Assembly (NCBI GenBank): GCA_025353725.1 | Contig: JANXOF010000037.1 | Coordinates: forward strand, 1-64,000 | Direction: 5' to 3' | Origin: Polyangiaceae bacterium | GTDB lineage: Bacteria; Myxococcota_A; Polyangia; Polyangiales; Polyangiaceae | Length of the DNA stretch: 64,000 bases | Shown: one piece after another, positions 1 through 64,000 of the stretch | Layout of the letters: each line of letters starts with the position of its first letter | How positions within the stretch are numbered: the stretch's first letter is position 1 | The notes under the pieces: model-generated | The model's database searches: none | Told to the model about the DNA's origin: nothing | What the model saw: only the letters and a program-made list of their open reading frames with translations | Made by a program: the position numbers and the translations under genes

Positions 1-573
1 GCGAATACGTTCGATCTCGGCTAGCGCAATTTTCCACTTCGGTTGAAAAGCGACATGCTCGGGAATTCCACTTTTCTTCCGGCGCACTGGGTCCGTTGCC
101 CACGTCTTCGGAACATAGAGACGCAAGGCCACGGGAACCGAAATGTCGTCGCGGGAGAGGGTCAACGACACAAGGCTCTGACAGTTGGACTGCTTTCCCA
201 GCGCGCCACAATACTGGTGCGCAACGCCGACCGAATGCTCTCCCTTCTTCGGAAGGGCCGTGTCATCAATAAGGAGGAAAGCACGGTCGCCCACGACGAG
301 GGCGTCGGACTTTGCTAAAAGCACATTCTCAATGGGCTCCGTTTCCCACTTCGAAACCGCAACGAAGTGATGAAGCTGCTGACTTTCGCCAGGCGCTACG
401 CGCGCCGCGAGGGGCTCCATGCTCTTTCGGTCCCCCGGAGCGATGAGGCCACGGACGTACAGCGGCGCCCAAACGCGGCGCACCTTGTGCTTGAAAACCG
501 CATCGAAAGGCGCGAACCAGCGCTCAAACTTTGCTTCCCAGAGGTCCTTCGTCGCAGATACGAGAGCGGTCAC
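1..573 (-). CDS. IS701-family transposase, 5' part (C-terminus beyond window start)
   Basis: Reading the minus strand from a GTG at 573 gives 191 uninterrupted codons to the window edge. The protein has the order expected of IS701-type DDE transposases: an N-terminal segment with a PGDRKSMEPLAAR block, the first catalytic Asp in LIDDTALPKKGEHSVGV, then HQYCGALGKQSNCQ and a WATDPVRRKKSGIPEH block. An in-frame TAA sits 9 bases upstream of the GTG, so the start is well bounded. The remaining DDE residues lie outside the window, so I cannot say whether the element is complete. I could not identify a terminal inverted repeat between 574 and 628, where the next gene ends. Confidence 0.88.
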   Translation of the reverse strand, partial: MTALVSATKDLWEAKFERWFAPFDAVFKHKVRRVWAPLYVRGLIAPGDRKSMEPLAARVAPGESQQLHHFVAVSKWETEPIENVLLAKSDALVVGDRAFLLIDDTALPKKGEHSVGVAHQYCGALGKQSNCQSLVSLTLSRDDISVPVALRLYVPKTWATDPVRRKKSGIPEHVAFQPKWKIALAEIERIR

Positions 574-628
574 GCTGACTTATGAAGCACTGCGATGAAC
601 CGATGGAAAGAAAAATGATGGAGTAGTG

Positions 629-1312
629 TTAAGGCATGGCTTTGGGGTCTTGCAAAAGTGCGCCGGTGAAGCGCGTGCGAAGGTAGAAGCCGCGCGGTAT
701 CGTCGCGATGGTTTCGCCCTCGGCGCCGAACGCGGTCGTCCGTATGCGCCCGTGAGCGGCCTTCGGGCGGACTTGAAGCCATCGTCCTCGGTGCGCCGTA
801 AGGTCTTCGATGCGCCCTACTCCGATGAGCCCGACGACGTCGTCAAAGTCGCCTCGCAAGACGGATTCTTGGTCCGTCGTCGGGCTCCAAAGGAGTGGTT
901 CGCCGACGCACCGGTCGGGCCAGGCGACGTCATCGCCTGCGATGAGAGGCACAAAAAGCACGCGCGCGAGCTTCGCGCGCACCCACGAGTCTTCCCATTC
1001 CTGGGTTTCGGCGTCCGCCAAGGACAGCGTGCATACGTACGTGGACTCGACGGGTACGCCCCGGAGGTCGACGGGAATCGTCTTCAGCTCGACGCCAAGG
1101 TCGGGAAAATCGCGGACCTTCGACGAGCCGCCGGTCGCGCCGAGCGCGAGCTCCAAGATGCCGCCGGCGGTGCCCTTGGTGCGCACCGCCGCACCTTCCG
1201 ACGACACACCAAGCGACGCCGCGAGATCTCGCACGCGAATACCGGCAAGGGCTCGGGCTCGGTTTAAGAGCGCACTTACCCCAGCGGCAACGTCGGCAGA
1301 GTCAGCACCCAT
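629..1312 (-). CDS. mutH: MutH-like DNA mismatch repair endonuclease
   Basis: The 227-residue product matches the length and the whole motif series of MutH, the endonuclease that nicks the unmethylated strand at hemimethylated GATC during mismatch repair. The catalytic set is present: Glu54 in GGILELALGA, then Asp68, Glu75 and Lys77 in DFPDLGVELKTI, followed by a GEPLLWSP block, IEDLTAHRGRWLQVRPKAA and a C-terminal GFYLRTRFTGALL. The ATG at 1312 was chosen because homology begins there; the longer frame would run into the divergent cystathionine synthase. The 69-base spacer between the two starts must hold both promoters. MutH is best known from gammaproteobacteria with Dam, so its presence here is notable. 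No Dam gene is visible in the window. Confidence 0.93.
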   Translation of the reverse strand: MGADSADVAAGVSALLNRARALAGIRVRDLAASLGVSSEGAAVRTKGTAGGILELALGATGGSSKVRDFPDLGVELKTIPVDLRGVPVESTYVCTLSLADAETQEWEDSWVRAKLARVLFVPLIAGDDVAWPDRCVGEPLLWSPTTDQESVLRGDFDDVVGLIGVGRIEDLTAHRGRWLQVRPKAAHGRIRTTAFGAEGETIATIPRGFYLRTRFTGALLQDPKAMP

Positions 1313-1381
1313 GGCAAGGGAAGTGCCTGCGTCGGGGTCGAGGTGCAAGCTATCCCTTGCGCTTCGTGCGGCGGGCATCGT

Positions 1382-2887
1382 ATGCCCGAAGACATGATGC
1401 ACGGCGCGCTCGAGGACATTACAAAAGCAGTGGGCAACACCCCCATTGTGCGACTCAACAGGGTCACAAAAGGGCTCGCTCCGGGCGTCGAGGTGTACGT
1501 GAAGTGCGAGTACCTGAACCCCGGCGGTAGCCACAAGGACCGCTTGGCGTGGAACCTCCTCCGCCGCGCCGAGGAAGCAGGCTTGAAGCCCGGCGGGACC
1601 ATCGTGGAGGCGACGAGTGGCAACACCGGCGCCTCACTCGCGATGCTCGCCGCGCTGCGCGGCTACAAGTGCGTGTTTGTCATGCCCGATAAGATGAGTC
1701 AGGAGAAAGTCTCGAACCTGAGGGCTTTTGGGGCCAAGGTCGTGATGTGTCCGACCGCCGTGGATGCCGATGACCCACGCAGCTATTACAAAGTGTCGCG
1801 GCGCATTGCCGATGAAACTCCCGATTCGTTTTATGCGAATCAATATCATAACCCCGCAAACCCGGAAGCCCACTACCTCTGGACGGGCCCGGAGATTTGG
1901 AAACAAACCAAAGGCGACTTTGATGTTTTCGCCGCGGGGCTCGGGACAGGCGGCACGGTGAGCGGCACGGGTAAGTTTCTCAAAGAGAAAATGCCCGACG
2001 TCACGATTCTTGGTGTCGATCCGGTTGGCTCGCTTTATTACGATTTTGTGAAAACTGGCCGCATCACTAAGCCGTTTTCGTACAAGGTCGAGGGCATCGG
2101 AGAAGACTTTTTTCCGACGACGATGAACTTGAAAATTCTCGACGACATCGTTCGAGTCGACGACAAAGAGTGCTTTTTGATGACGCGCGACATGACGCGT
2201 CTCGAGGGCCTCTTCGTGGGTGGCTCCGGCGGCGCCGCGGTGGCGGGAGCGATCAAATGGGCCAAAAACAAGAAGGGCCCGCTCAAGATTCTCGTGTTCT
2301 TGTGCGACGCCGGACAAAAGTACGTGTCCAAGATCTTCAACGACGATTGGATGCGCGAAAACGGCTTCCTCGAAGAGGAGCCTGGCTTGGGCACCGTGGC
2401 CGACGTGCTCCACATGCGCGGTAAGCGAAAAATCGTGACCGCTTCGAGCTCTGCGAAGGTGAAAGCGGTTATCGAAACGCTAAAGCAATTGGGAATTAGC
2501 CAGTTGCCCGTCGTTGACAAAGGCAAGCTGCGCGGCGTGGTCGGTGAGATCGACCTCCTTCGCCATCTCGTGGCGGGGGGCGCGAAAGCGTCGACCTCGA
2601 CGATCGCCTCGCTCGTTGAAAGCGATTACGCGACAGTCACGCCAGACACCAAGCTTGAGCTCCTCCAAAACGTGCTCGCCGACGCGCGCGCCGCGATTGT
2701 GATGGAAAGCGACTCAGTCGTAGGGATCGTCACGAAGATCGACCTCATCGAATACCTCTCGACAAAGAGCGTTGAGGTCGTTGCGGTGGCGAAGCCGAAA
2801 AAAGTAAAGGCGAAGTCGGAAAAGCAAAAATCGAAGGCTGATAAGTCGACGCGAGCGACGACCAAAGCCGCGAAGTCGAAAGCCTGA
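1382..2887 (+). CDS. cbs: Cystathionine beta-synthase with C-terminal CBS pair and Lys-rich tail
   Basis: PLP-dependent beta-replacement enzyme, expected to condense serine or O-acetylserine with homocysteine (or sulfide) in transsulfuration. The N-terminal 330 residues are a cysteine synthase fold: the PLP lysine is Lys52 in NPGGSHKDR, with the substrate loop TSGNTGAS and the phosphate loop GLGTGGTVSGTG. Two CBS domains occupy roughly residues 340-460 (SQLPVVDKGKLRGVVGEID and a second copy ending GIVTKIDLIEYL), so adenosyl-ligand regulation is plausible. The last 35 residues are a Lys/Ala-rich, histone H1-like tail. Starts at 1382, 1394 and 1397 are all possible; none has a strong Shine-Dalgarno sequence. 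Confidence 0.92.
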   Translation: MPEDMMHGALEDITKAVGNTPIVRLNRVTKGLAPGVEVYVKCEYLNPGGSHKDRLAWNLLRRAEEAGLKPGGTIVEATSGNTGASLAMLAALRGYKCVFVMPDKMSQEKVSNLRAFGAKVVMCPTAVDADDPRSYYKVSRRIADETPDSFYANQYHNPANPEAHYLWTGPEIWKQTKGDFDVFAAGLGTGGTVSGTGKFLKEKMPDVTILGVDPVGSLYYDFVKTGRITKPFSYKVEGIGEDFFPTTMNLKILDDIVRVDDKECFLMTRDMTRLEGLFVGGSGGAAVAGAIKWAKNKKGPLKILVFLCDAGQKYVSKIFNDDWMRENGFLEEEPGLGTVADVLHMRGKRKIVTASSSAKVKAVIETLKQLGISQLPVVDKGKLRGVVGEIDLLRHLVAGGAKASTSTIASLVESDYATVTPDTKLELLQNVLADARAAIVMESDSVVGIVTKIDLIEYLSTKSVEVVAVAKPKKVKAKSEKQKSKADKSTRATTKAAKSKA

Positions 2888-2955
2888 AAAAGTCTTTCTC
2901 GGTAGTCCTCCTGCTCTACGCGACCAAGGAGCCTTCAGGTACTCCCCGCAGGCCT

Positions 2956-2972
2956 CCACACCCATGGTGTGG
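2956..2972. repeat. Short perfect inverted repeat after cbs
   Basis: Seven-base arms CCACACC and GGTGTGG enclose a three-base loop about 70 bases after the cbs stop. No T-run follows on either strand, so a terminator role is only a guess. Confidence 0.3.
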
Positions 2973-3056
2973 GTACGTCTCGGGGGGCTTGAGCCCATAA
3001 AGCTGCGCGTCGCGCCCGTGAGGAAAAGCGCTTTGCGTTTCGTCTGGAGCTGCCCT

Positions 3057-3270
3057 TCACTTGCGCGAGCGCCGCGAGGGTCGGTGTAGCTTGACGAAGC
3101 GAAGCTTTGCCATCCGCTCGAAATCTGAATCGAGCGACCAAATCGAAGCGTGGTGCTCGTCTGCCGAAGCGCCGATCCGCACATTCATCACGCCGAACCG
3201 ATGCCCGGCTCGCGTTGCTTTTTGGAGCCACGCTTTCACGCGCTTCCATCCGTCTCGCGAGATCATTTTC
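3057..3270 (-). pseudogene. Truncated VapC-like PIN-domain remnant
   Basis: Only the last third of a PIN-domain toxin can be read: a VKAWLQKATRAGHRFGVM stretch, then HHASIWSLDSDFERMAKL and RFVKLHRP, ending at a TGA at 3057. This is the usual C-terminus of VapC-type ribonucleases. The sequence upstream in the same frame (towards 3446) does not resemble a PIN N-terminus and runs into the next gene, so the first acidic residues are missing. The normally conserved Asp of the middle motif (DLLIAA in relatives) reads Asn-Val-Arg here. No antitoxin gene is seen. I call this a decayed toxin fragment. Confidence 0.6.
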
Positions 3271-3288
3271 GCGGCCGACTTCGAGCGG

Positions 3289-4143
3289 TTATCCCGGGGC
3301 GAGGTAAGGTAGTTCGACCCAGTGGTGCTGACCGTCTGGAAATACGACGAGGCGCTGCGAGCCGCTGACGAGGTGGACCGTGCCGGGGTAACGCTGTCCG
3401 TTGGCCCACGTGACGCTGACTCGCGCGCCTGGTTGATAAGGTACACCGTAGCTGGGTGCCGGCGCAGCTAAGGGAGTCCAGCCGTTCACGGCGGGCGGCA
3501 TCGGCTGTGCGTGTGGTGCCTGGTGCGGCGCGCTTTGCGCAGGGTGTTGGGTCACCGGATGCGCGCGCGGCGGGGGTGGCGCTACGGTTGCTGCAACGTG
3601 GAGGTGCGTACGGTCCTGGCGTCGTGGTGCGGCCTGTGCGTTCGGCAAATCGAAAGGCGATAGCGAACCGGGATTGGCCATGATGGGTAGGAATTGGGTT
3701 CCCTTGAGTTGGGCTGGGGGCACAACGTCGGGTACAGCGGTAATCGCTTGTTCTAACTCTCCACGGGAGGCGGCCCGCGCGTCAAAGCTGTCGATGTTGC
3801 TGATGGCAAGCTTTGACACTTGAGGTGCAGCGGAAGGATCACCCACGCCGGGCGTCGTGTACGCGTCGGCCGCGGACGACGGGACCGGTTCCGATGACGA
3901 CGTTCGCACGCTCGCGCCTACCGACGGGTCGAGCGAGGGCCCCGCGGTTCGTGCGAACGGATCCACACGCGAGGAAGGTCGCTCCTCCGCGTACCCCAAC
4001 GTGGCTGCGGCATTTGGGTGTGATGCGGGGGAAACGCCCGTAGAAGCGCTTGGAGATCGAGGATCGCCGGACGGAAGTCCGCACGCCGCGCAAAACTTTC
4101 TCGACCCGAGGAGCTCGGCTCCACACCTCGCGCAATCCGTCAT
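3289..4143 (-). CDS. Zinc-ribbon protein with disordered linker and SH3/Tudor-like C-terminus
   Basis: The 284-residue protein begins MTDCARCGAELLGSRKFCAAC, a double-CxxC zinc ribbon. A long Pro/Ala/Ser-rich, probably disordered linker follows (about residues 30-220). The C-terminal 60 residues (RVSVTWANGQRYPGTVHLV and VVFPDGQHHWVELPYL) look like a small SH3- or Tudor-like barrel of the kind often seen at the ends of myxobacterial zinc-ribbon proteins. The ATG at 4143 is used because the ribbon starts there. No enzymatic motif is visible; a protein- or nucleic-acid-binding role is likely but unproven. It lies 63 bases downstream of the HEAT-methyltransferase gene on the same strand. Confidence 0.75.
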   Translation of the reverse strand: MTDCARCGAELLGSRKFCAACGLPSGDPRSPSASTGVSPASHPNAAATLGYAEERPSSRVDPFARTAGPSLDPSVGASVRTSSSEPVPSSAADAYTTPGVGDPSAAPQVSKLAISNIDSFDARAASRGELEQAITAVPDVVPPAQLKGTQFLPIMANPGSLSPFDLPNAQAAPRRQDRTHLHVAATVAPPPPRAHPVTQHPAQSAPHQAPHAQPMPPAVNGWTPLAAPAPSYGVPYQPGARVSVTWANGQRYPGTVHLVSGSQRLVVFPDGQHHWVELPYLAPG

Positions 4144-4206
4144 GGAGCCCTTAGTTTGAGCCACCGACCGCGCCGGCACAAGGCGCTTTGGTTCGCCCCC
4201 GCGCGC

Positions 4207-5877
4207 TCACCTCGCGCTCGGTTTTCGAAGGACGCTGAGCTCGGCGGGGAACCCTCCCATATCGACCGTCGAAGTGGCTTCGAGGACGAGGCCCGCCCTC
4301 TCGGCGCGCGCGTTCAGTGAGGCCTCTGGCGCGGCCCAGACCAACGCGCCGCCGGGAACGAGCACCCGCGCGGCGTGGTCGACGAAGCGCTCCAGCAACG
4401 CGCCGTGGGTCCCGCGCTGGACACGACGACCCATGGGCGGATTGGTCACGATGAGCGTGACGTCTTTGGGCTCGACCGTCATCGCGTCGGCGACGGACAG
4501 CGTGGCGCCTTCGATTCCCGCGTTCGCGAGATTAAAGCGTGCGGCGTCGATCGCCTCGCGGTCAATGTCGGTCCCTGTAAGCGAGGCGTATGCTCCAAAG
4601 CGCGCGCGCTCGACCAATTCGGCGCCCGCTCCGACAAAGGGATCCCAAACGACGTCGTCGGGACGAGCGGCGACCGAACGCGCGAGGGCCGCGGCGATGG
4701 TTGGGTGCGACGACGCGGGCACGGTTGAACTTCGGTAGGCGAACCTCGGGTCGACAAAGCCACGGGGGACGAGCTCGATCGAAACGCGGTCGCGGTAGTC
4801 GTCGACGAGCACCTCCCACGTGCTTTCGGTCGGGTCGTTAACGAGTTCCTTCGTTGCCGCGGCCATCAATTCCGCACAGCGCCACGCGAGCGCGCGACGA
4901 TGACCGCCGTGAGTCCAAGCCAACCGAAATCGAATGGGGCCGCCGTCGGTGCGCGTGAAGGCTCGAAAAATAGCGAGCGCGCGCGGTTCAGTCATCGCCC
5001 GCACGACGGCTTCGGCGATCTCGCCACGCACGGGAACCGCGTCGAGAGGAAACCCCACGTGAAGCGCTGTCCGCACGCTGAGCGCGCTCGCGAGGGGGCC
5101 CGCGAGCTTCGCATCGACCCGCCCAGGCCCCGCGACGCGCGGATGCCAACTGTCGCCGAGCTCGCGACTCACGATCGCCTCGAGCCCCGTGCGCGAATGA
5201 AAGCGAACTGTGAGCGGTGCGTCCGCCCTCTGCGTCGGCTCGATCGCCCCAGGTTTGTCGCGTGCCGTGCCGCGATCGATCATGAGTGCGGCACGCGTCG
5301 CCTTTTGCGCGAGGCCGCTCGGCGAGGCTCCGCTCGCCGACGTTGCGGCGACGTTGAGGCGTGCGCGTGCAGCTTCGGACCCGACTTTGCCCAGCGCGTC
5401 CGCGAGCGCGCGCTGGTCGTCGCTCGTGCCCACGTCCCAAGCGTTAAGCAGGGCTTGCTCAACGCTCGCGCGCTCGCCCGGGTCGGCGGGCTTCAACTTA
5501 CCGAGTGCTCGAGCTGATGCGTGACGCGTCTTCGGATCGGAATCACCCAGCGCCTTCGTAAGCCAAGCTCGTGCTTTGGCGACGGCCAGACCGGCCTCGG
5601 TAGGGGTCGGCGCCGTGGCTGCGACGCGCCCAAGCGTACGGGCAAGCCGTCCACGCGAAGGCCTTTTCGCAGTCTCGAGGGCGCCCAGGATGCCTTCGAG
5701 GATGCGAGGCAAATGCATCGTTTCGATGCGCGCGATAGCCTGTTCGGTGGCCTTGGCGAGGTCCTCGTCGTCCTCCTCGAACAGTGCGAGGAGTGCGCCC
5801 AAACCGCGTATGCCGGGGGTGTAGCCGGGGGCGCGCACGCGCTGGGCAAGGCCAGTCTCGCTCGAGGAAGGAGGCAT
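4207..5877 (-). CDS. HEAT-repeat / THUMP-like / RNA guanine-N2 methyltransferase fusion
   Basis: The 556-residue protein has three parts. Residues about 20-195 are alpha-helical repeats of HEAT type (KTRHASARALGKL, DQRALADALGKVGSEAAR). Residues about 215-370 resemble the THUMP-containing region of TrmN/RlmL-type RNA methyltransferases (VRFHSRTGLEAIVSREL). The last 185 residues are a class I SAM fold with motif I in VWDPFVGAGAELVERARFG, the acidic ribose ligand in GTDIDREAIDAAR and the catalytic NPPMGRR motif typical of amino-nitrogen methylation of RNA guanine. A tRNA or 23S rRNA m2G activity is therefore inferred. The HEAT front end is not usual for the family. ATG 5877 is preferred over GTG 5883. 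Confidence 0.8.
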   Translation of the reverse strand: MPPSSSETGLAQRVRAPGYTPGIRGLGALLALFEEDDEDLAKATEQAIARIETMHLPRILEGILGALETAKRPSRGRLARTLGRVAATAPTPTEAGLAVAKARAWLTKALGDSDPKTRHASARALGKLKPADPGERASVEQALLNAWDVGTSDDQRALADALGKVGSEAARARLNVAATSASGASPSGLAQKATRAALMIDRGTARDKPGAIEPTQRADAPLTVRFHSRTGLEAIVSRELGDSWHPRVAGPGRVDAKLAGPLASALSVRTALHVGFPLDAVPVRGEIAEAVVRAMTEPRALAIFRAFTRTDGGPIRFRLAWTHGGHRRALAWRCAELMAAATKELVNDPTESTWEVLVDDYRDRVSIELVPRGFVDPRFAYRSSTVPASSHPTIAAALARSVAARPDDVVWDPFVGAGAELVERARFGAYASLTGTDIDREAIDAARFNLANAGIEGATLSVADAMTVEPKDVTLIVTNPPMGRRVQRGTHGALLERFVDHAARVLVPGGALVWAAPEASLNARAERAGLVLEATSTVDMGGFPAELSVLRKPSAR

Positions 5878-5947
5878 GATCACTTTGCCTTACACGACTT
5901 CGTCGATCGGCGTAACCAGAGGGCGGCCCTATGCGTACTCTCTCTCT

Positions 5948-5954
5948 GGAGGAG
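5948..5954 (+). promoter_or_regulatory. Strong Shine-Dalgarno sequence deciding the molybdoenzyme start
   Basis: GGAGGAG lies five bases before the GTG at 5960. It supports that start over the ATG at 5876, which would overlap the divergent methyltransferase gene. Confidence 0.7.
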
Positions 5955-5959
5955 CCGCC

Positions 5960-6700
5960 GTGACCCGAAACTTTCGTTCTCCCGAAGATCCGTTGTTTGA
6001 AGGGGCTCAGGTGCCCTCGATGAGCCGTCGTCATTTCGTGCGCTCGGCGACCGTCGGCACGGTCGTGATTGCGTTAGGCGGCGCGGGCTATTGCCTCGCC
6101 GGCCAAGAAGACGAGAAAAAAGCGCGCGCGACGCTGAGGCCGGATGGTCGTCCGCGCTTGCCGCCAGGGCAGTATCTGCTCAACCGTATTCGTCCGATGG
6201 GCGGTATCGAAGGCGACCCGAGCCCGGGAAGCTGGCGGCTGCAAGTGGCCGGCGAAGTCGAAACTCCGTATTCGTTGGACCTCACCGAACTGCACAACAT
6301 GGCGCAGGTCGACCAGGTCGCCGACGTTCACTGCGTCACCAAGTGGACCGTGCTCGACGCAAAGTGGACAGGCGTAAAGCTCGCCGCCCTCGCCGCGCGC
6401 GCGAACGTAAAAGCCTCGGCACGGCACGTCATTTTCGAAGCGTTCGGGGGATATACGGCGAACGTGCGCTTGGCCGAGGCCCTCGCGTCAAACGTAATGC
6501 TCGCTCACAAGTACGAAGGTCAGCCGCTCGCGCGCGCGCACGGTGCGCCGGTGCGTATCGTCATGCCCGACCTCTACTTTTGGAAGAGCGCGAAATGGAT
6601 CACCGGAATTCGGTTCACCGCGAGCGACAAGCCCGGCTACTGGGAAACGCGTGGGTACCACAACCACGCTGACCCTTGGAAAGAGGAGCGGTATGGTTGA
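5960..6700 (+). CDS. Tat-exported sulfite oxidase-like molybdopterin oxidoreductase
   Basis: The 246-residue protein has a twin-arginine signal (SRRHFVRS at 22-29, then a hydrophobic stretch ending near Gln49) and one molybdopterin domain of the sulfite oxidase/YedY superfamily. The molybdenum-ligand Cys is Cys125 in DVHCVTKW. Other family landmarks are GFEAFGGYTANV-like text, GAPVRIVMPDLYFWKSAKWI and WETRGYH near the C-terminus. It is expected to act in the periplasm with the overlapping PepSY membrane protein downstream, which may carry its electrons. The substrate cannot be read from sequence; methionine sulfoxide reduction (as in MsrP) is one option. Confidence 0.88.
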   Translation: MTRNFRSPEDPLFEGAQVPSMSRRHFVRSATVGTVVIALGGAGYCLAGQEDEKKARATLRPDGRPRLPPGQYLLNRIRPMGGIEGDPSPGSWRLQVAGEVETPYSLDLTELHNMAQVDQVADVHCVTKWTVLDAKWTGVKLAALAARANVKASARHVIFEAFGGYTANVRLAEALASNVMLAHKYEGQPLARAHGAPVRIVMPDLYFWKSAKWITGIRFTASDKPGYWETRGYHNHADPWKEERYG

Positions 6701-7298
6701 CGAGACGTCGAAGTCACCTGTTCTCAAGCCTAAAAAGAAGGCGCGTTGGAGACCTTGGCTGCGCGCAGCTCATCGCGACGTGGGCTACGTCGTTGTCGGA
6801 CTCACGTTTATCTATGCGCTATCCGGATTAGCTGTAAACCACCTGACCGACTGGAGCGACGGCGACGCGAGCTTCAAGACGTACACGGCCACGCACGAGT
6901 TTTCGCCCTTGACTGGAGATGACCAGACCATCGCGGATGGACTGCGAAAGCGCTTAGCGATTCGGGAAGTACCGCGCGAGCTGTACCGTCCGACGCCCGA
7001 CGAATTAGAGATTATTTTCGACAAGCGCTCGTTGCATGTCAATACGACGACGGGCCACGTCGTTGACGAAGGCCAAAAGCCGAGATTCATCTTGCGCATG
7101 GCAAACTGGTTGCACCTGAATCGAGGAAAGAAAGCGTGGACGTACGTAGCAGACGCGTACGCGTCGAGCCTTTTGCTCCTTGCCACCAGCGGAATGTTCA
7201 TGATCGCTGGGAAGAAGGGAATTCTGGGGCGCGGCGCGATCCTCGTGGGCTTAGGAATGGCCATCCCCGCGGTCTACATCACGTTGGCGGGACCGTGA
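6693..7298 (+). CDS. PepSY-associated transmembrane protein
   Basis: The 201-residue protein starts at an ATG that overlaps the molybdoenzyme stop by eight bases, so the pair is translationally coupled. After a basic N-terminus, a first transmembrane helix (GYVVVGLTFIYALSGLAVN, about residues 33-52) leads to a periplasmic PepSY-like domain. A conserved NWLHLNRGKKAW segment precedes two closing helices (LLLLATSGMFMIAG and AILVGLGMAIPAVYITL). His residues near the membrane (AHRD, NWLHLN) could ligate heme, as in the PepSY/iron-reductase-like membrane proteins paired with molybdoenzymes. An electron-transfer role for the upstream enzyme is inference from position. Confidence 0.8.
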   Translation: MVDETSKSPVLKPKKKARWRPWLRAAHRDVGYVVVGLTFIYALSGLAVNHLTDWSDGDASFKTYTATHEFSPLTGDDQTIADGLRKRLAIREVPRELYRPTPDELEIIFDKRSLHVNTTTGHVVDEGQKPRFILRMANWLHLNRGKKAWTYVADAYASSLLLLATSGMFMIAGKKGILGRGAILVGLGMAIPAVYITLAGP

Positions 7299-7321
7299 TT
7301 CCTCGCGCGCTAACGCATGAC

Positions 7322-8026
7322 ATGGGCAAAACGCCTCGCCGCAAGCGGGTCGCAGTCGCTTGGCTAGCAGCTGTGACGCTCTGCACCGCCTGCGCCGCCT
7401 CGGAAGACCTACCCGGTGGCGATTCGCCATCGACGCCGCGAACTCCAAAGCTCGGCGCGATCGATCGCGGGCTATACGGGTTCGACGGCACCAACACGAA
7501 AGCCAAAGACAACAGCGTCATCTACACGTTCGTTGACGCCGCAGCCGTTGGGCGAAAGCAGTATTTTGAGGGGACTACGTTTTTCGCCGAAAACTACCAA
7601 GCTATCGTTGACCGAGGCGTGGCTCAAATATGCCAAGAAGACGCGAAAAGGCCCTTCGCCCAGCTTTATCTCCTTGGCTACAGCCGCGGTGGCGTCGCGG
7701 CACTTGAAGTCGCGGCTCGCGTCGCGAAGGAGTGTGCGCGACCCGTGCCCGTCACGTGGCTCGGTCTCGTCGATACGGTTGCGACCTCTGTTGAAAGCAG
7801 CCTAAGGATTGGCAACGCACGCGAGGGACTGGCCACGACGCAATGCCTACACCTCGTCAAATCACACGAGCGATTACCGTTTCTTGGGACCGCGGACGTT
7901 CTCTCGTGCCCGTCCGTTCAGGTCGAGGCCGACCACCTCCAGATGGCTGGGTCGACCGAAGTTGCCGCGCGGCTTCGAGCCGACGTGGAGCGCATCGCCC
8001 CTGACTTTTTTGAGGCAGCGCGGTAG
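7322..8026 (+). CDS. DUF2235-like alpha/beta-hydrolase lipoprotein
   Basis: The 234-residue protein carries a lipoprotein-type signal (RRKRVAVAWLAAVTLCTAC, predicted lipid Cys in LCTAC). The mature part starts with an FDGTNTK block as in DUF2235 proteins, then YLLGYSRGGVAALEVA with the nucleophile elbow GYSRG, LGLVDTVAT with a likely acid, and a late EADHLQM His. This is the serine-hydrolase layout of DUF2235, a family that includes phospholipase effectors. A GTG at 7295 overlapping the PepSY stop is an alternative start that would couple the genes but adds a basic N-terminal extension. Substrate unknown. Confidence 0.7.
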   Translation: MGKTPRRKRVAVAWLAAVTLCTACAASEDLPGGDSPSTPRTPKLGAIDRGLYGFDGTNTKAKDNSVIYTFVDAAAVGRKQYFEGTTFFAENYQAIVDRGVAQICQEDAKRPFAQLYLLGYSRGGVAALEVAARVAKECARPVPVTWLGLVDTVATSVESSLRIGNAREGLATTQCLHLVKSHERLPFLGTADVLSCPSVQVEADHLQMAGSTEVAARLRADVERIAPDFFEAAR

Positions 8027-8081
8027 CAACGTGCGGTGGTTCGACGGCGGCGTTCGGCGCGTGACTCGCTCGAGCTGTCGT

Positions 8082-9113
8082 TCAGCGCGTGCTTGCCTGA
8101 GCGTAGCGTTTCCGAATGGTTGGAACGAGGTATTCCGCGAAGGCGCGCTCTACGTTGTAGGCCGGCTTCCAACCCCAGTCTGCGCGCGCTCGCGAATCGT
8201 CCATGTCTTCCGGCCAAGAATCGACGATCTTCGAGCGAACAGCGTCCGCTTCAAAGTCGATTTGTGCGCCCGGAAACGCGGCGCGCACGCGGTCGGCGAT
8301 TTGCCCTGCGCTCTCGCTGAACGCGGACACGTTATAAACGGTTTTCGTCAGTTTCGCGCGGTCAGCCTCGAGCAACTGAACAAGTGCCGTGACGGCGTCG
8401 GGCATCGCCATGAACGGGATGGTCGCTTCCGGGCCGACGAAGCTCTTGTAGGATAGCCCTTGCGCTGCGGCGTGGAGCATTTCAGGACCAAAATCGCTTG
8501 TCCCGCCAGTCGGTGCCGTCTCTGCGGAAATGAGTCCGGGAAACCGAAGCGACCGGAAGTCGAGACGTGCGGCGGTCGAAAGCGCGCCGAGCTGCCGGAA
8601 GTTTTCAGTGAAATAGCGGCCGAGATGTTCGCAATAAAGCTTATTACAGCCGTACATCGTAATCGGGACATTCCAGTCCTCCTCGCGGACGCGTCCGGCG
8701 CTCTTCTTGGCTTCGACCGAGGCCACACCGTAAACGGCGATCGAGCTCGGGAAAATAAAGCGCACGGGCCGACCCAGGCGCGCGGATTGGTTTTGCGCCA
8801 TTCGCAGGAGGTGAAGCGTGCCCTCGACGTTGACCTGATGCGCCAGATCGGGATCGCGTTCGCCTCGGGTTGAGAGCAGCGCGGCGAGATGAAAGACGAC
8901 CTCAATCTCGTGGTGGGCGGCGATCTGGTCGAGCAGATACCTGTCCATAATGTTGCCCGCGTACGTCTCGAGACAGAGGCCCCTATACTTCTCGGGCAAC
9001 GGCGTTAGGTCGACAGTCACCACGCGGTAAAGGCCGTCTTGATGCATCCGCTGGAGAAGCGTACGACCGATTTCACCGTTTGCGCCCGTCACGAGAACCA
9101 CTGGTTTACTCAT
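8082..9113 (-). CDS. SDR-type L-threonine 3-dehydrogenase
   Basis: The 343-residue extended short-chain dehydrogenase starts with the NAD-binding loop VTGANGEIG, followed by FHLAALLSTRGE, FPSSIAVYG and the catalytic MYGCNK (Tyr-x3-Lys). The sequence PEDMDDSRARADWGW near the C-terminus is typical of SDR-type threonine dehydrogenases rather than sugar epimerases. It would oxidise threonine to 2-amino-3-ketobutyrate. The divergent neighbour is the 2-amino-3-ketobutyrate CoA ligase, which completes threonine to glycine plus acetyl-CoA, and this context strengthens the call. Both genes share the 109-base divergent spacer. Confidence 0.88.
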   Translation of the reverse strand: MSKPVVLVTGANGEIGRTLLQRMHQDGLYRVVTVDLTPLPEKYRGLCLETYAGNIMDRYLLDQIAAHHEIEVVFHLAALLSTRGERDPDLAHQVNVEGTLHLLRMAQNQSARLGRPVRFIFPSSIAVYGVASVEAKKSAGRVREEDWNVPITMYGCNKLYCEHLGRYFTENFRQLGALSTAARLDFRSLRFPGLISAETAPTGGTSDFGPEMLHAAAQGLSYKSFVGPEATIPFMAMPDAVTALVQLLEADRAKLTKTVYNVSAFSESAGQIADRVRAAFPGAQIDFEADAVRSKIVDSWPEDMDDSRARADWGWKPAYNVERAFAEYLVPTIRKRYAQASTR

Positions 9114-9222
9114 CGTCGCGCCACGCTAGGCGGCCGGCCGCCCGCGAGCAAGGACGCCCGAGAGCCTGGCGGTGTCGACCCGAGGGTTTGCCTCGCGACC
9201 GGACGGCGCTAAGACGTCACCC

Positions 9223-10425
9223 ATGTTTGGACCGGCGAAAGAAGTCTACGAAGCCACGGTGCGCGAGATCCGAGACGCGGGACTCTACAAGGAGGAGCGT
9301 GTCATCACCACCCCGCAGGCCGCCTCGATCCGCGTCGGCGACCGCGGGCGCGAAGTCTTGAACTTTTGCGCCAACAACTACCTTGGCCTCTCGTCACATC
9401 CCTCCGTGATCGAAGCGGCCCATGGGGCCATCGAGACGCACGGGTTCGGGATGAGCTCGGTTCGGTTCATCTGCGGGACGCAAGACCTCCACAAAACCCT
9501 TGAAAAGAAGCTCTCCGCGTTCTTCGGTACGGAAGACACGATTCTGTACTCCTCGTGTTTCGACGCGAATGGCGGGCTCTTCGAGACGATCCTCGGTGAG
9601 GACGACGCCATTATCTCTGACGCGCTCAATCACGCGTCCATTATCGACGGCATTCGCCTTTGTAAGGCCGAACGGAAGCGCTACCCGAACGGCGACATGG
9701 CTGCGCTCGAAGCCGCGCTGCAAGAGACGCAAGGCAAGCGCCTTCGGATGATCGCGACCGATGGAGTTTTTTCGATGGATGGCTACCTCGCCAAGCTCGA
9801 CGTCATCTGCGACCTTGCCGACAAGTACAACGCGATGGTGATGGTCGACGACTCGCATGCAAGCGGGTTTATCGGCAAAACCGGTCGCGGTACCGCGGAG
9901 CACTATGACGTCCGAAGTCGCGTCGACATCATGACCTCGACGCTCGGTAAGGCGCTTGGCGGAGCAGCCGGTGGGTTCACTACAGGTAAAAAAGAGATTA
10001 TCGAGCTCCTTCGTCAGCGCTCGCGCCCCTATCTTTTCTCTAACTCGCTTCCGCCGTCGATTGCGGGCGCCTCTATCGCAATCCTCGACTTGCTTTCGGT
10101 TACGCCCGCGCTTCGCGATCGTTTGATGAGTAACGCGAAGCGCTTTCGCGAAGGGATGACGAAAGCGGGTTTCCGAATCAAAGAAGGAATCACGCCTATC
10201 GTTCCGGTCATGCTCGGTGAAGCGCGCCTCGCGAGCGAGGTGGCGAAAGGCATGCTCGAGGAGGGGATTTACGTGATCGGATTTTCGTTTCCTGTCGTTC
10301 CAAAGGGCGAAGCGCGGATTCGCGTTCAACTCTCCGCGCAGCACACCGAGGAGCAAGTCGACCGCGCGGTGAATGCGTTCACCGCGGTCGGTAAGCGCCT
10401 CGGCGTCCTTCCCGTCATGGTTTAG
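9223..10425 (+). CDS. kbl: 2-amino-3-ketobutyrate CoA ligase (glycine C-acetyltransferase)
   Basis: The 400-residue alpha-oxoamine synthase cleaves 2-amino-3-ketobutyrate with CoA to glycine and acetyl-CoA. Family features in order: [13 protein letters not shown] at the N-terminus, [36 protein letters not shown] and the PLP-lysine loop [13 protein letters not shown]. The ATG at 9223 gives the usual length (E. coli Kbl is 398 residues); a GTG at 9172 would add 17 unmatched residues. It is divergent from the threonine dehydrogenase gene, so the two form a threonine catabolic pair. Confidence 0.95.
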
Positions 10426-10698
10426 CGTTGAGAACGGCGCCGGCCGAGCCGCATTAGGCTTCGCCGAGGGAGAAGTGTCGCAGAGTCGCCGGATGGGGCG
10501 TTTGTGCGCACTTTGACTGCTGCGCCTGCCGCACTCATCGACCTAGTTTCGGAGTCGATCTATGCATAGCCGCCTGAACCGAACGCCGAGCACGAATTTG
10601 GAAGTTGCGCAGAAGGTGTGGCACCAACCCTGCAGAAGGCGCAGATCATGTGCAAAGTAAATGTTCATGCTGGGAGATCGGCAACGCCCGGAGGACGC

Positions 10699-11319
10699 AT
10701 GGTCACCTCTGCGAGCCTCTATGTGGCCTGCTTGGCCTGCGCAGCCGTTGCCCCGGCGTGCGCCTCCGAGACGCGCGGCGACGACACCGCGACTTCTCTT
10801 GAGCGTGCCGAGGCCGCGAGTGCCGCGGCCATGGCTTCGTGCGGCGATTTAGACGGTGAACGCCCGAATGACGGCTCCGTTTGGCCTTCGAATGCATCGA
10901 AGTTGGTCGCACGAGACGAGGGCGGCGGTTTCGTCGGCCCGTACTCGCCGCCAGGGTCTGACTGCGTGCTCTCCGAGGCCACGTATACGCTCATGGTCGG
11001 AACGCGAATTTTAGCTTCGGCTCAGTGTGAAGCGGCGGGCGCCGGCGCTCCGCTCCACTTGCGATTCACCACCCGTACTATCTCCAGCGAAGAGTTGTGT
11101 CGAGTCTCGCATGCCATGCGCGGACTGATACTCTCTGACCGCGCGGTCTGCGGCGCAGACAAGCCGTTTCTGAGTGTGGCCGTTAGCACGTTCGCTCGCA
11201 CCACGACGACGTACCGCGACGAAGTCAATAGCTGCCAAACAGGGAACGATCCCTATGTTCGAAACATCGATGCCGTGTTCGAAGTCCTTCAAGCCTTAGC
11301 GATGACGCCGTCGCAGTAG
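10699..11319 (+). CDS. Putative lipoprotein of unknown function
   Basis: The 206-residue product from ATG 10699 opens with a short hydrophobic signal (SLYVACLACAAVAPAC) whose last Cys could be the lipid anchor. The mature protein has several Cys residues (SDCVLS, AQCEAAG, EELCRV, AVCGAD, NSCQTG), suggesting disulfides outside the cytoplasm. A GGAGGA sequence lies only three bases before the ATG, which is tight. An upstream ATG at 10648 is an alternative. I do not recognise the family. The 273 bases between kbl and this start hold nothing I can identify. Confidence 0.6.
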   Translation: MVTSASLYVACLACAAVAPACASETRGDDTATSLERAEAASAAAMASCGDLDGERPNDGSVWPSNASKLVARDEGGGFVGPYSPPGSDCVLSEATYTLMVGTRILASAQCEAAGAGAPLHLRFTTRTISSEELCRVSHAMRGLILSDRAVCGADKPFLSVAVSTFARTTTTYRDEVNSCQTGNDPYVRNIDAVFEVLQALAMTPSQ

Positions 11320-11350
11320 CCAAAGCCATAAACGTAGTTCGGCTTTTCAT

Positions 11351-12493
11351 TCAGCCGTGACGTACGAGGTCGTCCAGGATGGCATCGGACTGTTTTTTTG
11401 CCCACGTCGCGAACTCTTTCATGTAGCCCGCGACTTCGCGAAAGCGCTTCACGACCGAGTCGCGGTCGCTCATGGCAACGGCGCGTGCGAAGTGAGCCGC
11501 CTCCTGCTCAAACACGTGAGACAAGCGAGCCGCCTCCGGGTTTACCGTGAGAATGTCCGCGTAGAGCTCGGCGCGTTGCGAGAACATGCGGCCTATCATC
11601 GCGAGCTCCGTTCGGTAGATTGGACTTGCGAATTGAAGGCTCCTCCCGAGATTTGCCTTTAGCCTTTCCAGCACAGACCCCAGGACCATCGTTTTTTCGT
11701 GGACGAGCACCTGAATGAGCGCCATCTGCGCGTCGTGCTCCTCCGCACTCGCCTCGAGCGTTTCCGCGCCGAAACTCTCGTAGAGTTTTTTAACGCGGGC
11801 GAACGCGGCCTCTCCACGACCTCTGCAAAGGACGACTTTTTGGCGGTCAAAGTCGACGCCGTGGGGGCCGAACATCGGATGAGTGCCCACGACGTCGACG
11901 TTCGTCGGCGCGGCATCAAGCATGGCCTGAAGCGGTGCGCGCTTGATCGACGTGACGTCCATGAGGCACGTTCCAGGCTTTAGGTGAGGGGCGACGGCCC
12001 TCACGATAGCGTCGGTGACGTCTATCGGGACGGCCACGATGACTACGTCGTTGCGTGAGGCGACCTCCACGGCGGACGCGCCTTGGTCGAGCCCCATGGA
12101 GTCAACCTCGAAACCACCCCCCGTGAAGACGCGAGCCAGGAACGCGCCCATTCCTTGCGTACCGCCGATAATGCCTATTTTGAAATGCTCGCCGCGCGCT
12201 TGAAGGAACCGTCGTTGCTCGAGGCGCGAGGCAGCGAAGAGACGGCCGAAGATGTCGCGGACAAGGTCGCCCGCGACGCCTGCGCCTTCGGCTTTCGCGA
12301 GCAAGTCGTCGAGATGCGCACCTTCGCGTTCCCGGTCGAACGAGGGAAGCGCCTTTTCGGCTTTGACGCGCGCGACCTCCCGAATGAGCCGGGCGCGGGT
12401 AGCGAGCAAGTGCACCAACGCATAGTCGGTCGTGGCAAGCTCTTGACGTACGGCGGCAAGCTCGGGAACCGCAATCGGCGGAGACGACATCAC
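11351..12493 (-). CDS. tyrA: Bifunctional chorismate mutase / prephenate dehydrogenase (T-protein)
   Basis: The 380-residue protein joins an AroQ-type chorismate mutase (residues about 5-95: VRQELATTDYALVHLLATR, VARVKAEK, DREREG) to a prephenate dehydrogenase. The dehydrogenase begins with the NAD loop IGIIGGTQGMG at about residue 108 and continues with DVTSIKRAPL, GTHPMFGP (substrate His) and a helical C-terminal dimerisation part. This is the enterobacterial T-protein arrangement and length (E. coli TyrA is 373 residues). It converts chorismate through prephenate to 4-hydroxyphenylpyruvate in tyrosine synthesis. A C-terminal ACT domain is not seen. Confidence 0.93.
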   Translation of the reverse strand: MMSSPPIAVPELAAVRQELATTDYALVHLLATRARLIREVARVKAEKALPSFDREREGAHLDDLLAKAEGAGVAGDLVRDIFGRLFAASRLEQRRFLQARGEHFKIGIIGGTQGMGAFLARVFTGGGFEVDSMGLDQGASAVEVASRNDVVIVAVPIDVTDAIVRAVAPHLKPGTCLMDVTSIKRAPLQAMLDAAPTNVDVVGTHPMFGPHGVDFDRQKVVLCRGRGEAAFARVKKLYESFGAETLEASAEEHDAQMALIQVLVHEKTMVLGSVLERLKANLGRSLQFASPIYRTELAMIGRMFSQRAELYADILTVNPEAARLSHVFEQEAAHFARAVAMSDRDSVVKRFREVAGYMKEFATWAKKQSDAILDDLVRHG

Positions 12494-12534
12494 GCTCAGT
12501 CTACGTCACTCATGGGCGTCGCGCGCGCTGGCGG

Positions 12535-13164
12535 ATGTGCCACTCTTGTCAGGTGCTTTCACTCGACATTCGAGTCTTTCTTTGGATCCATGAGCGCTTC
12601 TCGGCCGGAGACTGGCTCGTACTGATGGGCGTGCTTTCGGCCGTAGGCGGGGGCTGGGGAGCGTGTGCGCTCGCACCTCTTTTGGCCGTACCGAAGACTC
12701 GCTGCTTTGCGAAATCACTCGCCGCGGTCATTGTCACCAATGCCGTCGCCGTCTTCGTGTTGAAGGCGATCGTAAAGCGGAGGCGCCCGTACCTCGACTT
12801 GGGAGGAGTACCCACGCTGCTGTCGGGCGCTCCGACCGATTTTTCGTTCCCGAGCGGTCATGCGGCGGGAAGTTTCGCCTGTGCGACGTTCTTCGCTTTT
12901 TGGTTCATCCGGCGGGCTAAGCGTGAGTCAACGACTGCACTCCTGCGTTTCTCGCACAGAGTCCTCGCCGCGCTGGTGCTCCTCGCGGCATGTGGCGTCG
13001 CCCTCTCACGATGCGCGCTCGGCGTGCATTATCCCTCGGACGTCCTCGCGGGTGCGGCGCTCGGTTCCCTCCTTGGGGCGGCGGGCGCTCGACGGCATCT
13101 CGCTTTTTCGAGACGCGTCGACCAACCGCTAGAAAATGGAAAAACCCCGGGTATTGCAACCTAA
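12535..13164 (+). CDS. PAP2-family membrane phosphatase
   Basis: The 209-residue membrane protein contains all three phosphatidic-acid-phosphatase motifs: KAIVKRRRP, PSGHAAG and SRCALGVHYPSD. Five or six hydrophobic segments surround them (for example LVLMGVLSAVGGG and ALVLLAACGVAL). Undecaprenyl-pyrophosphate or lipid phosphate hydrolysis at the periplasmic face is the likely activity. The first residues (MCHSCQV) are not family-like and a GTG at 12553 is an alternative start. It is divergent from tyrA with a 41-base spacer and convergent with the next lipoprotein gene. Confidence 0.85.
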   Translation: MCHSCQVLSLDIRVFLWIHERFSAGDWLVLMGVLSAVGGGWGACALAPLLAVPKTRCFAKSLAAVIVTNAVAVFVLKAIVKRRRPYLDLGGVPTLLSGAPTDFSFPSGHAAGSFACATFFAFWFIRRAKRESTTALLRFSHRVLAALVLLAACGVALSRCALGVHYPSDVLAGAALGSLLGAAGARRHLAFSRRVDQPLENGKTPGIAT

Positions 13165-13186
13165 CGTTGCCTTCACCCAGGGTCTG

Positions 13187-13210
13187 CTTGACCTCTAGTT
13201 AGAGGTCGAG
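13187..13210. terminator. Hairpin between convergent genes
   Basis: Eleven-base arms (CTTGACCTCTA and TAGAGGTCGAG, one G-T pair) close on a two-base loop, between the PAP2 gene and the convergent lipoprotein gene whose stop is at 13212. There is no clear U-tract, so it is either a non-canonical bidirectional terminator or another palindrome. A two-base loop would open to four or more in practice. Confidence 0.45.
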
Positions 13211-13211
13211 A

Positions 13212-13628
13212 TCACTCACCGACGTGTTGGTCGAACACGGACTTGCCCGAGGGCGACGCCGCTGACGGATCTTTCTCGGCGCTCACCTGCAGGTCGAAGG
13301 CCTTCTCGGGAACGGTAAAGACCATTTTCCCGTTACGGCTTTCACCGTCGAGCTCGAGCGCTCCGTGACGTGCCCACGCGACGTCCGCGCTCTTTCGCGT
13401 CCAAACGACGTACGCAGAACCGCCGTCGATGAGGCGGCTCGGGGGCGTAAGGTTCTTCGCCTCAACCTCGACCGACGTCATTCCTTGGGCCTTTTTGGTG
13501 TCGGCGACGATCGTGGCGTCGGAGCCGGGAGAAAGCTGCGTTCCCTTGACCGCATATTTTAGAGGGCCGCCGCAGCCCGCGAGAGAGAGAGCGAAAACTG
13601 CACTAAGTACTGAGGTCCGCAAATTCAT
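13212..13628 (-). CDS. Small putative lipoprotein
   Basis: The 138-residue product from ATG 13628 has a clean lipoprotein signal, MNLRTSVLSAVFALSLAGC, with lipobox LAGC. The mature part (ATIVADTKKAQGMTSVEVEAKNL, YVVWTRKS, GKMVFTVPEKAFDLQVSAE) reads like a small beta-sandwich, and ends SVFDQHVGE. Similar small lipoproteins occur in myxobacteria as conserved hypotheticals, but I cannot name a function. Confidence 0.7.
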   Translation of the reverse strand: MNLRTSVLSAVFALSLAGCGGPLKYAVKGTQLSPGSDATIVADTKKAQGMTSVEVEAKNLTPPSRLIDGGSAYVVWTRKSADVAWARHGALELDGESRNGKMVFTVPEKAFDLQVSAEKDPSAASPSGKSVFDQHVGE

Positions 13629-13717
13629 AAACAGAGTCGCTATCACCCATAGCTCGTGGCGTCATCCGCGAATCCTCGCCGAAACTGTCGCATCGTTGCT
13701 ACGTGCCTTCGCACTCG

Positions 13718-14560
13718 ATGAACCTCCCTCCGTTTAAACGCGTGTACGGAATCGACTTTAGTGGCGCGCGCCTTGCCGGGCTCACGGCGTGGCGTGCCGT
13801 GCTCGACACGCAGAATCCCCGCCCGCGTCTCATCGCGCTCGCCTCGCTCGCCTCGCTCGCAGGATCGGCGGCACGCGAGGTGGTGTTTCCTTGGTTGGTC
13901 GCCGACATTCTCGCCGCCCGCGCGGTGGCCGTCGGCATTGATGCGCCGTTCTCGATGCCGCTCTCTATGACGCCCGCAGCAACGTACCGCGACGAGCTCA
14001 GCTGGGTTTCCACCTTCCGAGATGCGCGTGCGATGGGCCGCACGCTCGCAGACGACGCGCTACTTCGGTTTGGCGTTCGCCACGTCCGTCGTGAGACAGA
14101 CCGCATTAATCGCACTCCTTTTGATTCCTATCATTACAGGATTGTCTATCAGACGTTTCACGTGATGCGCGACGTATGCCGCGTGCTTTCGCGCGACGCG
14201 CACACAGCCATCTTGCCTTTCGACTACACACGGCTCGGCGAGGCTGAGCGCGTCGTGGTCGAAACCTGCCCCAGCTCGACGCTGAAACGATTGGGGCTAC
14301 CGTTTCGAGGTTACAAACAACCAGGAAAGGCTCCCGTTGCACCCGAGAAGGTCAAAGTGCGCGCTGTCCTTCTTGCGGCCCTTCGTGAGCGTATGGAGGT
14401 GCCCGCTGAGTTCGCCGAGCAGGCCCTTTTGAACCCGGGAGGCGACGCCCTCGATGCCATCCTTGCCGCGTGGGGGACCTTCGAGAGTCTTTCGACGAGC
14501 GACCATGAATGCCTTCGTTCGGATGCGCAAGTGTGTAGGGAGGGTTGGGTGTATGCCTAA
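13718..14560 (+). CDS. DUF429 family protein (predicted RNase H-like fold)
   Basis: The 280-residue protein opens with VYGIDFSGA and continues with AVGIDAPFS, the two acidic strands that define DUF429, predicted to have an RNase H-like nuclease fold. Later conserved segments are RRETDRINRTPFDSY, VVVETCPSSTLKRLG and a C-terminal GGDALDAILAAWG with an acidic residue that could complete a metal site. Biochemical role unknown. GTG 13703 is an alternative start five codons upstream. The gene precedes the sigma factor by 56 bases, but nothing links their functions. Confidence 0.8.
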   Translation: MNLPPFKRVYGIDFSGARLAGLTAWRAVLDTQNPRPRLIALASLASLAGSAAREVVFPWLVADILAARAVAVGIDAPFSMPLSMTPAATYRDELSWVSTFRDARAMGRTLADDALLRFGVRHVRRETDRINRTPFDSYHYRIVYQTFHVMRDVCRVLSRDAHTAILPFDYTRLGEAERVVVETCPSSTLKRLGLPFRGYKQPGKAPVAPEKVKVRAVLLAALRERMEVPAEFAEQALLNPGGDALDAILAAWGTFESLSTSDHECLRSDAQVCREGWVYA

Positions 14561-14616
14561 GATGAATTCGGTAGAGGCTTTGCGGTGTCTGCGCGTGCGG
14601 CTATCCTCTCTCACGT

Positions 14617-15477
14617 ATGCCGTCCCCTGACTCGATTGCGGCTAATGCTGATTCCGTCGCAGGTCGCACGTCGGACGCTGTCCTCGAACGAGTGCGTTTG
14701 CGCTTCTCTTTTTTGAAGGCTCAAACCGCCGAATTAATGGCGTTTCTGTGCTCTAAGCTGCCGACGTCAAGCGTTTTGCCAGACGATGTCCTCGAGCTAG
14801 CCGTTGAAGACTTAGCCCTCGCGCTCGCCTGCGCGGGCGGCGATGTCGACGCACTCCGCTTCTTCGATGCCGAGTACCTCTCCGAGGTTTCCGGCATGGT
14901 GGGGCACATGCGTCTCTCCGCTTCGCAGGTCGATGAAGTGCGCCAGCGACTCCGTGTGGACCTTCTCGTACCGCAAGGCGACGGGCGAGTTCGCCTTCTC
15001 GACTTCGGAGGTCGGGGGAGCCTTTGCGCGTGGCTACGCGTCTCGGCGGTGCGCGTGGCACTCAAGGTTTTGCGCGGGCGTTCGAAAGCCTCTTCCCTCG
15101 ACGACGACAACCGCCTTCTCGAAAAGTGCGCAGGGGACGACGCCGAGCTCGCATTCCTCAAACGAGACGAGCAGCTCGCGTTTCGGGATGTTTTGACGGA
15201 GGCCATGACGTCGCTCGACCCGCGGGATGTGAACCGTTTGAGGCTTCACTACCTCGACGGCCTGTCGCTCGAAGAACTCGCCGCGCTCGAGCGGGTTCAC
15301 CGAGCGACCGTCGCGCGCTGGCTCGGGAGGGCGAGAGAGGCGCTGCTCGCGAACGTGCAACGAATTTTGACCTCGAAAATGCGCTTTAGTGAGTCTGAGT
15401 GCAGCAGCTTTATGCGACTTGCGCAAAGCCGCTTTGACGTGAGTCTGCGGCTTGTCGGGACGCCTCCCAAGGTTTGA
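14617..15477 (+). CDS. Sigma-70 family (ECF-like) RNA polymerase sigma factor
   Basis: The 286-residue protein has a sigma region 4-like end: FRDVLTEAMTSLDPRDVNRLRLHYLDGLSLEELAALERVHRATVARWLGRAREAL contains the usual helix-turn-helix order (quoted here in parts: LRLHYLDGLSLEELA, then VHRATVARWLGRARE). The N-terminal half is a divergent region 2 with a long insert. This matches a Myxococcales-type sigma-70 group found next to Ser/Thr kinases, as here, where a giant kinase starts 103 bases downstream. The kinase carries an anti-sigma-like zinc motif, so it may control this factor. Confidence 0.8.
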   Translation: MPSPDSIAANADSVAGRTSDAVLERVRLRFSFLKAQTAELMAFLCSKLPTSSVLPDDVLELAVEDLALALACAGGDVDALRFFDAEYLSEVSGMVGHMRLSASQVDEVRQRLRVDLLVPQGDGRVRLLDFGGRGSLCAWLRVSAVRVALKVLRGRSKASSLDDDNRLLEKCAGDDAELAFLKRDEQLAFRDVLTEAMTSLDPRDVNRLRLHYLDGLSLEELAALERVHRATVARWLGRAREALLANVQRILTSKMRFSESECSSFMRLAQSRFDVSLRLVGTPPKV

Positions 15478-15579
15478 CGTCGTCGATGGTCCTACCGAAG
15501 CGGGCGTCCGCGCACATCCGGCACGCGACAGTTGACGCCAGCACGCCCCTTGCAACCTTCCGCTGGGGACCGAGGTGGG

Positions 15580-18500
15580 ATGACAAGCCGCGCGCAAGCT
15601 GAACGAAACGATCCCTGCCCCGACGACGACGCGATGCTTGCTCTCGTAGCGGGAACCCTCGAAAAGTCAGTGGATCGCCGGATCCAGCGACACCTGGTCG
15701 ATTGCCAAGATTGTCGTGGGCTCCTCGCGGCATTAGCGCGTAGCGGTGAACGGCCGGTCTACACCTCAGAGCTAACGGCCACGAAAGTAGGTAACCCGCG
15801 CCGCCAAGATATCCTCTTCGAGCGCGGCGAACTCGTAGCGAATCGGTACGTTATTCAAAGATTTGTCGCGCGAGGGGGAATGGGCGAAGTGTACGACGCG
15901 GAGGACGTCGAACTCTCAGAACGCGTCGCTCTCAAAACCGTTCGCCGCGAACTGCTAGCGGATCCCGACGCCATCGCGCGCCTCAAACGCGAGGTCAGCG
16001 TGATGCGCAAAGTGGCCCACCCGTCGGTTTGTCGCATCGCAGAGTTTGGAGAGCACGTCGCAGAGGACGGTCGCGTTCCATTCTTTACGATGGAGTTCAT
16101 CGAGGGGGAGACCCTTGGACAACGCGTTCGCCGAACGGGAGCACTCGCCTTCGACGAGGCGCTTGCGATGGCCACTCAAATCGCGCGCGCGATTGATGCC
16201 GTGCACCGTGCAGGCATTATTCACCGTGACCTGAAAAGCTCAAACGTGCTGCTTGCCGCGGGAGGGCGAGTCGTCGTCACCGACTTTGGCCTCGCCAAGG
16301 TTGCCCTCTCGTCGTCCACCCTTACTCAAGGCGATTTTCTTGGCAGTCCACCTTATGTCTCCCCTGAGCAAGTCGAGGGAAAGGAGGCCGGCGCGGCGTC
16401 GGATATCTACTCTTTTGGAGTCGTTCTTTATGAGATGATTACGGGCGCGTTGCCTTTCTCGGCCGCGACTCCACTGCTCACGATCATGAAGCGGCTTAGT
16501 CATCCGCCCGAGCCGCTCGAAGTCCATCGACCCGATGTTCCAGCGATTTGGAGTCAAGTGGTCCTGACGTGCCTCAATCGCGCGCCGGAAGCCCGCTACG
16601 CGAATGCGATGGAAGCGATTGACATGCTTCGTGGAGTCTCGGACGTTCGGTCCTCGCGCGTGGGGACCAGGCCGCCGCCACCTCCGGCGGCACGACTGTC
16701 ACCACGGCGCCCGAGGTGGATGGCGGTCGCGCTCGCCGCCGGCGCTCTAGGGATAGCGTTCGTTCTAGGGGCGTTCTTCATGCGCCGTCGTCCTGCGCCG
16801 TCCAGCCAAGCCGACGCGGCACGGGCATCCGTCGCCATTGTCGAATTGAGAAACCTTGCGAAACGAACAGACGTCGCTTGGCTATCGACTGCATTCTCGG
16901 AGATCTTGTCGAGCGAGCTTGGTAGCAGTGAACTGCGCGTTGTGACCGGTGAACGAGTCGCCCGCGCGCAGCGTGACCTCGCCCTGCCTGACCGTGATTT
17001 CGATTCGGCGGACGCCGTGAAGCTTCGCGAAAACCTGAGTGCAGATTGGATCGTAACGGGCTCGTTCACCGTTGTAGGGGATGAAAGAGACGGACGCGTC
17101 CGCGTGGACCTTCGCCTGCACGACGCGCGCAACGGAACCGTTGCGCAGCGATTCAATGATGAGGGACCGCGGTCGTCGCTTCTTGAGCTCGCACATCGTT
17201 TGGGAGGTTCACTTCGAGCAAGCGTTGGCGTGTTCGAACGGTCCGCGAATCACTCGGTCGTAACGAAGACCCCCCCGCAAACGGCTGAGGGGTTGCGCCT
17301 CTATGCCGAGGGAATTCAGTTCGCGCGCGGCTATGAATACAAACTCGCAACCGAGCGCTTTACGCAGCTCACCGGGCTCGAACCGCGTTACGCGTTGGGG
17401 CACGCCGAGCTCGCCGCGACGTGGAGCGAACTTGGCGAGCAGCGCAAGGCCGCAAGCGAGGCGACTCTTGCCTATCAGCTAAGTGGGGCATTGCCAGAAG
17501 ACGAACGCTCGCGCATCGAGGCGCTCGGAAGCGAGGTGTCGAGCGATTACGCATCTGCTGTCGAGACCTATCGAAGACTTTGGGAAAAGCACCACGACGA
17601 TATCGGTTATGGGGCGTCGCTTGCGCGCGTCCAAATTCGCCTTGGACGCCCGCAAGATGCCTCGCAGACGGTCGCTGAAATGCAGCGCGTGGGTGGAGAT
17701 GCGGACACGCTAGTGACGGATCAGCTCGGCGCTCACGTGGCACGTGCGTCGCGAGACAGCACTCAACTCACGCGAGCGGCGAGGCGCCTTCGCGAACGAG
17801 CGAATGCGCGTGGTGCGCGCCGGCTCGTTGCCGAAGCCGACCGTTTCGAGGGAATGGCTGCTGCGGAGCTTGGTCGCTGCAGCGAAGCGTTAGAATTCTA
17901 CACGCGCGCGCACCGAGGTTATCTCGAAGTGGGAGACGCACCCAGTGCCGCTAATGTGGTCGACGACATTGCGAACGTATGGCGGACACAGGGAAGACTG
18001 GAGGAGTCGCTCAAGCTTTTTCACGAGGTAGCCGCCGCCAAGCGCGCGATGGGCCAGGTTCGCGGCCTGGGCGTTGAGTTGAACAACATTGGAACGGCGG
18101 AGACTCTTCTCGGTCACTATGACGAAGCCGTCCGCGCTTTCGAGGAGTCCTTAGCGTGTTCAGAGACCGTGAACGTTCCCAGTGGCATCGAGATCGCGCG
18201 GTCGAACCTCGCCGAGATCTATGTCGCGCTGGAGCGGTTCGAGGAGGCTCAGGGAGCGTATGAACGCGTCCTCGAGAAGGCGACCCTTCTTGGCGATCGA
18301 CGGCTCGAGGTCCGAGGTCTGCTCGGGCTCGGAGTCGTCGCGAATCGCCTCGGGAACTTCGCGGAGGCGACAAGGCTTACGAGCCGGGCGCAACGTACGG
18401 CCGAGGCGTTTCACGTCGGAACACTGGATCTTACAGCCATCGTTTTTCGATCTGAAATCGACTTTGAAACGGGGGATTTGGAGGGCGCGCGGACGCGCTT

Positions 18501-19074
18501 GATGGGAGCTTTCGAGCGCCTGAAAAGGTCCGAAGACCAAGAGCTCTTGCTCGTCGCTCTGCCACGCCTTGCGAACCTCCAGCTCGCCTCGGGCGATCTT
18601 GTCGCGGCACGTGGAACGGTGGACGACGCGCATAAGACAATGGCGACTCTTGACCCGACAAATCCACGACTTGCGACATTGACCCGACTCGATGCTGAGC
18701 TCGACTTGGCGTCGGGCGTTCTCGACCGCGCGCGCGCTCTCGCCACGCGCGCGGCCCTCAGCGTCGAAACGGCTAAACTTCCGGGCGAAAGCGCACGAAG
18801 TCACGCGCTTCTTGCGCGCGTCCTTGCCATGTCCGGAGACATGCCCGGCGCGCGAGCCGAGCTCGACCAGGCGGCCGCTGCAGCGGCGCGGAGTTCTGAC
18901 CCGAGGAGCAAGCTTTCGGTAGGCATCGCTCGGGCGTTGTGTGCCAAAGACCGAACTGAGCTTACGCGCCTACAGCGCAGTGCGCGCACGCTTGGTTTTT
19001 CGTTCTTGGCGGTTGAATCCGATGGGCAGTTTCGACGTATGCTCGGTGCTCGCGCAAACGCGAAACTTCACTAA
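15580..19074 (+). CDS. Membrane Ser/Thr kinase with N-terminal anti-sigma-like zinc motif and TPR sensor domain
   Basis: The 1164-residue protein has an N-terminal His-x3-Cys-x2-Cys motif (RHLVDCQDCRGLLAAL, residues about 38-53) like the zinc-binding anti-sigma domain. A complete Hanks-type kinase follows (about 85-345): glycine loop ARGGMGEVYDAED, VALKTV, catalytic HRDLKSSNVLL, TDFGLAK, then SPPYVSPEQ. A Pro-rich linker and one transmembrane helix (about 380-402) lead to a periplasmic TolB-N/FlgO-like domain (about 415-540, DWIVTGSF) and about ten TPR-like repeats to residue 1080. ATG 15580 is preferred over TTG 15532. Position after the sigma gene suggests they act together. Confidence 0.88.
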   Translation: MTSRAQAERNDPCPDDDAMLALVAGTLEKSVDRRIQRHLVDCQDCRGLLAALARSGERPVYTSELTATKVGNPRRQDILFERGELVANRYVIQRFVARGGMGEVYDAEDVELSERVALKTVRRELLADPDAIARLKREVSVMRKVAHPSVCRIAEFGEHVAEDGRVPFFTMEFIEGETLGQRVRRTGALAFDEALAMATQIARAIDAVHRAGIIHRDLKSSNVLLAAGGRVVVTDFGLAKVALSSSTLTQGDFLGSPPYVSPEQVEGKEAGAASDIYSFGVVLYEMITGALPFSAATPLLTIMKRLSHPPEPLEVHRPDVPAIWSQVVLTCLNRAPEARYANAMEAIDMLRGVSDVRSSRVGTRPPPPPAARLSPRRPRWMAVALAAGALGIAFVLGAFFMRRRPAPSSQADAARASVAIVELRNLAKRTDVAWLSTAFSEILSSELGSSELRVVTGERVARAQRDLALPDRDFDSADAVKLRENLSADWIVTGSFTVVGDERDGRVRVDLRLHDARNGTVAQRFNDEGPRSSLLELAHRLGGSLRASVGVFERSANHSVVTKTPPQTAEGLRLYAEGIQFARGYEYKLATERFTQLTGLEPRYALGHAELAATWSELGEQRKAASEATLAYQLSGALPEDERSRIEALGSEVSSDYASAVETYRRLWEKHHDDIGYGASLARVQIRLGRPQDASQTVAEMQRVGGDADTLVTDQLGAHVARASRDSTQLTRAARRLRERANARGARRLVAEADRFEGMAAAELGRCSEALEFYTRAHRGYLEVGDAPSAANVVDDIANVWRTQGRLEESLKLFHEVAAAKRAMGQVRGLGVELNNIGTAETLLGHYDEAVRAFEESLACSETVNVPSGIEIARSNLAEIYVALERFEEAQGAYERVLEKATLLGDRRLEVRGLLGLGVVANRLGNFAEATRLTSRAQRTAEAFHVGTLDLTAIVFRSEIDFETGDLEGARTRLMGAFERLKRSEDQELLLVALPRLANLQLASGDLVAARGTVDDAHKTMATLDPTNPRLATLTRLDAELDLASGVLDRARALATRAALSVETAKLPGESARSHALLARVLAMSGDMPGARAELDQAAAAAARSSDPRSKLSVGIARALCAKDRTELTRLQRSARTLGFSFLAVESDGQFRRMLGARANAKLH

Positions 19075-19088
19075 GCACGGCGCAAAAA

Positions 19089-20080
19089 ATGAAAACGCCT
19101 AAGAGTTCGGAGCGGTCCTCGTCCCGGTCTTTCGTAGCTCTTGCCATGGTCGCGACTTTCGCGCACTCGGCATGCCGCGCGGACTCCGCGGCTTCGCGAA
19201 CGATCGAAGGCGGCTCGGTTTCGGGGGCTGGCTTGGATGCGGGCCGCGCGGGTGACCTCGGCGGCGACACCGGCGCGAGCGACGCGGGGGCGCGAACCCT
19301 CGATTCTTGCTCGACGACCGTAGCTGCTGCGTTTCTGAGTTCTACCGTACGTACTTTAAATGCGTCACCGTGGCAAAAGACGGCGAGGATACCGTTCTGT
19401 CTACCGACGCCTTGCCGCCTCACTTGACCTACTACTACGGAATTGGACATCCGAATTTCGAGCCTTTCGATGCGGCTCGTGGGTTAGAATACCAACCAAA
19501 CAAAAACATGATATCGAGTCATCGATTCGAGATAAAGGTGCCGGCATCGCCTGTTGCTAAAGGTCTAATTGTTAACGTGGCTTTGGTCGATGGTGTCGTG
19601 GCGTCGAGCAAAGAGGAATACGGACTCGGTCCAGTGGGGGTCGCGCTAGACTCCGTCGCAATCTTTAACCCGCTCGCAAGACCGGGAGACGACATCGACA
19701 AGGAGAAGTTTACGTTCGACAGCTATAGCGCGCACCCAACTCCGGATGGCACTTACCACTACCATCAGTCGTCGCGCGGCCCGCTCGAAGTACTGCTCGC
19801 TCGTGGGCTAACCACGTCGGCTGTCCCGGGCGCTACTTTGGTCGAGCTTTTCGGGATCATGTGTGACGGGACCTTGGTGTTGGGTTGTACGGAGCTTGAT
19901 GGGACCGCAGCCCCGGAAACCTTGGCTCTCGACGCTCAAGGAGGACACCTCTCGGATGTGAAAGACGAACGTGGCACCGTTCACTTTGCCAACCGGTACC
20001 ACACGCACGTGTGCCCGAGTCGTCCGGGTGGACAGCGCTATACACCCGAAATTCAGTACTACAATGCCTGTGGCCGGTGA
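19089..20080 (+). pseudogene. Lipoprotein with YHYH domain, frame broken at a G-run
   Basis: The first frame (from ATG 19089) gives a lipoprotein signal (SFVALAMVATFAHSAC) and a Gly/Asp/Ala-rich linker. The second frame (readable from 19307 to 20080) gives a YHYH-type domain with DGTYHYHQSSRGPLEVLL, LFGIMCDGTLV and FANRYHTHVCPS. Neither part is complete alone. Adding one G to the five-G run at 19286-19290 fuses them into one protein of about 330 residues. The break is either a real mutation or a homopolymer base-calling error. It starts 14 bases after the kinase gene and is probably in the same transcript. Confidence 0.75.
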
Positions 20081-20097
20081 CGGAGTGGTTTCCTTAT

Positions 20098-20682
20098 TTA
20101 GTAATAAGATATTCGGTAGCCGAACGATTTTGGAATAAATGCTGTGAACGGTTCTGATTCATCGGGTTCGCCCCAGTTCCACGTGGTTGATTGAACGCCG
20201 GAAATGTATTCGCCAATGGCGTAGCAGTAGATCGTCGCTGTTTTTCCTGGTGGCACGGGACCCACACTTACAGCGTTGTTGAAGCTGACGCCGGTGGTCG
20301 TATTGACGCTGTAGCTGGTGGTTACCCAGTCCTTCACGATGGTTAGGTTCACGCCGCCCGTCACGCTCACACTTGCTGTAAAGGCGAGGTTGGCGCTCAG
20401 AGTGGTCGGGTAGGGGGATGTGTTTCGAACTTCACCGCATGACTGCTCTGGCCCGCCCCGCCTGCGCGGCGTCCTGCTGGTCACTTCTTGCGTGAAAAAC
20501 GGGGAGTTGAAGGCTTGCGATGACGCTTGCATGGGCTCCGTGGCCTCTGCTTGGTCCGTGGGAGCCGAGCAGGCGACCAGAGGGGCAGCCGCGCAAACTA
20601 GAGCCGCTCCGAGCACTCGCGTGCGTGTTGCACGCGAGGCTGCGTGCGCGGCTCTCACTCGAGCGATGGCTAAATATGTCAT
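20098..20682 (-). CDS. Secreted or lipid-anchored protein of unknown function
   Basis: From ATG 20682 the 194-residue product has a basic N-region and a hydrophobic stretch ending APLVACSAPT, a likely lipobox (VAC). The mature part (about 150 residues) is rich in Ser, Thr, Val and aromatic residues, with amphipathic strands such as LAFTASVSVTGGVNLTIV and TTSYSVNTTTGVSFNNAV, and ends in a Gly-Tyr-rich SFGYRISYY. The pattern suggests an all-beta fold; some pore-forming toxins look like this, but I have no motif that proves it. The 230 bases upstream to 20912 contain no gene I can support. Confidence 0.6.
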   Translation of the reverse strand: MTYLAIARVRAAHAASRATRTRVLGAALVCAAAPLVACSAPTDQAEATEPMQASSQAFNSPFFTQEVTSRTPRRRGGPEQSCGEVRNTSPYPTTLSANLAFTASVSVTGGVNLTIVKDWVTTSYSVNTTTGVSFNNAVSVGPVPPGKTATIYCYAIGEYISGVQSTTWNWGEPDESEPFTAFIPKSFGYRISYY

Positions 20683-20912
20683 GATCGGCCTCTTCGCCAC
20701 GCCTCGCGTTCGGCGCCAACCACAGCGCCAGAAACCGGACGTCGCGTTCCCCACTCGCGCAAGGCGCGTGCCGCTGCACGACGACGCGACGTGCGTGCAT
20801 CGGACGCGAAAATGACATCAAATCCCGAGTAGGCGAGAGTGGCTCTCGCGCGAGCCGTGCATGCTGCGCGATCCGCCGGCTGCCCTCCATGCGCGGCCAA
20901 CGCGGCCCAGCC

Positions 20913-22118
20913 CTACCTTCTGCGGACGTCGCCTTTTGAGAGGTGCGTCACGGCTTCGCTCAAGCCGTCGAGCGTGAGCTGAAACATCGAGAATACAGTT
21001 GAAATCGCTTCGGCGGTCCCGGTACGCCAGTACGGCGGCGGGTCCGGATTCAGCCACACGGCTCGTCGGAAGTGATCGGCAAGTCGGCTCAGCCAGGTCA
21101 TCCCCGTGGTCGGTGGGCCGTGGCGCCCAGTCGCGTAGTACTCGTAGTCACCGGCGCCCAGCAGTTCGGACGGGTGCATCGCGGCGTCGCCCACAATGAC
21201 GAGCTTCCATTCGGCCCCCAAGTCGTGAAGTACGTCCGCAAGCAGCTTGGGCTCGCTGAAGCGCTCTGTCCTGTAGACTCTGCCGTACACGCAGTTGTGA
21301 AAGTAGAATGTTTGGAGTTGGCGGATATTGGACGCTCGCTTCGCGCCTGAAAAGAGACGCGAAATGACGTCTGCATGGGGATCCATTGAACCTCCGATAT
21401 CCATCAGCAACAGGACGCGAACGTTCGACTTTCGCGGGGCTCGCGTGACCAGTTCGAGCTCTCCGCCGAGGCTTGCCGTCGCACGGATGGTCTCCTCGAT
21501 ATCGAGTTCGTCTCGCTGACCTTCGCGCTTCCACTGGCGTAGCTTCCTGAGTGCAACTTCGATTTGTCGCACGTCGAGGACGAGATCCGATCGGTAGGGC
21601 TTATAGCTTCGCGCATCGGCAATTCCCATCGCACTTCGCCCGCCGCCGAGCGCGCCGACACGCAGCCCCGCAGGATGCGCACCGCGCTGGCCGAAGGGGC
21701 TCGTGCCACCCGTTCCAACCCATTTGTGGCCACCGTCGTGGCGCTCTTTCTGCTCGCGCATCCGTTCCTCGAACAGCGTTTTGAGCGAGGCCATATCGAG
21801 CGCGTCGAGTGCCTCGAGCGCTTCTGCGTCGAGCTCTTTGCGCGGATTGGGATGGCTGAGCCATTCTTCTAACTCTGTCACAAGCTGCAAGCTTCCTTTC
21901 GTCACACCTTTAAAGTGGACGACAAACGCTTCATCGAACGCGTCGAGATCGCTCTCGCGGTGCACACATAGCGCGCGCGCTATGTGGTAGAAACCGTCGA
22001 GCGAACTGTCATGCAGCCCCAGGCTTAGCGCGCGAGCAAGGGCGAGTGCCTCCTGCGCGCCTACCCTTACGTTGCGCGCGCGAAGCTCGTAGAGGAAAGG
22101 CACGAACGACGCGCTCAT
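20913..22118 (-). CDS. VWA-domain (CoxE-like) protein
   Basis: The 401-residue protein has an N-terminal CoxE-type helical part (FLYELRARNVRVGAQEALALARAL) and a C-terminal von Willebrand A domain from about residue 230: MIDAS in LLLMDIGGSMDPH, with FYFHNCVYGRVY, KLVIVGDAAMHPSELL and VWLNPDPPPYWRTG. Proteins of this family usually work with MoxR-type AAA+ ATPases in metal or cofactor insertion; no MoxR gene is present here. Its start overlaps the stop of the upstream transglutaminase gene by four bases (ATGA), so the two are coupled. Confidence 0.85.
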   Translation of the reverse strand: MSASFVPFLYELRARNVRVGAQEALALARALSLGLHDSSLDGFYHIARALCVHRESDLDAFDEAFVVHFKGVTKGSLQLVTELEEWLSHPNPRKELDAEALEALDALDMASLKTLFEERMREQKERHDGGHKWVGTGGTSPFGQRGAHPAGLRVGALGGGRSAMGIADARSYKPYRSDLVLDVRQIEVALRKLRQWKREGQRDELDIEETIRATASLGGELELVTRAPRKSNVRVLLLMDIGGSMDPHADVISRLFSGAKRASNIRQLQTFYFHNCVYGRVYRTERFSEPKLLADVLHDLGAEWKLVIVGDAAMHPSELLGAGDYEYYATGRHGPPTTGMTWLSRLADHFRRAVWLNPDPPPYWRTGTAEAISTVFSMFQLTLDGLSEAVTHLSKGDVRRR

Positions 22119-23701
22119 GGTGAATCACCGCAACTGCGGCTACCATTACCGAGTACACGCGCCTCCGCCTCGTAATCACCCAGTGCCGTCGTACGTGGAA
22201 TGACGATGGAAGCCTCATAGGAGCCTGCGGCGTCCGTGGCGACTTGTCCGAGCATGACATCTGGATGCAGAGGGCTGCGGAGGAGAATCTGCACCGCGAC
22301 GTCCGCACATGGTTCACCGACGCGGGTGACGCGACCGCGCACGTTGAGGGCCGTTCGTCGATGAGCGCTCGATTGCCCGATCGATAGCGTCACGGCTTTG
22401 GTCCCGAGCTCGCCGTCGGAAGCCCCCGGGACGCGAGAGTTGGCCTTCGCAGGCTGGCTTATGGGCACAGGCGCGGGATCTGCGTTCGCGCGCTCCTGCC
22501 GGGCGCTGCCCGAACGACCCGTCCCGCGGTTGCCGCTAGCAGGCCACGCGAACGGATCCGGCGCAGGCTCGTAGGGTACGTTCGAGGAGAGGGGGTCGTG
22601 GAGGGTTTGGCCCGCCCCGCCGAGATCGATACGCCGCCACAGATGGCCATCATGAACTTCGACCCAGGCGTGCGCCTCGTTGAGCACCATGCGTGTCGGG
22701 AGCCCCAGCGCAAGTGCCGTGACCATAAAGGCGAACGCGCGATGACGGCATACGCCTTTTTGGGAGAGCGCAAGATCGAGGTAGATGTCTTGCGACGACG
22801 CAAGCGGCTCTGCCGACTCCACAAAGGCGCGAAAGTAGCCAACCAGCTTGTCGAGATTTTCACGCGGGCTGAGTCTACGCGTGAGACCCACTTTCGCCAT
22901 CACGTCTGCGGCGGCGCGCCGTACCGGAGGCGGTAGTGAAGGGACCGGGGGGAGTGCCGACCATGACGGGCGGCCGAAGTCGCCACCCGACGCCGCTCGT
23001 GGGAGACTCAGCTCCATGACCACGCGCGCGCGGACCGATGATTCGCCCTCGATAAACCAGTTGTCCGCGCCGTCCTTCCAAAGCTGAAACGGCACGTCTT
23101 GCGTGCCTACGCCGACTCGCGCACGAAGCACACGGGCCCCCGGCCCGACACTCGGAATTCGTACGTTTCGTCCGGCTTCGAGGTCCACGACGAGATCGGC
23201 ATAAAACAAGTCGTCGAGGTCTTCAGGCACCTTCGAGGTCGCGAGGGAAAGAGGGGAGAGCTGGGCACCGCGCACCGATAAACTGTAGGATGCATCCACA
23301 GAGTCGAAGGCGGTGAGCCGCTTGAACGGTGACGTCGAAGGAGTGAATGGGTCGTCATACGGCATAACGTCCGGACGCCGCGTATCGCGATCGGGACGAA
23401 ACGAGGGGCCGCGGTCGCCGTCGCGGGGACCATCGCCTGAACGCGTGTAAGGTGCATCTGCCGTTCCGACCGCCTTTGCCGGATCAGGTGCCTGTAGCAG
23501 ACCTTGCCTCGTTACGATGGCCGCGGGAAGGTCGCCGTCGAGCGAGACGCCGAGCTCCATGTCCTCGCGAGGATCGGCGGGTATGGGCTCGTGAAGCACG
23601 AAGGGGTCGCCGGGCCCCTGTGCGTTCGCCGTCGGCGTTACCGCGAGCCCGCAAACCACCACCTGTAGCCACACCGAAAAACGACGCCCTACGCAAGTCA
23701 T
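22115..23701 (-). CDS. Secreted transglutaminase-like protein
   Basis: From ATG 23701 the 528-residue protein has a cleavable signal ending TPTANAQ. A transglutaminase core lies at about residues 265-385: the catalytic triad is Cys in SQKGVCRHRAF, His in LNEAHAWVEV and Asp in WRRIDLGG. The region before it is beta-rich and the C-terminal 120 residues, after a Pro/Ala linker, look like an Ig- or transthyretin-like domain (LNVRGRVTRVGEPCADVAVQI). Bacterial proteins of this kind are often peptidases or crosslinkers of the envelope. Operonic with the CoxE-like gene. Confidence 0.85.
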   Translation of the reverse strand: MTCVGRRFSVWLQVVVCGLAVTPTANAQGPGDPFVLHEPIPADPREDMELGVSLDGDLPAAIVTRQGLLQAPDPAKAVGTADAPYTRSGDGPRDGDRGPSFRPDRDTRRPDVMPYDDPFTPSTSPFKRLTAFDSVDASYSLSVRGAQLSPLSLATSKVPEDLDDLFYADLVVDLEAGRNVRIPSVGPGARVLRARVGVGTQDVPFQLWKDGADNWFIEGESSVRARVVMELSLPRAASGGDFGRPSWSALPPVPSLPPPVRRAAADVMAKVGLTRRLSPRENLDKLVGYFRAFVESAEPLASSQDIYLDLALSQKGVCRHRAFAFMVTALALGLPTRMVLNEAHAWVEVHDGHLWRRIDLGGAGQTLHDPLSSNVPYEPAPDPFAWPASGNRGTGRSGSARQERANADPAPVPISQPAKANSRVPGASDGELGTKAVTLSIGQSSAHRRTALNVRGRVTRVGEPCADVAVQILLRSPLHPDVMLGQVATDAAGSYEASIVIPRTTALGDYEAEARVLGNGSRSCGDSP

Positions 23702-23745
23702 AACCTTGGCCTGGTGCACAGAGGAGAGATACCGCGTTACGAAGA

Positions 23746-24108
23746 CTACTTCAGCGCATTACGCGCCTGCCCCGTCCTCCAGCCGCCACTTTCGTAGAAG
23801 TATCGTCCGTCGCGTGACGAGTAGACTGGACGGCTCCAAAGTGTGCCGGGCGGAGCGGCGTCCCAGTGTCCCGGGATCCAAGCGTATTGGATGCCAGTCC
23901 AGTGCCAATAGCCTGCGACCCAGACGGACGGCGTGCCTGGAACGCCAGGGGGGGACGGGCGCGCCTCGTGGACCGCGGCGGGCGGCGGGCCGCTCACGAT
24001 GACACCTCGCGCCGGTGACTCGGGCTCGTTGACAACGCACCCGACGAAAACAAGCGAACTTAGAACGGAGGTTGAAACTGACAAAACCCCTCGCAGGCGA
24101 ATATCCAT
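23746..24108 (-). CDS. YXWGXW-repeat lipoprotein
   Basis: The 120-residue product has a lipoprotein signal (SSLVFVGC) and a Pro-rich spacer, followed by the WVAGYWHWTGIQYAWIPGHW stretch typical of YXWGXW proteins: two Trp/Gly/Tyr repeats that probably form a small beta unit at the cell surface. Function unknown for the family. It lies 44 bases upstream of the transglutaminase gene on the same strand and may be its first operon gene. Confidence 0.8.
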   Translation of the reverse strand: MDIRLRGVLSVSTSVLSSLVFVGCVVNEPESPARGVIVSGPPPAAVHEARPSPPGVPGTPSVWVAGYWHWTGIQYAWIPGHWDAAPPGTLWSRPVYSSRDGRYFYESGGWRTGQARNALK

Positions 24109-24280
24109 GGCTCCCCGCTTCCGCTTCGTGAAGGTCGCTATCTGAACCTTACCTCATGAGTTTACGCCTCCGCCCCTCGTGTGCCCGCCGATCCGAGCCA
24201 TCCCGTGACGATTGGGTCCCTGTTGTGCGATGTCCAGCGCGCGAACCTCCAACGCGTGTGGACTGCTGTATGATGACGTC

Positions 24281-25453
24281 ATGTCTGCCGGTCCGTCGTC
24301 TCTAACCTCTCTTCTCGATGCGACTCTCTCGGAGCTCGATGCCGAGCTCGAGCTTAGGCTTTCGCGTAGCGGCTTCGACCGCGTGAGCTTCCTCGAACGC
24401 GCGGCTACTCTCCATGCGGGCGACGCGGCGACGCGGCGGCGCGACCGCAATTGTGTCCGCGGGCTGGTCGAGGCTCCACGCCCCGGCGATGTCGCGCGCT
24501 TGCCCGAGACGGGGACTCCCGACGCTGTCCGCCTCGACACGCTCGGTCGCGAAGCGATGCAGCGCGGAGAGCTCGCTTTCTGCAGCATGGCGGGAGGAAT
24601 GGCGACGCGGATGGGCGGGATCGTCAAAGCGCTCGCGGAGGTGGTCCATGGGCACACGTTTCTTTCGATGCGCTTGGCAGAAAATCGAGCCGCGACCGCC
24701 GAGGCCCGTCGCCCGGTCCCCTTGTGGCTCATGACGAGCGAGGCCACGCACGACGGCATCGCGTCCGAGCTCGCGAGGGCTTCCGCGCCCTCTCATGTGG
24801 CGGTGTTTCGACAAGACCTTTCGCTTCGCTTGAACCCTGATGGTTCGCTCTTTCGCGGGGACGACGGACGGCCGAGCGAGCACGCGACCGGGCACGGCGA
24901 TTTGGTCGACGCCCTACGGCGCTCCGGGCTCCTCGCGCCCTTCGTGGCGTCGGGTGGAAAGTATGTGTGGATTACAAATATCGACAACCTCGGCGCCTCG
25001 ATGGACCCCGTAGTTCTCGGGCACTTCATCGAAGCGACCTCGCGCGGAATCGACGTTCAGTGCGAAGTATGTCGCAAAGAAGGAGATAAAGGCGGCATAC
25101 CCGTGTATGCCGAGGGTAAGTTGCAAGTGCTCGAAGAATTTCGCCTCCCGGCACACTTCGACCCAACGTCTGTTTCGGTTTTCAATACAAACACCTTTCT
25201 CGTTCGAGCCCAGCCGCTGCTCGAGCAACAACTCGCTTGGACGTATTTCGAGGTCGAGAAGCGCGTCGCGGGTTGCCCTGTCATTCAGTTCGAGCGCCTT
25301 CTTCAAGAGCTGACGTCGCAGATGCCGTCGACCTACCTTGAAGTTCCACGCGACGGCGCCGCTTCGCGGTTTCTTCCGGTGAAGGATTTCGACGAACTTG
25401 CCTTGCGCCTCCCGACGGTCGAGTTGGTCGCGCGCGCTCGCGGCATGATGTAG
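24281..25453 (+). CDS. UDPGP-family nucleotidyltransferase (UDP-sugar pyrophosphorylase)
   Basis: The 390-residue protein belongs to the UTP-glucose-1-phosphate / UDP-N-acetylglucosamine pyrophosphorylase family. The nucleotide loop is MAGGMATRMGG, followed by LWLMTSEATH, FRQDLSLRLNPDG, GHGDLVDALRRSG and ITNIDNLGASMDP with the metal-binding Asp, then NTNTFLVR. It would make UDP-glucose or UDP-GlcNAc from the sugar phosphate. The loop differs from the commoner GGLGTRLG but keeps the key Gly and Arg. ATG 24281 chosen; ATG at 24212 is far upstream without homology. An 18-base gap separates it from the next gene. Confidence 0.88.
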   Translation: MSAGPSSLTSLLDATLSELDAELELRLSRSGFDRVSFLERAATLHAGDAATRRRDRNCVRGLVEAPRPGDVARLPETGTPDAVRLDTLGREAMQRGELAFCSMAGGMATRMGGIVKALAEVVHGHTFLSMRLAENRAATAEARRPVPLWLMTSEATHDGIASELARASAPSHVAVFRQDLSLRLNPDGSLFRGDDGRPSEHATGHGDLVDALRRSGLLAPFVASGGKYVWITNIDNLGASMDPVVLGHFIEATSRGIDVQCEVCRKEGDKGGIPVYAEGKLQVLEEFRLPAHFDPTSVSVFNTNTFLVRAQPLLEQQLAWTYFEVEKRVAGCPVIQFERLLQELTSQMPSTYLEVPRDGAASRFLPVKDFDELALRLPTVELVARARGMM

Positions 25454-25471
25454 CGTGGCGAAAGGCACAAC

Positions 25472-25987
25472 GTGAAGTTCGAGGTCATTCACGAGTTTGA
25501 TATCCCGGTGGACGCGCTGGAACTCGCGGTTCTTTCGCCGAACTTGTTCAATGCCCTGGCTCCGCGACTGTCGAGCGAAACGCGCATCGAGAGTGTCGAA
25601 CAGCGCGAACACGTCCTGCTGAACGGGAAGCTCGTTAAGTGTTGGAGTTACCGCGCCAATATTCGGATACCGGCGTTTGCGGCGAAGTACGTTACGCCTG
25701 ACATGTGCGCTTGGGAGGAGTATTCGAGTTACGATCTCGAAACTCACACGGCGGCATGGCGAATTAAGCCCAGCGTCAAACCCGAGTGGGCGGAGCTCTT
25801 CGAGTCCACGGGAACGTACGTCCTCGAAGCGCGGGCCGGCGGGCGTGCGCTGCGACGGGTGGAAGGGACGCTCGAGTTACGCGTGCCCCTGGTGCGTGCT
25901 GTCGCGGAACGACTGATTCTCGGCGAAGTGCGTAAAACCTTCGATGCGGAAGCCGAGACGCTCCGCGAACTCGCCACGCTCGTATGA
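25472..25987 (+). CDS. DUF2505 / SRPBCC-like protein
   Basis: The 171-residue cytoplasmic protein begins at a GTG (FEVIHEFDIPVDALELAVLSP) and has the alternating strand pattern and C-terminal helix (VRAVAERLILGEVRKTFDAEAE) of the SRPBCC fold, closest in feel to DUF2505. Such proteins bind hydrophobic ligands, but no ligand can be named. Its stop overlaps the start of the SppA-type gene by four bases (ATGA). Confidence 0.7.
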   Translation: MKFEVIHEFDIPVDALELAVLSPNLFNALAPRLSSETRIESVEQREHVLLNGKLVKCWSYRANIRIPAFAAKYVTPDMCAWEEYSSYDLETHTAAWRIKPSVKPEWAELFESTGTYVLEARAGGRALRRVEGTLELRVPLVRAVAERLILGEVRKTFDAEAETLRELATLV

Positions 25988-28584
25988 ACGACCGAGCGCT
26001 TTGGGAGGGGGGCGTGAAATACGCTTCGAAGAATCGCCAAACCTTGCGGCAGCGCTTTAGACCGCTGGCGCAAGGATTGGCCGCGCTCGTGACATGCGTC
26101 GGAACGCGCGCGGCGAGCGGCGAAGAGCCCTTTCCAGGGCGCGCGGAGCGGATTCTTTCACCCGGTCGCAGTGTGATCGCCGAAGACTCCGCCGAGTCGC
26201 TCGTGCTGAACCCTGCCAATCTTGGTCAGCTTCCGGGGCCGGAGGTGCGCTGGACAGGTGTTCGTTGTCCTGACACGCGGCGCGTGGCGTGCGGACACGC
26301 CATCGACCTCGCGACTCCGCTTTTTGGAGGGTTATCCACAGGGTTTCGTGTCGACTACGTGAGCCCACCAGGGGGCCCGAAAGGCGCTGGGTTTCCCTAC
26401 GATGGCGTGGATTACACGTGGATTACGTGGGGAGTCGGCTACTCGATTTCGCCACGCGTCTCAGTCGGGGGGTCCGTTCAAGCGTCGTTTTCGTCAAATC
26501 CGTACACGTCTGGTTTATTCGGCATTACTGCTGGACTCTCTTATCGGCCGAGCACAAGGTTTGGATTTGCCGCCGTAGCGCATGACTTCAACGGAGCGCG
26601 CGTCCAGCCGGTTTCTCCGAATGGCTATCCCGTGCTCGATCGTCAGTACGTCTTGGGAATGGCCTTTAGGCCCACGAATACCCGAGCCATCGAGATCGAC
26701 TTCGAGGCAAAGTACTACGACGTTCTCGATCAATTTCGACCTCGTGCGGTCGTCGGCATCGACGTTCCGGGGGTGGGTCGACTTCGCGGCGACATCGAGG
26801 TGAGCTCTCTCGGTAACGATGCCAGGCGCGGCGTTCTCGCTACGGCGGGGGCCGAAATTTACTTTAACGGCTTTTCTGCTGGCGGCGGAGCACTTTTCGG
26901 TAGCGCACTGGGTCGTGAGACCTCCGTGGGCGAGTACGTGACGGCGTCGATAGCGGGTTATCAAAGCCCGGGCGTACCCCGTAGTGAGAGAGCGGTAAGC
27001 CTTCGCTTGGAGAGCACACCCGGTACGCGAAATCACGTGCGCTTGCTCAAGCGACTTTGGGACCTCGCGGGCGACAAAGAAGTCGCCGGCGTCACCCTGA
27101 TCGTTCGCGCTGAGCCTGCCACCTCCTACGCGCACGCCGAGGAGCTCGCGGACGCGTTCCGCGTGCTCAAGGCCCACGGAAAAAAGGTGATTTGCAGCTT
27201 CGAAGACGCCGGACCCAAAGCGCTCTACGCGTGCGCGAGCGCGACGCGAATCGTCATCAATCCCGCAGGCGGCGTTAGGTACGCGGGCCTGAAAACGACG
27301 CACATGTACCTCGCCGGCCTGCTCGGCAAGATCGGCATCAAGGCGGAATTCGTTCGCATCGGAGCGCATAAATCCGCGCCCGAGCAGTTTACGAACGAGC
27401 ATGCGAGCGACGTGGCGAAGGCCGATCAGGAAGACCTTCTTCGCCAGCACGAGGCCGTCTTCGCGCGCACGATGGAGCTCTATCGCCATATTCCGGAGGC
27501 CGAGTTCAAGGCTAGTTCGGCCAAAGGACCGTTCGTGGCGAGCGAGGCGCGAGACGCGAGGTGGGTCGACGGTTACGCCTTCGACGACGAGCTGGAACGT
27601 GTCACGCGCGACGTCATCGGGCGCAAGGTGAGCTACCAGAAATTCAGTGACGAGGCGCATGCCCCGAAGATGTTCGGTTCTCGCCCGCGTCTCGGGCTGC
27701 TTTACATCGACGGCGACATTGTCGACGGCCGATCGCAAACCATTCCGGTGCTCGGAATGAAGCTCGTCGGATCGTATACAATTACCGACTCCATTAAGGC
27801 TCTCGAGGACGACAATCAAATCAAAGCCGTCGTTCTCCGTATCGAGAGCCCCGGCGGTTCGTCGATGGCGTCTGAGGTGATGTGGCGCGCGCTGAAAAAA
27901 CTCGGTGAGAAGAAACCCCTCATCGTGTCGATGGGTACGGTCGCGGCAAGCGGCGGGTACTACGTGGCGTCCCCCGCACGTCAGATCTTCGCGCTGCCTC
28001 TCACGATCACGGGATCGATTGGCATCTTCTACGGGAAGGCCGACGTAAGCGAGCTGCTTGCCAAGGTCGGGGTCAACATTGAAGTCCGTAAGACGTCACC
28101 GCGTGCCGACACAGACGCCTTCTATCGCGGCTTTACAGACGATGAGCGCGTGGAACTGCAGCATAAAATTCAACAGTTTTACGACGTGTTTTTGGACCGC
28201 GTGGCACAAGGGCGTCACCTGACGAAAGAGGAGGTCGACGTCGTCGGTCAAGGGCGCGTCTGGGCTGGTCAGCAAGCACTTGACCACAAATTAGTCGACC
28301 AAATGGGCGGGCTTCGTCACGCCCTCGGCGCGGCGCGCGCCCTCGCGAACCTCCCCGACGACGCTCCCATCGAGGAATACCCGGCTCTCCAAACGTCGCT
28401 TCTTGAGTACGCACTCAATCTGGTCGGCTTAAAGGTGGGAGCCGGAATTGACGTCGGCGGTTTGCCACTGCAGGTGAAAGAGCTGCTCCGCGGCGTTGCT
28501 CCGCTGGCGCTTTATGGCGACGGAAAAGCGCTCGCGCGGATGGAGTGGGTACCGCTCGAAGACACGGTGGGCGTCGACGACTGA
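25984..28584 (+). CDS. Signal peptide peptidase SppA fused to an N-terminal beta-barrel-like domain
   Basis: The 866-residue protein starts with a signal-like segment (PLAQGLAALVTCVG). Residues about 60-330 alternate short polar and aromatic strands (LNPANLGQLPG, VGYSISPRVSVGGSVQASF, ITAGLSYRPSTRFGF, RAIEIDFEAKYYDVL), as in outer-membrane or PorV-like barrels. Residues about 335-866 are a tandem SppA serine protease: the general-base Lys is Lys463 in IGAHKSAPEQF and the nucleophile Ser656 in VAASGGYYVA, spaced as in 67K-type SppA. A normal SppA has only a membrane anchor here. The reading frame is uninterrupted. Confidence 0.88.
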   Translation: MNDRALWEGGVKYASKNRQTLRQRFRPLAQGLAALVTCVGTRAASGEEPFPGRAERILSPGRSVIAEDSAESLVLNPANLGQLPGPEVRWTGVRCPDTRRVACGHAIDLATPLFGGLSTGFRVDYVSPPGGPKGAGFPYDGVDYTWITWGVGYSISPRVSVGGSVQASFSSNPYTSGLFGITAGLSYRPSTRFGFAAVAHDFNGARVQPVSPNGYPVLDRQYVLGMAFRPTNTRAIEIDFEAKYYDVLDQFRPRAVVGIDVPGVGRLRGDIEVSSLGNDARRGVLATAGAEIYFNGFSAGGGALFGSALGRETSVGEYVTASIAGYQSPGVPRSERAVSLRLESTPGTRNHVRLLKRLWDLAGDKEVAGVTLIVRAEPATSYAHAEELADAFRVLKAHGKKVICSFEDAGPKALYACASATRIVINPAGGVRYAGLKTTHMYLAGLLGKIGIKAEFVRIGAHKSAPEQFTNEHASDVAKADQEDLLRQHEAVFARTMELYRHIPEAEFKASSAKGPFVASEARDARWVDGYAFDDELERVTRDVIGRKVSYQKFSDEAHAPKMFGSRPRLGLLYIDGDIVDGRSQTIPVLGMKLVGSYTITDSIKALEDDNQIKAVVLRIESPGGSSMASEVMWRALKKLGEKKPLIVSMGTVAASGGYYVASPARQIFALPLTITGSIGIFYGKADVSELLAKVGVNIEVRKTSPRADTDAFYRGFTDDERVELQHKIQQFYDVFLDRVAQGRHLTKEEVDVVGQGRVWAGQQALDHKLVDQMGGLRHALGAARALANLPDDAPIEEYPALQTSLLEYALNLVGLKVGAGIDVGGLPLQVKELLRGVAPLALYGDGKALARMEWVPLEDTVGVDD

Positions 28585-28585
28585 G

Positions 28586-29749
28586 CTACGCCGCGCGCAA
28601 CGTAATAAGGGCTACCGCCGGCGCGACGCCCAGGCGCATCGGCGGACCTGTTGTGCCGAGCCCTGGGTGCACGAAGAGTGTCGCGTCACCATGCGTGTAG
28701 AGGCCAATATGGAAGCGATGAGCGAGCTTCGAGGCGTTAATGTAGCGCCCCAGGAAGGGCACTGCGATTTGGCCGCCGTGGGTATGGCCGCTGAGTACAA
28801 CGTCGACATTCCGCGCCGCGGCGGCTTCAAAAGCCTCGGGATCGTGCGCGAGGAGAATACTCGGGACGCCTTCGGGTCGCCCTTGGAGCGCGACTTCAAT
28901 GTTTGCGCGTTGGGTCCAGTTGTCGTCGATGCCTGCAAGATGCAGCTTTGCGTTCTCGCGCTCGAAGGTAATCCCCTCGTTGCGCAGGACGGTGACGCCG
29001 GAGCCGCGGAGCAACGTGATGAGCGGCTCTCCCTCGCCGAAGTAATCGTGGTTTCCCATGATCGCAAAGACGCCGAGCCGGCCGCGAAGGCTTCCAACGA
29101 GCGTCGTTATGTCGTCGTGGAAAGCTACGCCGCTCGTGACCATATCACCCGTGACGACGACGATATCCGCGTTGGCCGCGTTCGCCGCGCGGGCCCAGCG
29201 CATCCCCCACCAGAGCGGTGTGAGCGCGCCGATGTGGAGGTCAGAAAGCTGCGCAATCGTGAAACCGTCAAACTCATGGGCGAGACCGCGCACCTTGATT
29301 TCGAGCTTTCGCGTGACGAAGAACCATCGTCGAAACGTGCACCCATACCCGCAGACGACGAGTCCGCTCGCGTACGTCCAAAGGAAAAAAGCGGACGACG
29401 GACCCGCCGGCGCGCCGCGCACGAGATCGACGAGAGGCTCGAGCGCGAGATAGACCAACGAAGGAACCATGCAATAGACGCAGGCGCACCAATGCCAAAA
29501 ATACGGGAGGTCGAGCAGCCATGTTTGCCACCACGGGCGATGCCAGTCTTCGCCTGCGTTGTTGGCGCGTCCCGTGAAAGCTAGGACGCCTGCCAGTCCG
29601 AGCATGACTCCGCCGCACCAAGCCGCCGCATGACTGAGTCCGAGTCGGTGGAGCATTTCTGCCGAAGCGACAACAAACGGCGCGTGCGCGGCGGTCGTGA
29701 TGACAAGGAGGATTTGGCGGAACCTCGAGATGCGCGGGCGCTTCGACAT
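28586..29749 (-). CDS. Membrane-anchored metallophosphoesterase (YkuE/YaeI type)
   Basis: The 387-residue protein has four hydrophobic helices in its first 130 residues (ILLVITTAAHAPFVVASAE, AWCGGVMLGLAGVLAF, WHWCACVYCMVPSLVYLAL, FLWTYASGLVVCGYG). A calcineurin-like phosphoesterase follows with the metal motifs SDLHIG, VVTGDMV, IMGNHDYFG, LAHDPEAF and LSGHTHGGQ, and the late GLYTHGD. Related enzymes hydrolyse UDP-diacylglucosamine or other lipid-linked phosphates. The stop codons of this gene and sppA, on opposite strands, are one base apart. Confidence 0.88.
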   Translation of the reverse strand: MSKRPRISRFRQILLVITTAAHAPFVVASAEMLHRLGLSHAAAWCGGVMLGLAGVLAFTGRANNAGEDWHRPWWQTWLLDLPYFWHWCACVYCMVPSLVYLALEPLVDLVRGAPAGPSSAFFLWTYASGLVVCGYGCTFRRWFFVTRKLEIKVRGLAHEFDGFTIAQLSDLHIGALTPLWWGMRWARAANAANADIVVVTGDMVTSGVAFHDDITTLVGSLRGRLGVFAIMGNHDYFGEGEPLITLLRGSGVTVLRNEGITFERENAKLHLAGIDDNWTQRANIEVALQGRPEGVPSILLAHDPEAFEAAAARNVDVVLSGHTHGGQIAVPFLGRYINASKLAHRFHIGLYTHGDATLFVHPGLGTTGPPMRLGVAPAVALITLRAA

Positions 29750-29771
29750 TTCAGGAGGATGCGACGCTCTA

Positions 29772-31805
29772 CTACGCGAGCCTCCCCTCGACCACTGCGC
29801 CGTCGCACCCGATCGCGCGAACCGTGTCTTTTGACGCCCAAAGCGCGATATGGTTCGAAGCCAATCCGAGGTCTCCAGTCATTCGTATCCACGTCGGTGA
29901 AGGGGACGCGGTGCGCCTGAGAAGACGCGCCTGTGCGGAGCCTGCCCAGGCCTCACCCGTCGTCGACGTGACGAGCGCGAGAAGGTCGCGGGTCGTTTGA
30001 ACGGCCTCGAGCCGCGGCTCGAGCGAGGGGCTTAGCCACAGCGCGTGCCCACCGACGCCGACGGTCACGGCGGCGCCGTCGGGCAGCGGGGCTATCGCCG
30101 CGAGGTGTCCACCGCAGATCGATCCGATGTACGACGCGCGGCCTCCCTCGAGACGAACGAGGGCGCCCCAGTCGCCGCACGCGACGAGGTGTCCGGAGTC
30201 GAGCCTCGTCGCTGCGCGCAGCCGAGCGGTCTCGCTGGCGTCGGCGAGTAGGCCTAAACGGTTGCATGAATATTGCGCGACCACGCCCGTCGTGGTTCCT
30301 GCGATCGCCCGCTGGACCGAGTTTCGGTAAGGCCGATCGCCCACCAGTGTGGTTGTTCCCGAAGGGTCTATGTGCGCACCAAGGAAGTTGATTTCAGGGT
30401 CGTGAAGCGGCCATCGTTCGACATCAAAATCGCTGCTCGAGAGAGATGCAACGAGGCCGCCGTCACCGAAAACGAGGAAGCGATTTTCATCGAGCCAGCG
30501 AAGACCGCGCACGGATGCCCAGGGGTACGCGTCGTTGTCGGCGGAGGCCACGGCCCACACGCCTCGCTCCCAGCGCTGGAGACCGTGCGTGGAGACCGCT
30601 AACGCGGTGCGCCCGCTTGGGTCGAAGGCGGCGGCGGCAAGCGTACCCTGTGCGTGACTCGGAGTTGTGATTGCCCATCTCCACGAAGCCGGATTCGAAG
30701 CTTTCGCTTCGCTTTCGCGCTCGTCGGTCGCGCCCGGCGGACGTGATGAAAAAGACGCCTGCGGGAGCTTCGCCGTTTGCACCCGCCGCGACACAACGAG
30801 CCTCTGCGACGACGCGTGACCGCGACGTGCGACGGCTTGCGCCGCCTCCGAAGCGGCACGAAAGGAGGGTTCAATCGCTTGCCAAAAGTCCATCACGCTC
30901 GCGTGGCGACTCTCCGGCTCCGCGGCCATCGCCTTCGTGAGTTCGCGGTCGAGCGCCTCGACCAATCGCGCGTTGGTTTCCAGCTCCGGTGCGAGCGTAC
31001 CGTGGGCCCCGCGGAGCGTAGGTCGAGGCTCGGTCAGAATACGCATAATAATGAGAATCGGATTCTCACCTTCACGAAATGGGAACGCAGGTTTCCCAGA
31101 AAGCATCTCGTACGCCACCGCTGCGAGCGAAAAGACATCGGTGCGAGGCGACACTCGCTCATTGCCTTTTTCGTATTGCTCGGGAGGAGCGTATCCAAGG
31201 GATGCGCCCGCGAGCGCTGTCGTGCGGCGCAGGTTCATCGCCGCAAGCTTCACCAATCCGAAATCGGTCACTTTGGCGACTTCGTTTCCGCCCTCGGTCG
31301 CGAGCAAAATGTTCGACGGTTTCAGGTCCCGGTGAACGACGTGTTGCGCGTGAACGACGTCGAGCGCCTGGCAAATCTGGCGGAGTAAACGCCGCGTTCG
31401 CTCGGTCCCGAGGCCACACCCTTGCTGCGCCCGAAGAACCTTGTCGAGCGTCGTCCCGTGGACGTACTCAAGTACCGTGAAGGGAAGTGCGAGGGGCTCG
31501 GGCCCATAGGGCGAACGCACGTAGGCTACGGCATGATCGTAAAAACGAACGATGTAGGGGTTGGGCAAGCCTTGGGTCGAAAGCATGCGCAGGACTTCGG
31601 CCTCGCGCCGGAACCGCAGGAGTGAATCTTGGGCCACGACATCGGGTCGGAGGACTTTGACGACGACAACGTGGCCTGAAGCGTCACCCCACGTCGCGCG
31701 AAATACCCACCCTTGACCACCTTCGCCGATGCACTCGCAAACGTGATAATTCGTGCCGCCCGACCCTCTTAAAACGGTGCCGACGAGAGAATCGCGAAGC
31801 GGCAT
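29772..31805 (-). CDS. Ser/Thr protein kinase with C-terminal beta-propeller
   Basis: From ATG 31805 the 677-residue protein has an N-terminal Hanks kinase (about 20-310): glycine loop IGEGGQGWVF, Lys in VVVVKVLRP, HRDLKPSNILL, TDFGLVKL, GYAPPEQY, then FSLAAVAYEMLSGKPAF. No transmembrane helix follows. The last 330 residues are repeating four-strand units (LAAAAFDPSGRTALAVSTHGLQ, FLVFGDGGLVASLSS, HLVACGDWGALVRLEGG, AVTVGVGGHALWLS), which suggests a six- or seven-bladed propeller as a substrate-binding or sensing module. Expected to be cytoplasmic. Partner unknown. Confidence 0.88.
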   Translation of the reverse strand: MPLRDSLVGTVLRGSGGTNYHVCECIGEGGQGWVFRATWGDASGHVVVVKVLRPDVVAQDSLLRFRREAEVLRMLSTQGLPNPYIVRFYDHAVAYVRSPYGPEPLALPFTVLEYVHGTTLDKVLRAQQGCGLGTERTRRLLRQICQALDVVHAQHVVHRDLKPSNILLATEGGNEVAKVTDFGLVKLAAMNLRRTTALAGASLGYAPPEQYEKGNERVSPRTDVFSLAAVAYEMLSGKPAFPFREGENPILIIMRILTEPRPTLRGAHGTLAPELETNARLVEALDRELTKAMAAEPESRHASVMDFWQAIEPSFRAASEAAQAVARRGHASSQRLVVSRRVQTAKLPQASFSSRPPGATDERESEAKASNPASWRWAITTPSHAQGTLAAAAFDPSGRTALAVSTHGLQRWERGVWAVASADNDAYPWASVRGLRWLDENRFLVFGDGGLVASLSSSDFDVERWPLHDPEINFLGAHIDPSGTTTLVGDRPYRNSVQRAIAGTTTGVVAQYSCNRLGLLADASETARLRAATRLDSGHLVACGDWGALVRLEGGRASYIGSICGGHLAAIAPLPDGAAVTVGVGGHALWLSPSLEPRLEAVQTTRDLLALVTSTTGEAWAGSAQARLLRRTASPSPTWIRMTGDLGLASNHIALWASKDTVRAIGCDGAVVEGRLA

Positions 31806-31937
31806 CTTGGCAAGCCTAGGCAAGCCGAGATCGAGAAGCTAGCCGAACGCTACCCTCTCGACTGCCGACGGCGCCGCGTGGCGCGCTAAACTTCCCGATG
31901 CCCGCGGTGGCGCAACCGCGGAGGCTCGGACGCGGGC

Positions 31938-33158
31938 TTAGCCGCAAGGAACGCATAGAGAACCTTCGTCGGACGGACATCCTTGGCGCGTCCACGCGTC
32001 CGCCCTTCGGACGGCATCGTCGGGCAGCGGCGGCAAGGTCATCGGCATTCCCGGGAACATGCCCGGCTCCGCGGCGCCGCTCCACTCGCGTTGGCGCTGG
32101 CGAAGACGCTTGACGAGCTCGCTCTCGGTGCAGCCCTTCGGTGAGCGCCCGAGGACTCGCTCGAGCGCCACCTGCGACAACGGACGGGCATCGTGGCAGT
32201 GACGGCATGATCCGTCGAAAACGTCGCGCTGCACGGCGCGAAAACAGCGAGCCCTAGAGCTGCTGGCCATACGTCGTGCGGCGGAGGCGCGAAGGGTCGA
32301 GGTAGCGGCGCAAGGTCCGAGCTATCGACGGAAACGTAGGCGTACAGCTTGTCAACTTCAGCGTCGCTCAAGTTCGCGAAGGCAGGCATCGTCGTGTCCG
32401 CGGTTGTGGCATCACGCCCGCGCACGGCGCGCGCTCCGTTGGTGCGCCACGCGAGACCCCACGCAGGCGCGAGCGTACCCGCGGAGCCGGACCGAACGCG
32501 CCCTCCGAAGTACGTACGCGCAAGGAGCGGAAAGCCGAGACGCAGGAGCGGAGCTTCCACCAGCGCACCGTGGCATCCGGCGCAATGCGTCGAAAATAGC
32601 CTCTTTCCCTCGTTCACATCGGAGGCGGCGTACGGAGCGTCGTCACCGCATGCCTCGAGGCCGCTGACTGCGAGCAGCCTTTCGATGCGCTCGCGCGGTA
32701 CGGGAAACATCGATTCAGTGCGGCGCCTTCGCCGAGGTACGGGGCTCGCGAGGAAGCGCTGAGCCCCGCAAGAGGAAAACCGCTGGATGGACCACGTGCG
32801 CGGCTTTCCGGCTTCGATCCCGAGCGGGGCATCCAAGGCGGGAGTCGCGCCCTCTTCATGGCGCTTTGCATCCACGATAGAGGCGTAGGAGTTCGGGACC
32901 TGAAAGGCCGACCCACTTCGGCGTTCTGGTGAACCCAAACTCGAAGGCTGCGGCGCTCCGAGGGGTCTCGGTGGGCGCCGCGAGCACGTCGCAAGGCGCT
33001 TGCGTGGGCGCCGCTGCGTCGAGGCCCGCGTCGCCGTCGGTGCGGCTAGGCGCCGTGGGATCGGTCGTCGTCGAGGGACCTGCGGCGTCCAATCCCGAAC
33101 ACGCGAGGCTCAGCGATGCGATCGCCAGTACCAGTGCCGAGACCTTGGCTTCGCGCAA
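31938..33158 (-). pseudogene. Di-heme cytochrome c lipoprotein, frame broken at least twice
   Basis: Reading starts at TTG 33158 with a lipoprotein signal (VSALVLAIASLSLAC) and an Asp/Ala/Gly linker. Near 32870-32930 the useful frame changes; the next frame (open from 32938 to 32039) contains heme site 1 (STHCAGCHG) and a likely Met ligand (TMPAFANLSDAEVDKL). Near 32243 the frame changes again; the last frame (to 31938) contains heme site 2 (DGSCRHCHDAR). At the second break one extra T in the minus-strand T-run (A-run 32241-32244) would restore the join. It would be a periplasmic c-type cytochrome of about 400 residues. Confidence 0.7.
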
Positions 33159-33546
33159 CCCGCGTTGGCGCCGGCCTGCAGCGCCGCCAGGGCAGCCTCG
33201 CTGTTTTCGGCGGAAAGGCGGACCGTGAACGCGCACACTGGCGACGCGTCCGCGGCTCCCACGTCGCGTCCGCTTGCAAAGACCTCCTGCGTCACGAAGC
33301 GCATCGAAGGGTCGCGGGTAAGCGAGCACTCTTTGGTGGGCGTAAGTACGAACGGCACGAGTACCTTGCGTCCCGCCCGTCTCGATTTGGCGCGAGAGCC
33401 CACGGAGGAACGCGACGGGTGTGCTGCGCGTGTGAGCCAGCTTTTCGGCGAGCAGCGTTAACGCGAACCGCGCATCGAACGACATCGCCGTGTCCGTTGT
33501 CTCCGTGGCTCTGCTCAGCGGCGTCACTCGCGGGCTCTTGATTCAC
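33110..33546 (-). pseudogene. Unknown secreted or cytosolic protein, frameshifted
   Basis: Two readable parts lie in different frames. The first (from about 33546; MSFDARFALTLLAEKLAHTR, VAFLRGLSRQIETG) stops making sense near 33385. The second (open from 33403 to 33110) reads VLVPFVLTPTKECSLTRDPSMRF, VTQEVFASGRDVGAADA and FTVRLSAENSEAALAALQAG. The change lies in a GGGC/GGGA-rich stretch and needs two missing bases or one extra. It ends inside the start of the cytochrome gene, so the pair was probably co-transcribed. I do not recognise the family. Confidence 0.45.
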
Positions 33547-33825
33547 CCTTGGCTTAGCGTCAAGGGCACGACGTAACATCGCGCGCGGGGGTGCGTGATG
33601 GCCCAGCCCGCACGGAGGCCTCCAGTCAAATTCGACCACCATCCGGACGAATTCGTCCGACCCATGGTGCGAGCTAGCGCTTTTCGTCGGAACTTCGCGC
33701 GCGGTTGCGCGGGCACGCGGTGTGCTCCGCACTCGTTGCTGTCGTTCACGACATTGCGCGGCTCGGTGACGGCCGCTACAGCAGGCGCAGCTCGCACTTT
33801 TTTTTGCTCTCAAACCAGAGGTTTC

Positions 33826-34230
33826 ATGCAACGCAGACCGCAGACATCGCGAACGACGCACCGCGCTTCGTTCTTGATGCTCGACCCATTCGGGCACATG
33901 AACACCGTTCATTACCTGACATTTTTTCTCGAGCATCGCTTCGAGGCACTTCGGGCCGACGTCGGACTCGACCTCGCGGCGATCGGCAAGTTGCCGTTCA
34001 TCTTCGTAACCCAACGAGCGGACCTGACGTTTTTCAAGGCCGTAGCCGGTGACGAGGTCTTCACCATCTCGTCCCACGTACGCGAATTTGGAGACGTCGA
34101 CTGCCGCGTGCGATGCGAGCTCCAAAAAGCCGACGGTTCGCTCGCCGCGACGTGCGAGCTGACTCACGATCTCGACGCCCGAATTATGGACGACGAAGAG
34201 CGCCATACGAAATTTTCGTACGGGTTCTAG
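33826..34230 (+). CDS. Thioesterase-like hotdog-fold protein
   Basis: From ATG 33826, with AGAGG five bases upstream, the 134-residue protein has the acyl-CoA thioesterase (4HBT) pattern: MLDPFGHMNTVHYLTFFLEHR, with the catalytic-region Asp and the GHMN motif, then LTFFKAVAGDEVFTISSHV and CRVRCELQKADGSLAATCE. A coenzyme A thioester is the expected substrate. The C-terminus (RHTKFSYGF) is unusual, and the frame stays open past its TAG into the next small gene. The larger frame upstream to 33595 shows no conserved sequence. Confidence 0.7.
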   Translation: MQRRPQTSRTTHRASFLMLDPFGHMNTVHYLTFFLEHRFEALRADVGLDLAAIGKLPFIFVTQRADLTFFKAVAGDEVFTISSHVREFGDVDCRVRCELQKADGSLAATCELTHDLDARIMDDEERHTKFSYGF

Positions 34231-34251
34231 GCACTCATCGGCGTCGACAGC

Positions 34252-34499
34252 GTGATCGACCTGGCGACGTTCGACCAGGTCGCGCGCGAAGTGAATGCGA
34301 TCTTTGCTCGACACTTCAACGGTGCGGCCATTGCAGAATTCTTCCGAGCGGAGCTTGGCGTTCAATGCGATGCGCGGCGCGTCGACACGGGCGAGGGGAT
34401 AAAAAGTTTTTCTGGAAGAGCGCGACCTCGATCGTCGAAAGTAAACGACAATTTGTGAATCGATACCATGGAACCTGCAAAGCTCTTTCGGCAGCGTAA
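34252..34499 (+). pseudogene. Small unknown gene, frame broken at a G-run
   Basis: GTG 34252 opens VIDLATFDQVAREVNAIFAR, HFNGAAIAEFFRAELGV. At the GGGG run 34395-34398 the frame must change; adding one G gives a continuation DKKFFWKSATSIVESKRQF ending at a TAA at 34497. The joined product is about 82 residues. The composition on both sides fits coding sequence, so I prefer one broken gene to two unrelated frames. No family is recognised. It follows the thioesterase by 21 bases in the same reading frame. Confidence 0.45.
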
Positions 34500-34506
34500 T
34501 TGTCTC

Positions 34507-35356
34507 GTGAAGCAGCTCGAAGGCTCGCTTTGCGTGTTTCGTACGGCGCTTGGCGATGACGTACGAGCGCCAACTTCCCCCGAGCTCGAAGCGGCCTGCG
34601 CTTGCCTCGGCGCGCCCCTGGAATTTGTCACAAGAGGCGTCGAACGGCGCGGCGTCGATCGTCGTCTCCCATGCGTCCGCGGACGCTTTTGGCGGCATGT
34701 ACCTTTTGGCGCGCTGGCTGCCACTTCCCGAACCGCGCGCGGGCGGGCCTTGGTACCGTAGCGGCCGCGCGAGGGACTTCGATTACCACCACTTTGCGGT
34801 GGACGTGGGTAGCGCCTTTGCGGACACGGGACGTTCGACGCCGACGCCGCGCACGATGACTCAACGCTGCGTTGGAGCGATGATGCGCGCGTTAGCGCTA
34901 CCGGCCAGCGCGCGCACGGCGGTCGTCGTGGCCAAGGACGACCCGAGCGCGAACGACGCGTCGTCGTACCCTGGCAACAGCCTCGTCATTCTGGAGTTCG
35001 CGCGCGATGCGCTTGTGTCGCTCTGCGAAGCGCCGCGCGGGTCATGGCGGGATACGCTTCTTCGTGAGTCGGATCGCGTGCGTGCCGTCGCGCTGCCAAG
35101 ACCCGATCTTCTTCGCCGGTCGGAGGTCGCCGTGACCTTTTCGTCCGTCGGTGACGTGGCCACCATCCCGTGGGCGGCGAGGCCTGACCGATCCTTTTTC
35201 GAGATGATTCCCACTCCGGCGTCCGATTCGTCGGCCACGGTCGTTCTCTGCGGACGCGGCAAACGTCAGGCTCTCACAGTGTGCGCGAAGCCGGGTCACA
35301 TCGTACTGGAACGCCTCGAGCTCGTACGTTCAGCTTGGGAGGCGGCTCTGGTTTGA
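34507..35356 (+). pseudogene. Unknown protein, frame broken near 34640
   Basis: GTG 34507 starts a coding-like frame (QLEGSLCVFRTALGDD, APTSPELEAACACLGAPLEF). From about 34650 a different frame carries the rest (GAASIVVSHASADAFGGMYLLARWLP, DFDYHHFAVDVGSAFADTGR, ALPASARTAVVVAKDDPS, SEVAVTFSSVGDVATIPW) to a TGA at 35354. The shift needs one extra or two missing bases and I cannot place it exactly. The joined protein would be about 280 residues. I do not recognise it. Its stop overlaps the next start (TTGA). Confidence 0.5.
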
Positions 35357-35976
35357 GTCGCGCCTTGATTCACGCCTACGCGGCTCAGGACGTCGGTGCG
35401 CTTCGGGCGCTCGGGGCGCCCGCGCTGGCTTGCGCGGCGTTCGAGCTTCACTGGTCGGGTGATCTTGCGGGCGCCGAAGACGCGTGCTGGCAGGCGCTCG
35501 AGGGCACGCCGCCGCTCGCCCCTGAATACGCGAGCTTGGTGGATGCCGAATGCATCCTGGTCGAAGTCAAGATGGGACGCGGCCTACGTCCTCTCGCGCC
35601 AGATAGCGCGTTGAACGACCTCGCGACCCTTGTCTGGTGGTACGCGCGGTTCAGCCATTTCTTTTGGGTCGAAAGGTCCTGGGACTTCGGGTCGCTTGAA
35701 CGGGTCGCACACCACGCAACATTCCCTGACGTAGGGCGCGATGCGTGGCGCACGGGACAACTCACGCGGGCGTGGCCAGCTTGTCCTGCGTCTTTGTCTC
35801 GAAGTCGGAGGTGTCGTGGCGCTCGTGGAGTTGCTCTGACGGCTCGCCGGAGAGACGGTTCACCATCCGGCCCCGCTTCGCGGCGGGACGCGCCGAGATC
35901 GCGTCGGCCCAGCGCAGGACGTGCGTGTACTCTTGAACGCTCAAGAACTCAGCAGCCCCGTAGATCAGGCCCTTGA
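35353..35976 (+). CDS. Unknown protein overlapping yghU, probably 3'-disrupted
   Basis: A TTG at 35353 overlaps the preceding stop and opens a frame with plausible coding text: LIHAYAAQDVGALRALGAPAL, FELHWSGDLAGAEDACWQAL, VDAECILVEVKMGRGLRPL and LATLVWWYARFSHFFWVERS. Alternating helices suggest a TPR-like or helical-repeat fold. After about 35760 the frame becomes Arg/Ser-rich and overlaps the last 215 bases of the convergent yghU gene. That tail is probably not native, so the gene seems to have lost its own 3' end. Function unknown. Confidence 0.45.
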   Translation: MSRALIHAYAAQDVGALRALGAPALACAAFELHWSGDLAGAEDACWQALEGTPPLAPEYASLVDAECILVEVKMGRGLRPLAPDSALNDLATLVWWYARFSHFFWVERSWDFGSLERVAHHATFPDVGRDAWRTGQLTRAWPACPASLSRSRRCRGARGVALTARRRDGSPSGPASRRDAPRSRRPSAGRACTLERSRTQQPRRSGP

Positions 35977-36637
35977 CGAGCGCGCCGTACCAGGGCCACA
36001 CCGCGATGTCGGCTATCGTGTAGGCCTCGCCCGCGAGGTACGGGCTCTCGGCGAGCCGGCGATCGAGCACGTCGAGCTGGCGCTTGGCCTCCATCGCGAA
36101 GCGGTCGATCGCGTACTCGATCTTGACCGGCGCATAGGCGTAGAAGTGCCCGAATCCACCGCCCAAGTAGGGGGCCGAGCCCATCTGCCAGAAAAGCCAC
36201 GACAGGCACGCGGCGCGCGCAGCGGGCGCTGTAGGGAGGAACGCTCCGAACTTCTCGGCGAGGTGAACGAGAATCGCGCCCGACTCGAAGACGCGGATCG
36301 GCGTAGGTCCGCTGCGATCGAGGAGCGCCGGAATCTTCGAGTTTGGGTTCACGGCGACGAAGCCGCTGCCGAACTGATCGCCGGCGTTGATCCGTATGGG
36401 CCACGCATCGTACTCGGCGCCCGTGTGCCCGGCGGCGAGGAGCTCCTCGAGCAGCACTGTGACCTTCACGCCGTTAGGCGTAGCGAGTGAGTAGAGCTGG
36501 AGCGGGTGGTGACCGACCGGGAGTTCCTTTTCGTGCGTCGCCCCGGCAAGCGGCCGGTTGACCTTAGCAAAGTCGCCGCCGTTCTGCTTGTCCCAGGTCC
36601 AGACGGCGGGAGGTGTGTACGCGGCCGAATTGCTCAT
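35762..36637 (-). CDS. yghU: Glutathione-dependent disulfide-bond oxidoreductase (Nu-class GST)
   Basis: The 291-residue protein matches E. coli YghU almost block for block: VWTWDKQNGGDFAKVNRP, THEKELPVGHHPLQLYSLATP, VNPNSKIPALLDRSG, RVFESGAILVHLAEKFG, the APYLGGGFGHFYAYAPVKIEY stretch (read in parts) and the end GRMVNRLSGEPSEQLHERH DTSDFET. The enzyme binds two glutathiones and reduces disulfides. ATG 36637 is used because homology begins there. It lies downstream of, and on the same strand as, the trpS-led group. Confidence 0.94.
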   Translation of the reverse strand: MSNSAAYTPPAVWTWDKQNGGDFAKVNRPLAGATHEKELPVGHHPLQLYSLATPNGVKVTVLLEELLAAGHTGAEYDAWPIRINAGDQFGSGFVAVNPNSKIPALLDRSGPTPIRVFESGAILVHLAEKFGAFLPTAPAARAACLSWLFWQMGSAPYLGGGFGHFYAYAPVKIEYAIDRFAMEAKRQLDVLDRRLAESPYLAGEAYTIADIAVWPWYGALVKGLIYGAAEFLSVQEYTHVLRWADAISARPAAKRGRMVNRLSGEPSEQLHERHDTSDFETKTQDKLATPA

Positions 36638-36730
36638 TGGAGTTTTTGGATTCCGGCCCCGACGGAGGCGTTGCGGCCATCGAACATGGAGAATCTTGGG
36701 CGACGACATCGTGCCGGCGGACGTTGCACG

Positions 36731-37816
36731 CTACGGTGGATTACCGACCGCGCCGCGTGGTGCGCGAAGCTTGAGCACGCGCTCAATCGAAGTCGCGAGT
36801 GCGTCCGCGTTGGCCGTCACGGTGATGGTTAGGCGCTTTCCTTCGCGCTTCAGTTCGAACGAGTCGAGAAGCGCGCCGAAGCCAAGCATCCGGACTGCGA
36901 TGTGACTCGACCACTCTTTGCGTTTTTGCCTCAGTAAATTTTCGACGGATTCGCTCTCGACCACTCCCTCGCAGACAAGCTCGAGATGCGCTTCTACGCG
37001 TCCGCCAGGCTCACCGCTTTGAAGCGCGAGCCCCACGGCTGAAACGCCGAGCACACCCGCCATCGCGACGTTGGCGCCCGCGTACGCGTTGGCCTCCGCG
37101 CCCATCTCGGTTTTCAACCGTTCTCGCAGCGCTCGAGGAAGTACGGCCGTCGCGACAAGCGCAGGCTTCGTGAATCCCTCGAGGCTTGTCAGCGACGCGC
37201 GCAAGGCCGCGTGCTCTGGCGCGTCGCGAAGGCCTGGTTGCGTTCGGTCGGCGGTCCCGAGCATCGCCTCGAACCAAGGGCTTTTCCCGACGACAAGTAA
37301 CCCTCCGCCATAGCCGAGGTGCGACCCTGACGCCGCCTCTTGGGCGTTCTCGTTGAGCACCACGAAGGTGCCCACGGCGTGCGTTCCCGCATGTCCGCCT
37401 CGGCTTTCCGTGAGACCACGAGCGCACGTTTCGAGTTCGCGTCCCGAAACATCGACCTTTGCAACCACACCAAAGTCGCCGGTGTCGCCCGCCTCAGGCA
37501 CGGTGACGCCCAATCTTCGAACACGGGACAGCGGGTCGAATCCGCACGCGTCTTGGATAGGGCCAAGGCCGAGCGCCTTGAGCATCGGGGCGCTACCGCT
37601 CTCCTCCTTGCCGAACACAGCGGCGTAAACGGGCGAGCGACGGAGCTGCAAAAAGTCGACCGTCGCCGCGATAAAAGACGCTTTTGGAAGGGCGTCGAAA
37701 GGCTCGATTGAAGGGGCCGTCCGCACCTTACTCAAGCCACCAAAGCCGCCAAAAACGGCAAAGGCGGCGACTGTGCCCCCGATGCCGAGCACCGCCATGC
37801 GAAAGGCTTCCCTCAT
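36731..37816 (-). CDS. Membrane-anchored protein of unknown function
   Basis: From ATG 37816 the 361-residue product has one N-terminal hydrophobic segment (MAVLGIGGTVAAFAVFGGFGGL) and then a large probably periplasmic domain. Recognisable features are VDFLQLRRSPVYAAVFG, LGVTVPEAGDTGDFGVVAKVDV, LLVVGKSPWFEAMLG and KPALVATAVLPRALRERLK. Proteins with this look are conserved hypotheticals of myxobacteria; a role in measuring or binding cannot be assigned. It starts four bases after the stop of the upstream lipoprotein gene, so these two and trpS look like an operon. Confidence 0.65.
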   Translation of the reverse strand: MREAFRMAVLGIGGTVAAFAVFGGFGGLSKVRTAPSIEPFDALPKASFIAATVDFLQLRRSPVYAAVFGKEESGSAPMLKALGLGPIQDACGFDPLSRVRRLGVTVPEAGDTGDFGVVAKVDVSGRELETCARGLTESRGGHAGTHAVGTFVVLNENAQEAASGSHLGYGGGLLVVGKSPWFEAMLGTADRTQPGLRDAPEHAALRASLTSLEGFTKPALVATAVLPRALRERLKTEMGAEANAYAGANVAMAGVLGVSAVGLALQSGEPGGRVEAHLELVCEGVVESESVENLLRQKRKEWSSHIAVRMLGFGALLDSFELKREGKRLTITVTANADALATSIERVLKLRAPRGAVGNPP

Positions 37817-37820
37817 GGTG

Positions 37821-38285
37821 TCACGTTCCTCCGTCCGGGCGCCGCGGAGAGGCTTTGATGTCGGGGAGCTCAGGCTCGACGCGCCAGCCGGTGGCCTCGC
37901 GCAGGCACCGCACGCTCGCGAGTTCGGCTTGGCCATCTCCGCGCACGTCGACAAAAGCGTCGTCTCCTTCGATGCGCGACGTCATCGATTTAGGCCTGAA
38001 TTTCAGACCAAACCGTCCCTCGGCGAGCATCTCGTAGGGTTCATAACGCTGGCCTTGGCCTTTGCTCGCGCGAGCGGCGCGCTCTTTCAGGTTCGCGCGC
38101 GCCCTCGGGCCGAGCAAGTTGTACGCCTCTCGCATGGCTCGCGGGTCTTCGGCGCCGCTCTCCATTTTCTCCACAAAAAGCCGTATCGCCCCTTCCGGCG
38201 TCGCCTCGGGCGCAGCTCGGGTGCATGAAACCAACGCCGAACACATGGCCAAGGAAGCGAGACCCGCGACCGCGAATCCGGTCAC
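37821..38285 (-). CDS. Small putative lipoprotein
   Basis: GTG 38285 overlaps the trpS stop by four bases (GTGA). The 154-residue product has a lipoprotein signal (ASLAMCSALVSC). The mature part (PEGAIRLFVEKMESGAEDPRAM, EAYNLLGPRARANLKERAA, DDAFVDVRGDGQAELASVRCLRE) resembles the NTF2-like fold seen in many envelope lipoproteins of unknown function. No catalytic motif. Confidence 0.7.
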   Translation of the reverse strand: MTGFAVAGLASLAMCSALVSCTRAAPEATPEGAIRLFVEKMESGAEDPRAMREAYNLLGPRARANLKERAARASKGQGQRYEPYEMLAEGRFGLKFRPKSMTSRIEGDDAFVDVRGDGQAELASVRCLREATGWRVEPELPDIKASPRRPDGGT

Positions 38286-39295
38286 GTCGCGAGACTTCCG
38301 AGCCCCATCGCCGTTCGCACTTCGGTCATCGTGCTCGCCGCGATACGCCGCGCTTTCGAGGCGCCATCACCGAGCGCCTGGCGCACTTTTTCGATATCGA
38401 GCTGCGCGCGCTTCGTTCGAAGAGGAATGAGCTCTTTTTGGAAATTATCGAACAAGACTTGTTTGCACGCGACGCAGCCCCAGGCCGCCGTCGTGCACTT
38501 GTGGGCGACCTCGAGGATAGTCTCGTCCGCGCTTATGGCCTTATGCATCGTATAGATGTTGCAGACTTCCGGACGCCCCGGATCGCTCAATTTCAGGCGT
38601 AGCGGGTCCGTATAGGCTTTCTTGAGTTTGTCCCAGAACGGCTTTGGCTCTTCAAAAAGCCCAATCGTATTGCCTTTTGACTTTGACATTTTCGACGTCC
38701 CGTCGAGTCCCATGATTCGCGGCGTTGACGAGAGACGCGGCCTCGGCTCCACCATGATGTCCACGCCACCCTCGCCATGAAAGCGGTGATTGAAGCGGCG
38801 CGCCGTTTCGCGCGCGAGCTCGAGGTGCTGCACTTGGTCTTCACCCACGGGCACGATCTGCGCCTTATAGAGAAGAATGTCCGCGCTCATCAGCACGGGA
38901 TACGTGAAGAGGCCCGTCGAGACGAAGTCCTTGCCCTCTCCCTTGTCTTTGAATTGCGTCATCCGGTGGAGGTCGCCCATGGGCGTCACCGAGGCGAGGT
39001 ACCACGCGAGCTCCGTGTGCTCGCGCACGTCGCTCTGGACGAAGAGCGTTGTCTTCTCCGGGTCGAGACCGCATGCGATGAGGTCTATCGCGAACGCGTC
39101 GATGTTTCGTCGGAGTTCCTTCGGTTCGTACGGGACAGTGATGGCATGGGCATCGACGATGCAGAACATCGTCTCCTCGGTGCCCTCCTCAATCTGCTGA
39201 CGCCACGTCCGAACTGCCCCGAGGTAGTTACCGATGTGGAGCTCGCCCGTGGGTTGGATACCGGACAGCACGCGCTTGGGACTCTTTTGGCTCAC
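38282..39295 (-). CDS. trpS: Tryptophanyl-tRNA synthetase
   Basis: The 337-residue class I synthetase has the HIGH-type signature in SGIQPTGELHIGNYLGA, the KMSKS loop as SKMSKSKGN, and the bacterial TrpS blocks VPVGEDQVQHLELARETARRF and PVLMSADILLYKA. GTG 39295 was chosen because the protein begins there in homologues (length about 330); the longer frame extends through the divergent methyltransferase start. It charges tRNA-Trp. The GTGA overlap with the following lipoprotein gene suggests co-transcription. Confidence 0.95.
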   Translation of the reverse strand: MSQKSPKRVLSGIQPTGELHIGNYLGAVRTWRQQIEEGTEETMFCIVDAHAITVPYEPKELRRNIDAFAIDLIACGLDPEKTTLFVQSDVREHTELAWYLASVTPMGDLHRMTQFKDKGEGKDFVSTGLFTYPVLMSADILLYKAQIVPVGEDQVQHLELARETARRFNHRFHGEGGVDIMVEPRPRLSSTPRIMGLDGTSKMSKSKGNTIGLFEEPKPFWDKLKKAYTDPLRLKLSDPGRPEVCNIYTMHKAISADETILEVAHKCTTAAWGCVACKQVLFDNFQKELIPLRTKRAQLDIEKVRQALGDGASKARRIAASTMTEVRTAMGLGSLAT

Positions 39296-39368
39296 ACGGC
39301 GGAGTCTAGTACGGCGCGCTTCGTCAGAAACTGGCGAAAGCTCTCTCCGAATTTCTACGATTCGATTC

Positions 39369-40412
39369 GTGAAGCAACTTCGTGATTCCATCGGGCTTTC
39401 GTGGGCGGGTAAAGAGCGCCTGTTTGGCCCAGAACCCGCGGGTTTGCCGTGTTTCGTACGCGAAGCCGAGGGCGGTAAGGGGAAGCTCCTCCACGGAGAC
39501 AACCGCAGGGGGCTCAGAGAGCTCGAGTCGTCGCTGACGTCTCAGATCACGTTCGCTTACCTTGACCCTCCCTTTCTCACGAACCAAACGCACGACGCTA
39601 TCGTACACGTCCCTCAAATTCGCCCTCGCGACCGCCCGGGGCCGCTCAAGGCGCGCCCTCGGGAGTTTGCCTTCGACGATCGCTGGTCGAGTCGCGGCGC
39701 CTACCTCGAGGCGCTTGGCCACCGCCTTCTCTTGATTCGATCGCTGCTCGCCCCGCACGGTTCCGTCGTCGTGCATGTCGACTCCAAGACAAGCCACTAC
39801 GTCAAAGTTCTCGGCGACGAAATTTTCGGCGAGGAGTGTTTCGCGAGCGAAATCATCTGGCGCTACCGTCGCTGGCCCAGCAAAACGCCGAACTTCCAGC
39901 GCGTTCACGACGTGCTTCTTCGCTGGCGAAAGTGCGCGAAGACAAAGCCGCGCTTTAATACCCCTTACGAGCCTCTCGCCGCGTCGACGCAGGCGACATG
40001 GGGCAAGAACAAGCAGCGGGCCGTGTTCGAGAAAGACGGCCGGCGCGCGCGCTCCTCGACGACGGACGAAGTCACGAAAGGGGTGCCCATGGGGGACGTG
40101 TGGGAAATTGGCGTCCTCGCACCCGTGTCACGTGAGCGGACGGGCTACCCTACGCAGAAGCCCGAGGCGTTGCTCGAGCGGCTGATTCTTGCGCTGAGCG
40201 ACGAGGGCGACGTGGTGCTTGATCCCTACGCAGGAAGCGGAACGACGCTCGCCGTGGCCGCGCGACTCGGTCGGACGTTCGTAGGGATCGACGTGAGCGA
40301 GGTGGCGGTTCGTATCGCCACACGTCGCCTCGAGGGGGTAGGGGTCTGTTTCGACATAGGCTCGCTCGACTCGTCGCTCGACTCGAAGACGACTATCGCC
40401 CGCTCGGCCTAA
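39369..40412 (+). CDS. Orphan beta-class DNA methyltransferase (N6-adenine or N4-cytosine)
   Basis: The 347-residue enzyme has catalytic motif IV first (YLDPPFLTN, Asp66) and the SAM-binding motif I near the end (DPYAGSGTTLAVA, Asp285), which defines the beta order of amino-methyltransferases. Between them are WSSRGAYLEALGHRLLLIRSLL, HVDSKTSHYVKV and GVPMGDVWEI, followed by GYPTQKPEALLERLI. No restriction enzyme or other modification gene lies nearby, so it is a solitary methylase. The start is GTG 39369, 73 bases from the divergent trpS. It is not of the Dam (alpha) order, so it is unlikely to be MutH's partner methylase. Confidence 0.9.
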   Translation: MKQLRDSIGLSWAGKERLFGPEPAGLPCFVREAEGGKGKLLHGDNRRGLRELESSLTSQITFAYLDPPFLTNQTHDAIVHVPQIRPRDRPGPLKARPREFAFDDRWSSRGAYLEALGHRLLLIRSLLAPHGSVVVHVDSKTSHYVKVLGDEIFGEECFASEIIWRYRRWPSKTPNFQRVHDVLLRWRKCAKTKPRFNTPYEPLAASTQATWGKNKQRAVFEKDGRRARSSTTDEVTKGVPMGDVWEIGVLAPVSRERTGYPTQKPEALLERLILALSDEGDVVLDPYAGSGTTLAVAARLGRTFVGIDVSEVAVRIATRRLEGVGVCFDIGSLDSSLDSKTTIARSA

Positions 40413-40442
40413 TCGCGTACGCTCCGTCGCCAGACCCGCACT

Positions 40443-42023
40443 ATGAGCCCCACGAACCCAAAAGCGCTTTTCGGTGGCTTCCTGGCTATCGCCGGCGCCG
40501 TCATCGCTTACCTCATCGCACGGGACACCGTGCAGCTTGCTGTCTTCGCGGGCGTTTTTGGCCTCTTCGGGGTCTTCCTCGCGGCACAAGGCGTTGCGGG
40601 GGTTGATGTCGGCGCGATTGTCGACGGCGTGCGTCGCGCGCGTCGAGGCGACCGCCCCATCCCTCCGTTGGGGGCTAGTCCTGAAACGGCACGTCTTTTC
40701 GACGAGCTTGCTCGCATCGCAGACGACGAAGAGAAGCGAGGGCGCGCTCAAAAAGAGGCCCAGGAAAACCTCGAAGGACTCGCCAGTAAGCTGCAAGATG
40801 GCATTGGGATACAGCTGACGGCGGCCGACGACACGGCGCGGCTCATCAAAGACATTGCGGGCGCGATGCGCGATTTTGCGTCAAGCGTTGAGGCGCTGAC
40901 CCAAAATGCAGGCGAATCGAGTTCGTCAATCTTGGAGATGACCGCCACGAGTTCGGAGGTTGCCGACAACCTTGGCGAGCTCGCGAGCAGCGTGCGCGAG
41001 ACCGTCAGCTCGATCGAAGAGATGGCTTACTCGATCAAGGAGGTCGCGAAGAACGTCGACGCGCTTTCGCTCACGGCAGAGGAAACAAGCTCGTCGATGA
41101 ACGAGATGGACGTTTCGATCGACCAAGTTCAGTCGAACGCGAACGAAACCTCGCGCCTCTCCGAGGAAGTGGCGCTCGATGCCGAACGAGGCGCCGAAGC
41201 TATTTTAAAGACAATTGGTGAAATCTATCGCATCAAAGAGAGCTCGCAGGAGGCGGTTTCGGCAATCAGCGCACTCGGTTCACGTATCGACGCGATAGGC
41301 CAAATCGTCAACGTCATCGACGACGTCGCGGAGCAAACGAACTTGCTCGCGTTGAACGCGGCGATCATCGCCGCGCAAGCCGGTGAACAGGGAAAGGGCT
41401 TTGCCGTCGTGGCGGACGAGATCAAAGACCTTGCCGAGCGCGCAGGGGCAAGCACGCGCGAAATTACCGATCTTATCAAGACGGTCCAGGGTGAGAGCAG
41501 AAACGCTATTACCGCTGTCGAACGCGGCGCGCACAACGTCGACCGCGGCGTCGAGGTCTCGAACGATGCGGAGCGCGCGCTAAAAAAGATTCTCGAGTCG
41601 AGTCAAAAATCGACCAACATGGTTCGCGCCATTGCACGCGCGACGGTCGAGCAAGCCAAAGGCTCCAAGCAGGTCACAGACGCTATCGGGCGTATTGCGG
41701 AGACCGTACAACAGATTGCGGCGGCCACGGCGCAGCAGGCGCGCGGGTCCGAACTCATCATGAAAAGCGCCGAGAAGATGCGGATGATTACGCAACATGT
41801 CGAGCGAAGCGCGCAAGAGCAAGCGAAGGGCGGTCGCCAGATCACGACAGCGATTGAAGACATCTCGAGCAAGGTCTCCGAGCTGAACACGAGTCACAAA
41901 TCGCAGGCGGGCGGCACGAAGCAGCTGCTCTCTTCCGCCGGCAAAATCGAGGAGACCGCGCGTGCCCAGGAGGGCGCCCTCCGCCAGCTCGTTAACGCCG
42001 TCGCGTCGCTGCGTGATCGCTAA
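40443..42023 (+). CDS. Methyl-accepting chemotaxis-type signalling protein without a periplasmic domain
   Basis: The 526-residue protein has two closely spaced N-terminal helices (FGGFLAIAGAVIAYLIA and AVFAGVFGLFGVFLAAQG) with almost no periplasmic loop, a basic linker, then about 430 residues of coiled coil. The signalling hairpin tip is clear: EQTNLLALNAAIIAAQAGEQ, then GFAVVADEIKDLAERAG. A classic HAMP could not be recognised. It should bind CheA/CheW at the membrane and may sense a cytoplasmic or membrane signal. No che genes are in the window. It follows the methyltransferase gene by 30 bases. Confidence 0.9.
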   Translation: MSPTNPKALFGGFLAIAGAVIAYLIARDTVQLAVFAGVFGLFGVFLAAQGVAGVDVGAIVDGVRRARRGDRPIPPLGASPETARLFDELARIADDEEKRGRAQKEAQENLEGLASKLQDGIGIQLTAADDTARLIKDIAGAMRDFASSVEALTQNAGESSSSILEMTATSSEVADNLGELASSVRETVSSIEEMAYSIKEVAKNVDALSLTAEETSSSMNEMDVSIDQVQSNANETSRLSEEVALDAERGAEAILKTIGEIYRIKESSQEAVSAISALGSRIDAIGQIVNVIDDVAEQTNLLALNAAIIAAQAGEQGKGFAVVADEIKDLAERAGASTREITDLIKTVQGESRNAITAVERGAHNVDRGVEVSNDAERALKKILESSQKSTNMVRAIARATVEQAKGSKQVTDAIGRIAETVQQIAAATAQQARGSELIMKSAEKMRMITQHVERSAQEQAKGGRQITTAIEDISSKVSELNTSHKSQAGGTKQLLSSAGKIEETARAQEGALRQLVNAVASLRDR

Positions 42024-42032
42024 CGCCGTGAC

Positions 42033-42073
42033 GACCGCGAGTTGGCACTGAAAAAGGCGAATGTCTCGCGGTC
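42033..42073. terminator. Possible bidirectional terminator hairpin
   Basis: Perfect nine-base arms GACCGCGAG and CTCGCGGTC flank a 23-base loop in the short space between two convergent genes. The loop is large and there is no T-run, so termination is uncertain. Confidence 0.35.
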
Positions 42074-42090
42074 CTCGATGACAAGAGCCG

Positions 42091-42939
42091 TTACTTTTCG
42101 GAGCAAGCGAGAGGCGGAAGCTCATTGGGTGAGGCTCCGTCGGCGATGAGCCGCGCGTGGGCGAAGACAAGACGATGTGCGTCGACGCGCGCCATGACAG
42201 ACGCCGCGCGCGTCGTGTCGTCGTGATCCATCGCGGCAAGGCTGATGACTCCGACAATGTCTCGCGATCCCTGAGCAAAGACGGGGCCCCCCGAATCACC
42301 CGGACAAACGGAGGCGTCGAGCACCATCGTTTCGTTGGTAAGTGCACGGATACGCCCTCCAGCGCGGTCTTTGCGGCGTATTCCGTCGGCCGAAAGCGAG
42401 CAGCGGCCGAACCCGACGGGCGCCATCTCATCGCCGAGTTTAGGCGGTGCGTCGAGTCGCGGCCTCATCGTCGAAAGGCCGATAAGCTTTCGCGTCAAGA
42501 CGAGGATTGCCACGTCGCCCGCGCCGCCGCTTTGACCGCAGGGCGGCGCAACAATGGCGCGCGCCGAGGCCTCGCCCCAGGCGAAGTAGTCTCCGCCAAG
42601 CTCGATCCGGACACGCGAAGGGTCGAGTAACCGCGTCGCGAACTCGCCCTTCGGACCGCGCTCAACGAGGCAATGGTGGGCGGTCAGGACCATGTCGTCT
42701 TCGATCACGGTTCCGGTACAGGTTGCCCACGGACCGACGACGCGAACGATGGCGTCTTCGGGCAGGGCCCGCGCGAAGGGCTGCGCGAAGAGTCGCGATT
42801 CGTCGTCGCTAATCGCGATGGACGTCGGGCGTACTCCAGCGTGGTTCGTTATCCCGCGGGAGGCAAAGCCTGGACCGCAACCGCTTAGCGTCGCGCCGAT
42901 GAGGCCAGCGACCGCGACCGACGGAACCTTGTGAATCAT
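42091..42939 (-). CDS. Trypsin-like serine protease lipoprotein
   Basis: The 282-residue protein has a lipoprotein signal (AVAGLIGATLSGC) and an S1-type protease domain with a complete triad: His in VLTAHHCLV, Asp in GDVAILVLTR and Ser in CPGDSGGPVFA. Cys pairs match disulfides of the chymotrypsin fold (TCTGTV with HHC, and GRCSL with SVCPG). Expected at the outer membrane or periplasm. It starts three bases after the next upstream gene's stop, so the two are co-transcribed. Confidence 0.88.
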   Translation of the reverse strand: MIHKVPSVAVAGLIGATLSGCGPGFASRGITNHAGVRPTSIAISDDESRLFAQPFARALPEDAIVRVVGPWATCTGTVIEDDMVLTAHHCLVERGPKGEFATRLLDPSRVRIELGGDYFAWGEASARAIVAPPCGQSGGAGDVAILVLTRKLIGLSTMRPRLDAPPKLGDEMAPVGFGRCSLSADGIRRKDRAGGRIRALTNETMVLDASVCPGDSGGPVFAQGSRDIVGVISLAAMDHDDTTRAASVMARVDAHRLVFAHARLIADGASPNELPPLACSEK

Positions 42940-42941
42940 GG

Positions 42942-43478
42942 CTACCGCGCGACGGACAAACCGACCTGACGCGTCGCATTGTGATACGCGACATTCGAGA
43001 CTTCGGGATGTGCGTTGGCATCCTCCACACCCAGCGCGACGAGCTGCTCAACGATATCGGCACGCCGGGTCGCAGAGGCCACTAAGTAATCTGAGCAGGC
43101 GGCTACCTCGGGCTCGGGCGAGATGGCTGCACACGCCTTGAGAACACGTCGCTCAGCCGCGAGCGCATCGACCGCGCGGCCCTGATCGAGAAGGGCACGA
43201 GCGTAAAGGTGGTCAACCGTCGGGTCCGACCGTACGGCGAAGGGGGCATGCTCGATGGACGAAATCGCCATCCCTGGGGCGCGGGCGTCGAGGTACGCCT
43301 GGGCGAGTGCGCGAATGCTTTCGGGATCGCTAGGAGTCGCGGCCGCGCGTGCCTCTACAACGTTGATGCGGCCTATGTGTGCGTCGCTCACCACGGGCTT
43401 CCCCCGCTCCGTGGAGCCCGCGAGCCATAAGCCGGCCAAAACCACGACAATCGCAAGATTCCAGCTCTTTAGCGGCAT
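42942..43478 (-). CDS. Membrane-anchored TPR-like protein
   Basis: From ATG 43478 the 178-residue protein has one signal-anchor helix (NLAIVVVLAGLWLAGS) and a helical domain with TPR-like repeats (PESIRALAQAYLDARAPGMAI, PTVDHLYARALLDQGRAVDAL AAE). The Cys-containing end (ACAAISPEPEVAACSD) may form a disulfide in the periplasm. It sits directly upstream of the serine protease gene, so an adaptor or assembly role for that protease is possible, but this is only inference. Confidence 0.65.
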   Translation of the reverse strand: MPLKSWNLAIVVVLAGLWLAGSTERGKPVVSDAHIGRINVVEARAAATPSDPESIRALAQAYLDARAPGMAISSIEHAPFAVRSDPTVDHLYARALLDQGRAVDALAAERRVLKACAAISPEPEVAACSDYLVASATRRADIVEQLVALGVEDANAHPEVSNVAYHNATRQVGLSVAR

Positions 43479-43592
43479 CGACGACCTTTCCCCATTCAGA
43501 AGCGTAGCGTTCAGACACACTTACGCCAGCGAAGTTCCCGCGCCGATCGTGCGCGTCGAGATTCGCGTCGTCACAGTCGCCTTTGGTCGAAG

Positions 43593-44657
43593 TTAGTCGG
43601 TTCGTAGCCCGTTCAAGATCCAGTCTGCAGCGGCTTTGGTGCCCAACGTTCCGCCGACATCGGGGGTGCAATGACCGGTCTCTACGGCGCGTGCGCACAC
43701 GGACTCGATGCGCTTCTCCTCTTCGGGGAAGCCAAGGTGCGTGAGCATCATGCCGACCGTAAGAAAGGTCGCGATGGGGTTGGCGAGATCGCGACCGGCG
43801 AGTGAGGGCGCCGAGCCGTGCACGGGCTCGAAGAGTGCGACGCGTTTCGGGTCATCGTAATGCACGTTCGCGCTCGCAGCCATTCCGAGACCCCCTTGAA
43901 GCGCTGCGCCGAGGTCGGTGACGATATCGCCGAAAAGGTTGTTCGTGACAATCACCTCGAAGGGCCTTGGGTCCTGGATGAGCAAGAGGCAGAGCGCGTC
44001 GACGTAGACATGACGTGCCGCGATGTCGGGGTAGTCTTTCGCGACTTCGAAGAAGCAGCGAAACCACAGCTCATGGGCGTGCTTCATCGCGTTTGACTTA
44101 TCGGCCATGTGCACGGTTCGCTTGCCGTTCCGTTTCGCGTAGTCGAAGCCCGCGCGGATCAGTCGCTCAACACCTTTTCGCGTGTTGATGTCTTCGTTGA
44201 TCGCTATTTCGTCGGCTGTTCCACGCTTGAACTGCCCTCCAACGTCGACGTAGATACCTTCGGTGTTTTCCCGAAAGACGACAAAGTCGATGTCTTTTGC
44301 GCAACGGCCTTTGAGCGGGACGAGGCTGTCGGTGAGCGCCTTCACAGGCCTTATGTTGGCGTAGAGGTCGAGGCCGAAGCGCAGCCCGAAGAGGATGTCG
44401 CGCGCATACGAAAGCCCTGGTACGCGCGGGTCGCCGAGTGCTCCGAGAAAGACGCAGCTTGCCTCGTTTGCAATGCGGTCGGCTGCCGCTGTCGGGAATG
44501 TCGTGCCGTCACGCAGGTACCTCTCGGCGCCGAGGTCGAGGTGCCACAAATCGAGCGGTAACCCGCGTTCTTCGCGGTAATAATCGAGTACGCGACACGC
44601 ATGTGGGGCAACCTCGAGTCCAATTCCGTCGCCAGGAATCATCGCGATAAGCGGCAT
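43593..44657 (-). CDS. Isopropylmalate/isocitrate dehydrogenase family protein
   Basis: The 354-residue decarboxylating dehydrogenase starts PLIAMIPGDGIGLEV. Substrate and metal residues are visible in LYANIRPVK, FRENTEGIYVDVGG, HMADKSNAMKHAHELW and YVDALCLLLI; nucleotide-binding features are VTNNLFGDIVTDLGAALQGGLG (in parts) and FEPVHGSAPSLAGRDLANP. Length and text fit 3-isopropylmalate dehydrogenase or the related tartrate/D-malate type. No leuCD genes are nearby, so leucine biosynthesis is not proven. ATG 44657 is the family start; the longer frame to 44978 overlaps the divergent gene. Confidence 0.82.
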   Translation of the reverse strand: MPLIAMIPGDGIGLEVAPHACRVLDYYREERGLPLDLWHLDLGAERYLRDGTTFPTAAADRIANEASCVFLGALGDPRVPGLSYARDILFGLRFGLDLYANIRPVKALTDSLVPLKGRCAKDIDFVVFRENTEGIYVDVGGQFKRGTADEIAINEDINTRKGVERLIRAGFDYAKRNGKRTVHMADKSNAMKHAHELWFRCFFEVAKDYPDIAARHVYVDALCLLLIQDPRPFEVIVTNNLFGDIVTDLGAALQGGLGMAASANVHYDDPKRVALFEPVHGSAPSLAGRDLANPIATFLTVGMMLTHLGFPEEEKRIESVCARAVETGHCTPDVGGTLGTKAAADWILNGLRTD

Positions 44658-44675
44658 AGGCGTCCTTACGCTAGC

Positions 44676-45503
44676 ATGGCGCGCATGAACGGAATCGAGC
44701 GACAGGTTGCCGTCCGCTATGCGGGCCTTTCGGGTCTCGTGGGGCTCGTGATTTCTGCGGCCGCGTGCGCCGCTGAGCCGCGTCGCGAAGCCGATTCGCC
44801 GAAAGCGGCTCGCGACGCTTACGCGCAGAACGTCAGCTCGCGAGCCGCATTGCCGTCGCCAGTAGAGGCGAATCAAAACCGCGCGATTCAGCTTGTCACG
44901 TTGAACGCGACGGGTAGAGCGGAGGCGCTCGCATGGCCTTTTGGACCTGGCCCGAGCGAAGGCGAGTTGAGCGCACAAGTCGAACGACTACTGAAAGATC
45001 CCGGGCCGATTCGCTCGAATTGGACGCCTCCGGGAAAGAGCGTTCGCTACGGCCACGCGGAGGGACTCATCGACGCCGCGTACGACGTCGTGCGCGCGCG
45101 TTTGCTCGACTTTGTGCACTACAAGGAACTCGCGGGCCCCAAGTTCAATAAGGTGAGCGTGGTCGATAAGACGGCCGCGGGGACGGACGTCTACTTCTCC
45201 CTGCCGATCATGAGAGGTATCGTGACGCTCTGGTATGTGACGCGCTTCAAATCGGCGCGGCCCGCAGCTAACGGAGCCGAAGTTGTCGAGGGACAGTTCG
45301 TGAAAGGAAACATCAAAGACATGCAGATTGTCTTTACGGTGCGCCGCGGGCCCGAGAGCAAAACCCTGATTGTTTGCGACTTGAACCTGGCGATAAGTCT
45401 TCCCGCGCCTCAGGAGCTGCTCGACGAAGAATTGCGCGACGCCTGCGGTGACGCCGTGGTCGCCCTGCGCGCAAGCTCACTTCGCGTACCCGTATTCCAG
45501 TGA
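44676..45503 (+). CDS. Putative lipoprotein, possibly START/SRPBCC-like
   Basis: The 275-residue product (or 272 from ATG 44685) has a signal ending GLVISAAACAAEP with a plausible lipobox. A conserved-looking block GLIDAAYDVVRARLLDFVHYKE, VSVVDKTAAGTDVYFSLPIM, TLWYVTRFKSARP and MQIVFTVRRGPESKTLIVCDLNL has the strand spacing of a START/SRPBCC ligand-binding fold, ending with a helix (LDEELRDACGDAVVALRA). Function unknown. It is divergent from the dehydrogenase gene, with 18 bases between starts. Confidence 0.65.
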   Translation: MARMNGIERQVAVRYAGLSGLVGLVISAAACAAEPRREADSPKAARDAYAQNVSSRAALPSPVEANQNRAIQLVTLNATGRAEALAWPFGPGPSEGELSAQVERLLKDPGPIRSNWTPPGKSVRYGHAEGLIDAAYDVVRARLLDFVHYKELAGPKFNKVSVVDKTAAGTDVYFSLPIMRGIVTLWYVTRFKSARPAANGAEVVEGQFVKGNIKDMQIVFTVRRGPESKTLIVCDLNLAISLPAPQELLDEELRDACGDAVVALRASSLRVPVFQ

Positions 45504-45646
45504 GGGAAGAATGACGAGGCTTCGCGGTTGACGGCAAAAAACTCAACGATTCTGCGGTGCCTTATCGCGACTACAAAAGGCGATGTCAGGAAAGGAAGAA
45601 CTTCCCGCAAGCGGCGTATAAGGGCGCTGGAGGTCCAGATTTATCC

Positions 45647-47119
45647 ATGAAGCTTCGCCTGCTTTCGACTCTTTCCGCGGTCACCCTGTCAGCTGTGTGC
45701 GCCTGCTCCTCGTCTCCGACGACGACCAACGTCGACCCGACCAATCCGGCGGGCTCGGCTCCCGGTGATGACGCCGGACGAGACGGCGCCCTTGGGTCGG
45801 AGGATCCCGCAAAGCAACCTCCGCACTCTCTCGGAGTCATCACGCTTGGCGAAGCCCACGGGTCCGGCGCAGCTTCGAGGTCGACGCCTGTTGTAAGCGC
45901 GGTGTTTCTTCCCGACGCGCTGCTCGGTCGCGCGTGCACGAAGAAGCTCGAGGACGGATGTGAACTCCAGGAAGTCGCGAAGTGCAGGAAGGTGTCGACG
46001 ACCTCCGGCTGCAACAGCAACGAGGCCTGCGTGCTCGACCTAGCAACGTGCAAAGGAGTATGCCGTGCGCCCGTGGCGTGCGCGAAGCCGTGCGATGAAG
46101 ACGAAGTGTGCAAGGCGCCGGCGGCGGGCTCGACGGACGCCGCGGGGACGTGCGTGAAAGCTGAAACGTTCGACGCAGGTCCCCTGGCGTTCAGCGGCAC
46201 GACCACGCCGATCACGCTCTTTCCGCCGTACAAATTCGAAAGCATCGGTCAAGGTGCGCCGTTCCTCGGTGGGTCTGAGCTTCGCGTCCAAGCCTCGGGC
46301 GCGACCGACGCGGGCTTTGAGAAGTTTGACGAAAAGTTCACGGCGACCACCTTTCTTCAGACGAAGCCTGCGCTCGCGAAGATTCCTAAAGGTAAAGTAT
46401 TCGGTGGCGGGCCGCTGCCGATCGCGTGGGTGCCTGCCAATGACACTATCGTCGTGACGGTGACCGGGGCGGGCGGTAGCGCCACGTGTAAGGCGAAGGA
46501 CTCACTTGGCACGTTTGACGTCCCGCGATCCGTCGTCGAGGCCGCACAAGGCGACGGTCCTGCGAGTTCGGCAATCTCCGTTACCGTGGCGCGCCAACGG
46601 AAAGACGTGAAAAAGGACAAGACGGCCAAGGGAACGATGAGCCTCGCCGAAGTCAAGACGGCGGGTTGGCTCGAGCTGGTCACGGTCTCGGTGGAGAGCG
46701 CGTATTTTCAAGGCTGCACCGGCTCCGGTTCGCAGGACCTCTGCGGCGACAAGTGCACCGACGTCAGCTACGACGTGAGCAACTGCGGCACCTGCGGCAA
46801 CGAATGCGGCGCGACCCAGACGTGCTCTTCGGGCAAGTGCTCGGGCGGCACGCCGCCACCGCCACCGCCTCCTCCTCCGTCGTCGACGTGTACCTCTTGC
46901 CGAGTGAACGCGACGGCTCCCATTGTTGGCGGGTGCTCGGCCGCTTTCACCACGTGTGACGCAAGCACCGAGTGCAGAGCGCTTTACCAGTGTACGACTT
47001 CGTGTACGACGTCTTCCTGCCTGGCGACTTGCGAGTCTCAATACCCGACGGGTAAAGCCAAGTTTGCGCCGCTCAAGACGTGCCTGTCGAACGCGTGCAT
47101 GAGCTCGTGCGGCTTCTAA
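45647..47119 (+). CDS. Large Cys-rich surface lipoprotein
   Basis: The 490-residue product from ATG 45647 has a lipoprotein signal (LSTLSAVTLSAVCAC) and the Thr/Pro/Gly/Asp linker common in myxobacterial lipoproteins. The N-terminal half contains Cys-rich EGF- or stigma-like segments (SGCNSNEACVLD, CKGVCRAPVACAKPC). The middle is a beta-rich region; then CGDKCTDVSYDVSNCGTCGNEC, a typical myxobacterial cysteine cluster, a nine-Pro hinge and a second Cys cluster at the end (CTTSCTTSSCLATCES). All suggest an extracellular, disulfide-rich protein. Function unknown. A start at 45557 would add a non-signal extension. Confidence 0.7.
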   Translation: MKLRLLSTLSAVTLSAVCACSSSPTTTNVDPTNPAGSAPGDDAGRDGALGSEDPAKQPPHSLGVITLGEAHGSGAASRSTPVVSAVFLPDALLGRACTKKLEDGCELQEVAKCRKVSTTSGCNSNEACVLDLATCKGVCRAPVACAKPCDEDEVCKAPAAGSTDAAGTCVKAETFDAGPLAFSGTTTPITLFPPYKFESIGQGAPFLGGSELRVQASGATDAGFEKFDEKFTATTFLQTKPALAKIPKGKVFGGGPLPIAWVPANDTIVVTVTGAGGSATCKAKDSLGTFDVPRSVVEAAQGDGPASSAISVTVARQRKDVKKDKTAKGTMSLAEVKTAGWLELVTVSVESAYFQGCTGSGSQDLCGDKCTDVSYDVSNCGTCGNECGATQTCSSGKCSGGTPPPPPPPPPSSTCTSCRVNATAPIVGGCSAAFTTCDASTECRALYQCTTSCTTSSCLATCESQYPTGKAKFAPLKTCLSNACMSSCGF

Positions 47120-47149
47120 TCAGCACTCTATAGCGGCGAGAATTCCGAA

Positions 47150-47174
47150 GTAAAGAGCTTCTAAGAAGCTCTTT
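47150..47174. terminator. Strong bidirectional terminator hairpin
   Basis: Perfect eleven-base arms TAAAGAGCTTC and GAAGCTCTTTA enclose a three-base TAA loop. The A-rich left and T-rich right flanks suit intrinsic termination on both strands. It lies 31 bases after the lipoprotein stop and 114 bases before the stop of the convergent DUF1552 gene. Confidence 0.7.
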
Positions 47175-47287
47175 ATGATCAAAGGTTCGAAGCGTGAGAA
47201 AGATGTATTCCGGCCGCATGACGGTTCGCCCCGGCCGGGCGGGCTCATCGAACCTTCTGGGTAGAAATGGCCCGGGCGGCGCTCGCC

Positions 47288-48679
47288 TCACAAGCCTGGT
47301 ATCGGCGTTGAAATCTCTCCGAGTGCAGGCACGTCGACGCCGACGTTTCGCATGGCTGTCAGCAAAAGACCCGAGGGATGTATGCCGGCCGCACGCACGT
47401 TGGTTCCGCCAGCTACGGCCGCTGAGGCACGACCCGCGATAAGGGCGACCATGTTTTCTGAGGAATGATTGCGAACGTTCTCCTGCGGGTCCGCTCCTAT
47501 GCCACCCTCGAAGAGGTAGACTACAGAGGTGTTATCGAGCAACGTTCTCCCGTCCACGTCCGTGGTTGTCGATAAGCCTTTAACGAGATAAGCGAACACA
47601 TCTACGTGCCATGCAAGCTGCTCCAAAAATGGCTGAAGATGAGGATCTCCCTCGTGGCTTAATTGGTGAATGTCTTTACTGAATCCGCTCGGAATAATCT
47701 TTCCTGCATTGAGAAACGATTGCTCATTTGTTACGCAAAGTGTTGCGACTCGCGCTAGGTCGCAGGAGAACGCAAACTTGATGAGGTCCGCCAAAAGCGG
47801 CGCCCGTTCCTTCTCGAACGCATAAGCGCCGCTCAAGTCCGTACGGTCGGCGGGTGGATCAGGCCGAAGGCATTGGCCTCCGCCCCCGCTAGTCGTTGTT
47901 TTCAACGACTTTTCATAGCTTGCGAGCTCGTCGAAGTGCTGTTGCAGACGTCGTCGGTCTTGCTCGGGACGTTGGCTGATGATCGCGCTCTTATTGCGAA
48001 TGTGTGCAACACTGCTACTCAACTTGTCCGCCGCGGCCTGAGCTCGTGCCTGGGCAACAGGATCCGCTGATGTCACTTTTCTCGCGAGTGCCTCGAACCC
48101 GATTTTTGCATTTATCGTTGGTTCATTCGCCGTTACGTTCGCGCCATCAGCTCGATAGGAAATAATGCCAGTGCTCTTGCTGACATTTTCACTATAATTA
48201 TCATATTGAATCCGATAGTGAACGCCGGTTGGCGCTGAGGGATGGGCAAGCGCCTTGGCCACGATTTGGTCAGAGGTAGCACTGCGTGACTCGAGTGCGT
48301 CCGCTTTGCCCCGTGTACCGCAGAGGAGCGGAGGCATGGATCGAGGGTGCCATTCTAGTCCCATCCCACCTGGCGCCGAAAAATTACGCGCCATTTGCAT
48401 CCCCGTCACGAAGCTCACCTTGTTGCGCACGCCCCGTGCGTCGAGGGGCGCCGTGACTTTTAGAAAGTTTGACCCTGCAGCCATGTCTGGTTCGAGCGCT
48501 GGCTTCGTGAAGTCACCTCTCCCCGTAGAAGTCCCTGCGGTCATGATGACATAACGCTGCGGCGCCTTGATCCCCTCTGCTCGAGCGAGACGTTCGAGCG
48601 GAGTACCGAGCAGTGGAAACGTTAGAGCCGTGCCTCCGAGGGAAGCGAGTAAGGCGCGTCGTGAGATCGAATGGCTCAT
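47288..48679 (-). CDS. DUF1552 protein with twin-arginine signal
   Basis: The 463-residue protein starts MSHSISRRALLASLGGTALTF, a Tat-type signal, and continues with the DUF1552 landmarks YVIMTAGTSTGRGDF, VTGMQMARNFSAPGGMG, RSATSDQIVA, RIQYDNYSENVSKSTG, LLADLIKFAFSCDLARVATL and SVVYLFEGGIG. These alkaline-phosphatase-like proteins of unknown activity occur with DUF1592 cytochrome-like partners in Myxococcota and Planctomycetes. Its ATGA start overlaps the DUF1592 stop, so the two were one operon; the partner is broken here. Confidence 0.88.
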   Translation of the reverse strand: MSHSISRRALLASLGGTALTFPLLGTPLERLARAEGIKAPQRYVIMTAGTSTGRGDFTKPALEPDMAAGSNFLKVTAPLDARGVRNKVSFVTGMQMARNFSAPGGMGLEWHPRSMPPLLCGTRGKADALESRSATSDQIVAKALAHPSAPTGVHYRIQYDNYSENVSKSTGIISYRADGANVTANEPTINAKIGFEALARKVTSADPVAQARAQAAADKLSSSVAHIRNKSAIISQRPEQDRRRLQQHFDELASYEKSLKTTTSGGGGQCLRPDPPADRTDLSGAYAFEKERAPLLADLIKFAFSCDLARVATLCVTNEQSFLNAGKIIPSGFSKDIHQLSHEGDPHLQPFLEQLAWHVDVFAYLVKGLSTTTDVDGRTLLDNTSVVYLFEGGIGADPQENVRNHSSENMVALIAGRASAAVAGGTNVRAAGIHPSGLLLTAMRNVGVDVPALGEISTPIPGL

Positions 48680-50280
48680 AGCTTCTCCGGTAGCGCAGTT
48701 CGTAGTGTAAAACTTGGAGTCGCGACGATCGCCGAAATTACATCAAGGAGACTACCTGATCTCCCAGAGACAAGCTTCTCGGTTTGGCGAATGCTTTCCT
48801 CGTCGCTGCCTGTCTTACTGCGCCCCTGGGTGTACTCAAAAATGCGCGTCGATAGGCAATGATCGAGGGCCCCCGTCGCGACCAGCGCGTCGCTGAGCTC
48901 GGCGGGTCCAGAGAAGGGCGCGCTGCTCCCGTCGGGCGAAAGGAACGTGCCCTTACCGTCGATCGGACAGGTGAGGCCGGCTGGCTCTGTCGTACGGAAC
49001 TTGCCACCAATGTCGTAGCGCTCGAGCCCATAGCCAATCGGGTCCATACCTGCGTGGCAGCCGGCGCAGCTTGGCTGTGTCAGCAAAATTTTATAGCCAG
49101 GCAGTTTGCATTTGCTGCCGCTCGGTGGAGGCTGGTCGAGATTGACTTGAAGGTCAGGCGGTATGCTCTTTGGGGGAGAACATAAAAGCTTAGTGCGCAC
49201 CATGATTCCTCGTTGGGTGGGGCTCGTGTCGGTGAATTTCGTGCCGGCGTTCAAGAACGCGCCGTGACCAATAATGCCGCGACGCTCGGAGTTTGGGCCG
49301 TAGCTTACCCACGTAGCGGGACCCTCCGGGGGAACGGAAACATCGCCGTAGTATCGTGCGATATCCGCATCAATGAAGGACTCAGTAGCTCTAAATATGT
49401 CCGTCCACGGCCCTTTTCTATCGAAGACCACCCTTTCTATAAGCGCATCGCTTTCGGCGCGTAACTTCGTTCGAACATCTTCTGGGATAACGGTAGCCCG
49501 CACGAGCGATTGCTCGTAGCCGAACCATTGCGAAAAGAAACGCCCGAAGTGCTCACGCGCACGACGATTCTGAAGCATATGAGTGGCGGCAGTTATCCGA
49601 CCTTCCGGCGTTGAGAGATCTCCGCGGCTCGCCCGGTCCAGCAAGTCGTCATCTGGACCAACGCCCCAAAAAAGCTAGGACATGCGCGTAGCCGTCGCAT
49701 ACGGCGTAATCTCTCCCGACGCTGGATTCGCGACTTGTTCGATTCGGTATAAAAACTCCACATCCTGTAACATCGACGCAAGGATACGCTCCGCCGCTAC
49801 GAAGAAGTCGTCGCCTTGCTTCGCCTTCGGTAGAAAATCATCAACATAGCTTTGAACTTCTGCTGGCGTGAGTGCGCGACGGAGTGCTCTACGCCCGAAG
49901 CGCGCAATCCACAAACGGAGGTCTGAATCTGACGACGCCGTTAGCTGCGATAGACTAAGAGCTGTCGCGCGCTCAGCGGGCGGTAAAGCTGTTATCTTAC
50001 GCGCCGTGTCTTCGGCAAGCTGCGCGACCGAAGTGATGAGCTTCTCGCTAACGGCTTGCTGAGTTGCGTCGTTGTCGAATACTTGGTTCGCGTCGTCGGG
50101 AAGCGCGCGCAGGAGCTCCGCATCGAGGACGACTCCGGGTAGAAGGTCTTCGATCGTGTCCCGCAATTCACGTCGACTCAGACGGCGAAGCGTCGACTTT
50201 GAGTAGTCGAGCGCTTCGACTGTCGGGCCCGCCGCGTCACCGCTTCGGCCTCCGTCTGGCTCGTCGGCTCCTGTACTTCT
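48676..50280 (-). pseudogene. DUF1592-family gene broken by an in-frame amber codon and lacking its signal
   Basis: The readable frame starts near 50280 (linker text SGDAAGPTVEALDY), includes the DUF1587/1595-type start LRRLSRRELRDTIEDLLPG and runs to an amber TAG at 49675-49677 in the segment ATATRMS-stop. Directly after it, in the same frame, FWGVGPDDDLLDRASRGDL continues and the rest is normal DUF1592/1588/1585 sequence, including a CAGCHAGMDPIG heme-type site and KLVSGRSGSLLD at the end. Relatives have Tyr or Phe at the stop position. An in-frame TGA upstream of 50280 and the absence of any signal peptide show that the N-terminus is lost too. TTG 50166 is the only start in the left part. 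Confidence 0.78.
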
Positions 50281-50671
50281 ACGTGTCAGGGAGCTATCCC
50301 TTCACACTTTCGCGACTAAATTCTATGGTGCGCTCGAGTCAATGCAGTCAGCAGAATTCGTTGACCGGCTACGACGGTCCAAATTCGCTAAATTAAGTCG
50401 ATTTTCCGGAGATTGTTATCTGTTTCTGTTTTTGGTTGGATGTCGTTTCCGGTTGTGCATGTCGCCGGAGCTCGGGAATGATAGGATATTCGCTTATGGA
50501 ACAACAGATGAGGCGTTGGTGATCCACGCTGGTTACTGCGTTGACCCTGTCAGTCGCTCCTGAGTTCTCTCGGTTGAGTCAAGCGCGCGCATGGATTGCA
50601 AGATAAAAGCCTAGAGGTATGCTCTTCTCCCGCTCGCCGCTCTCTTTCTCCAATGTACCGCCTCGTCCCAT
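50281..50671. other. Gene-poor, relatively AT-rich interval
   Basis: I see no supportable gene here. The stretch includes AT-rich runs and short frames on both strands with no coding-like text, and no signal peptide or lipobox that could belong to the truncated DUF1592 gene. It is a plausible scar left when that gene lost its 5' end. Confidence 0.4.
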
Positions 50672-50953
50672 TTACTGGTAGGGGCGTCCCGCTTCGGCGG
50701 ATACGACGGTGACCCAGGGAGACTCTAAAAGGGACTCGAACGAATGCATAAAGTAGTCGATGTGTCCGCATCCGAGGCACACAAGCGCCTCCCCCGAGCG
50801 CGCTTGCCGTAGTCGGCGAACGTAGCTTACAGCCGATTTTCGTTCGAGCGGCCTACTCGCCGCGAAGGGCTCGAGTACGACGAGCGAGGGCACGTGCGCA
50901 AAGCGACTGGAAGTGCAGTGTGGACAAACGGTCGGGCGGCGTGGCGTCTCCAT
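50672..50953 (-). CDS. Small zinc-ribbon protein
   Basis: From ATG 50953 the 93-residue product carries two Cys pairs placed to bind one zinc: PTVCPHCTSSRF near the N-terminus and ALVCLGCGHIDYFMHS near residue 70. The text between (VLEPFAASRPLERKSAVSYVRRL) is basic. The pattern is that of small treble-clef or ribbon proteins that bind nucleic acid. No neighbour gives a functional clue. An ATG at 50962 is an alternative start. Confidence 0.55.
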   Translation of the reverse strand: METPRRPTVCPHCTSSRFAHVPSLVVLEPFAASRPLERKSAVSYVRRLRQARSGEALVCLGCGHIDYFMHSFESLLESPWVTVVSAEAGRPYQ

Positions 50954-51265
50954 GAGGATCACCTACCGTCTCGTTCCGGAGCGCGGGGAAGTTTTTTACG
51001 CCTGATTCGGCTGGGACCCGTATATTGTTAATCTCACCTTCGGGCGAGCACGCTCGGCTTGAAGCCTGCATGGTTTGACGATTTCGCACGCCTAAGCGCT
51101 GCAGCGACGCCGGCTTCCCGCGGCGGAGCACATACCGCGTGCGAGCGTGACTTAGTGCTCGGAGTTGCGGGAGCTGAACCCATCGTTCGCATTGCGCTTT
51201 GTTTCGCACTGCGCTCTGTGAGGGCTGGCCGCAGTCTACTTCGCGGCCGGGGAGATAGCCGAAAC
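50954..51265. other. Interval without a supportable gene
   Basis: Both strands contain only shadow-like frames here. It may hold the promoter of the zinc-ribbon gene, which reads leftward, but I recognise no motif. Confidence 0.35.
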
Positions 51266-51928
51266 TCAACGCACAGCGGCCCGCACTGTCGCGAGAGTCT
51301 CCGTCAAGTAGCTCTCTATCGGCTCGGATTGAGGGACTTTGCACTCGCCTTTTTGAGTAAGTGTCGACTCCCACTTCCAGTATCCGGGTGGCCGGCCAGC
51401 CTCGGGCATTTTACGCTTCCAATACCAAAGACGTGCCTCGCGTACACCGGGCGGATAGGGGCTTGCCGCACGTGTGTAGTCGTTAGTCCACAAGAAGAAG
51501 CGAGGAGCGTAGCCTTGCGTATCTCCAAGGGTAACAATGGCGCGGAGCTTATCGGGATTCGTGGTTATCCACGCGCGCAAGGCATCGTAAGCGCGCTCTG
51601 CGCACTGCACGGCCATCGGGTTTGCGGTCTCCGCGTTCGGTGAGGTCTCTCCCTCCGAGAGTACGCCTTTCACAGGATAAAAGCCCCAAAGCACATCTTT
51701 CGGATAGTCGATATCCGCGGAGCCGACGTAGGGCCAATATTCGGCGCCCGCGAGCGCATAGCCATGCAGGTTGAAGCCCTCCATCTTTGCGTGGGTGGCA
51801 AGCACCGTCGCGCCGCTGGCAGTAGGTGAGCCCTTCGCGACCTGCCTGCTGGACGTTGCGCATGCCCCGCAGCTCAACGTGACGAGCGTTCCAAGGGCCA
51901 ACATCGTGCGATAACCGAAGACGCGCAT
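51266..51928 (-). CDS. Putative lipoprotein of unknown function
   Basis: From ATG 51928 the 220-residue product has a signal ending TLVTLSCGACATSS, with a possible lipobox at SCGAC. The mature part contains aromatic-rich, acid-balanced blocks (HGYALAGAEYWPYVGSADI, DYPKDVLWGFYPVKGVL, CAERAYDALRAWITTNPDKL, GYAPRFFLWTNDYTRA and WYWKRKMPEAGRPPGYWKWE). The many Trp and Tyr residues suggest a globular secreted domain. I do not recognise it. Confidence 0.62.
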   Translation of the reverse strand: MRVFGYRTMLALGTLVTLSCGACATSSRQVAKGSPTASGATVLATHAKMEGFNLHGYALAGAEYWPYVGSADIDYPKDVLWGFYPVKGVLSEGETSPNAETANPMAVQCAERAYDALRAWITTNPDKLRAIVTLGDTQGYAPRFFLWTNDYTRAASPYPPGVREARLWYWKRKMPEAGRPPGYWKWESTLTQKGECKVPQSEPIESYLTETLATVRAAVR

Positions 51929-52019
51929 CTGCCCCACGTATCATAACGCGCGTCCTAAGAAGGCGGTGCTTTCGTGCTCGACGCCTTCTTCGGACAGCGT
52001 AACGCGGCGTAGAAATCGG

Positions 52020-53132
52020 TTAGCCTAGGAGTTTGGTGACCGGAACGTAGTCCATCTTATGCGCCTGGGCGACGGGTTCACACGTGACGTGACCGCCGTA
52101 CGTGTTGATTCCCTTGAGAAGCGCGCGGTCGGCCTTTGCCGCCGCTGCAAGGCCCATATCGGCGATCTTGAGTGCGTACGCCATTGTGGTGTTGGTGAGC
52201 GCCCAGGTGCTCGTCTGCGCGACGGCTCCCGGCATGTTGGCGACGCAGTAGTGAACCACGCCGTCGACCTCGTAGGTCGGGTTGTCGTGTGTCGTAGGCC
52301 GGCACGTCTCGATGCAACCTCCTTGGTCGACGGCAACGTCGACGACGACGCTACCCTTTTCCATCTTGGAAATGAGCTCGCGGGTCACGAGCTTAGGAGC
52401 TCGCGCGCCCGTGACGAGAACTGCGCCGACGACGAGATCTGCGCGGAGCACGGCCATCTCGATGTTGAAGGGGTTCGAGTAGAGGGTCTCGACCGCGCCG
52501 CCAAAGATGTCTTCGAGGTAGGCCATCGTCGAAGCCGCGACGTCGAGTACCGTGACTTGAGCGCCCATTCCGATAGCGATGGTCGCCGCGTTTCGGCCAA
52601 CGACGCCGCCGCCAAGGATGACGACGCGCCCACGCCGTGTGCCGGGCACGCCGCCGAGGAGCACGCCTTTGCCGCCGTGCTCCTTTTGCAACACACTGGC
52701 GCCGACTTGTACTGCCATTCGCCCAGCCACTTCGCTCATCGGGCGAAGCAGTGGAAGCGAGCCGTCCTCGAGTTCGATGGTCTCATAGGCGACGCCTGCC
52801 ACCTTTTTCTCCACGAGCTTTTTCGTCAGCTCGGGTTCCGGAGCGAGGTGGAGATACGTGTAGAGGATTAGGTTCTCGCGGAAAAATCCGTACTCCGACG
52901 GGAGCGGCTCCTTAACTTTGACCACCATCTCGGCGGCCCACGCCTCGGCGGCAGTCGCTACGATCTGTGCCCCCGCGGCGACGTAATCGGCGTCTTTGAT
53001 GTTGGCGCCTTCGCCAGCGGCTTTCTCGACGAGGACCTTATGGCCGCGTGACGCCAGGCTGCGAACTCCGGCGGGCGTCATTCCCACGCGGTATTCGCGG
53101 GTCTTAATCTCCTTGGGCACTCCGATAATCAC
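52020..53132 (-). CDS. ald: Alanine dehydrogenase
   Basis: The 370-residue NAD-dependent enzyme interconverts alanine with pyruvate and ammonia. Signature blocks: [20 protein letters not shown], the catalytic Lys in [31 protein letters not shown], the nucleotide loop [35 protein letters not shown] and [14 protein letters not shown]. Start GTG 53132 is preceded by AAGGAG seven bases upstream (minus strand). The divergent SUMF1 lipoprotein gene starts 190 bases away, leaving room for a regulated promoter; no operator could be identified. Confidence 0.96.
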
Positions 53133-53321
53133 TGCGGGCTCCTTTTTGACGCATTTTCAAGCGAAAATACGATAGGGCGGGACCATAGCTGAGCGTTTTC
53201 GTGCAGTCGAGTACGCGCGAACCGCGCTGTTGCGCGCCTCGTGTCAAGCATGGCCTTCGGAGGACGTTACGTTCGACGGAACTTTGGCTCACGCCTCGAG
53301 CCACGATGCTAACCTGGACTT

Positions 53322-54506
53322 ATGGCTGAGTCGCGCCCGACGCGTGCCGTAGTTGTGGCGACAGCTTCCTTTGCCTCGTGCGTTGTTGCGGCCTGCTCGC
53401 TGCTGGTCGACACGGGAGGGCTCGTCGCGACGGTTGAAGCGACGGATGCTCAGCGTCCGCTCGACTCCGCGTTCACGCAGGTTTTTGACGCGGCTGATGC
53501 CGGAGACCCGAATCAGGCCACGGGGGATTCGGGTACGGGCGACGCGAGTGACGTCGCCTCGACCGACGCGAGCGTCGACGCCGCCGACGGAGGACGCGCG
53601 ACGGCAACGAGCTGTGCACCTGCCGACGGTACGGGTCGCGGGGTGACCGATTGTGGTCCGGTGGGAGGCGAGAGCTGTTGTGCGAGCCCACCGATTCCGA
53701 CCGGAACGTTTCTCCGAAGCTACGACGGCGTAGGGCATACAAACACGGACTATCAAGCGACCGTTCGGGGATTTCGGCTCGACCGTTTTGAAGTCACGGT
53801 CGGACGCTACCGAAAGTTCGTGGCCGCGACCAACGGCGGCTGGCTTCCTTCGGAAGGCTCGGGGAAGCATGCGCACGTCAGCGGCGGGAAAGGCCTGTCT
53901 TCGGAAATGCCCGGGACGTACGAGCCAGGTTGGAACGCCGCATGGAACGCGAAGCTCTCGCACGATCAGTTGGCTTGGACGACGAATCTTTCGTGCAATC
54001 CCACCTTTCAAACGTGGACTACCCTGCCAGGACCGAACGAGTCGCGCCCGCTCGTGTGCGCCACGTGGTTCGAGGCCTACGCGTTCTGCATCTGGGACGG
54101 GGGCTTTCTCCCGAGTGAGACCGAGTGGAATGACGCGGCCGCAGGCGGCGGCGAACAGCGCGTTTACCCCTGGTCGAAGGCCCCGGCTTCGATCGACGCC
54201 TCTTATGCAAACTACAACGCCGGCGCGGGCGCGCTTCTGAGCGTAGGCAACACGCCCAAAGGGGACGGCAAGTGGCTCCACGCGGACCTCGCCGGAAACG
54301 TGTGGGAGTGGGTGCTCGACGGCTACCAAGCGACATACCCATTTGTGTGCGACGACTGCGTCGCCCTCGCGTCCATCGGTAATCGCGTGATTCGTGGGGG
54401 CGGCCTTTTCAATGAGCCCTCAGCACTGACAGCCTCGAACCGCGACTACTACGAGCCGAGCCAGCGCTTCTTCGACGTCGGACTGCGGTGCGCTCGAACG
54501 CCGTGA
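53322..54506 (+). CDS. SUMF1 / formylglycine-generating-enzyme-fold lipoprotein
   Basis: The 394-residue protein has a lipoprotein signal ending CVVAACSLLVD and an Asp/Gly/Ser linker. The C-terminal 290 residues are an FGE-sulfatase fold: GFRLDRFEVTVGRYRKFVAAT, LVCATWFEAYAFCIWDGGFLP, SETEWNDAAAGG, LAGNVWEWVLDGYQ, NRVIRGGGLFNEP and VGLRCAR at the end. In myxobacteria such lipoproteins are numerous and mostly non-enzymatic, with carbohydrate or protein binding suspected. The active-site Cys pair of genuine formylglycine enzymes is not obvious. Confidence 0.85.
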   Translation: MAESRPTRAVVVATASFASCVVAACSLLVDTGGLVATVEATDAQRPLDSAFTQVFDAADAGDPNQATGDSGTGDASDVASTDASVDAADGGRATATSCAPADGTGRGVTDCGPVGGESCCASPPIPTGTFLRSYDGVGHTNTDYQATVRGFRLDRFEVTVGRYRKFVAATNGGWLPSEGSGKHAHVSGGKGLSSEMPGTYEPGWNAAWNAKLSHDQLAWTTNLSCNPTFQTWTTLPGPNESRPLVCATWFEAYAFCIWDGGFLPSETEWNDAAAGGGEQRVYPWSKAPASIDASYANYNAGAGALLSVGNTPKGDGKWLHADLAGNVWEWVLDGYQATYPFVCDDCVALASIGNRVIRGGGLFNEPSALTASNRDYYEPSQRFFDVGLRCARTP

Positions 54507-54557
54507 CACGCCCTCGCTGACGCAACATCAATAGGAAGAAACAGCGCAGATGGCGGG

Positions 54558-55682
54558 TTAGGGCAAACCCAAAAGCGAGCTTCTCGACAGCGCGGCATCA
54601 GAGACGCGCGTATGGGAGGCCACAAGCTTCATCAGGCCTGGCCAGAGGTGCGCCGCTCCGCCCAACGCGGCCTGTCCAACGCGGCTCACGAGAGCTCGCG
54701 AAAGGCAAGTTGCTAAAAAGACCTGCCCTTTTACGTCACGCGCGAGCCGCTGCTGGTAGGTCTCTGCGTCGCCCCCTTCTAGGTACGTGGCCGCCGCGAG
54801 CTCGGCGCTGTGGAGCGCTATCGACATCCCGTCACCCGAAAAAGAGGGAATGACGGCAGCCTGGTCTCCAAGTCGCCAGAGTCCGTCCGAATGGCGACGA
54901 ACGTGGCCGTAGGGAATCGCCGAAAGGGCGAGGGGTTTCGTCCAACATGCGCTAGCACCCGCGAGGCGCGCCGCGAGGTGCAGAGATTCTGCACGCATTG
55001 CCGTAAGCAGCGTTTCCCATCGCGAGCCGAGTGCGACCATGCGTGAGCGGCGCACAAGGAGGCAGAGATTGGCGCGATGGCCCTCGACCGGCTGAAGCCC
55101 TGCGTATCCGCCTTCGAACATGATGAGTTCGACATGGCCTTCGAGCGCTGCGGCTTGCTCGGGTGCGAGGCTCCAATACATCTTGAAGGCCACGAGGTCG
55201 TCTTGGACTCCCGGAGGGCGCTTGTGACCTCGCAAATCGTGTTTACCAGTCGCCAAAAATACGGCGCTTGCTTCGAGGCGTTCGCCGCTTTCGAGTCCCA
55301 CTGTCCATGCGTCGCCTGAGCGCGCGAGCGCATTGACTTTGGCCCCGCGCCGAACCGAGACTCCCACGGCCGCGGCGCGTGCGAGCAGCTCCTCATCGAG
55401 GACCCGCCGTGACAAGCTAGTGGCAGAAAAAGGCAGCGAGACCCTAACGGCTTTACCGTGCTCGCAAAAGCGCAAGGCGTCGATCGGGACGGCGCCAAGC
55501 GCGGGCAAGTCGACTCCTAGAGCGGCCAAGTAGAGGCCAGCCTCACGCGAGAGAAACTCCCCGCACACCTTATCCGTGGCGTGTGCTTCTCGCTCCACGA
55601 GAGTAACCTCGCGGCCAGCGCGCGCCAGACGCGTCGCGACCGCCGCGCCTGCGAGGCCGCCCCCAATGACCACTGCCGTCAT
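54558..55682 (-). CDS. FAD-dependent oxidoreductase, last gene of the type III PKS operon
   Basis: The 374-residue flavoprotein starts with an FAD Rossmann loop, VVIGGGLAGAAVATRLARAG, followed by a KVCGEFLSREAG block and AIPYGHVRRHSDGLWRLGD QAAVIPSFSGDGMSIAL, in which GDQAA and SGDGM bind the flavin. The arrangement is that of the geranylgeranyl-reductase/hydroxylase family. ATG 55682 overlaps the methyltransferase stop by four bases (ATGA). In the srsABC operon of Streptomyces a flavoprotein hydroxylase follows the type III PKS and methyltransferase, so hydroxylation of a phenolic lipid ring is a reasonable inference. Confidence 0.82.
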   Translation of the reverse strand: MTAVVIGGGLAGAAVATRLARAGREVTLVEREAHATDKVCGEFLSREAGLYLAALGVDLPALGAVPIDALRFCEHGKAVRVSLPFSATSLSRRVLDEELLARAAAVGVSVRRGAKVNALARSGDAWTVGLESGERLEASAVFLATGKHDLRGHKRPPGVQDDLVAFKMYWSLAPEQAAALEGHVELIMFEGGYAGLQPVEGHRANLCLLVRRSRMVALGSRWETLLTAMRAESLHLAARLAGASACWTKPLALSAIPYGHVRRHSDGLWRLGDQAAVIPSFSGDGMSIALHSAELAAATYLEGGDAETYQQRLARDVKGQVFLATCLSRALVSRVGQAALGGAAHLWPGLMKLVASHTRVSDAALSRSSLLGLP

Positions 55683-56407
55683 GCGCGCTTCAACCTTTCG
55701 ACGGTGAGGCGAAACGGCATCCGCCATTGAACCGTTGCGTCATGTGCCGCTACCTCCGCGTCGACGAGTAGGCGCTGCCAATCTGCGTTCGTGAAGGCGC
55801 GAGCCACGGACACGGGGCCGTCGTGCTGAACAAAACGGTGAAATCGGGCGACTTTCGAAAAACGACGAAAAAAGTAATAAGGAACTGGGTGGCGATGGAG
55901 GTCATTGACGAACCATCCGAGTCGGGCATTCGCCTCCATCCAGCGGAGAAACCGAACCACGAGCGGATTCGGAAGGTGATGCGTGAAAAGCGAACTGACG
56001 ACGACGTCGATGCCGCGCGGAGGGTTGTAAGCGAAGGCATCGGCTGTTACCCAATCAATGGGTCGTCCTGGCCGCGTAGCTTCTGTCGCCGCGCGACGAG
56101 ACCAAGGGTTCATGTCGACGCCGGTGAGCGAAACGGCGACGTCGCGCCGGCGCGCCCAGTCGTCGATTTTTCGCAACATATCGCCGTACCCGCTCCCTAC
56201 GTCGACCACCTCGAGCGGCCGCCCAAGCCCACGCATTCGCGGCAAGAGCCGTTCGAAGAAGTCCAAAGTCGGCCGGTACGCAACGGTAAGCCGGTTGACG
56301 CGCGCGAGGTCTACCAAACACGCCCGGAACTCCTCGAACGCGACGGGCTCGACATCCATGAGTTCATCTTGATTCGAGCGTAATCTAAAGTTCAGGGGTG
56401 ACGCCAT
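55679..56407 (-). CDS. SAM-dependent methyltransferase of the type III PKS operon
   Basis: The 242-residue class I methyltransferase has motif I as VVDVGSGYGDMLRKI, then VSLTGVDMNPWSRRAA and VTADAFAYNPPRGIDVVVSSLFTHHL. The C-terminal part (FFRRFSKVARFHRFVQHDGPV) is basic and may bind an acyl or phenolic substrate. It starts one base after the PKS stop and ends overlapping the flavoprotein start, so expression is tightly coupled. O-methylation of the PKS product is the likely role. Confidence 0.82.
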   Translation of the reverse strand: MASPLNFRLRSNQDELMDVEPVAFEEFRACLVDLARVNRLTVAYRPTLDFFERLLPRMRGLGRPLEVVDVGSGYGDMLRKIDDWARRRDVAVSLTGVDMNPWSRRAATEATRPGRPIDWVTADAFAYNPPRGIDVVVSSLFTHHLPNPLVVRFLRWMEANARLGWFVNDLHRHPVPYYFFRRFSKVARFHRFVQHDGPVSVARAFTNADWQRLLVDAEVAAHDATVQWRMPFRLTVERLKRA

Positions 56408-56408
56408 T

Positions 56409-57482
56409 TTAGACCTTATGAAAGAGCATCGTCTCCGCCGTCAGGCCAGGACCGAACGACATCGCGCACCCGCGTTCGCCCGCCGACGCTGCGTCGAGTA
56501 CGGATTGGAGTACGAACATGACTGTCGCGGACGACATGTTGCCAAAGCGCTTTAGGATACTGCGTGAGGCGGTGAGGGCATCTGGAGTTAGCGTCAACGC
56601 TTGCTCGACCGCGTCAAGAACAGAACGCCCGCCCGGGTGAACAGCCCATCGGTCGATCGACGCGGGAGATGCACCGCCCAAGATTGCGCTCGCCGCACGT
56701 TGCAGTCCGCGGGTGATGGCGCCAGGAACTTGACCTGACAAAAACATTTCAAACCCAGAGTCTCGAACGTTCCACGTAATCAGATCACGCGTGTTCGGCA
56801 CTAGCGCGGCATGAAAGCTATCGAGCGCGAGCCCTTGCGGTTCAGCGCTGATCACGCTTGCCGCACAGCCGTCTCCGAAAACTAAGAAGGAGAGCATCTG
56901 CTCGAGGGTATGTGTCAATTGAAAGTGCAGTGAACAGAGCTCGAGATTCACCATGAGGACGCGCGATGCAGGCGCTGAGCGAACGATATGGCGCGCGAGT
57001 TTCATGGCGTTGATCGCGGCGTAGCAGCCCATAAAGCCGATCATTGTCCGCTCCACCGAGGGGTCTAAACCGCATGTCTCGATGAGGTCGAGGTCGATGC
57101 CCGGAGCGTACATTCCAGTGCAAGAAGTCACGATGACATGGGTGATTCTTCGCGCGTCAGCGCCGAGGCTCAACTTCTCTACGGCTTGGACAGCCAGCGC
57201 TGGTGCGTACTTCTCGAAAAGCTCCATACGCTGCCCAGTCGTAGGAAAATGGCGGCGCGAGTATACCCCTGCACCATCCACGCATTCGCCTTCAGGGTCA
57301 TCGGCAGCCGGCAATACCGAAAAGCGATGATCGATTTTCGATTTGGTCGCTAAACGATCGAAAACCAAACGGGCGCGCGGTTCTTCTAGAAGCGTTCGAG
57401 CAAATCGCACGAATGCGCTGTGCACATCATGCGGAGGAACCGACGTCCTAATTTGGTTAAGGTAAGCAGGCGTCGGACTCAT
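56409..57482 (-). CDS. Type III polyketide synthase (chalcone/alkylresorcinol synthase-like)
   Basis: The 357-residue ketosynthase-like enzyme has the CHS-family catalytic triad: Cys153 in GFMGCYAAINAM, His282 in VHPGGRSVLDAVE and Asn315 in FGNMSSATVMF, with HVIVTSCTGMYAPGID and FLVFGDGCAASV also typical. It makes small aromatic polyketides, often alkylresorcinols or alkylpyrones, from a starter acyl-CoA and malonyl-CoA. The ATG at 57482 is preceded by a strong AGGAGG-type ribosome site at 57489-57497. First gene of a three-gene coupled operon. Confidence 0.93.
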   Translation of the reverse strand: MSPTPAYLNQIRTSVPPHDVHSAFVRFARTLLEEPRARLVFDRLATKSKIDHRFSVLPAADDPEGECVDGAGVYSRRHFPTTGQRMELFEKYAPALAVQAVEKLSLGADARRITHVIVTSCTGMYAPGIDLDLIETCGLDPSVERTMIGFMGCYAAINAMKLARHIVRSAPASRVLMVNLELCSLHFQLTHTLEQMLSFLVFGDGCAASVISAEPQGLALDSFHAALVPNTRDLITWNVRDSGFEMFLSGQVPGAITRGLQRAASAILGGASPASIDRWAVHPGGRSVLDAVEQALTLTPDALTASRSILKRFGNMSSATVMFVLQSVLDAASAGERGCAMSFGPGLTAETMLFHKV

Positions 57483-57488
57483 CTTTTT

Positions 57489-57497
57489 CCTCCTCTT
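57489..57497 (-). promoter_or_regulatory. Strong Shine-Dalgarno sequence for the type III PKS
   Basis: AAGAGGAGG on the minus strand lies six bases before ATG 57482 and decides that start. Confidence 0.75.
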
Positions 57498-57878
57498 GGG
57501 GTCAACTCTGCGGTCCGTCAACTTTTTTAGGAGATAGAGCCGTGCTCGGCATCCTCCGGTCGATTTCCACATGACTCGAAAGGCGACCCCTCGAGAGGCG
57601 TTAAGTGGTCGGGATCGTCAAATTCACGGTCAACTTCACGGTCAACGAAGAGCGATGAATAGACTCGTGGCTTTTCTGTCACACCACGTCTCGCATCCTT
57701 GCGCTTCTGATTCGCATGTTTCTTCGCAATGGAAGAAGAAACGGTTTTGCGCGACTCGCCGAAGAAGAACGCCAATAGTGGAGCTTTATAAAGACCTTGC
57801 GGTTGGAGTCACTGCCAGCCCCTCACCTCCGCACGACAGAGCTCCCGTGACGCGGTTTTGCGAGGTTCGCAAAAGAGG
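57498..57878. other. Interval upstream of the PKS operon with a short tandem repeat
   Basis: An exact two-copy tandem repeat of TTCACGGTCAAC occupies 57623-57634 and 57635-57646. An 82-residue frame reads leftward from 57775 to 57527 but its text is not clearly coding. The region must contain the PKS operon promoter; I cannot place its -35 and -10 boxes. Confidence 0.4.
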
Positions 57879-58007
57879 CTAGTGTCCGTCCTCGCTGTGG
57901 ACATTCTTCCCGAACGCGCGAATCATCTCGCTGAGCACTTGGCGATCGGGCGCGACCAAATCGTACTGCGATCGAGCTTCATACGACGGCTCGCAAACCA
58001 CTTTCAT
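57879..58007 (-). CDS. Possible 42-residue protein
   Basis: The minus strand from ATG 58007 reads MKVVCEPSYEARSQYDLV, then APDRQVLSEMIRAFGKNV and HSEDGH to a TAG at 57879. The text is balanced in charged and hydrophobic residues and differs from the Arg/Ser-rich shadow frames around it, so it could be a real small gene. The ribosome site is weak. Not recognised. Confidence 0.35.
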   Translation of the reverse strand: MKVVCEPSYEARSQYDLVAPDRQVLSEMIRAFGKNVHSEDGH

Positions 58008-58206
58008 CCCTACGGGTAGTGAGGACCTGCTTTAGCGCGGGCGGATCTCCGGTCCTCCAGGCGGTCAAGCGTGAATTCTGGTCGATGACGGTCTACCCAT
58101 AAAATTCAGGCGAATCGCTTCGAGGACCACAAAACCTTACAATCCTCCAACGGGGAAGGAGCGCGGCATGAAGCTTGCTTTTTTTTCTTGAGCATGGCGC
58201 TGCCCC

Positions 58207-59559
58207 GTGCTTGCTCTCTCCCCATGCCGAAACGAACCCTCTTTGAACAAATGGATCGCATTCCTGTTCGGTGGCCTCTTCGTCAACTTCGCTGGCGCGG
58301 CTTGCACCACAACGACTGCGCAAGACTTTGGGGTCGATGGGCAACTCCTCAACGGCATCGACGAGAAACTCGGGCCGCGGAAGGTGAAGGCGGTGGTCGA
58401 GGGGCAGCCGCGTGCGCTGTCGCTTCGCGAGACGACGGATCTCGTGGCGTTCATCGAAGTTCCTCCAATCTTAGTTCCGGGGGCGTGGCGCGGCTTCCTC
58501 TTAACGTCCGGGTGGACCGTAGGTTGCCCGACGCCGGCAAACCCGTTGGACGGCCCCGTTGTCTTTTCGAATTGTACCCTTGCCAGTCAATCGAAGATGT
58601 TCAACGGCTACGGGAACGTCAGTCAATCTGCGATGTCACCGGGATCCGATTGGCGCCAGAACTACAACGGAATTTACGGAGCACATCTCATGCGCGACGA
58701 AGCCAAAAACTACAATTGGCTCGTAACGGTTAACCATACAGAGTTGAAAAATGAATGGGTGCCCAAGTACGGCGGATACGCGAATTCATATCTCAATATT
58801 GATCCCGCAGCGTGCGCCTCGGGAGAGGTGAATGGCGCGTACCAAGATTGCTACAAGGCCTACATGGCTTTCGTCACTTCATCGTGGTCGAGTTACGACG
58901 CATTGTCGAGTTGGGGGCTCGGCTCCTATCAGGACGACCGCGGACCGATCCTTTGGCCGACGGCGGGCTACCTCGACGACGAAGGAGCTATTGTCGCGCC
59001 GGGTCCACGGCACCCTAGCTCAATCGTTTGGGACGGAGCACTCTGGGTTTTTTACCTTGACCAAAGTCCAGGCTCGTATGGCATTAAAGTCGCTCGTTCG
59101 ACAGGTGGCGGAGTACCGGGTACGTTCGACGTCCTCAAAGATGGTACGTTTACTGAACCTGCGCTGCCCAAGGGGTTTACGAAGGAAAATATACGGAACT
59201 TTCTGAACGTCAAAGGGCCGCAGGTGGCTCCGCTCTTTGCCGAAGAGGCTGGTCGCCTGTATAACCGATTCTCGGTTGCCAAAGTAAAGGGAGAGCAACG
59301 GTTCGTCGCGGTCGAGGAGACACGACTCGACGGAAAGTGGGTAACCGCGCTTCGGGTCTCCGAGAATCTCATCCAGTGGTCAGAGAGGTATGACCTTTCA
59401 GGGATGCCTGGTGACTGGGCAGCGGCGGGTTTACATTACCCGGTTCTGGTGAATAAAGAGTTTGACAATAACTACGAAGTCGACCTGAGTGACTTCATGG
59501 TAATAGGCACATCGGCTGCCGGAATCGTTAACACCGTGAGACTAAGCGTGACAATCTAG
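58207..59559 (+). CDS. Large secreted protein, possibly beta-propeller
   Basis: The 450-residue frame from GTG 58207 has a hydrophobic segment ending WIAFLFGGLFVNFAGAAC, a likely signal or lipobox; a TTG at 58243 is an alternative start. The mature protein is rich in Gly, Trp, Tyr and Asp, with repeated strand-turn units (AHLMRDEAKNYNWLVTVNH, SSIVWDGALWVFYLDQSPG, GIKVARSTGGGVPGTFDVLK, VAPLFAEEAGRLYNRFSVAK, WAAAGLHYPVLVNKEF). This rhythm resembles five-bladed propellers of glycosidase-like or DUF4185-like proteins, but no catalytic residues can be assigned. Confidence 0.6.
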   Translation: MLALSPCRNEPSLNKWIAFLFGGLFVNFAGAACTTTTAQDFGVDGQLLNGIDEKLGPRKVKAVVEGQPRALSLRETTDLVAFIEVPPILVPGAWRGFLLTSGWTVGCPTPANPLDGPVVFSNCTLASQSKMFNGYGNVSQSAMSPGSDWRQNYNGIYGAHLMRDEAKNYNWLVTVNHTELKNEWVPKYGGYANSYLNIDPAACASGEVNGAYQDCYKAYMAFVTSSWSSYDALSSWGLGSYQDDRGPILWPTAGYLDDEGAIVAPGPRHPSSIVWDGALWVFYLDQSPGSYGIKVARSTGGGVPGTFDVLKDGTFTEPALPKGFTKENIRNFLNVKGPQVAPLFAEEAGRLYNRFSVAKVKGEQRFVAVEETRLDGKWVTALRVSENLIQWSERYDLSGMPGDWAAAGLHYPVLVNKEFDNNYEVDLSDFMVIGTSAAGIVNTVRLSVTI

Positions 59560-59807
59560 TCAAAGTCGGTTTTGGTAGCCCACGTCGAGAAGCCTGCGCC
59601 TAAGGTGCCCATCGTGAGGAGGCGACATCTCTATCTCTACGTATGCCTTCCACGTTTTTGGTGTTCTCCGGCAACAACCTCACGTTCGTCGCGCGGGCGC
59701 TGGAATTGCGCCGTGGGCGACCACGAGCTCGCCACAGCTCTAAGCTTGTGTTCAATTCTCGGCCCGACGCTTGGTTGCGACACGCAGTATGACTCGTCGC
59801 GAACTCC

Positions 59808-60923
59808 ATGTACTCGCTCCTCAAGCCACTCCTCTTTTCGCTCGACCCCGCGAAAGCTCACGCCGTTTCGATGGCGAGCCTCGCTCCCGTCGAACATCTC
59901 TCGCTCCTGCGCTCGCTCCTCGCCGGAGCGCTCAAGCCGAGCGATCCGCGCCTCGCGGTTAGGAAAATGGGGCTTACGTTCCCGACGCCGCTCGGACTTG
60001 CGGCGGGCCTCGACAAGAACGCAGACCGCGCGCGTGCGTTCGCAGCCCTTGGATTTGGTCACCTTGAGCTCGGTACGGTTACCGCGCAGGCGCAGCTCGC
60101 AAATCCGAAGCCGAATTTATTTCGATTGCCGGTCGATCGTGCGCTCGTCAACCGACTTGGGTTCCCGAATGAAGGCGCCGAGCACGTCGCCGCTCGGATT
60201 CGGGCGAGGCGCGCTGGCGTCGGAATTCCCCTCGGGCTGTCGATCGGCAAGAGCCGCAACGTGCCGCTCGAACCGCTCGCCGACGTGCTTGCTGACTACT
60301 GTGCGAGTTTTCGTGCCGTTCGCGACGTCGCGGACTTCGTGGTGGTCAACATTTCGTCGCCCAATACGAAAGACTTGCGCGCGATGCAGGCCGCAGACGC
60401 GGCGCGCCCGCTTTTCGGCACACTTATGGAAGAGGCACGTCGTCCTGGCCGAGCGCGTTCCACGGCTGCATCGGTGCCGCTTTTGGTCAAAATTGCGCCG
60501 GATCTCGATGACGAAGCGATCGATGCCATTGTCGACGAGGCGAAACGCGCCGGGCTCGCCGGCGTCGTCGCGACAAACACCACAATCTCGCGCGCGGGAC
60601 TCGCGACCCCGAGCGAGGCTGTGGCTCGCATGGGCGCCGGGGGCCTTAGCGGTAAGCCTCTTTTCCCCCGCGCGCTTGCGGTCGTGAAGCGCGTTCGCGC
60701 GCGCTTGGGCCCTGAGGCTACGGTCATTGGTGTCGGCGGCATCGATTCCGCGGAGACCGCGCTTGCGATGATGCGCGTCGGTGCCGATCTCGTGCAAATA
60801 TACACGGGTTTCGTCTATGGCGGTCCGCTCCTGCCTCGAGCTATCGCCCGCGGACTCCTCGAGCACATGGTGCAGGAAGGCGCGCCTTCGCTTCGCGCGC
60901 TTGTCCACGGGTCGGCCGCCTGA
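59808..60923 (+). CDS. pyrD: Dihydroorotate dehydrogenase, quinone type (class 2)
   Basis: The 371-residue FMN enzyme oxidises dihydroorotate to orotate in pyrimidine synthesis, passing electrons to the quinone pool. Class 2 features: an N-terminal helical membrane-contacting part (LLKPLLFSLDPAKAHAVSM), the GLAAGLDKNADRARAF block, NRLGFPNEG, and the catalytic Ser in VVNISSPNTKDLR. FMN-binding sequence includes VATNTTIS, GGLSGKPLF and VIGVGGIDSAETALAMMRVGAD (in parts). The 248 bases upstream hold no recognised gene. Confidence 0.95.
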   Translation: MYSLLKPLLFSLDPAKAHAVSMASLAPVEHLSLLRSLLAGALKPSDPRLAVRKMGLTFPTPLGLAAGLDKNADRARAFAALGFGHLELGTVTAQAQLANPKPNLFRLPVDRALVNRLGFPNEGAEHVAARIRARRAGVGIPLGLSIGKSRNVPLEPLADVLADYCASFRAVRDVADFVVVNISSPNTKDLRAMQAADAARPLFGTLMEEARRPGRARSTAASVPLLVKIAPDLDDEAIDAIVDEAKRAGLAGVVATNTTISRAGLATPSEAVARMGAGGLSGKPLFPRALAVVKRVRARLGPEATVIGVGGIDSAETALAMMRVGADLVQIYTGFVYGGPLLPRAIARGLLEHMVQEGAPSLRALVHGSAA

Positions 60924-61089
60924 CCGTGAATCAGGTCGCGGTTCGCTTTCCGCGCGACAGGGGGCAGGGCGGGCCGCGCGACACACTGGCTTTCACGCCC
61001 CACGTTCACTACAACCGTAGCCGCGCGCGCTCGGTGCGACCGTCTCAAGACATGAGCCGGGAGGCCGCGGGGCGCGCCGCAGGAACAGA

Positions 61090-61776
61090 ATGAGCGCGAC
61101 TTCAGCAGGTGCAGCGAGTCCTCCCACGGCACCCTCGTTCTACAAGGCCACGATCGGCAAAAAGGTCGTGATGGCCCTGACCGGCACGGTCGGCGCGGGG
61201 TTTGTGGTCGTGCACATGGCAGGGAACCTCGGCGTGATGGGAGGAGCCGAAAGCTTCAACCGCTACGCCGCATTCCTCAAAACGTCGATGCTCGTGCTTT
61301 GGGCCGCGCGTCTCGTCCTCTTGGGCTCCGTGGTCCTGCACATTCGTGCGGCGCTTCAGCTGTACGCGCTGAAAGCCGCGGCGAGGCCCGTTCCTTACGC
61401 GAAAAAGGCTTACCGAGCCGCAACGCCCGCGTCCCGCTTCATGATTTGGTCGGGTTCTGCGCTCGGCGCGTTCCTCGTCTTTCACATCCTCCATTTCACA
61501 ACAGGGACGCTTCACCCCAGTTTCATCGAGGGGAACGTCTTTCACAACGTCACCAGCGAGTTTCAAAAGCCGCTCATTGCTGGAGTTTATCTCGTGAGCA
61601 TGGCGTTTCTCTTTTTGCACCTCCGGCACGGGCTCTACAGTTTGACGCAATCGCTCGGGCTTAGTCATCCGCGCTACGTAAATACCGCCAAGCTCGTTGC
61701 AAACGCACTTGCCTTCGTGGTTGCCGCAGGCTTCGCGTCCGTCCCTCTCGCGGTTCTCACCGCCGTGGTCAGGTAA
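61090..61776 (+). CDS. sdhC: Succinate dehydrogenase cytochrome b558 subunit
   Basis: The 228-residue membrane protein has five hydrophobic helices ([81 protein letters not shown] and [15 protein letters not shown]) with His residues in helices 1, 2, 3 and 4 placed as diheme ligands (HMAGN, LHIRAA, FHILHF, LHLRHG). This is the b558 type that uses a single large anchor subunit and often menaquinone. It is the first of sdhC-sdhA-sdhB, with an 11-base gap to sdhA. Confidence 0.93.
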
Positions 61777-61787
61777 GGAAACAGATT

Positions 61788-63755
61788 ATGCCGCTCGACT
61801 TTCCGACGCCGTCATCCTCATCTACGGGCTCCTCGACATCCGGTACACTTGATGCTCGCATCCCCGACGGACCCATCGAGAAAAAGTGGGATACCCGCCG
61901 ATTCGAGATGAAGGTCGTGAACCCGGCGAACAAACGCAAATACAGCGTTATCGTCGTCGGTTCGGGACTTGCGGGTGCATCCGCCGCCGCATCCATGGCC
62001 GAGCTTGGTTACGACGTCCACTGTTTTTGTTTTCAAGACAGCCCGCGCCGCGCGCACTCGATAGCGGCCCAAGGCGGGATCAACGCCGCAAAGAACTACC
62101 AAAATGACGGCGACAGCGTTTGGCGGCTCTTTTACGACACAGTGAAAGGCGGCGACTATCGCGCCCGCGAGGCGAACGTTTACCGCCTTGCACAGATCAG
62201 CGTGAACATTATTGACCAATGCGTCGCGCAAGGCGTCCCTTTCGCCCGCGAGTACGGCGGCACACTCTCAAATCGCTCGTTCGGTGGTGCCCAAGTGTCG
62301 CGCACGTTTTACGCGCGCGGCCAGACAGGCCAGCAACTTTTGCTGGGCGCATACCAAGCTCTCGAGCGACAGATTGGCGCGGGCAAGGTCAAGATGTACC
62401 CGCGAACGGAGATGCTCGATCTCGTCGTGGTCGACGGGCGAGCCCGCGGGATCATTACGCGGAACCTCGTCACCGGGAAAACCGAAGCCCACGCGGCGGA
62501 CGCCGTCGTCCTCGGCACAGGCGGTTACGGCAACGTTTTTCATCTGTCGACCAACGCGAAAGGCTCGAACGCCACGGCGAGCTGGCGCGCCCATAAGCGA
62601 GGCGCTTACTTCGCCAATCCGTGCTTCACGCAAATTCACCCGACGTGTATTCCGGTGGCCGGTGATTACCAATCCAAGCTGACCCTCATGAGCGAGTCGC
62701 TTCGCAACGACGGTCGTATTTGGGTTCCTTCAAAAAAGGGTGATCCGCGTAGCCCGAGCCAGATACCTGAGAGCGAACGTGACTACTACCTCGAGAGGCG
62801 TTACCCCGCATTCGGTAACCTTGTGCCGCGCGACGTCGCTTCTCGCGCCGCGAAGCTCGTATGCGACGAAGGGCGCGGTGTTGGTCCGGGAGGCCGAGGC
62901 GTTTATCTCGATTTTGCCGATTCGATTGGCCGGCTCGGCGAGAACGTCATCCGAGAGCGCTACGGCAATCTTTTCGACATGTACGCTCGGATTACAGGGG
63001 AAAACCCTTACAAAGTGCCGATGCGAATTTACCCCGCGATTCACTACACGATGGGCGGACTTTGGGTCGACTACGACCTTATGAGCACCATTCCAGGTAT
63101 GTTCGTGATGGGCGAGGCAAACTTTTCAGACCACGGTGCGAACCGCCTTGGCGCGAGCGCGCTGATGCAGGGCCTTGCGGACGGCTACTTCATTCTGCCT
63201 TACACGATTGGCAACTATCTCGCGCAGTCGAAGGGACCCAAAATAGAGGCCTCGCACTCCGCGTTTCAAGACGCGCTCAAGGGCGTGAAGCTCGCGACCG
63301 CGAAGTTTGTGTCGTCGAGGGGGAAGCGAACGGTGGATTCGTTCCACCGCGAGTTAGGCAAAATCGTTTGGGAGAAGTGCGGAATGGCCCGCAGCCGCAC
63401 GGGGCTCGAAGAAGCGCTCGCGAGAATCCCGGAGCTGCGCGAGGAGTTCAACTCCAACGTCATGATTCCTGGCAGCGGCGAAGAGATGAACCGAGAACTC
63501 GAGAAAGCCGGGCGCGTGGCGGACTTCTTTGAGCTGGCGGAGCTCATGTGCTTCGACGCGTTGCAGCGTAACGAGTCATGCGGCGGTCACTTTCGCGAGG
63601 AGTTTCAGACGCCCGAGGGGGAGGCGCTTCGTGACGACGAGGCGTTCTGCTACGCGGCGGCATGGGAGTACAAGGGGCAGAATGAGCGGCAGACGCTGCA
63701 TCGCGAGGCCCTCTCGTTCGACAACGTCCACCTGACGCAACGGAGCTATAAGTAA
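61788..63755 (+). CDS. sdhA: Succinate dehydrogenase flavoprotein subunit
   Basis: The 655-residue FAD subunit has the Rossmann loop [19 protein letters not shown], the covalent-FAD His in [17 protein letters not shown], and substrate-binding text [35 protein letters not shown] and [13 protein letters not shown]. The Arg/His catalytic cluster lies in the later [15 protein letters not shown] region. The length and the [20 protein letters not shown] block match the epsilon/delta-type SdhA that pairs with a b558 subunit. It converts succinate to fumarate (or the reverse) at the cytoplasmic face. Confidence 0.95.
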
Positions 63756-64000
63756 TGCGAACGTTCTCCCTCACCCTCAACGTGTGGCGGCAAAAGAGCG
63801 CGAGCGAACCCGGCAAGTTCGTCACGTACAAAGCGCCGAACGTCAGCGAGCACATGTCGTTCCTCGAGATGCTCGACGTTGTGAATGACGATTTAATCCT
63901 TACCGGTGGAGAGCCTATCGTCTTCGATCACGACTGCCGCGAGGGGATATGCGGATCCTGCGGTTTTATGATCAACGGAATAGCCCATGGGCCTAACCGT
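63755..64000 (+). CDS. sdhB: Succinate dehydrogenase iron-sulfur subunit, 5' part (runs off the window)
   Basis: An ATG at 63755 shares its first base with the last base of the sdhA stop. The 82 visible residues begin [13 protein letters not shown] and contain the plant-ferredoxin [2Fe-2S] site [15 protein letters not shown] after a normal EPIVFDHD lead. The [4Fe-4S] and [3Fe-4S] Cys motifs lie outside the window. It completes the sdhCAB operon. Confidence 0.95.

What the first reader, a model, noticed from the sequence alone, without database searches (positions are those of the whole stretch)
14617..19074. Sigma factor followed by a kinase that carries an anti-sigma-like zinc motif
The kinase begins with a HxxxCxxC segment typical of zinc anti-sigma domains, then kinase, one membrane helix, a TolB-N/FlgO-like domain and a long TPR sensor. 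Fusion of the anti-sigma element with a periplasmic-sensing kinase would make a one-protein transmembrane switch for the upstream sigma factor: binding and phosphorylation control combined.
Basis: partly seen in the sequence, partly recalled or inferred. Interest (0 to 1): 0.7.

Follow-up and report, generated by a model that had tools for sequence, protein, structure and literature searches.

The report
Kinase carrying an anti-sigma zinc domain
In myxobacteria, a membrane protein kinase carries at its front end the kind of zinc domain that normally silences sigma factors, sits beside the gene of one particular sigma-factor family, and changes in step with that sigma factor at specific residues, so it is probably a one-protein receptor that both grips and phosphorylates to work its switch.

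Summary
Observation confirmed. The window holds a Sig-70_gmx1 sigma factor (207.5 bits, cut-off 154.6) followed by a Ser/Thr kinase with an N-terminal C-x24-H-x3-C-x2-C zinc segment, kinase domain, one membrane helix, a weak FlgO-like part and TPRs. Below E 0.01 the segment's profile matches only anti-sigma proteins and a CHAT protein sharing DdvA's stretch in the PDB. The pairing is a family trait: 96 of 111 kinases within 3 kb of a gmx1 sigma carry the motif, against 1 of the own genome's 30 best-scoring kinase loci; in four genomes 10 of 11 gmx1 sigmas and 10 of 11 zinc-segment kinases found are neighbours. In 138 pairs, opposite charges on sigma region 4 (214, 203) and the zinc segment (62, 52) change together on the tree (p 9e-7 and 3e-6, 2,299 tests); the kinase domain shows nothing as strong (best 2.6e-4 of 9,940). 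Direct docking on sigma4 is thus well supported; that docking silences the sigma and that phosphorylation frees it is inferred. No earlier description turned up in ten searches of an open library. A new variant of a known kind.

The parts
14617..15477 (+). Sig-70_gmx1 family sigma factor (ECF-type, sigma2 and sigma4)
   Evidence: TIGR03001 207.5 bits at residues 41-278, cut-off 154.6
14932..14937 (+). acidic pair D106/E107 of sigma region 2.2 (DAED-like; region named by inference)
   Evidence: residue 107 is E or D in 141 of 141 aligned members
15223..15258 (+). sigma region 4 stretch with residues 203, 205 and 214 that co-vary with the kinase zinc segment
   Evidence: Sigma70_r4_2 spans residues 192-243
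15532..19074 (+). transmembrane Ser/Thr kinase with N-terminal zinc anti-sigma-like segment (TTG start; alternative ATG at 15580)
15613..15756 (+). zinc anti-sigma-like segment, residues 28-75; ligands C29, H54, C58, C61; R62 covaries with sigma 214
   Evidence: PDB profile hits to RslA, DdvA, RsiW, ChrR; fourth ligand in 96 of 96 motif-bearing relatives
15841..16602 (+). protein kinase domain with VALK, HRD and DFG present
   Evidence: Pkinase 150.1 bits; motifs read
16726..16782 (+). single membrane helix, residues 399-417
   Evidence: Kyte-Doolittle mean 2.33
16822..17145 (+). FlgO/LpoB-like part, probably periplasmic; weak match
   Evidence: FlgO 16.3 bits, below cut-off 22.6
17302..18921 (+). 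TPR repeats (approximate limits), probable periplasmic sensor
   Evidence: TPR_12 71 bits and other TPR models

Best explanation
The kinase is a one-protein transmembrane receptor for the sigma factor encoded next to it. Its N-terminal zinc segment docks on region 4 of the sigma and keeps it from working with RNA polymerase; a periplasmic signal read by the FlgO-like/TPR part switches on the kinase, which phosphorylates the linker behind the segment, or the bound sigma, and lets the sigma go. Shown by computation: sequence relationship of the segment to class I zinc anti-sigma domains, family-wide pairing, conserved zinc ligands and kinase residues, and sigma4/zinc-segment covariation. Inferred: inhibition, direction of the signal, phosphorylation target, release.
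For: PDB sequences matching the profile below E 0.01: RslA 2.6e-7, DdvA 1.3e-5, RsiW 2.7e-4, a CHAT protein that shares DdvA's matched stretch 7.4e-4, ChrR 7.2e-3 and 8.8e-3. 96 of 111 kinases within 3 kb of a gmx1 sigma carry HxxxCxxC; in a second, overlapping set the profile finds the segment in 54 of 57. Four genomes: 10 of 11 gmx1 sigmas over cut-off and 10 of 11 zinc-segment kinases found are neighbours. Concerted opposite-charge changes 214/62 (9 branches; 20 and 20 changes) and 203/52 (9; 19 and 24), p 8.8e-7 and 3.4e-6 of 2,299 tests, against a best of 2.6e-4 in 9,940 sigma/kinase-domain tests. Acidic residue 107 in 141 of 141 sigmas, so the sigma should be competent unless held (inference). 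Kinase Lys, HRD Asp and DFG Asp intact in the first kinase domain of 91 of 96; of the other five, three have a second, intact domain, one a second domain whose HRD my pattern did not match, one is a short ORF. Membrane-like stretch after the first kinase domain in 80 of 96. Precedent read in passages: PknB phosphorylates the anti-sigma RshA and SigH is released (PMC8999054, PMC13147305).
Against: No experiment and no predicted structure. Independent-pairs test on supported branches is underpowered: 4.1 same way, 0.6 the other, 3.3 no difference, of 8; median p 0.22. Pair 205/56 gave only 2 co-changes, p 0.09. The co-change p treats all branches alike. In the mutual-information scan sigma 90 and 60, outside region 4, also beat the 30 shuffles, and only the first sigma/zinc pair beats the best sigma/kinase-domain pair. 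Distance-matrix test is mixed: r sigma/zinc 0.354 against 0.240 (sd 0.034, 60 draws) for equal numbers of kinase columns, but without close pairs 0.119, below 0.157 for the whole kinase domain. 47 of 96 have 30 or fewer residues after the last Cys. 31 of 142 sigma ORFs have no kinase within 3 kb, 23 of 80 in the named set; the C75 kinase of the own genome has no gmx1 sigma on its contig. No column of the zinc segment has over 30% Ser/Thr.
Confidence: 0.6

Rival explanations
1. The zinc segment is a substrate-docking arm, not an inhibitor: the kinase recruits the sigma through region 4 and phosphorylates it to turn it on, as PknT/EcfP and PknS/EcfK do.
For: Catalytic residues are kept; a fourth helix often has little room; residues 264, 271 and 276 of the sigma C-terminal extension are 84-95% Ser in the 96 paired members.
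Against: The acidic residue that phosphorylation would replace is already present in 141 of 141; the three Ser positions are also 71-88% Ser, and 91-96% Ser or Thr, in 24 members with no kinase within 3 kb.
Confidence: 0.25
2. The zinc segment serves the kinase alone (dimerisation or redox/zinc sensing) and the gene pairing reflects another link.
For: The own-genome C75 paralogue keeps the ligands without a gmx1 neighbour; zinc ligands are conserved.
Against: Zinc-segment kinases and gmx1 sigmas go together in four genomes; charges of the segment, not of the kinase domain, co-vary significantly with the sigma; L058, L077 and L102 lose the ligands yet keep the neighbour.
Confidence: 0.08
3. Ordinary myxobacterial kinase with a chance HxxxCxxC.
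For: The window protein's zf-HC2 score is below Pfam's cut-off.
Against: Fourth ligand in 96 of 96 motif-bearing relatives; only 3 kinases with the segment were found in the own genome, which has 152 kinase matches (150 of 191 candidates scored).
Confidence: 0.02

Closest known systems
Class I zinc anti-sigma factors (ZASD/ASDI: RsiW, ChrR, RslA, RsrA)
   Same: Hx3Cx2C plus a fourth Cys/His ligand (definition seen in passages of PMC4598750); profile relationship; gene beside the sigma; covariation with sigma4
   Different: Fused to a Ser/Thr kinase with intact motifs and a TPR receptor; room for a sigma2-binding helix 4 often small; partner is Sig-70_gmx1
Kinase/ECF pairs EcfP-PknT and EcfK-PknS (ECF43)
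   Same: Ser/Thr kinase encoded beside an ECF-type sigma; PknS is transmembrane (PMC13147305 abstract)
   Different: There the sigma lacks the acidic DAED motif and is phosphorylated (PMC8999054 passages; PMC13147305 abstract); here an acidic residue is present; no zinc anti-sigma domain appears in what I saw of these papers
PknB-RshA-SigH of Mycobacterium tuberculosis
   Same: Ser/Thr kinase acting on a zinc anti-sigma/sigma complex
   Different: Three separate proteins there; kinase and zinc domain are one protein here (passages)
RsbW-type anti-sigma kinases
   Same: Sigma binding and kinase activity in one protein
   Different: RsbW phosphorylates the anti-anti-sigma RsbV (PMC4598750 passages); that its fold is unrelated to Hanks-type kinases is recalled

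Membership tests
Sig-70_gmx1 (TIGR03001) | score above the NCBIfam cut-off | tested here: met
   207.5 against 154.6 bits
Class I zinc anti-sigma domain | HxxxCxxC plus fourth Cys/His ligand | tested here: met
   C29, H54, C58, C61 in the window; C or H in 96 of 96 relatives with HxxxCxxC; 15 of 111 neighbouring kinases lack HxxxCxxC
Class I zinc anti-sigma domain | relationship to solved anti-sigma domains | tested here: met
   profile hits RslA, DdvA, a CHAT protein sharing DdvA's matched stretch, RsiW, ChrR at 2.6e-7 to 8.8e-3; by sequence only, no fold comparison
Class I zinc anti-sigma domain | Pfam zf-HC2 curated cut-off (a library threshold, not a biological feature) | tested here: not met
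   16.8 and 20.2 bits against 22.2 for the window protein; 24 of 24 aligned members match at E up to 1, best 2.4e-9
Class I zinc anti-sigma domain | helix 4 that meets sigma2 | tested here: inconclusive
Class I zinc anti-sigma domain | inhibits its sigma factor | not testable with these tools
   needs experiment
ECF43-type phosphorylation-activated sigma | Ser/Thr kinase gene adjacent | tested here: met
ECF43-type phosphorylation-activated sigma | acidic DAED motif replaced by uncharged residues with Ser/Thr | tested here: not met
   D106/E107 in the window; residue 107 acidic in 141 of 141, 106 acidic in 84% of 96 paired members

The most novel reading that the evidence does not exclude
A myxobacterial receptor class in which one membrane protein is at once sensor, Hanks-type kinase and zinc anti-sigma factor, controlling its own sigma family by a phosphorylation event inside the complex it forms (in cis or within a dimer), so that the two known modes of ECF control, sequestration and phosphorylation, are one step.
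Probability: 0.45. Interest if true: 0.75.

Novelty: new variant of a known kind. Interest (0 to 1): 0.63.

Why it matters
ECF sigma factors are described as held by anti-sigma factors or switched by Ser/Thr kinases, as separate routes (passages of PMC8103513 and PMC8999054). Here both parts seem to be in one receptor. The four genomes checked hold about 150 or more kinase matches each; a zinc segment plus a neighbouring gmx1 sigma names a likely partner for about a hundred kinases in the loci examined, and the covarying residues give ready charge-swap tests.

Tried and rejected
Pseudokinase idea: L080, L095 and L115 looked like a clade that kept the zinc segment but lost catalysis; a second, intact kinase domain downstream showed this to be wrong, and it is dropped. 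Conserved C-terminal Ser of the sigma as kinase sites: nearly as conserved without a kinase neighbour, so no clear support. Shared promoter motif upstream of the sigma: gapped-word counts rose above a dinucleotide shuffle only for G+C-rich words that I take for codon and composition noise. Distance-matrix coevolution: mixed. Linker Ser/Thr content (16.7% of 3,157 residues in 118 linkers, against 8.6% in kinase domains) is what any disordered Pro/Ala-rich linker may show. Alignment A5 for a sigma plus zinc-segment model was useless: the short rows fell on the sigma part. FlgO-like part: no solved relative (best E 0.78); relatives in 5 of 60 genomes of the family.

Rows and limits: one search counts 142 sigma ORFs in 141 loci, one of them (L157, 86.5 bits) a weak second ORF; I fetched 140 of the over-cut-off places listed, whose list is cut, plus the window. 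The kinase ORFs assigned in L112, L132 and L139 overlap the sigma ORF on a long open frame and stand among the 15 without the motif. For the 30 loci without a kinase, a laxer scan found an adjacent zinc-segment ORF with a low kinase score in L061 (24.9 bits) and adjacent zinc segments without a kinase match in L051 (frame cut by the contig end) and L161. Covariation used 138 of 150 pairs after identical zinc segments were removed; the loci overlap in part. Genome searches with A1 scored 150 of 191 candidates in the own genome and 150 of 394-441 in the three others, so weak segments may be missed. The charge scan's best value was reached in 2 of 1,000 partner shuffles, the second and fourth best in none.

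Full report
What is there. The sigma gene (14617-15477) belongs to NCBIfam TIGR03001, Sig-70_gmx1. The kinase gene follows on the same strand after 54 or 102 bases, depending on the start (TTG 15532 or ATG 15580). Order in the kinase: zinc segment (C29, H54, C58, C61), kinase domain 107-357, membrane helix 399-417, weak FlgO/LpoB-like part, TPRs. With the kinase domain in the cytoplasm, the part after the helix must be periplasmic (inference).

Is the zinc segment an anti-sigma domain? A 24-row profile of it (A1) searched against all PDB sequences gave, below E 0.01, only RslA, DdvA, a CHAT-domain protein sharing the matched DdvA stretch, RsiW and ChrR. NCBIfam anti-sigma models match many rows (RsrA 22, a general anti-sigma model 22, ChrR 17 of 24, at E up to 1); for the window row they score below their cut-offs. 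The fourth zinc ligand is Cys in 93 and His in 3 of 96 relatives, as the review PMC4598750 gives for the zinc anti-sigma domain (passages). In L058, L077 and L102 the ligands are lost together while the surrounding pattern stays (read), like zinc-free members of the class. Pfam's zf-HC2 cut-off is not reached by the window protein.

Is the pairing real? In the own genome 2 gmx1 sigmas pass the cut-off, and there are 152 kinase matches. Of the 30 best-scoring kinase loci one carries HxxxCxxC. A genome-wide search with A1 finds three kinases with the segment: the window's, one divergent to the other gmx1 sigma (C88), and C75, a paralogue of the window kinase; none of the seven own-genome matches to the sigma profile (E up to 0.001) lies on contig C75. 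In three further genomes (G339, G177, G355; at least 150, 153 and 153 kinase matches) the gmx1 sigmas over cut-off are 6, 2 and 1 and the zinc-segment kinases found 5, 2 and 1, each beside one of them (one pair in G177 is convergent, with its zinc end 4 kb away and Glu for the His). Together: 10 of 11 sigmas and 10 of 11 kinases. The other 9 zinc-segment ORFs found in those three genomes at E up to 1e-4 have no kinase domain; 7 of the 9 have a weak sigma match (30-58 bits) in their 3-kb locus, L309 and L311 do not.

Across the phylum, 57 of 377 genomes have an over-cut-off gmx1 sigma (at most seven candidates scored per genome). I took 139 new loci and one already held around listed hits, plus the window. 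Of 142 sigma ORFs, 111 have a kinase within 3 kb and 96 of these 111 have HxxxCxxC before the kinase domain. Two of the 15 others (L107, L176) have Glu in place of the His (read). Of 80 named loci from another collection, overlapping the first, 57 have a kinase within 3 kb and 54 of 57 have the segment; those with it include Myxococcus, Pyxidicoccus, Archangium, Polyangium, Nannocystis, Minicystis and Labilithrix, while the Corallococcus loci and several Myxococcus loci have a gmx1-type sigma without a kinase. In 138 pairs the genes are divergent in 81, sigma then kinase in 31, kinase then sigma in 13 and convergent in 13: the neighbourhood is kept whatever the orientation.

Do they touch? Mutual information over 138 pairs put sigma 214 with kinase 62 first (0.214; the best of 30 shuffles 0.118); sigma 90/50, 60/67 and 203/52 also passed 0.118, two of them outside region 4. 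In a rerun with slightly different weights the first sigma/zinc pair scored 0.223, the best sigma/kinase-domain pair 0.155, and the second sigma/zinc pair 0.143. Sigma 214 is acidic in 107 pairs, of which 95 have Arg at 62, and not acidic in 31, of which 8 do. In a scan of charge correlations the four most negative of 9,324 sigma/zinc column pairs are 214/62 (-0.591), 203/52, 205/56 and 202/56 (-0.442), all in sigma residues 202-214; among 54,168 sigma/kinase-domain pairs the best is -0.431. Of 1,000 partner shuffles 2 reached the best value, none the second or the fourth. Counting changes on a FastTree sigma tree built without columns 202, 203, 205 and 214: 214/62 change together in the complementary direction on 9 branches (20 changes each), 203/52 on 9 (19 and 24), p 8.8e-7 and 3.4e-6 by a hypergeometric count that treats branches alike, both surviving correction for 2,299 tests; the best of 9,940 sigma/kinase-domain tests is 2.6e-4 and does not; 205/56 is not significant. 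The stricter independent-pairs test has too few supported branches. The window pair keeps D214/R62 and has V205/V56 where 92 of 138 have R/D. The orphan C75 segment has Val where Arg62 stands and is 50% identical to the window's while the kinase domains are 78% identical.

This fits the published class I rule that helix 1 (with a site in helix 3) meets sigma4 and helix 4 meets sigma2 (PMC7406223, discussion section read). Here the stretch from the last Cys to the kinase profile is 11-76 residues, median 31, and 30 or fewer in 47 of 96, so helix 4 may be absent in many (inference). PMC4598750 (passages) says that helices 1-3 of RseA occupy a groove in sigma4 and cover its beta-flap site, so inhibition without helix 4 is conceivable.

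Mechanism. The sigmas keep an acidic residue in region 2.2 (107 is D or E in 141 of 141), unlike ECF43 sigmas that need phosphorylation. So I favour: bound and silent by default, released on signal. Catalytic Lys, HRD Asp and DFG Asp are intact in the first kinase domain of 91 of 96; three of the other five have a second, intact domain, a fourth a second domain in which only VAIK and DFG were matched, one is a short ORF; so catalysis probably matters too. The phosphorylation target is unknown; the linker is rich in Ser, Thr and Pro. PknB acting on RshA and SigH is the nearest precedent (passages).

What is known. The kinase-associated ECF groups listed in PMC8999054 (passages) are ECF43, 59, 61, 62, 217 and 283; I could not map gmx1 to these numbers, and the classification paper is not held. 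Ten literature searches and term searches inside PMC2877116, PMC7694542, PMC6791715 and PMC13147305 showed no description of a zinc anti-sigma/kinase fusion; most subscription journals are not covered, and that domain databases list such an architecture is my recollection. Hence 'new variant', not 'categorically new'.

Noticed in passing
L048:4585-6426 and L071:4512-6530 (also L035, L084 by similarity): Some gmx1 sigmas without a kinase neighbour sit beside a FHIPEP-family gene (536 and 565 bits; the link to type III secretion/flagellar export is recalled).
   Followed up: partly
L080, L095, L115 (and probably L146): Zinc-segment proteins with a degenerate first kinase domain (HGQ/HGH for HRD in the first three) followed by a second kinase domain, intact in L080, L095 and L115.
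   Followed up: partly
L207:8839-12357 (own genome C75): Full-length paralogue of the window kinase (58% identity) with no gmx1 sigma on its contig; its zinc segment has Val in place of Arg62.
   Followed up: yes
L309, L311: A 505-aa zinc-segment ORF divergent to a separate high-scoring kinase gene, with no sigma match in the 3-kb locus: a possible split version.
   Followed up: no
L058, L077, L102: Kinases beside gmx1 sigmas whose zinc ligands are all gone while the surrounding pattern remains.
   Followed up: partly
L233, L240, L250, L253, L256, L258 (Corallococcus) and L246, L252, L257, L261 (Myxococcus): Gmx1-type sigmas with no kinase within 3 kb; in L250 and L246 no obvious partner was seen among neighbouring ORFs.
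   Followed up: partly
window 14617-15831: Sigma and kinase genes lie in the same reading frame, 915 bases from start to start.
   Followed up: partly
G000 whole genome: 152 protein kinase matches in a 6.6-Mb genome.
   Followed up: no
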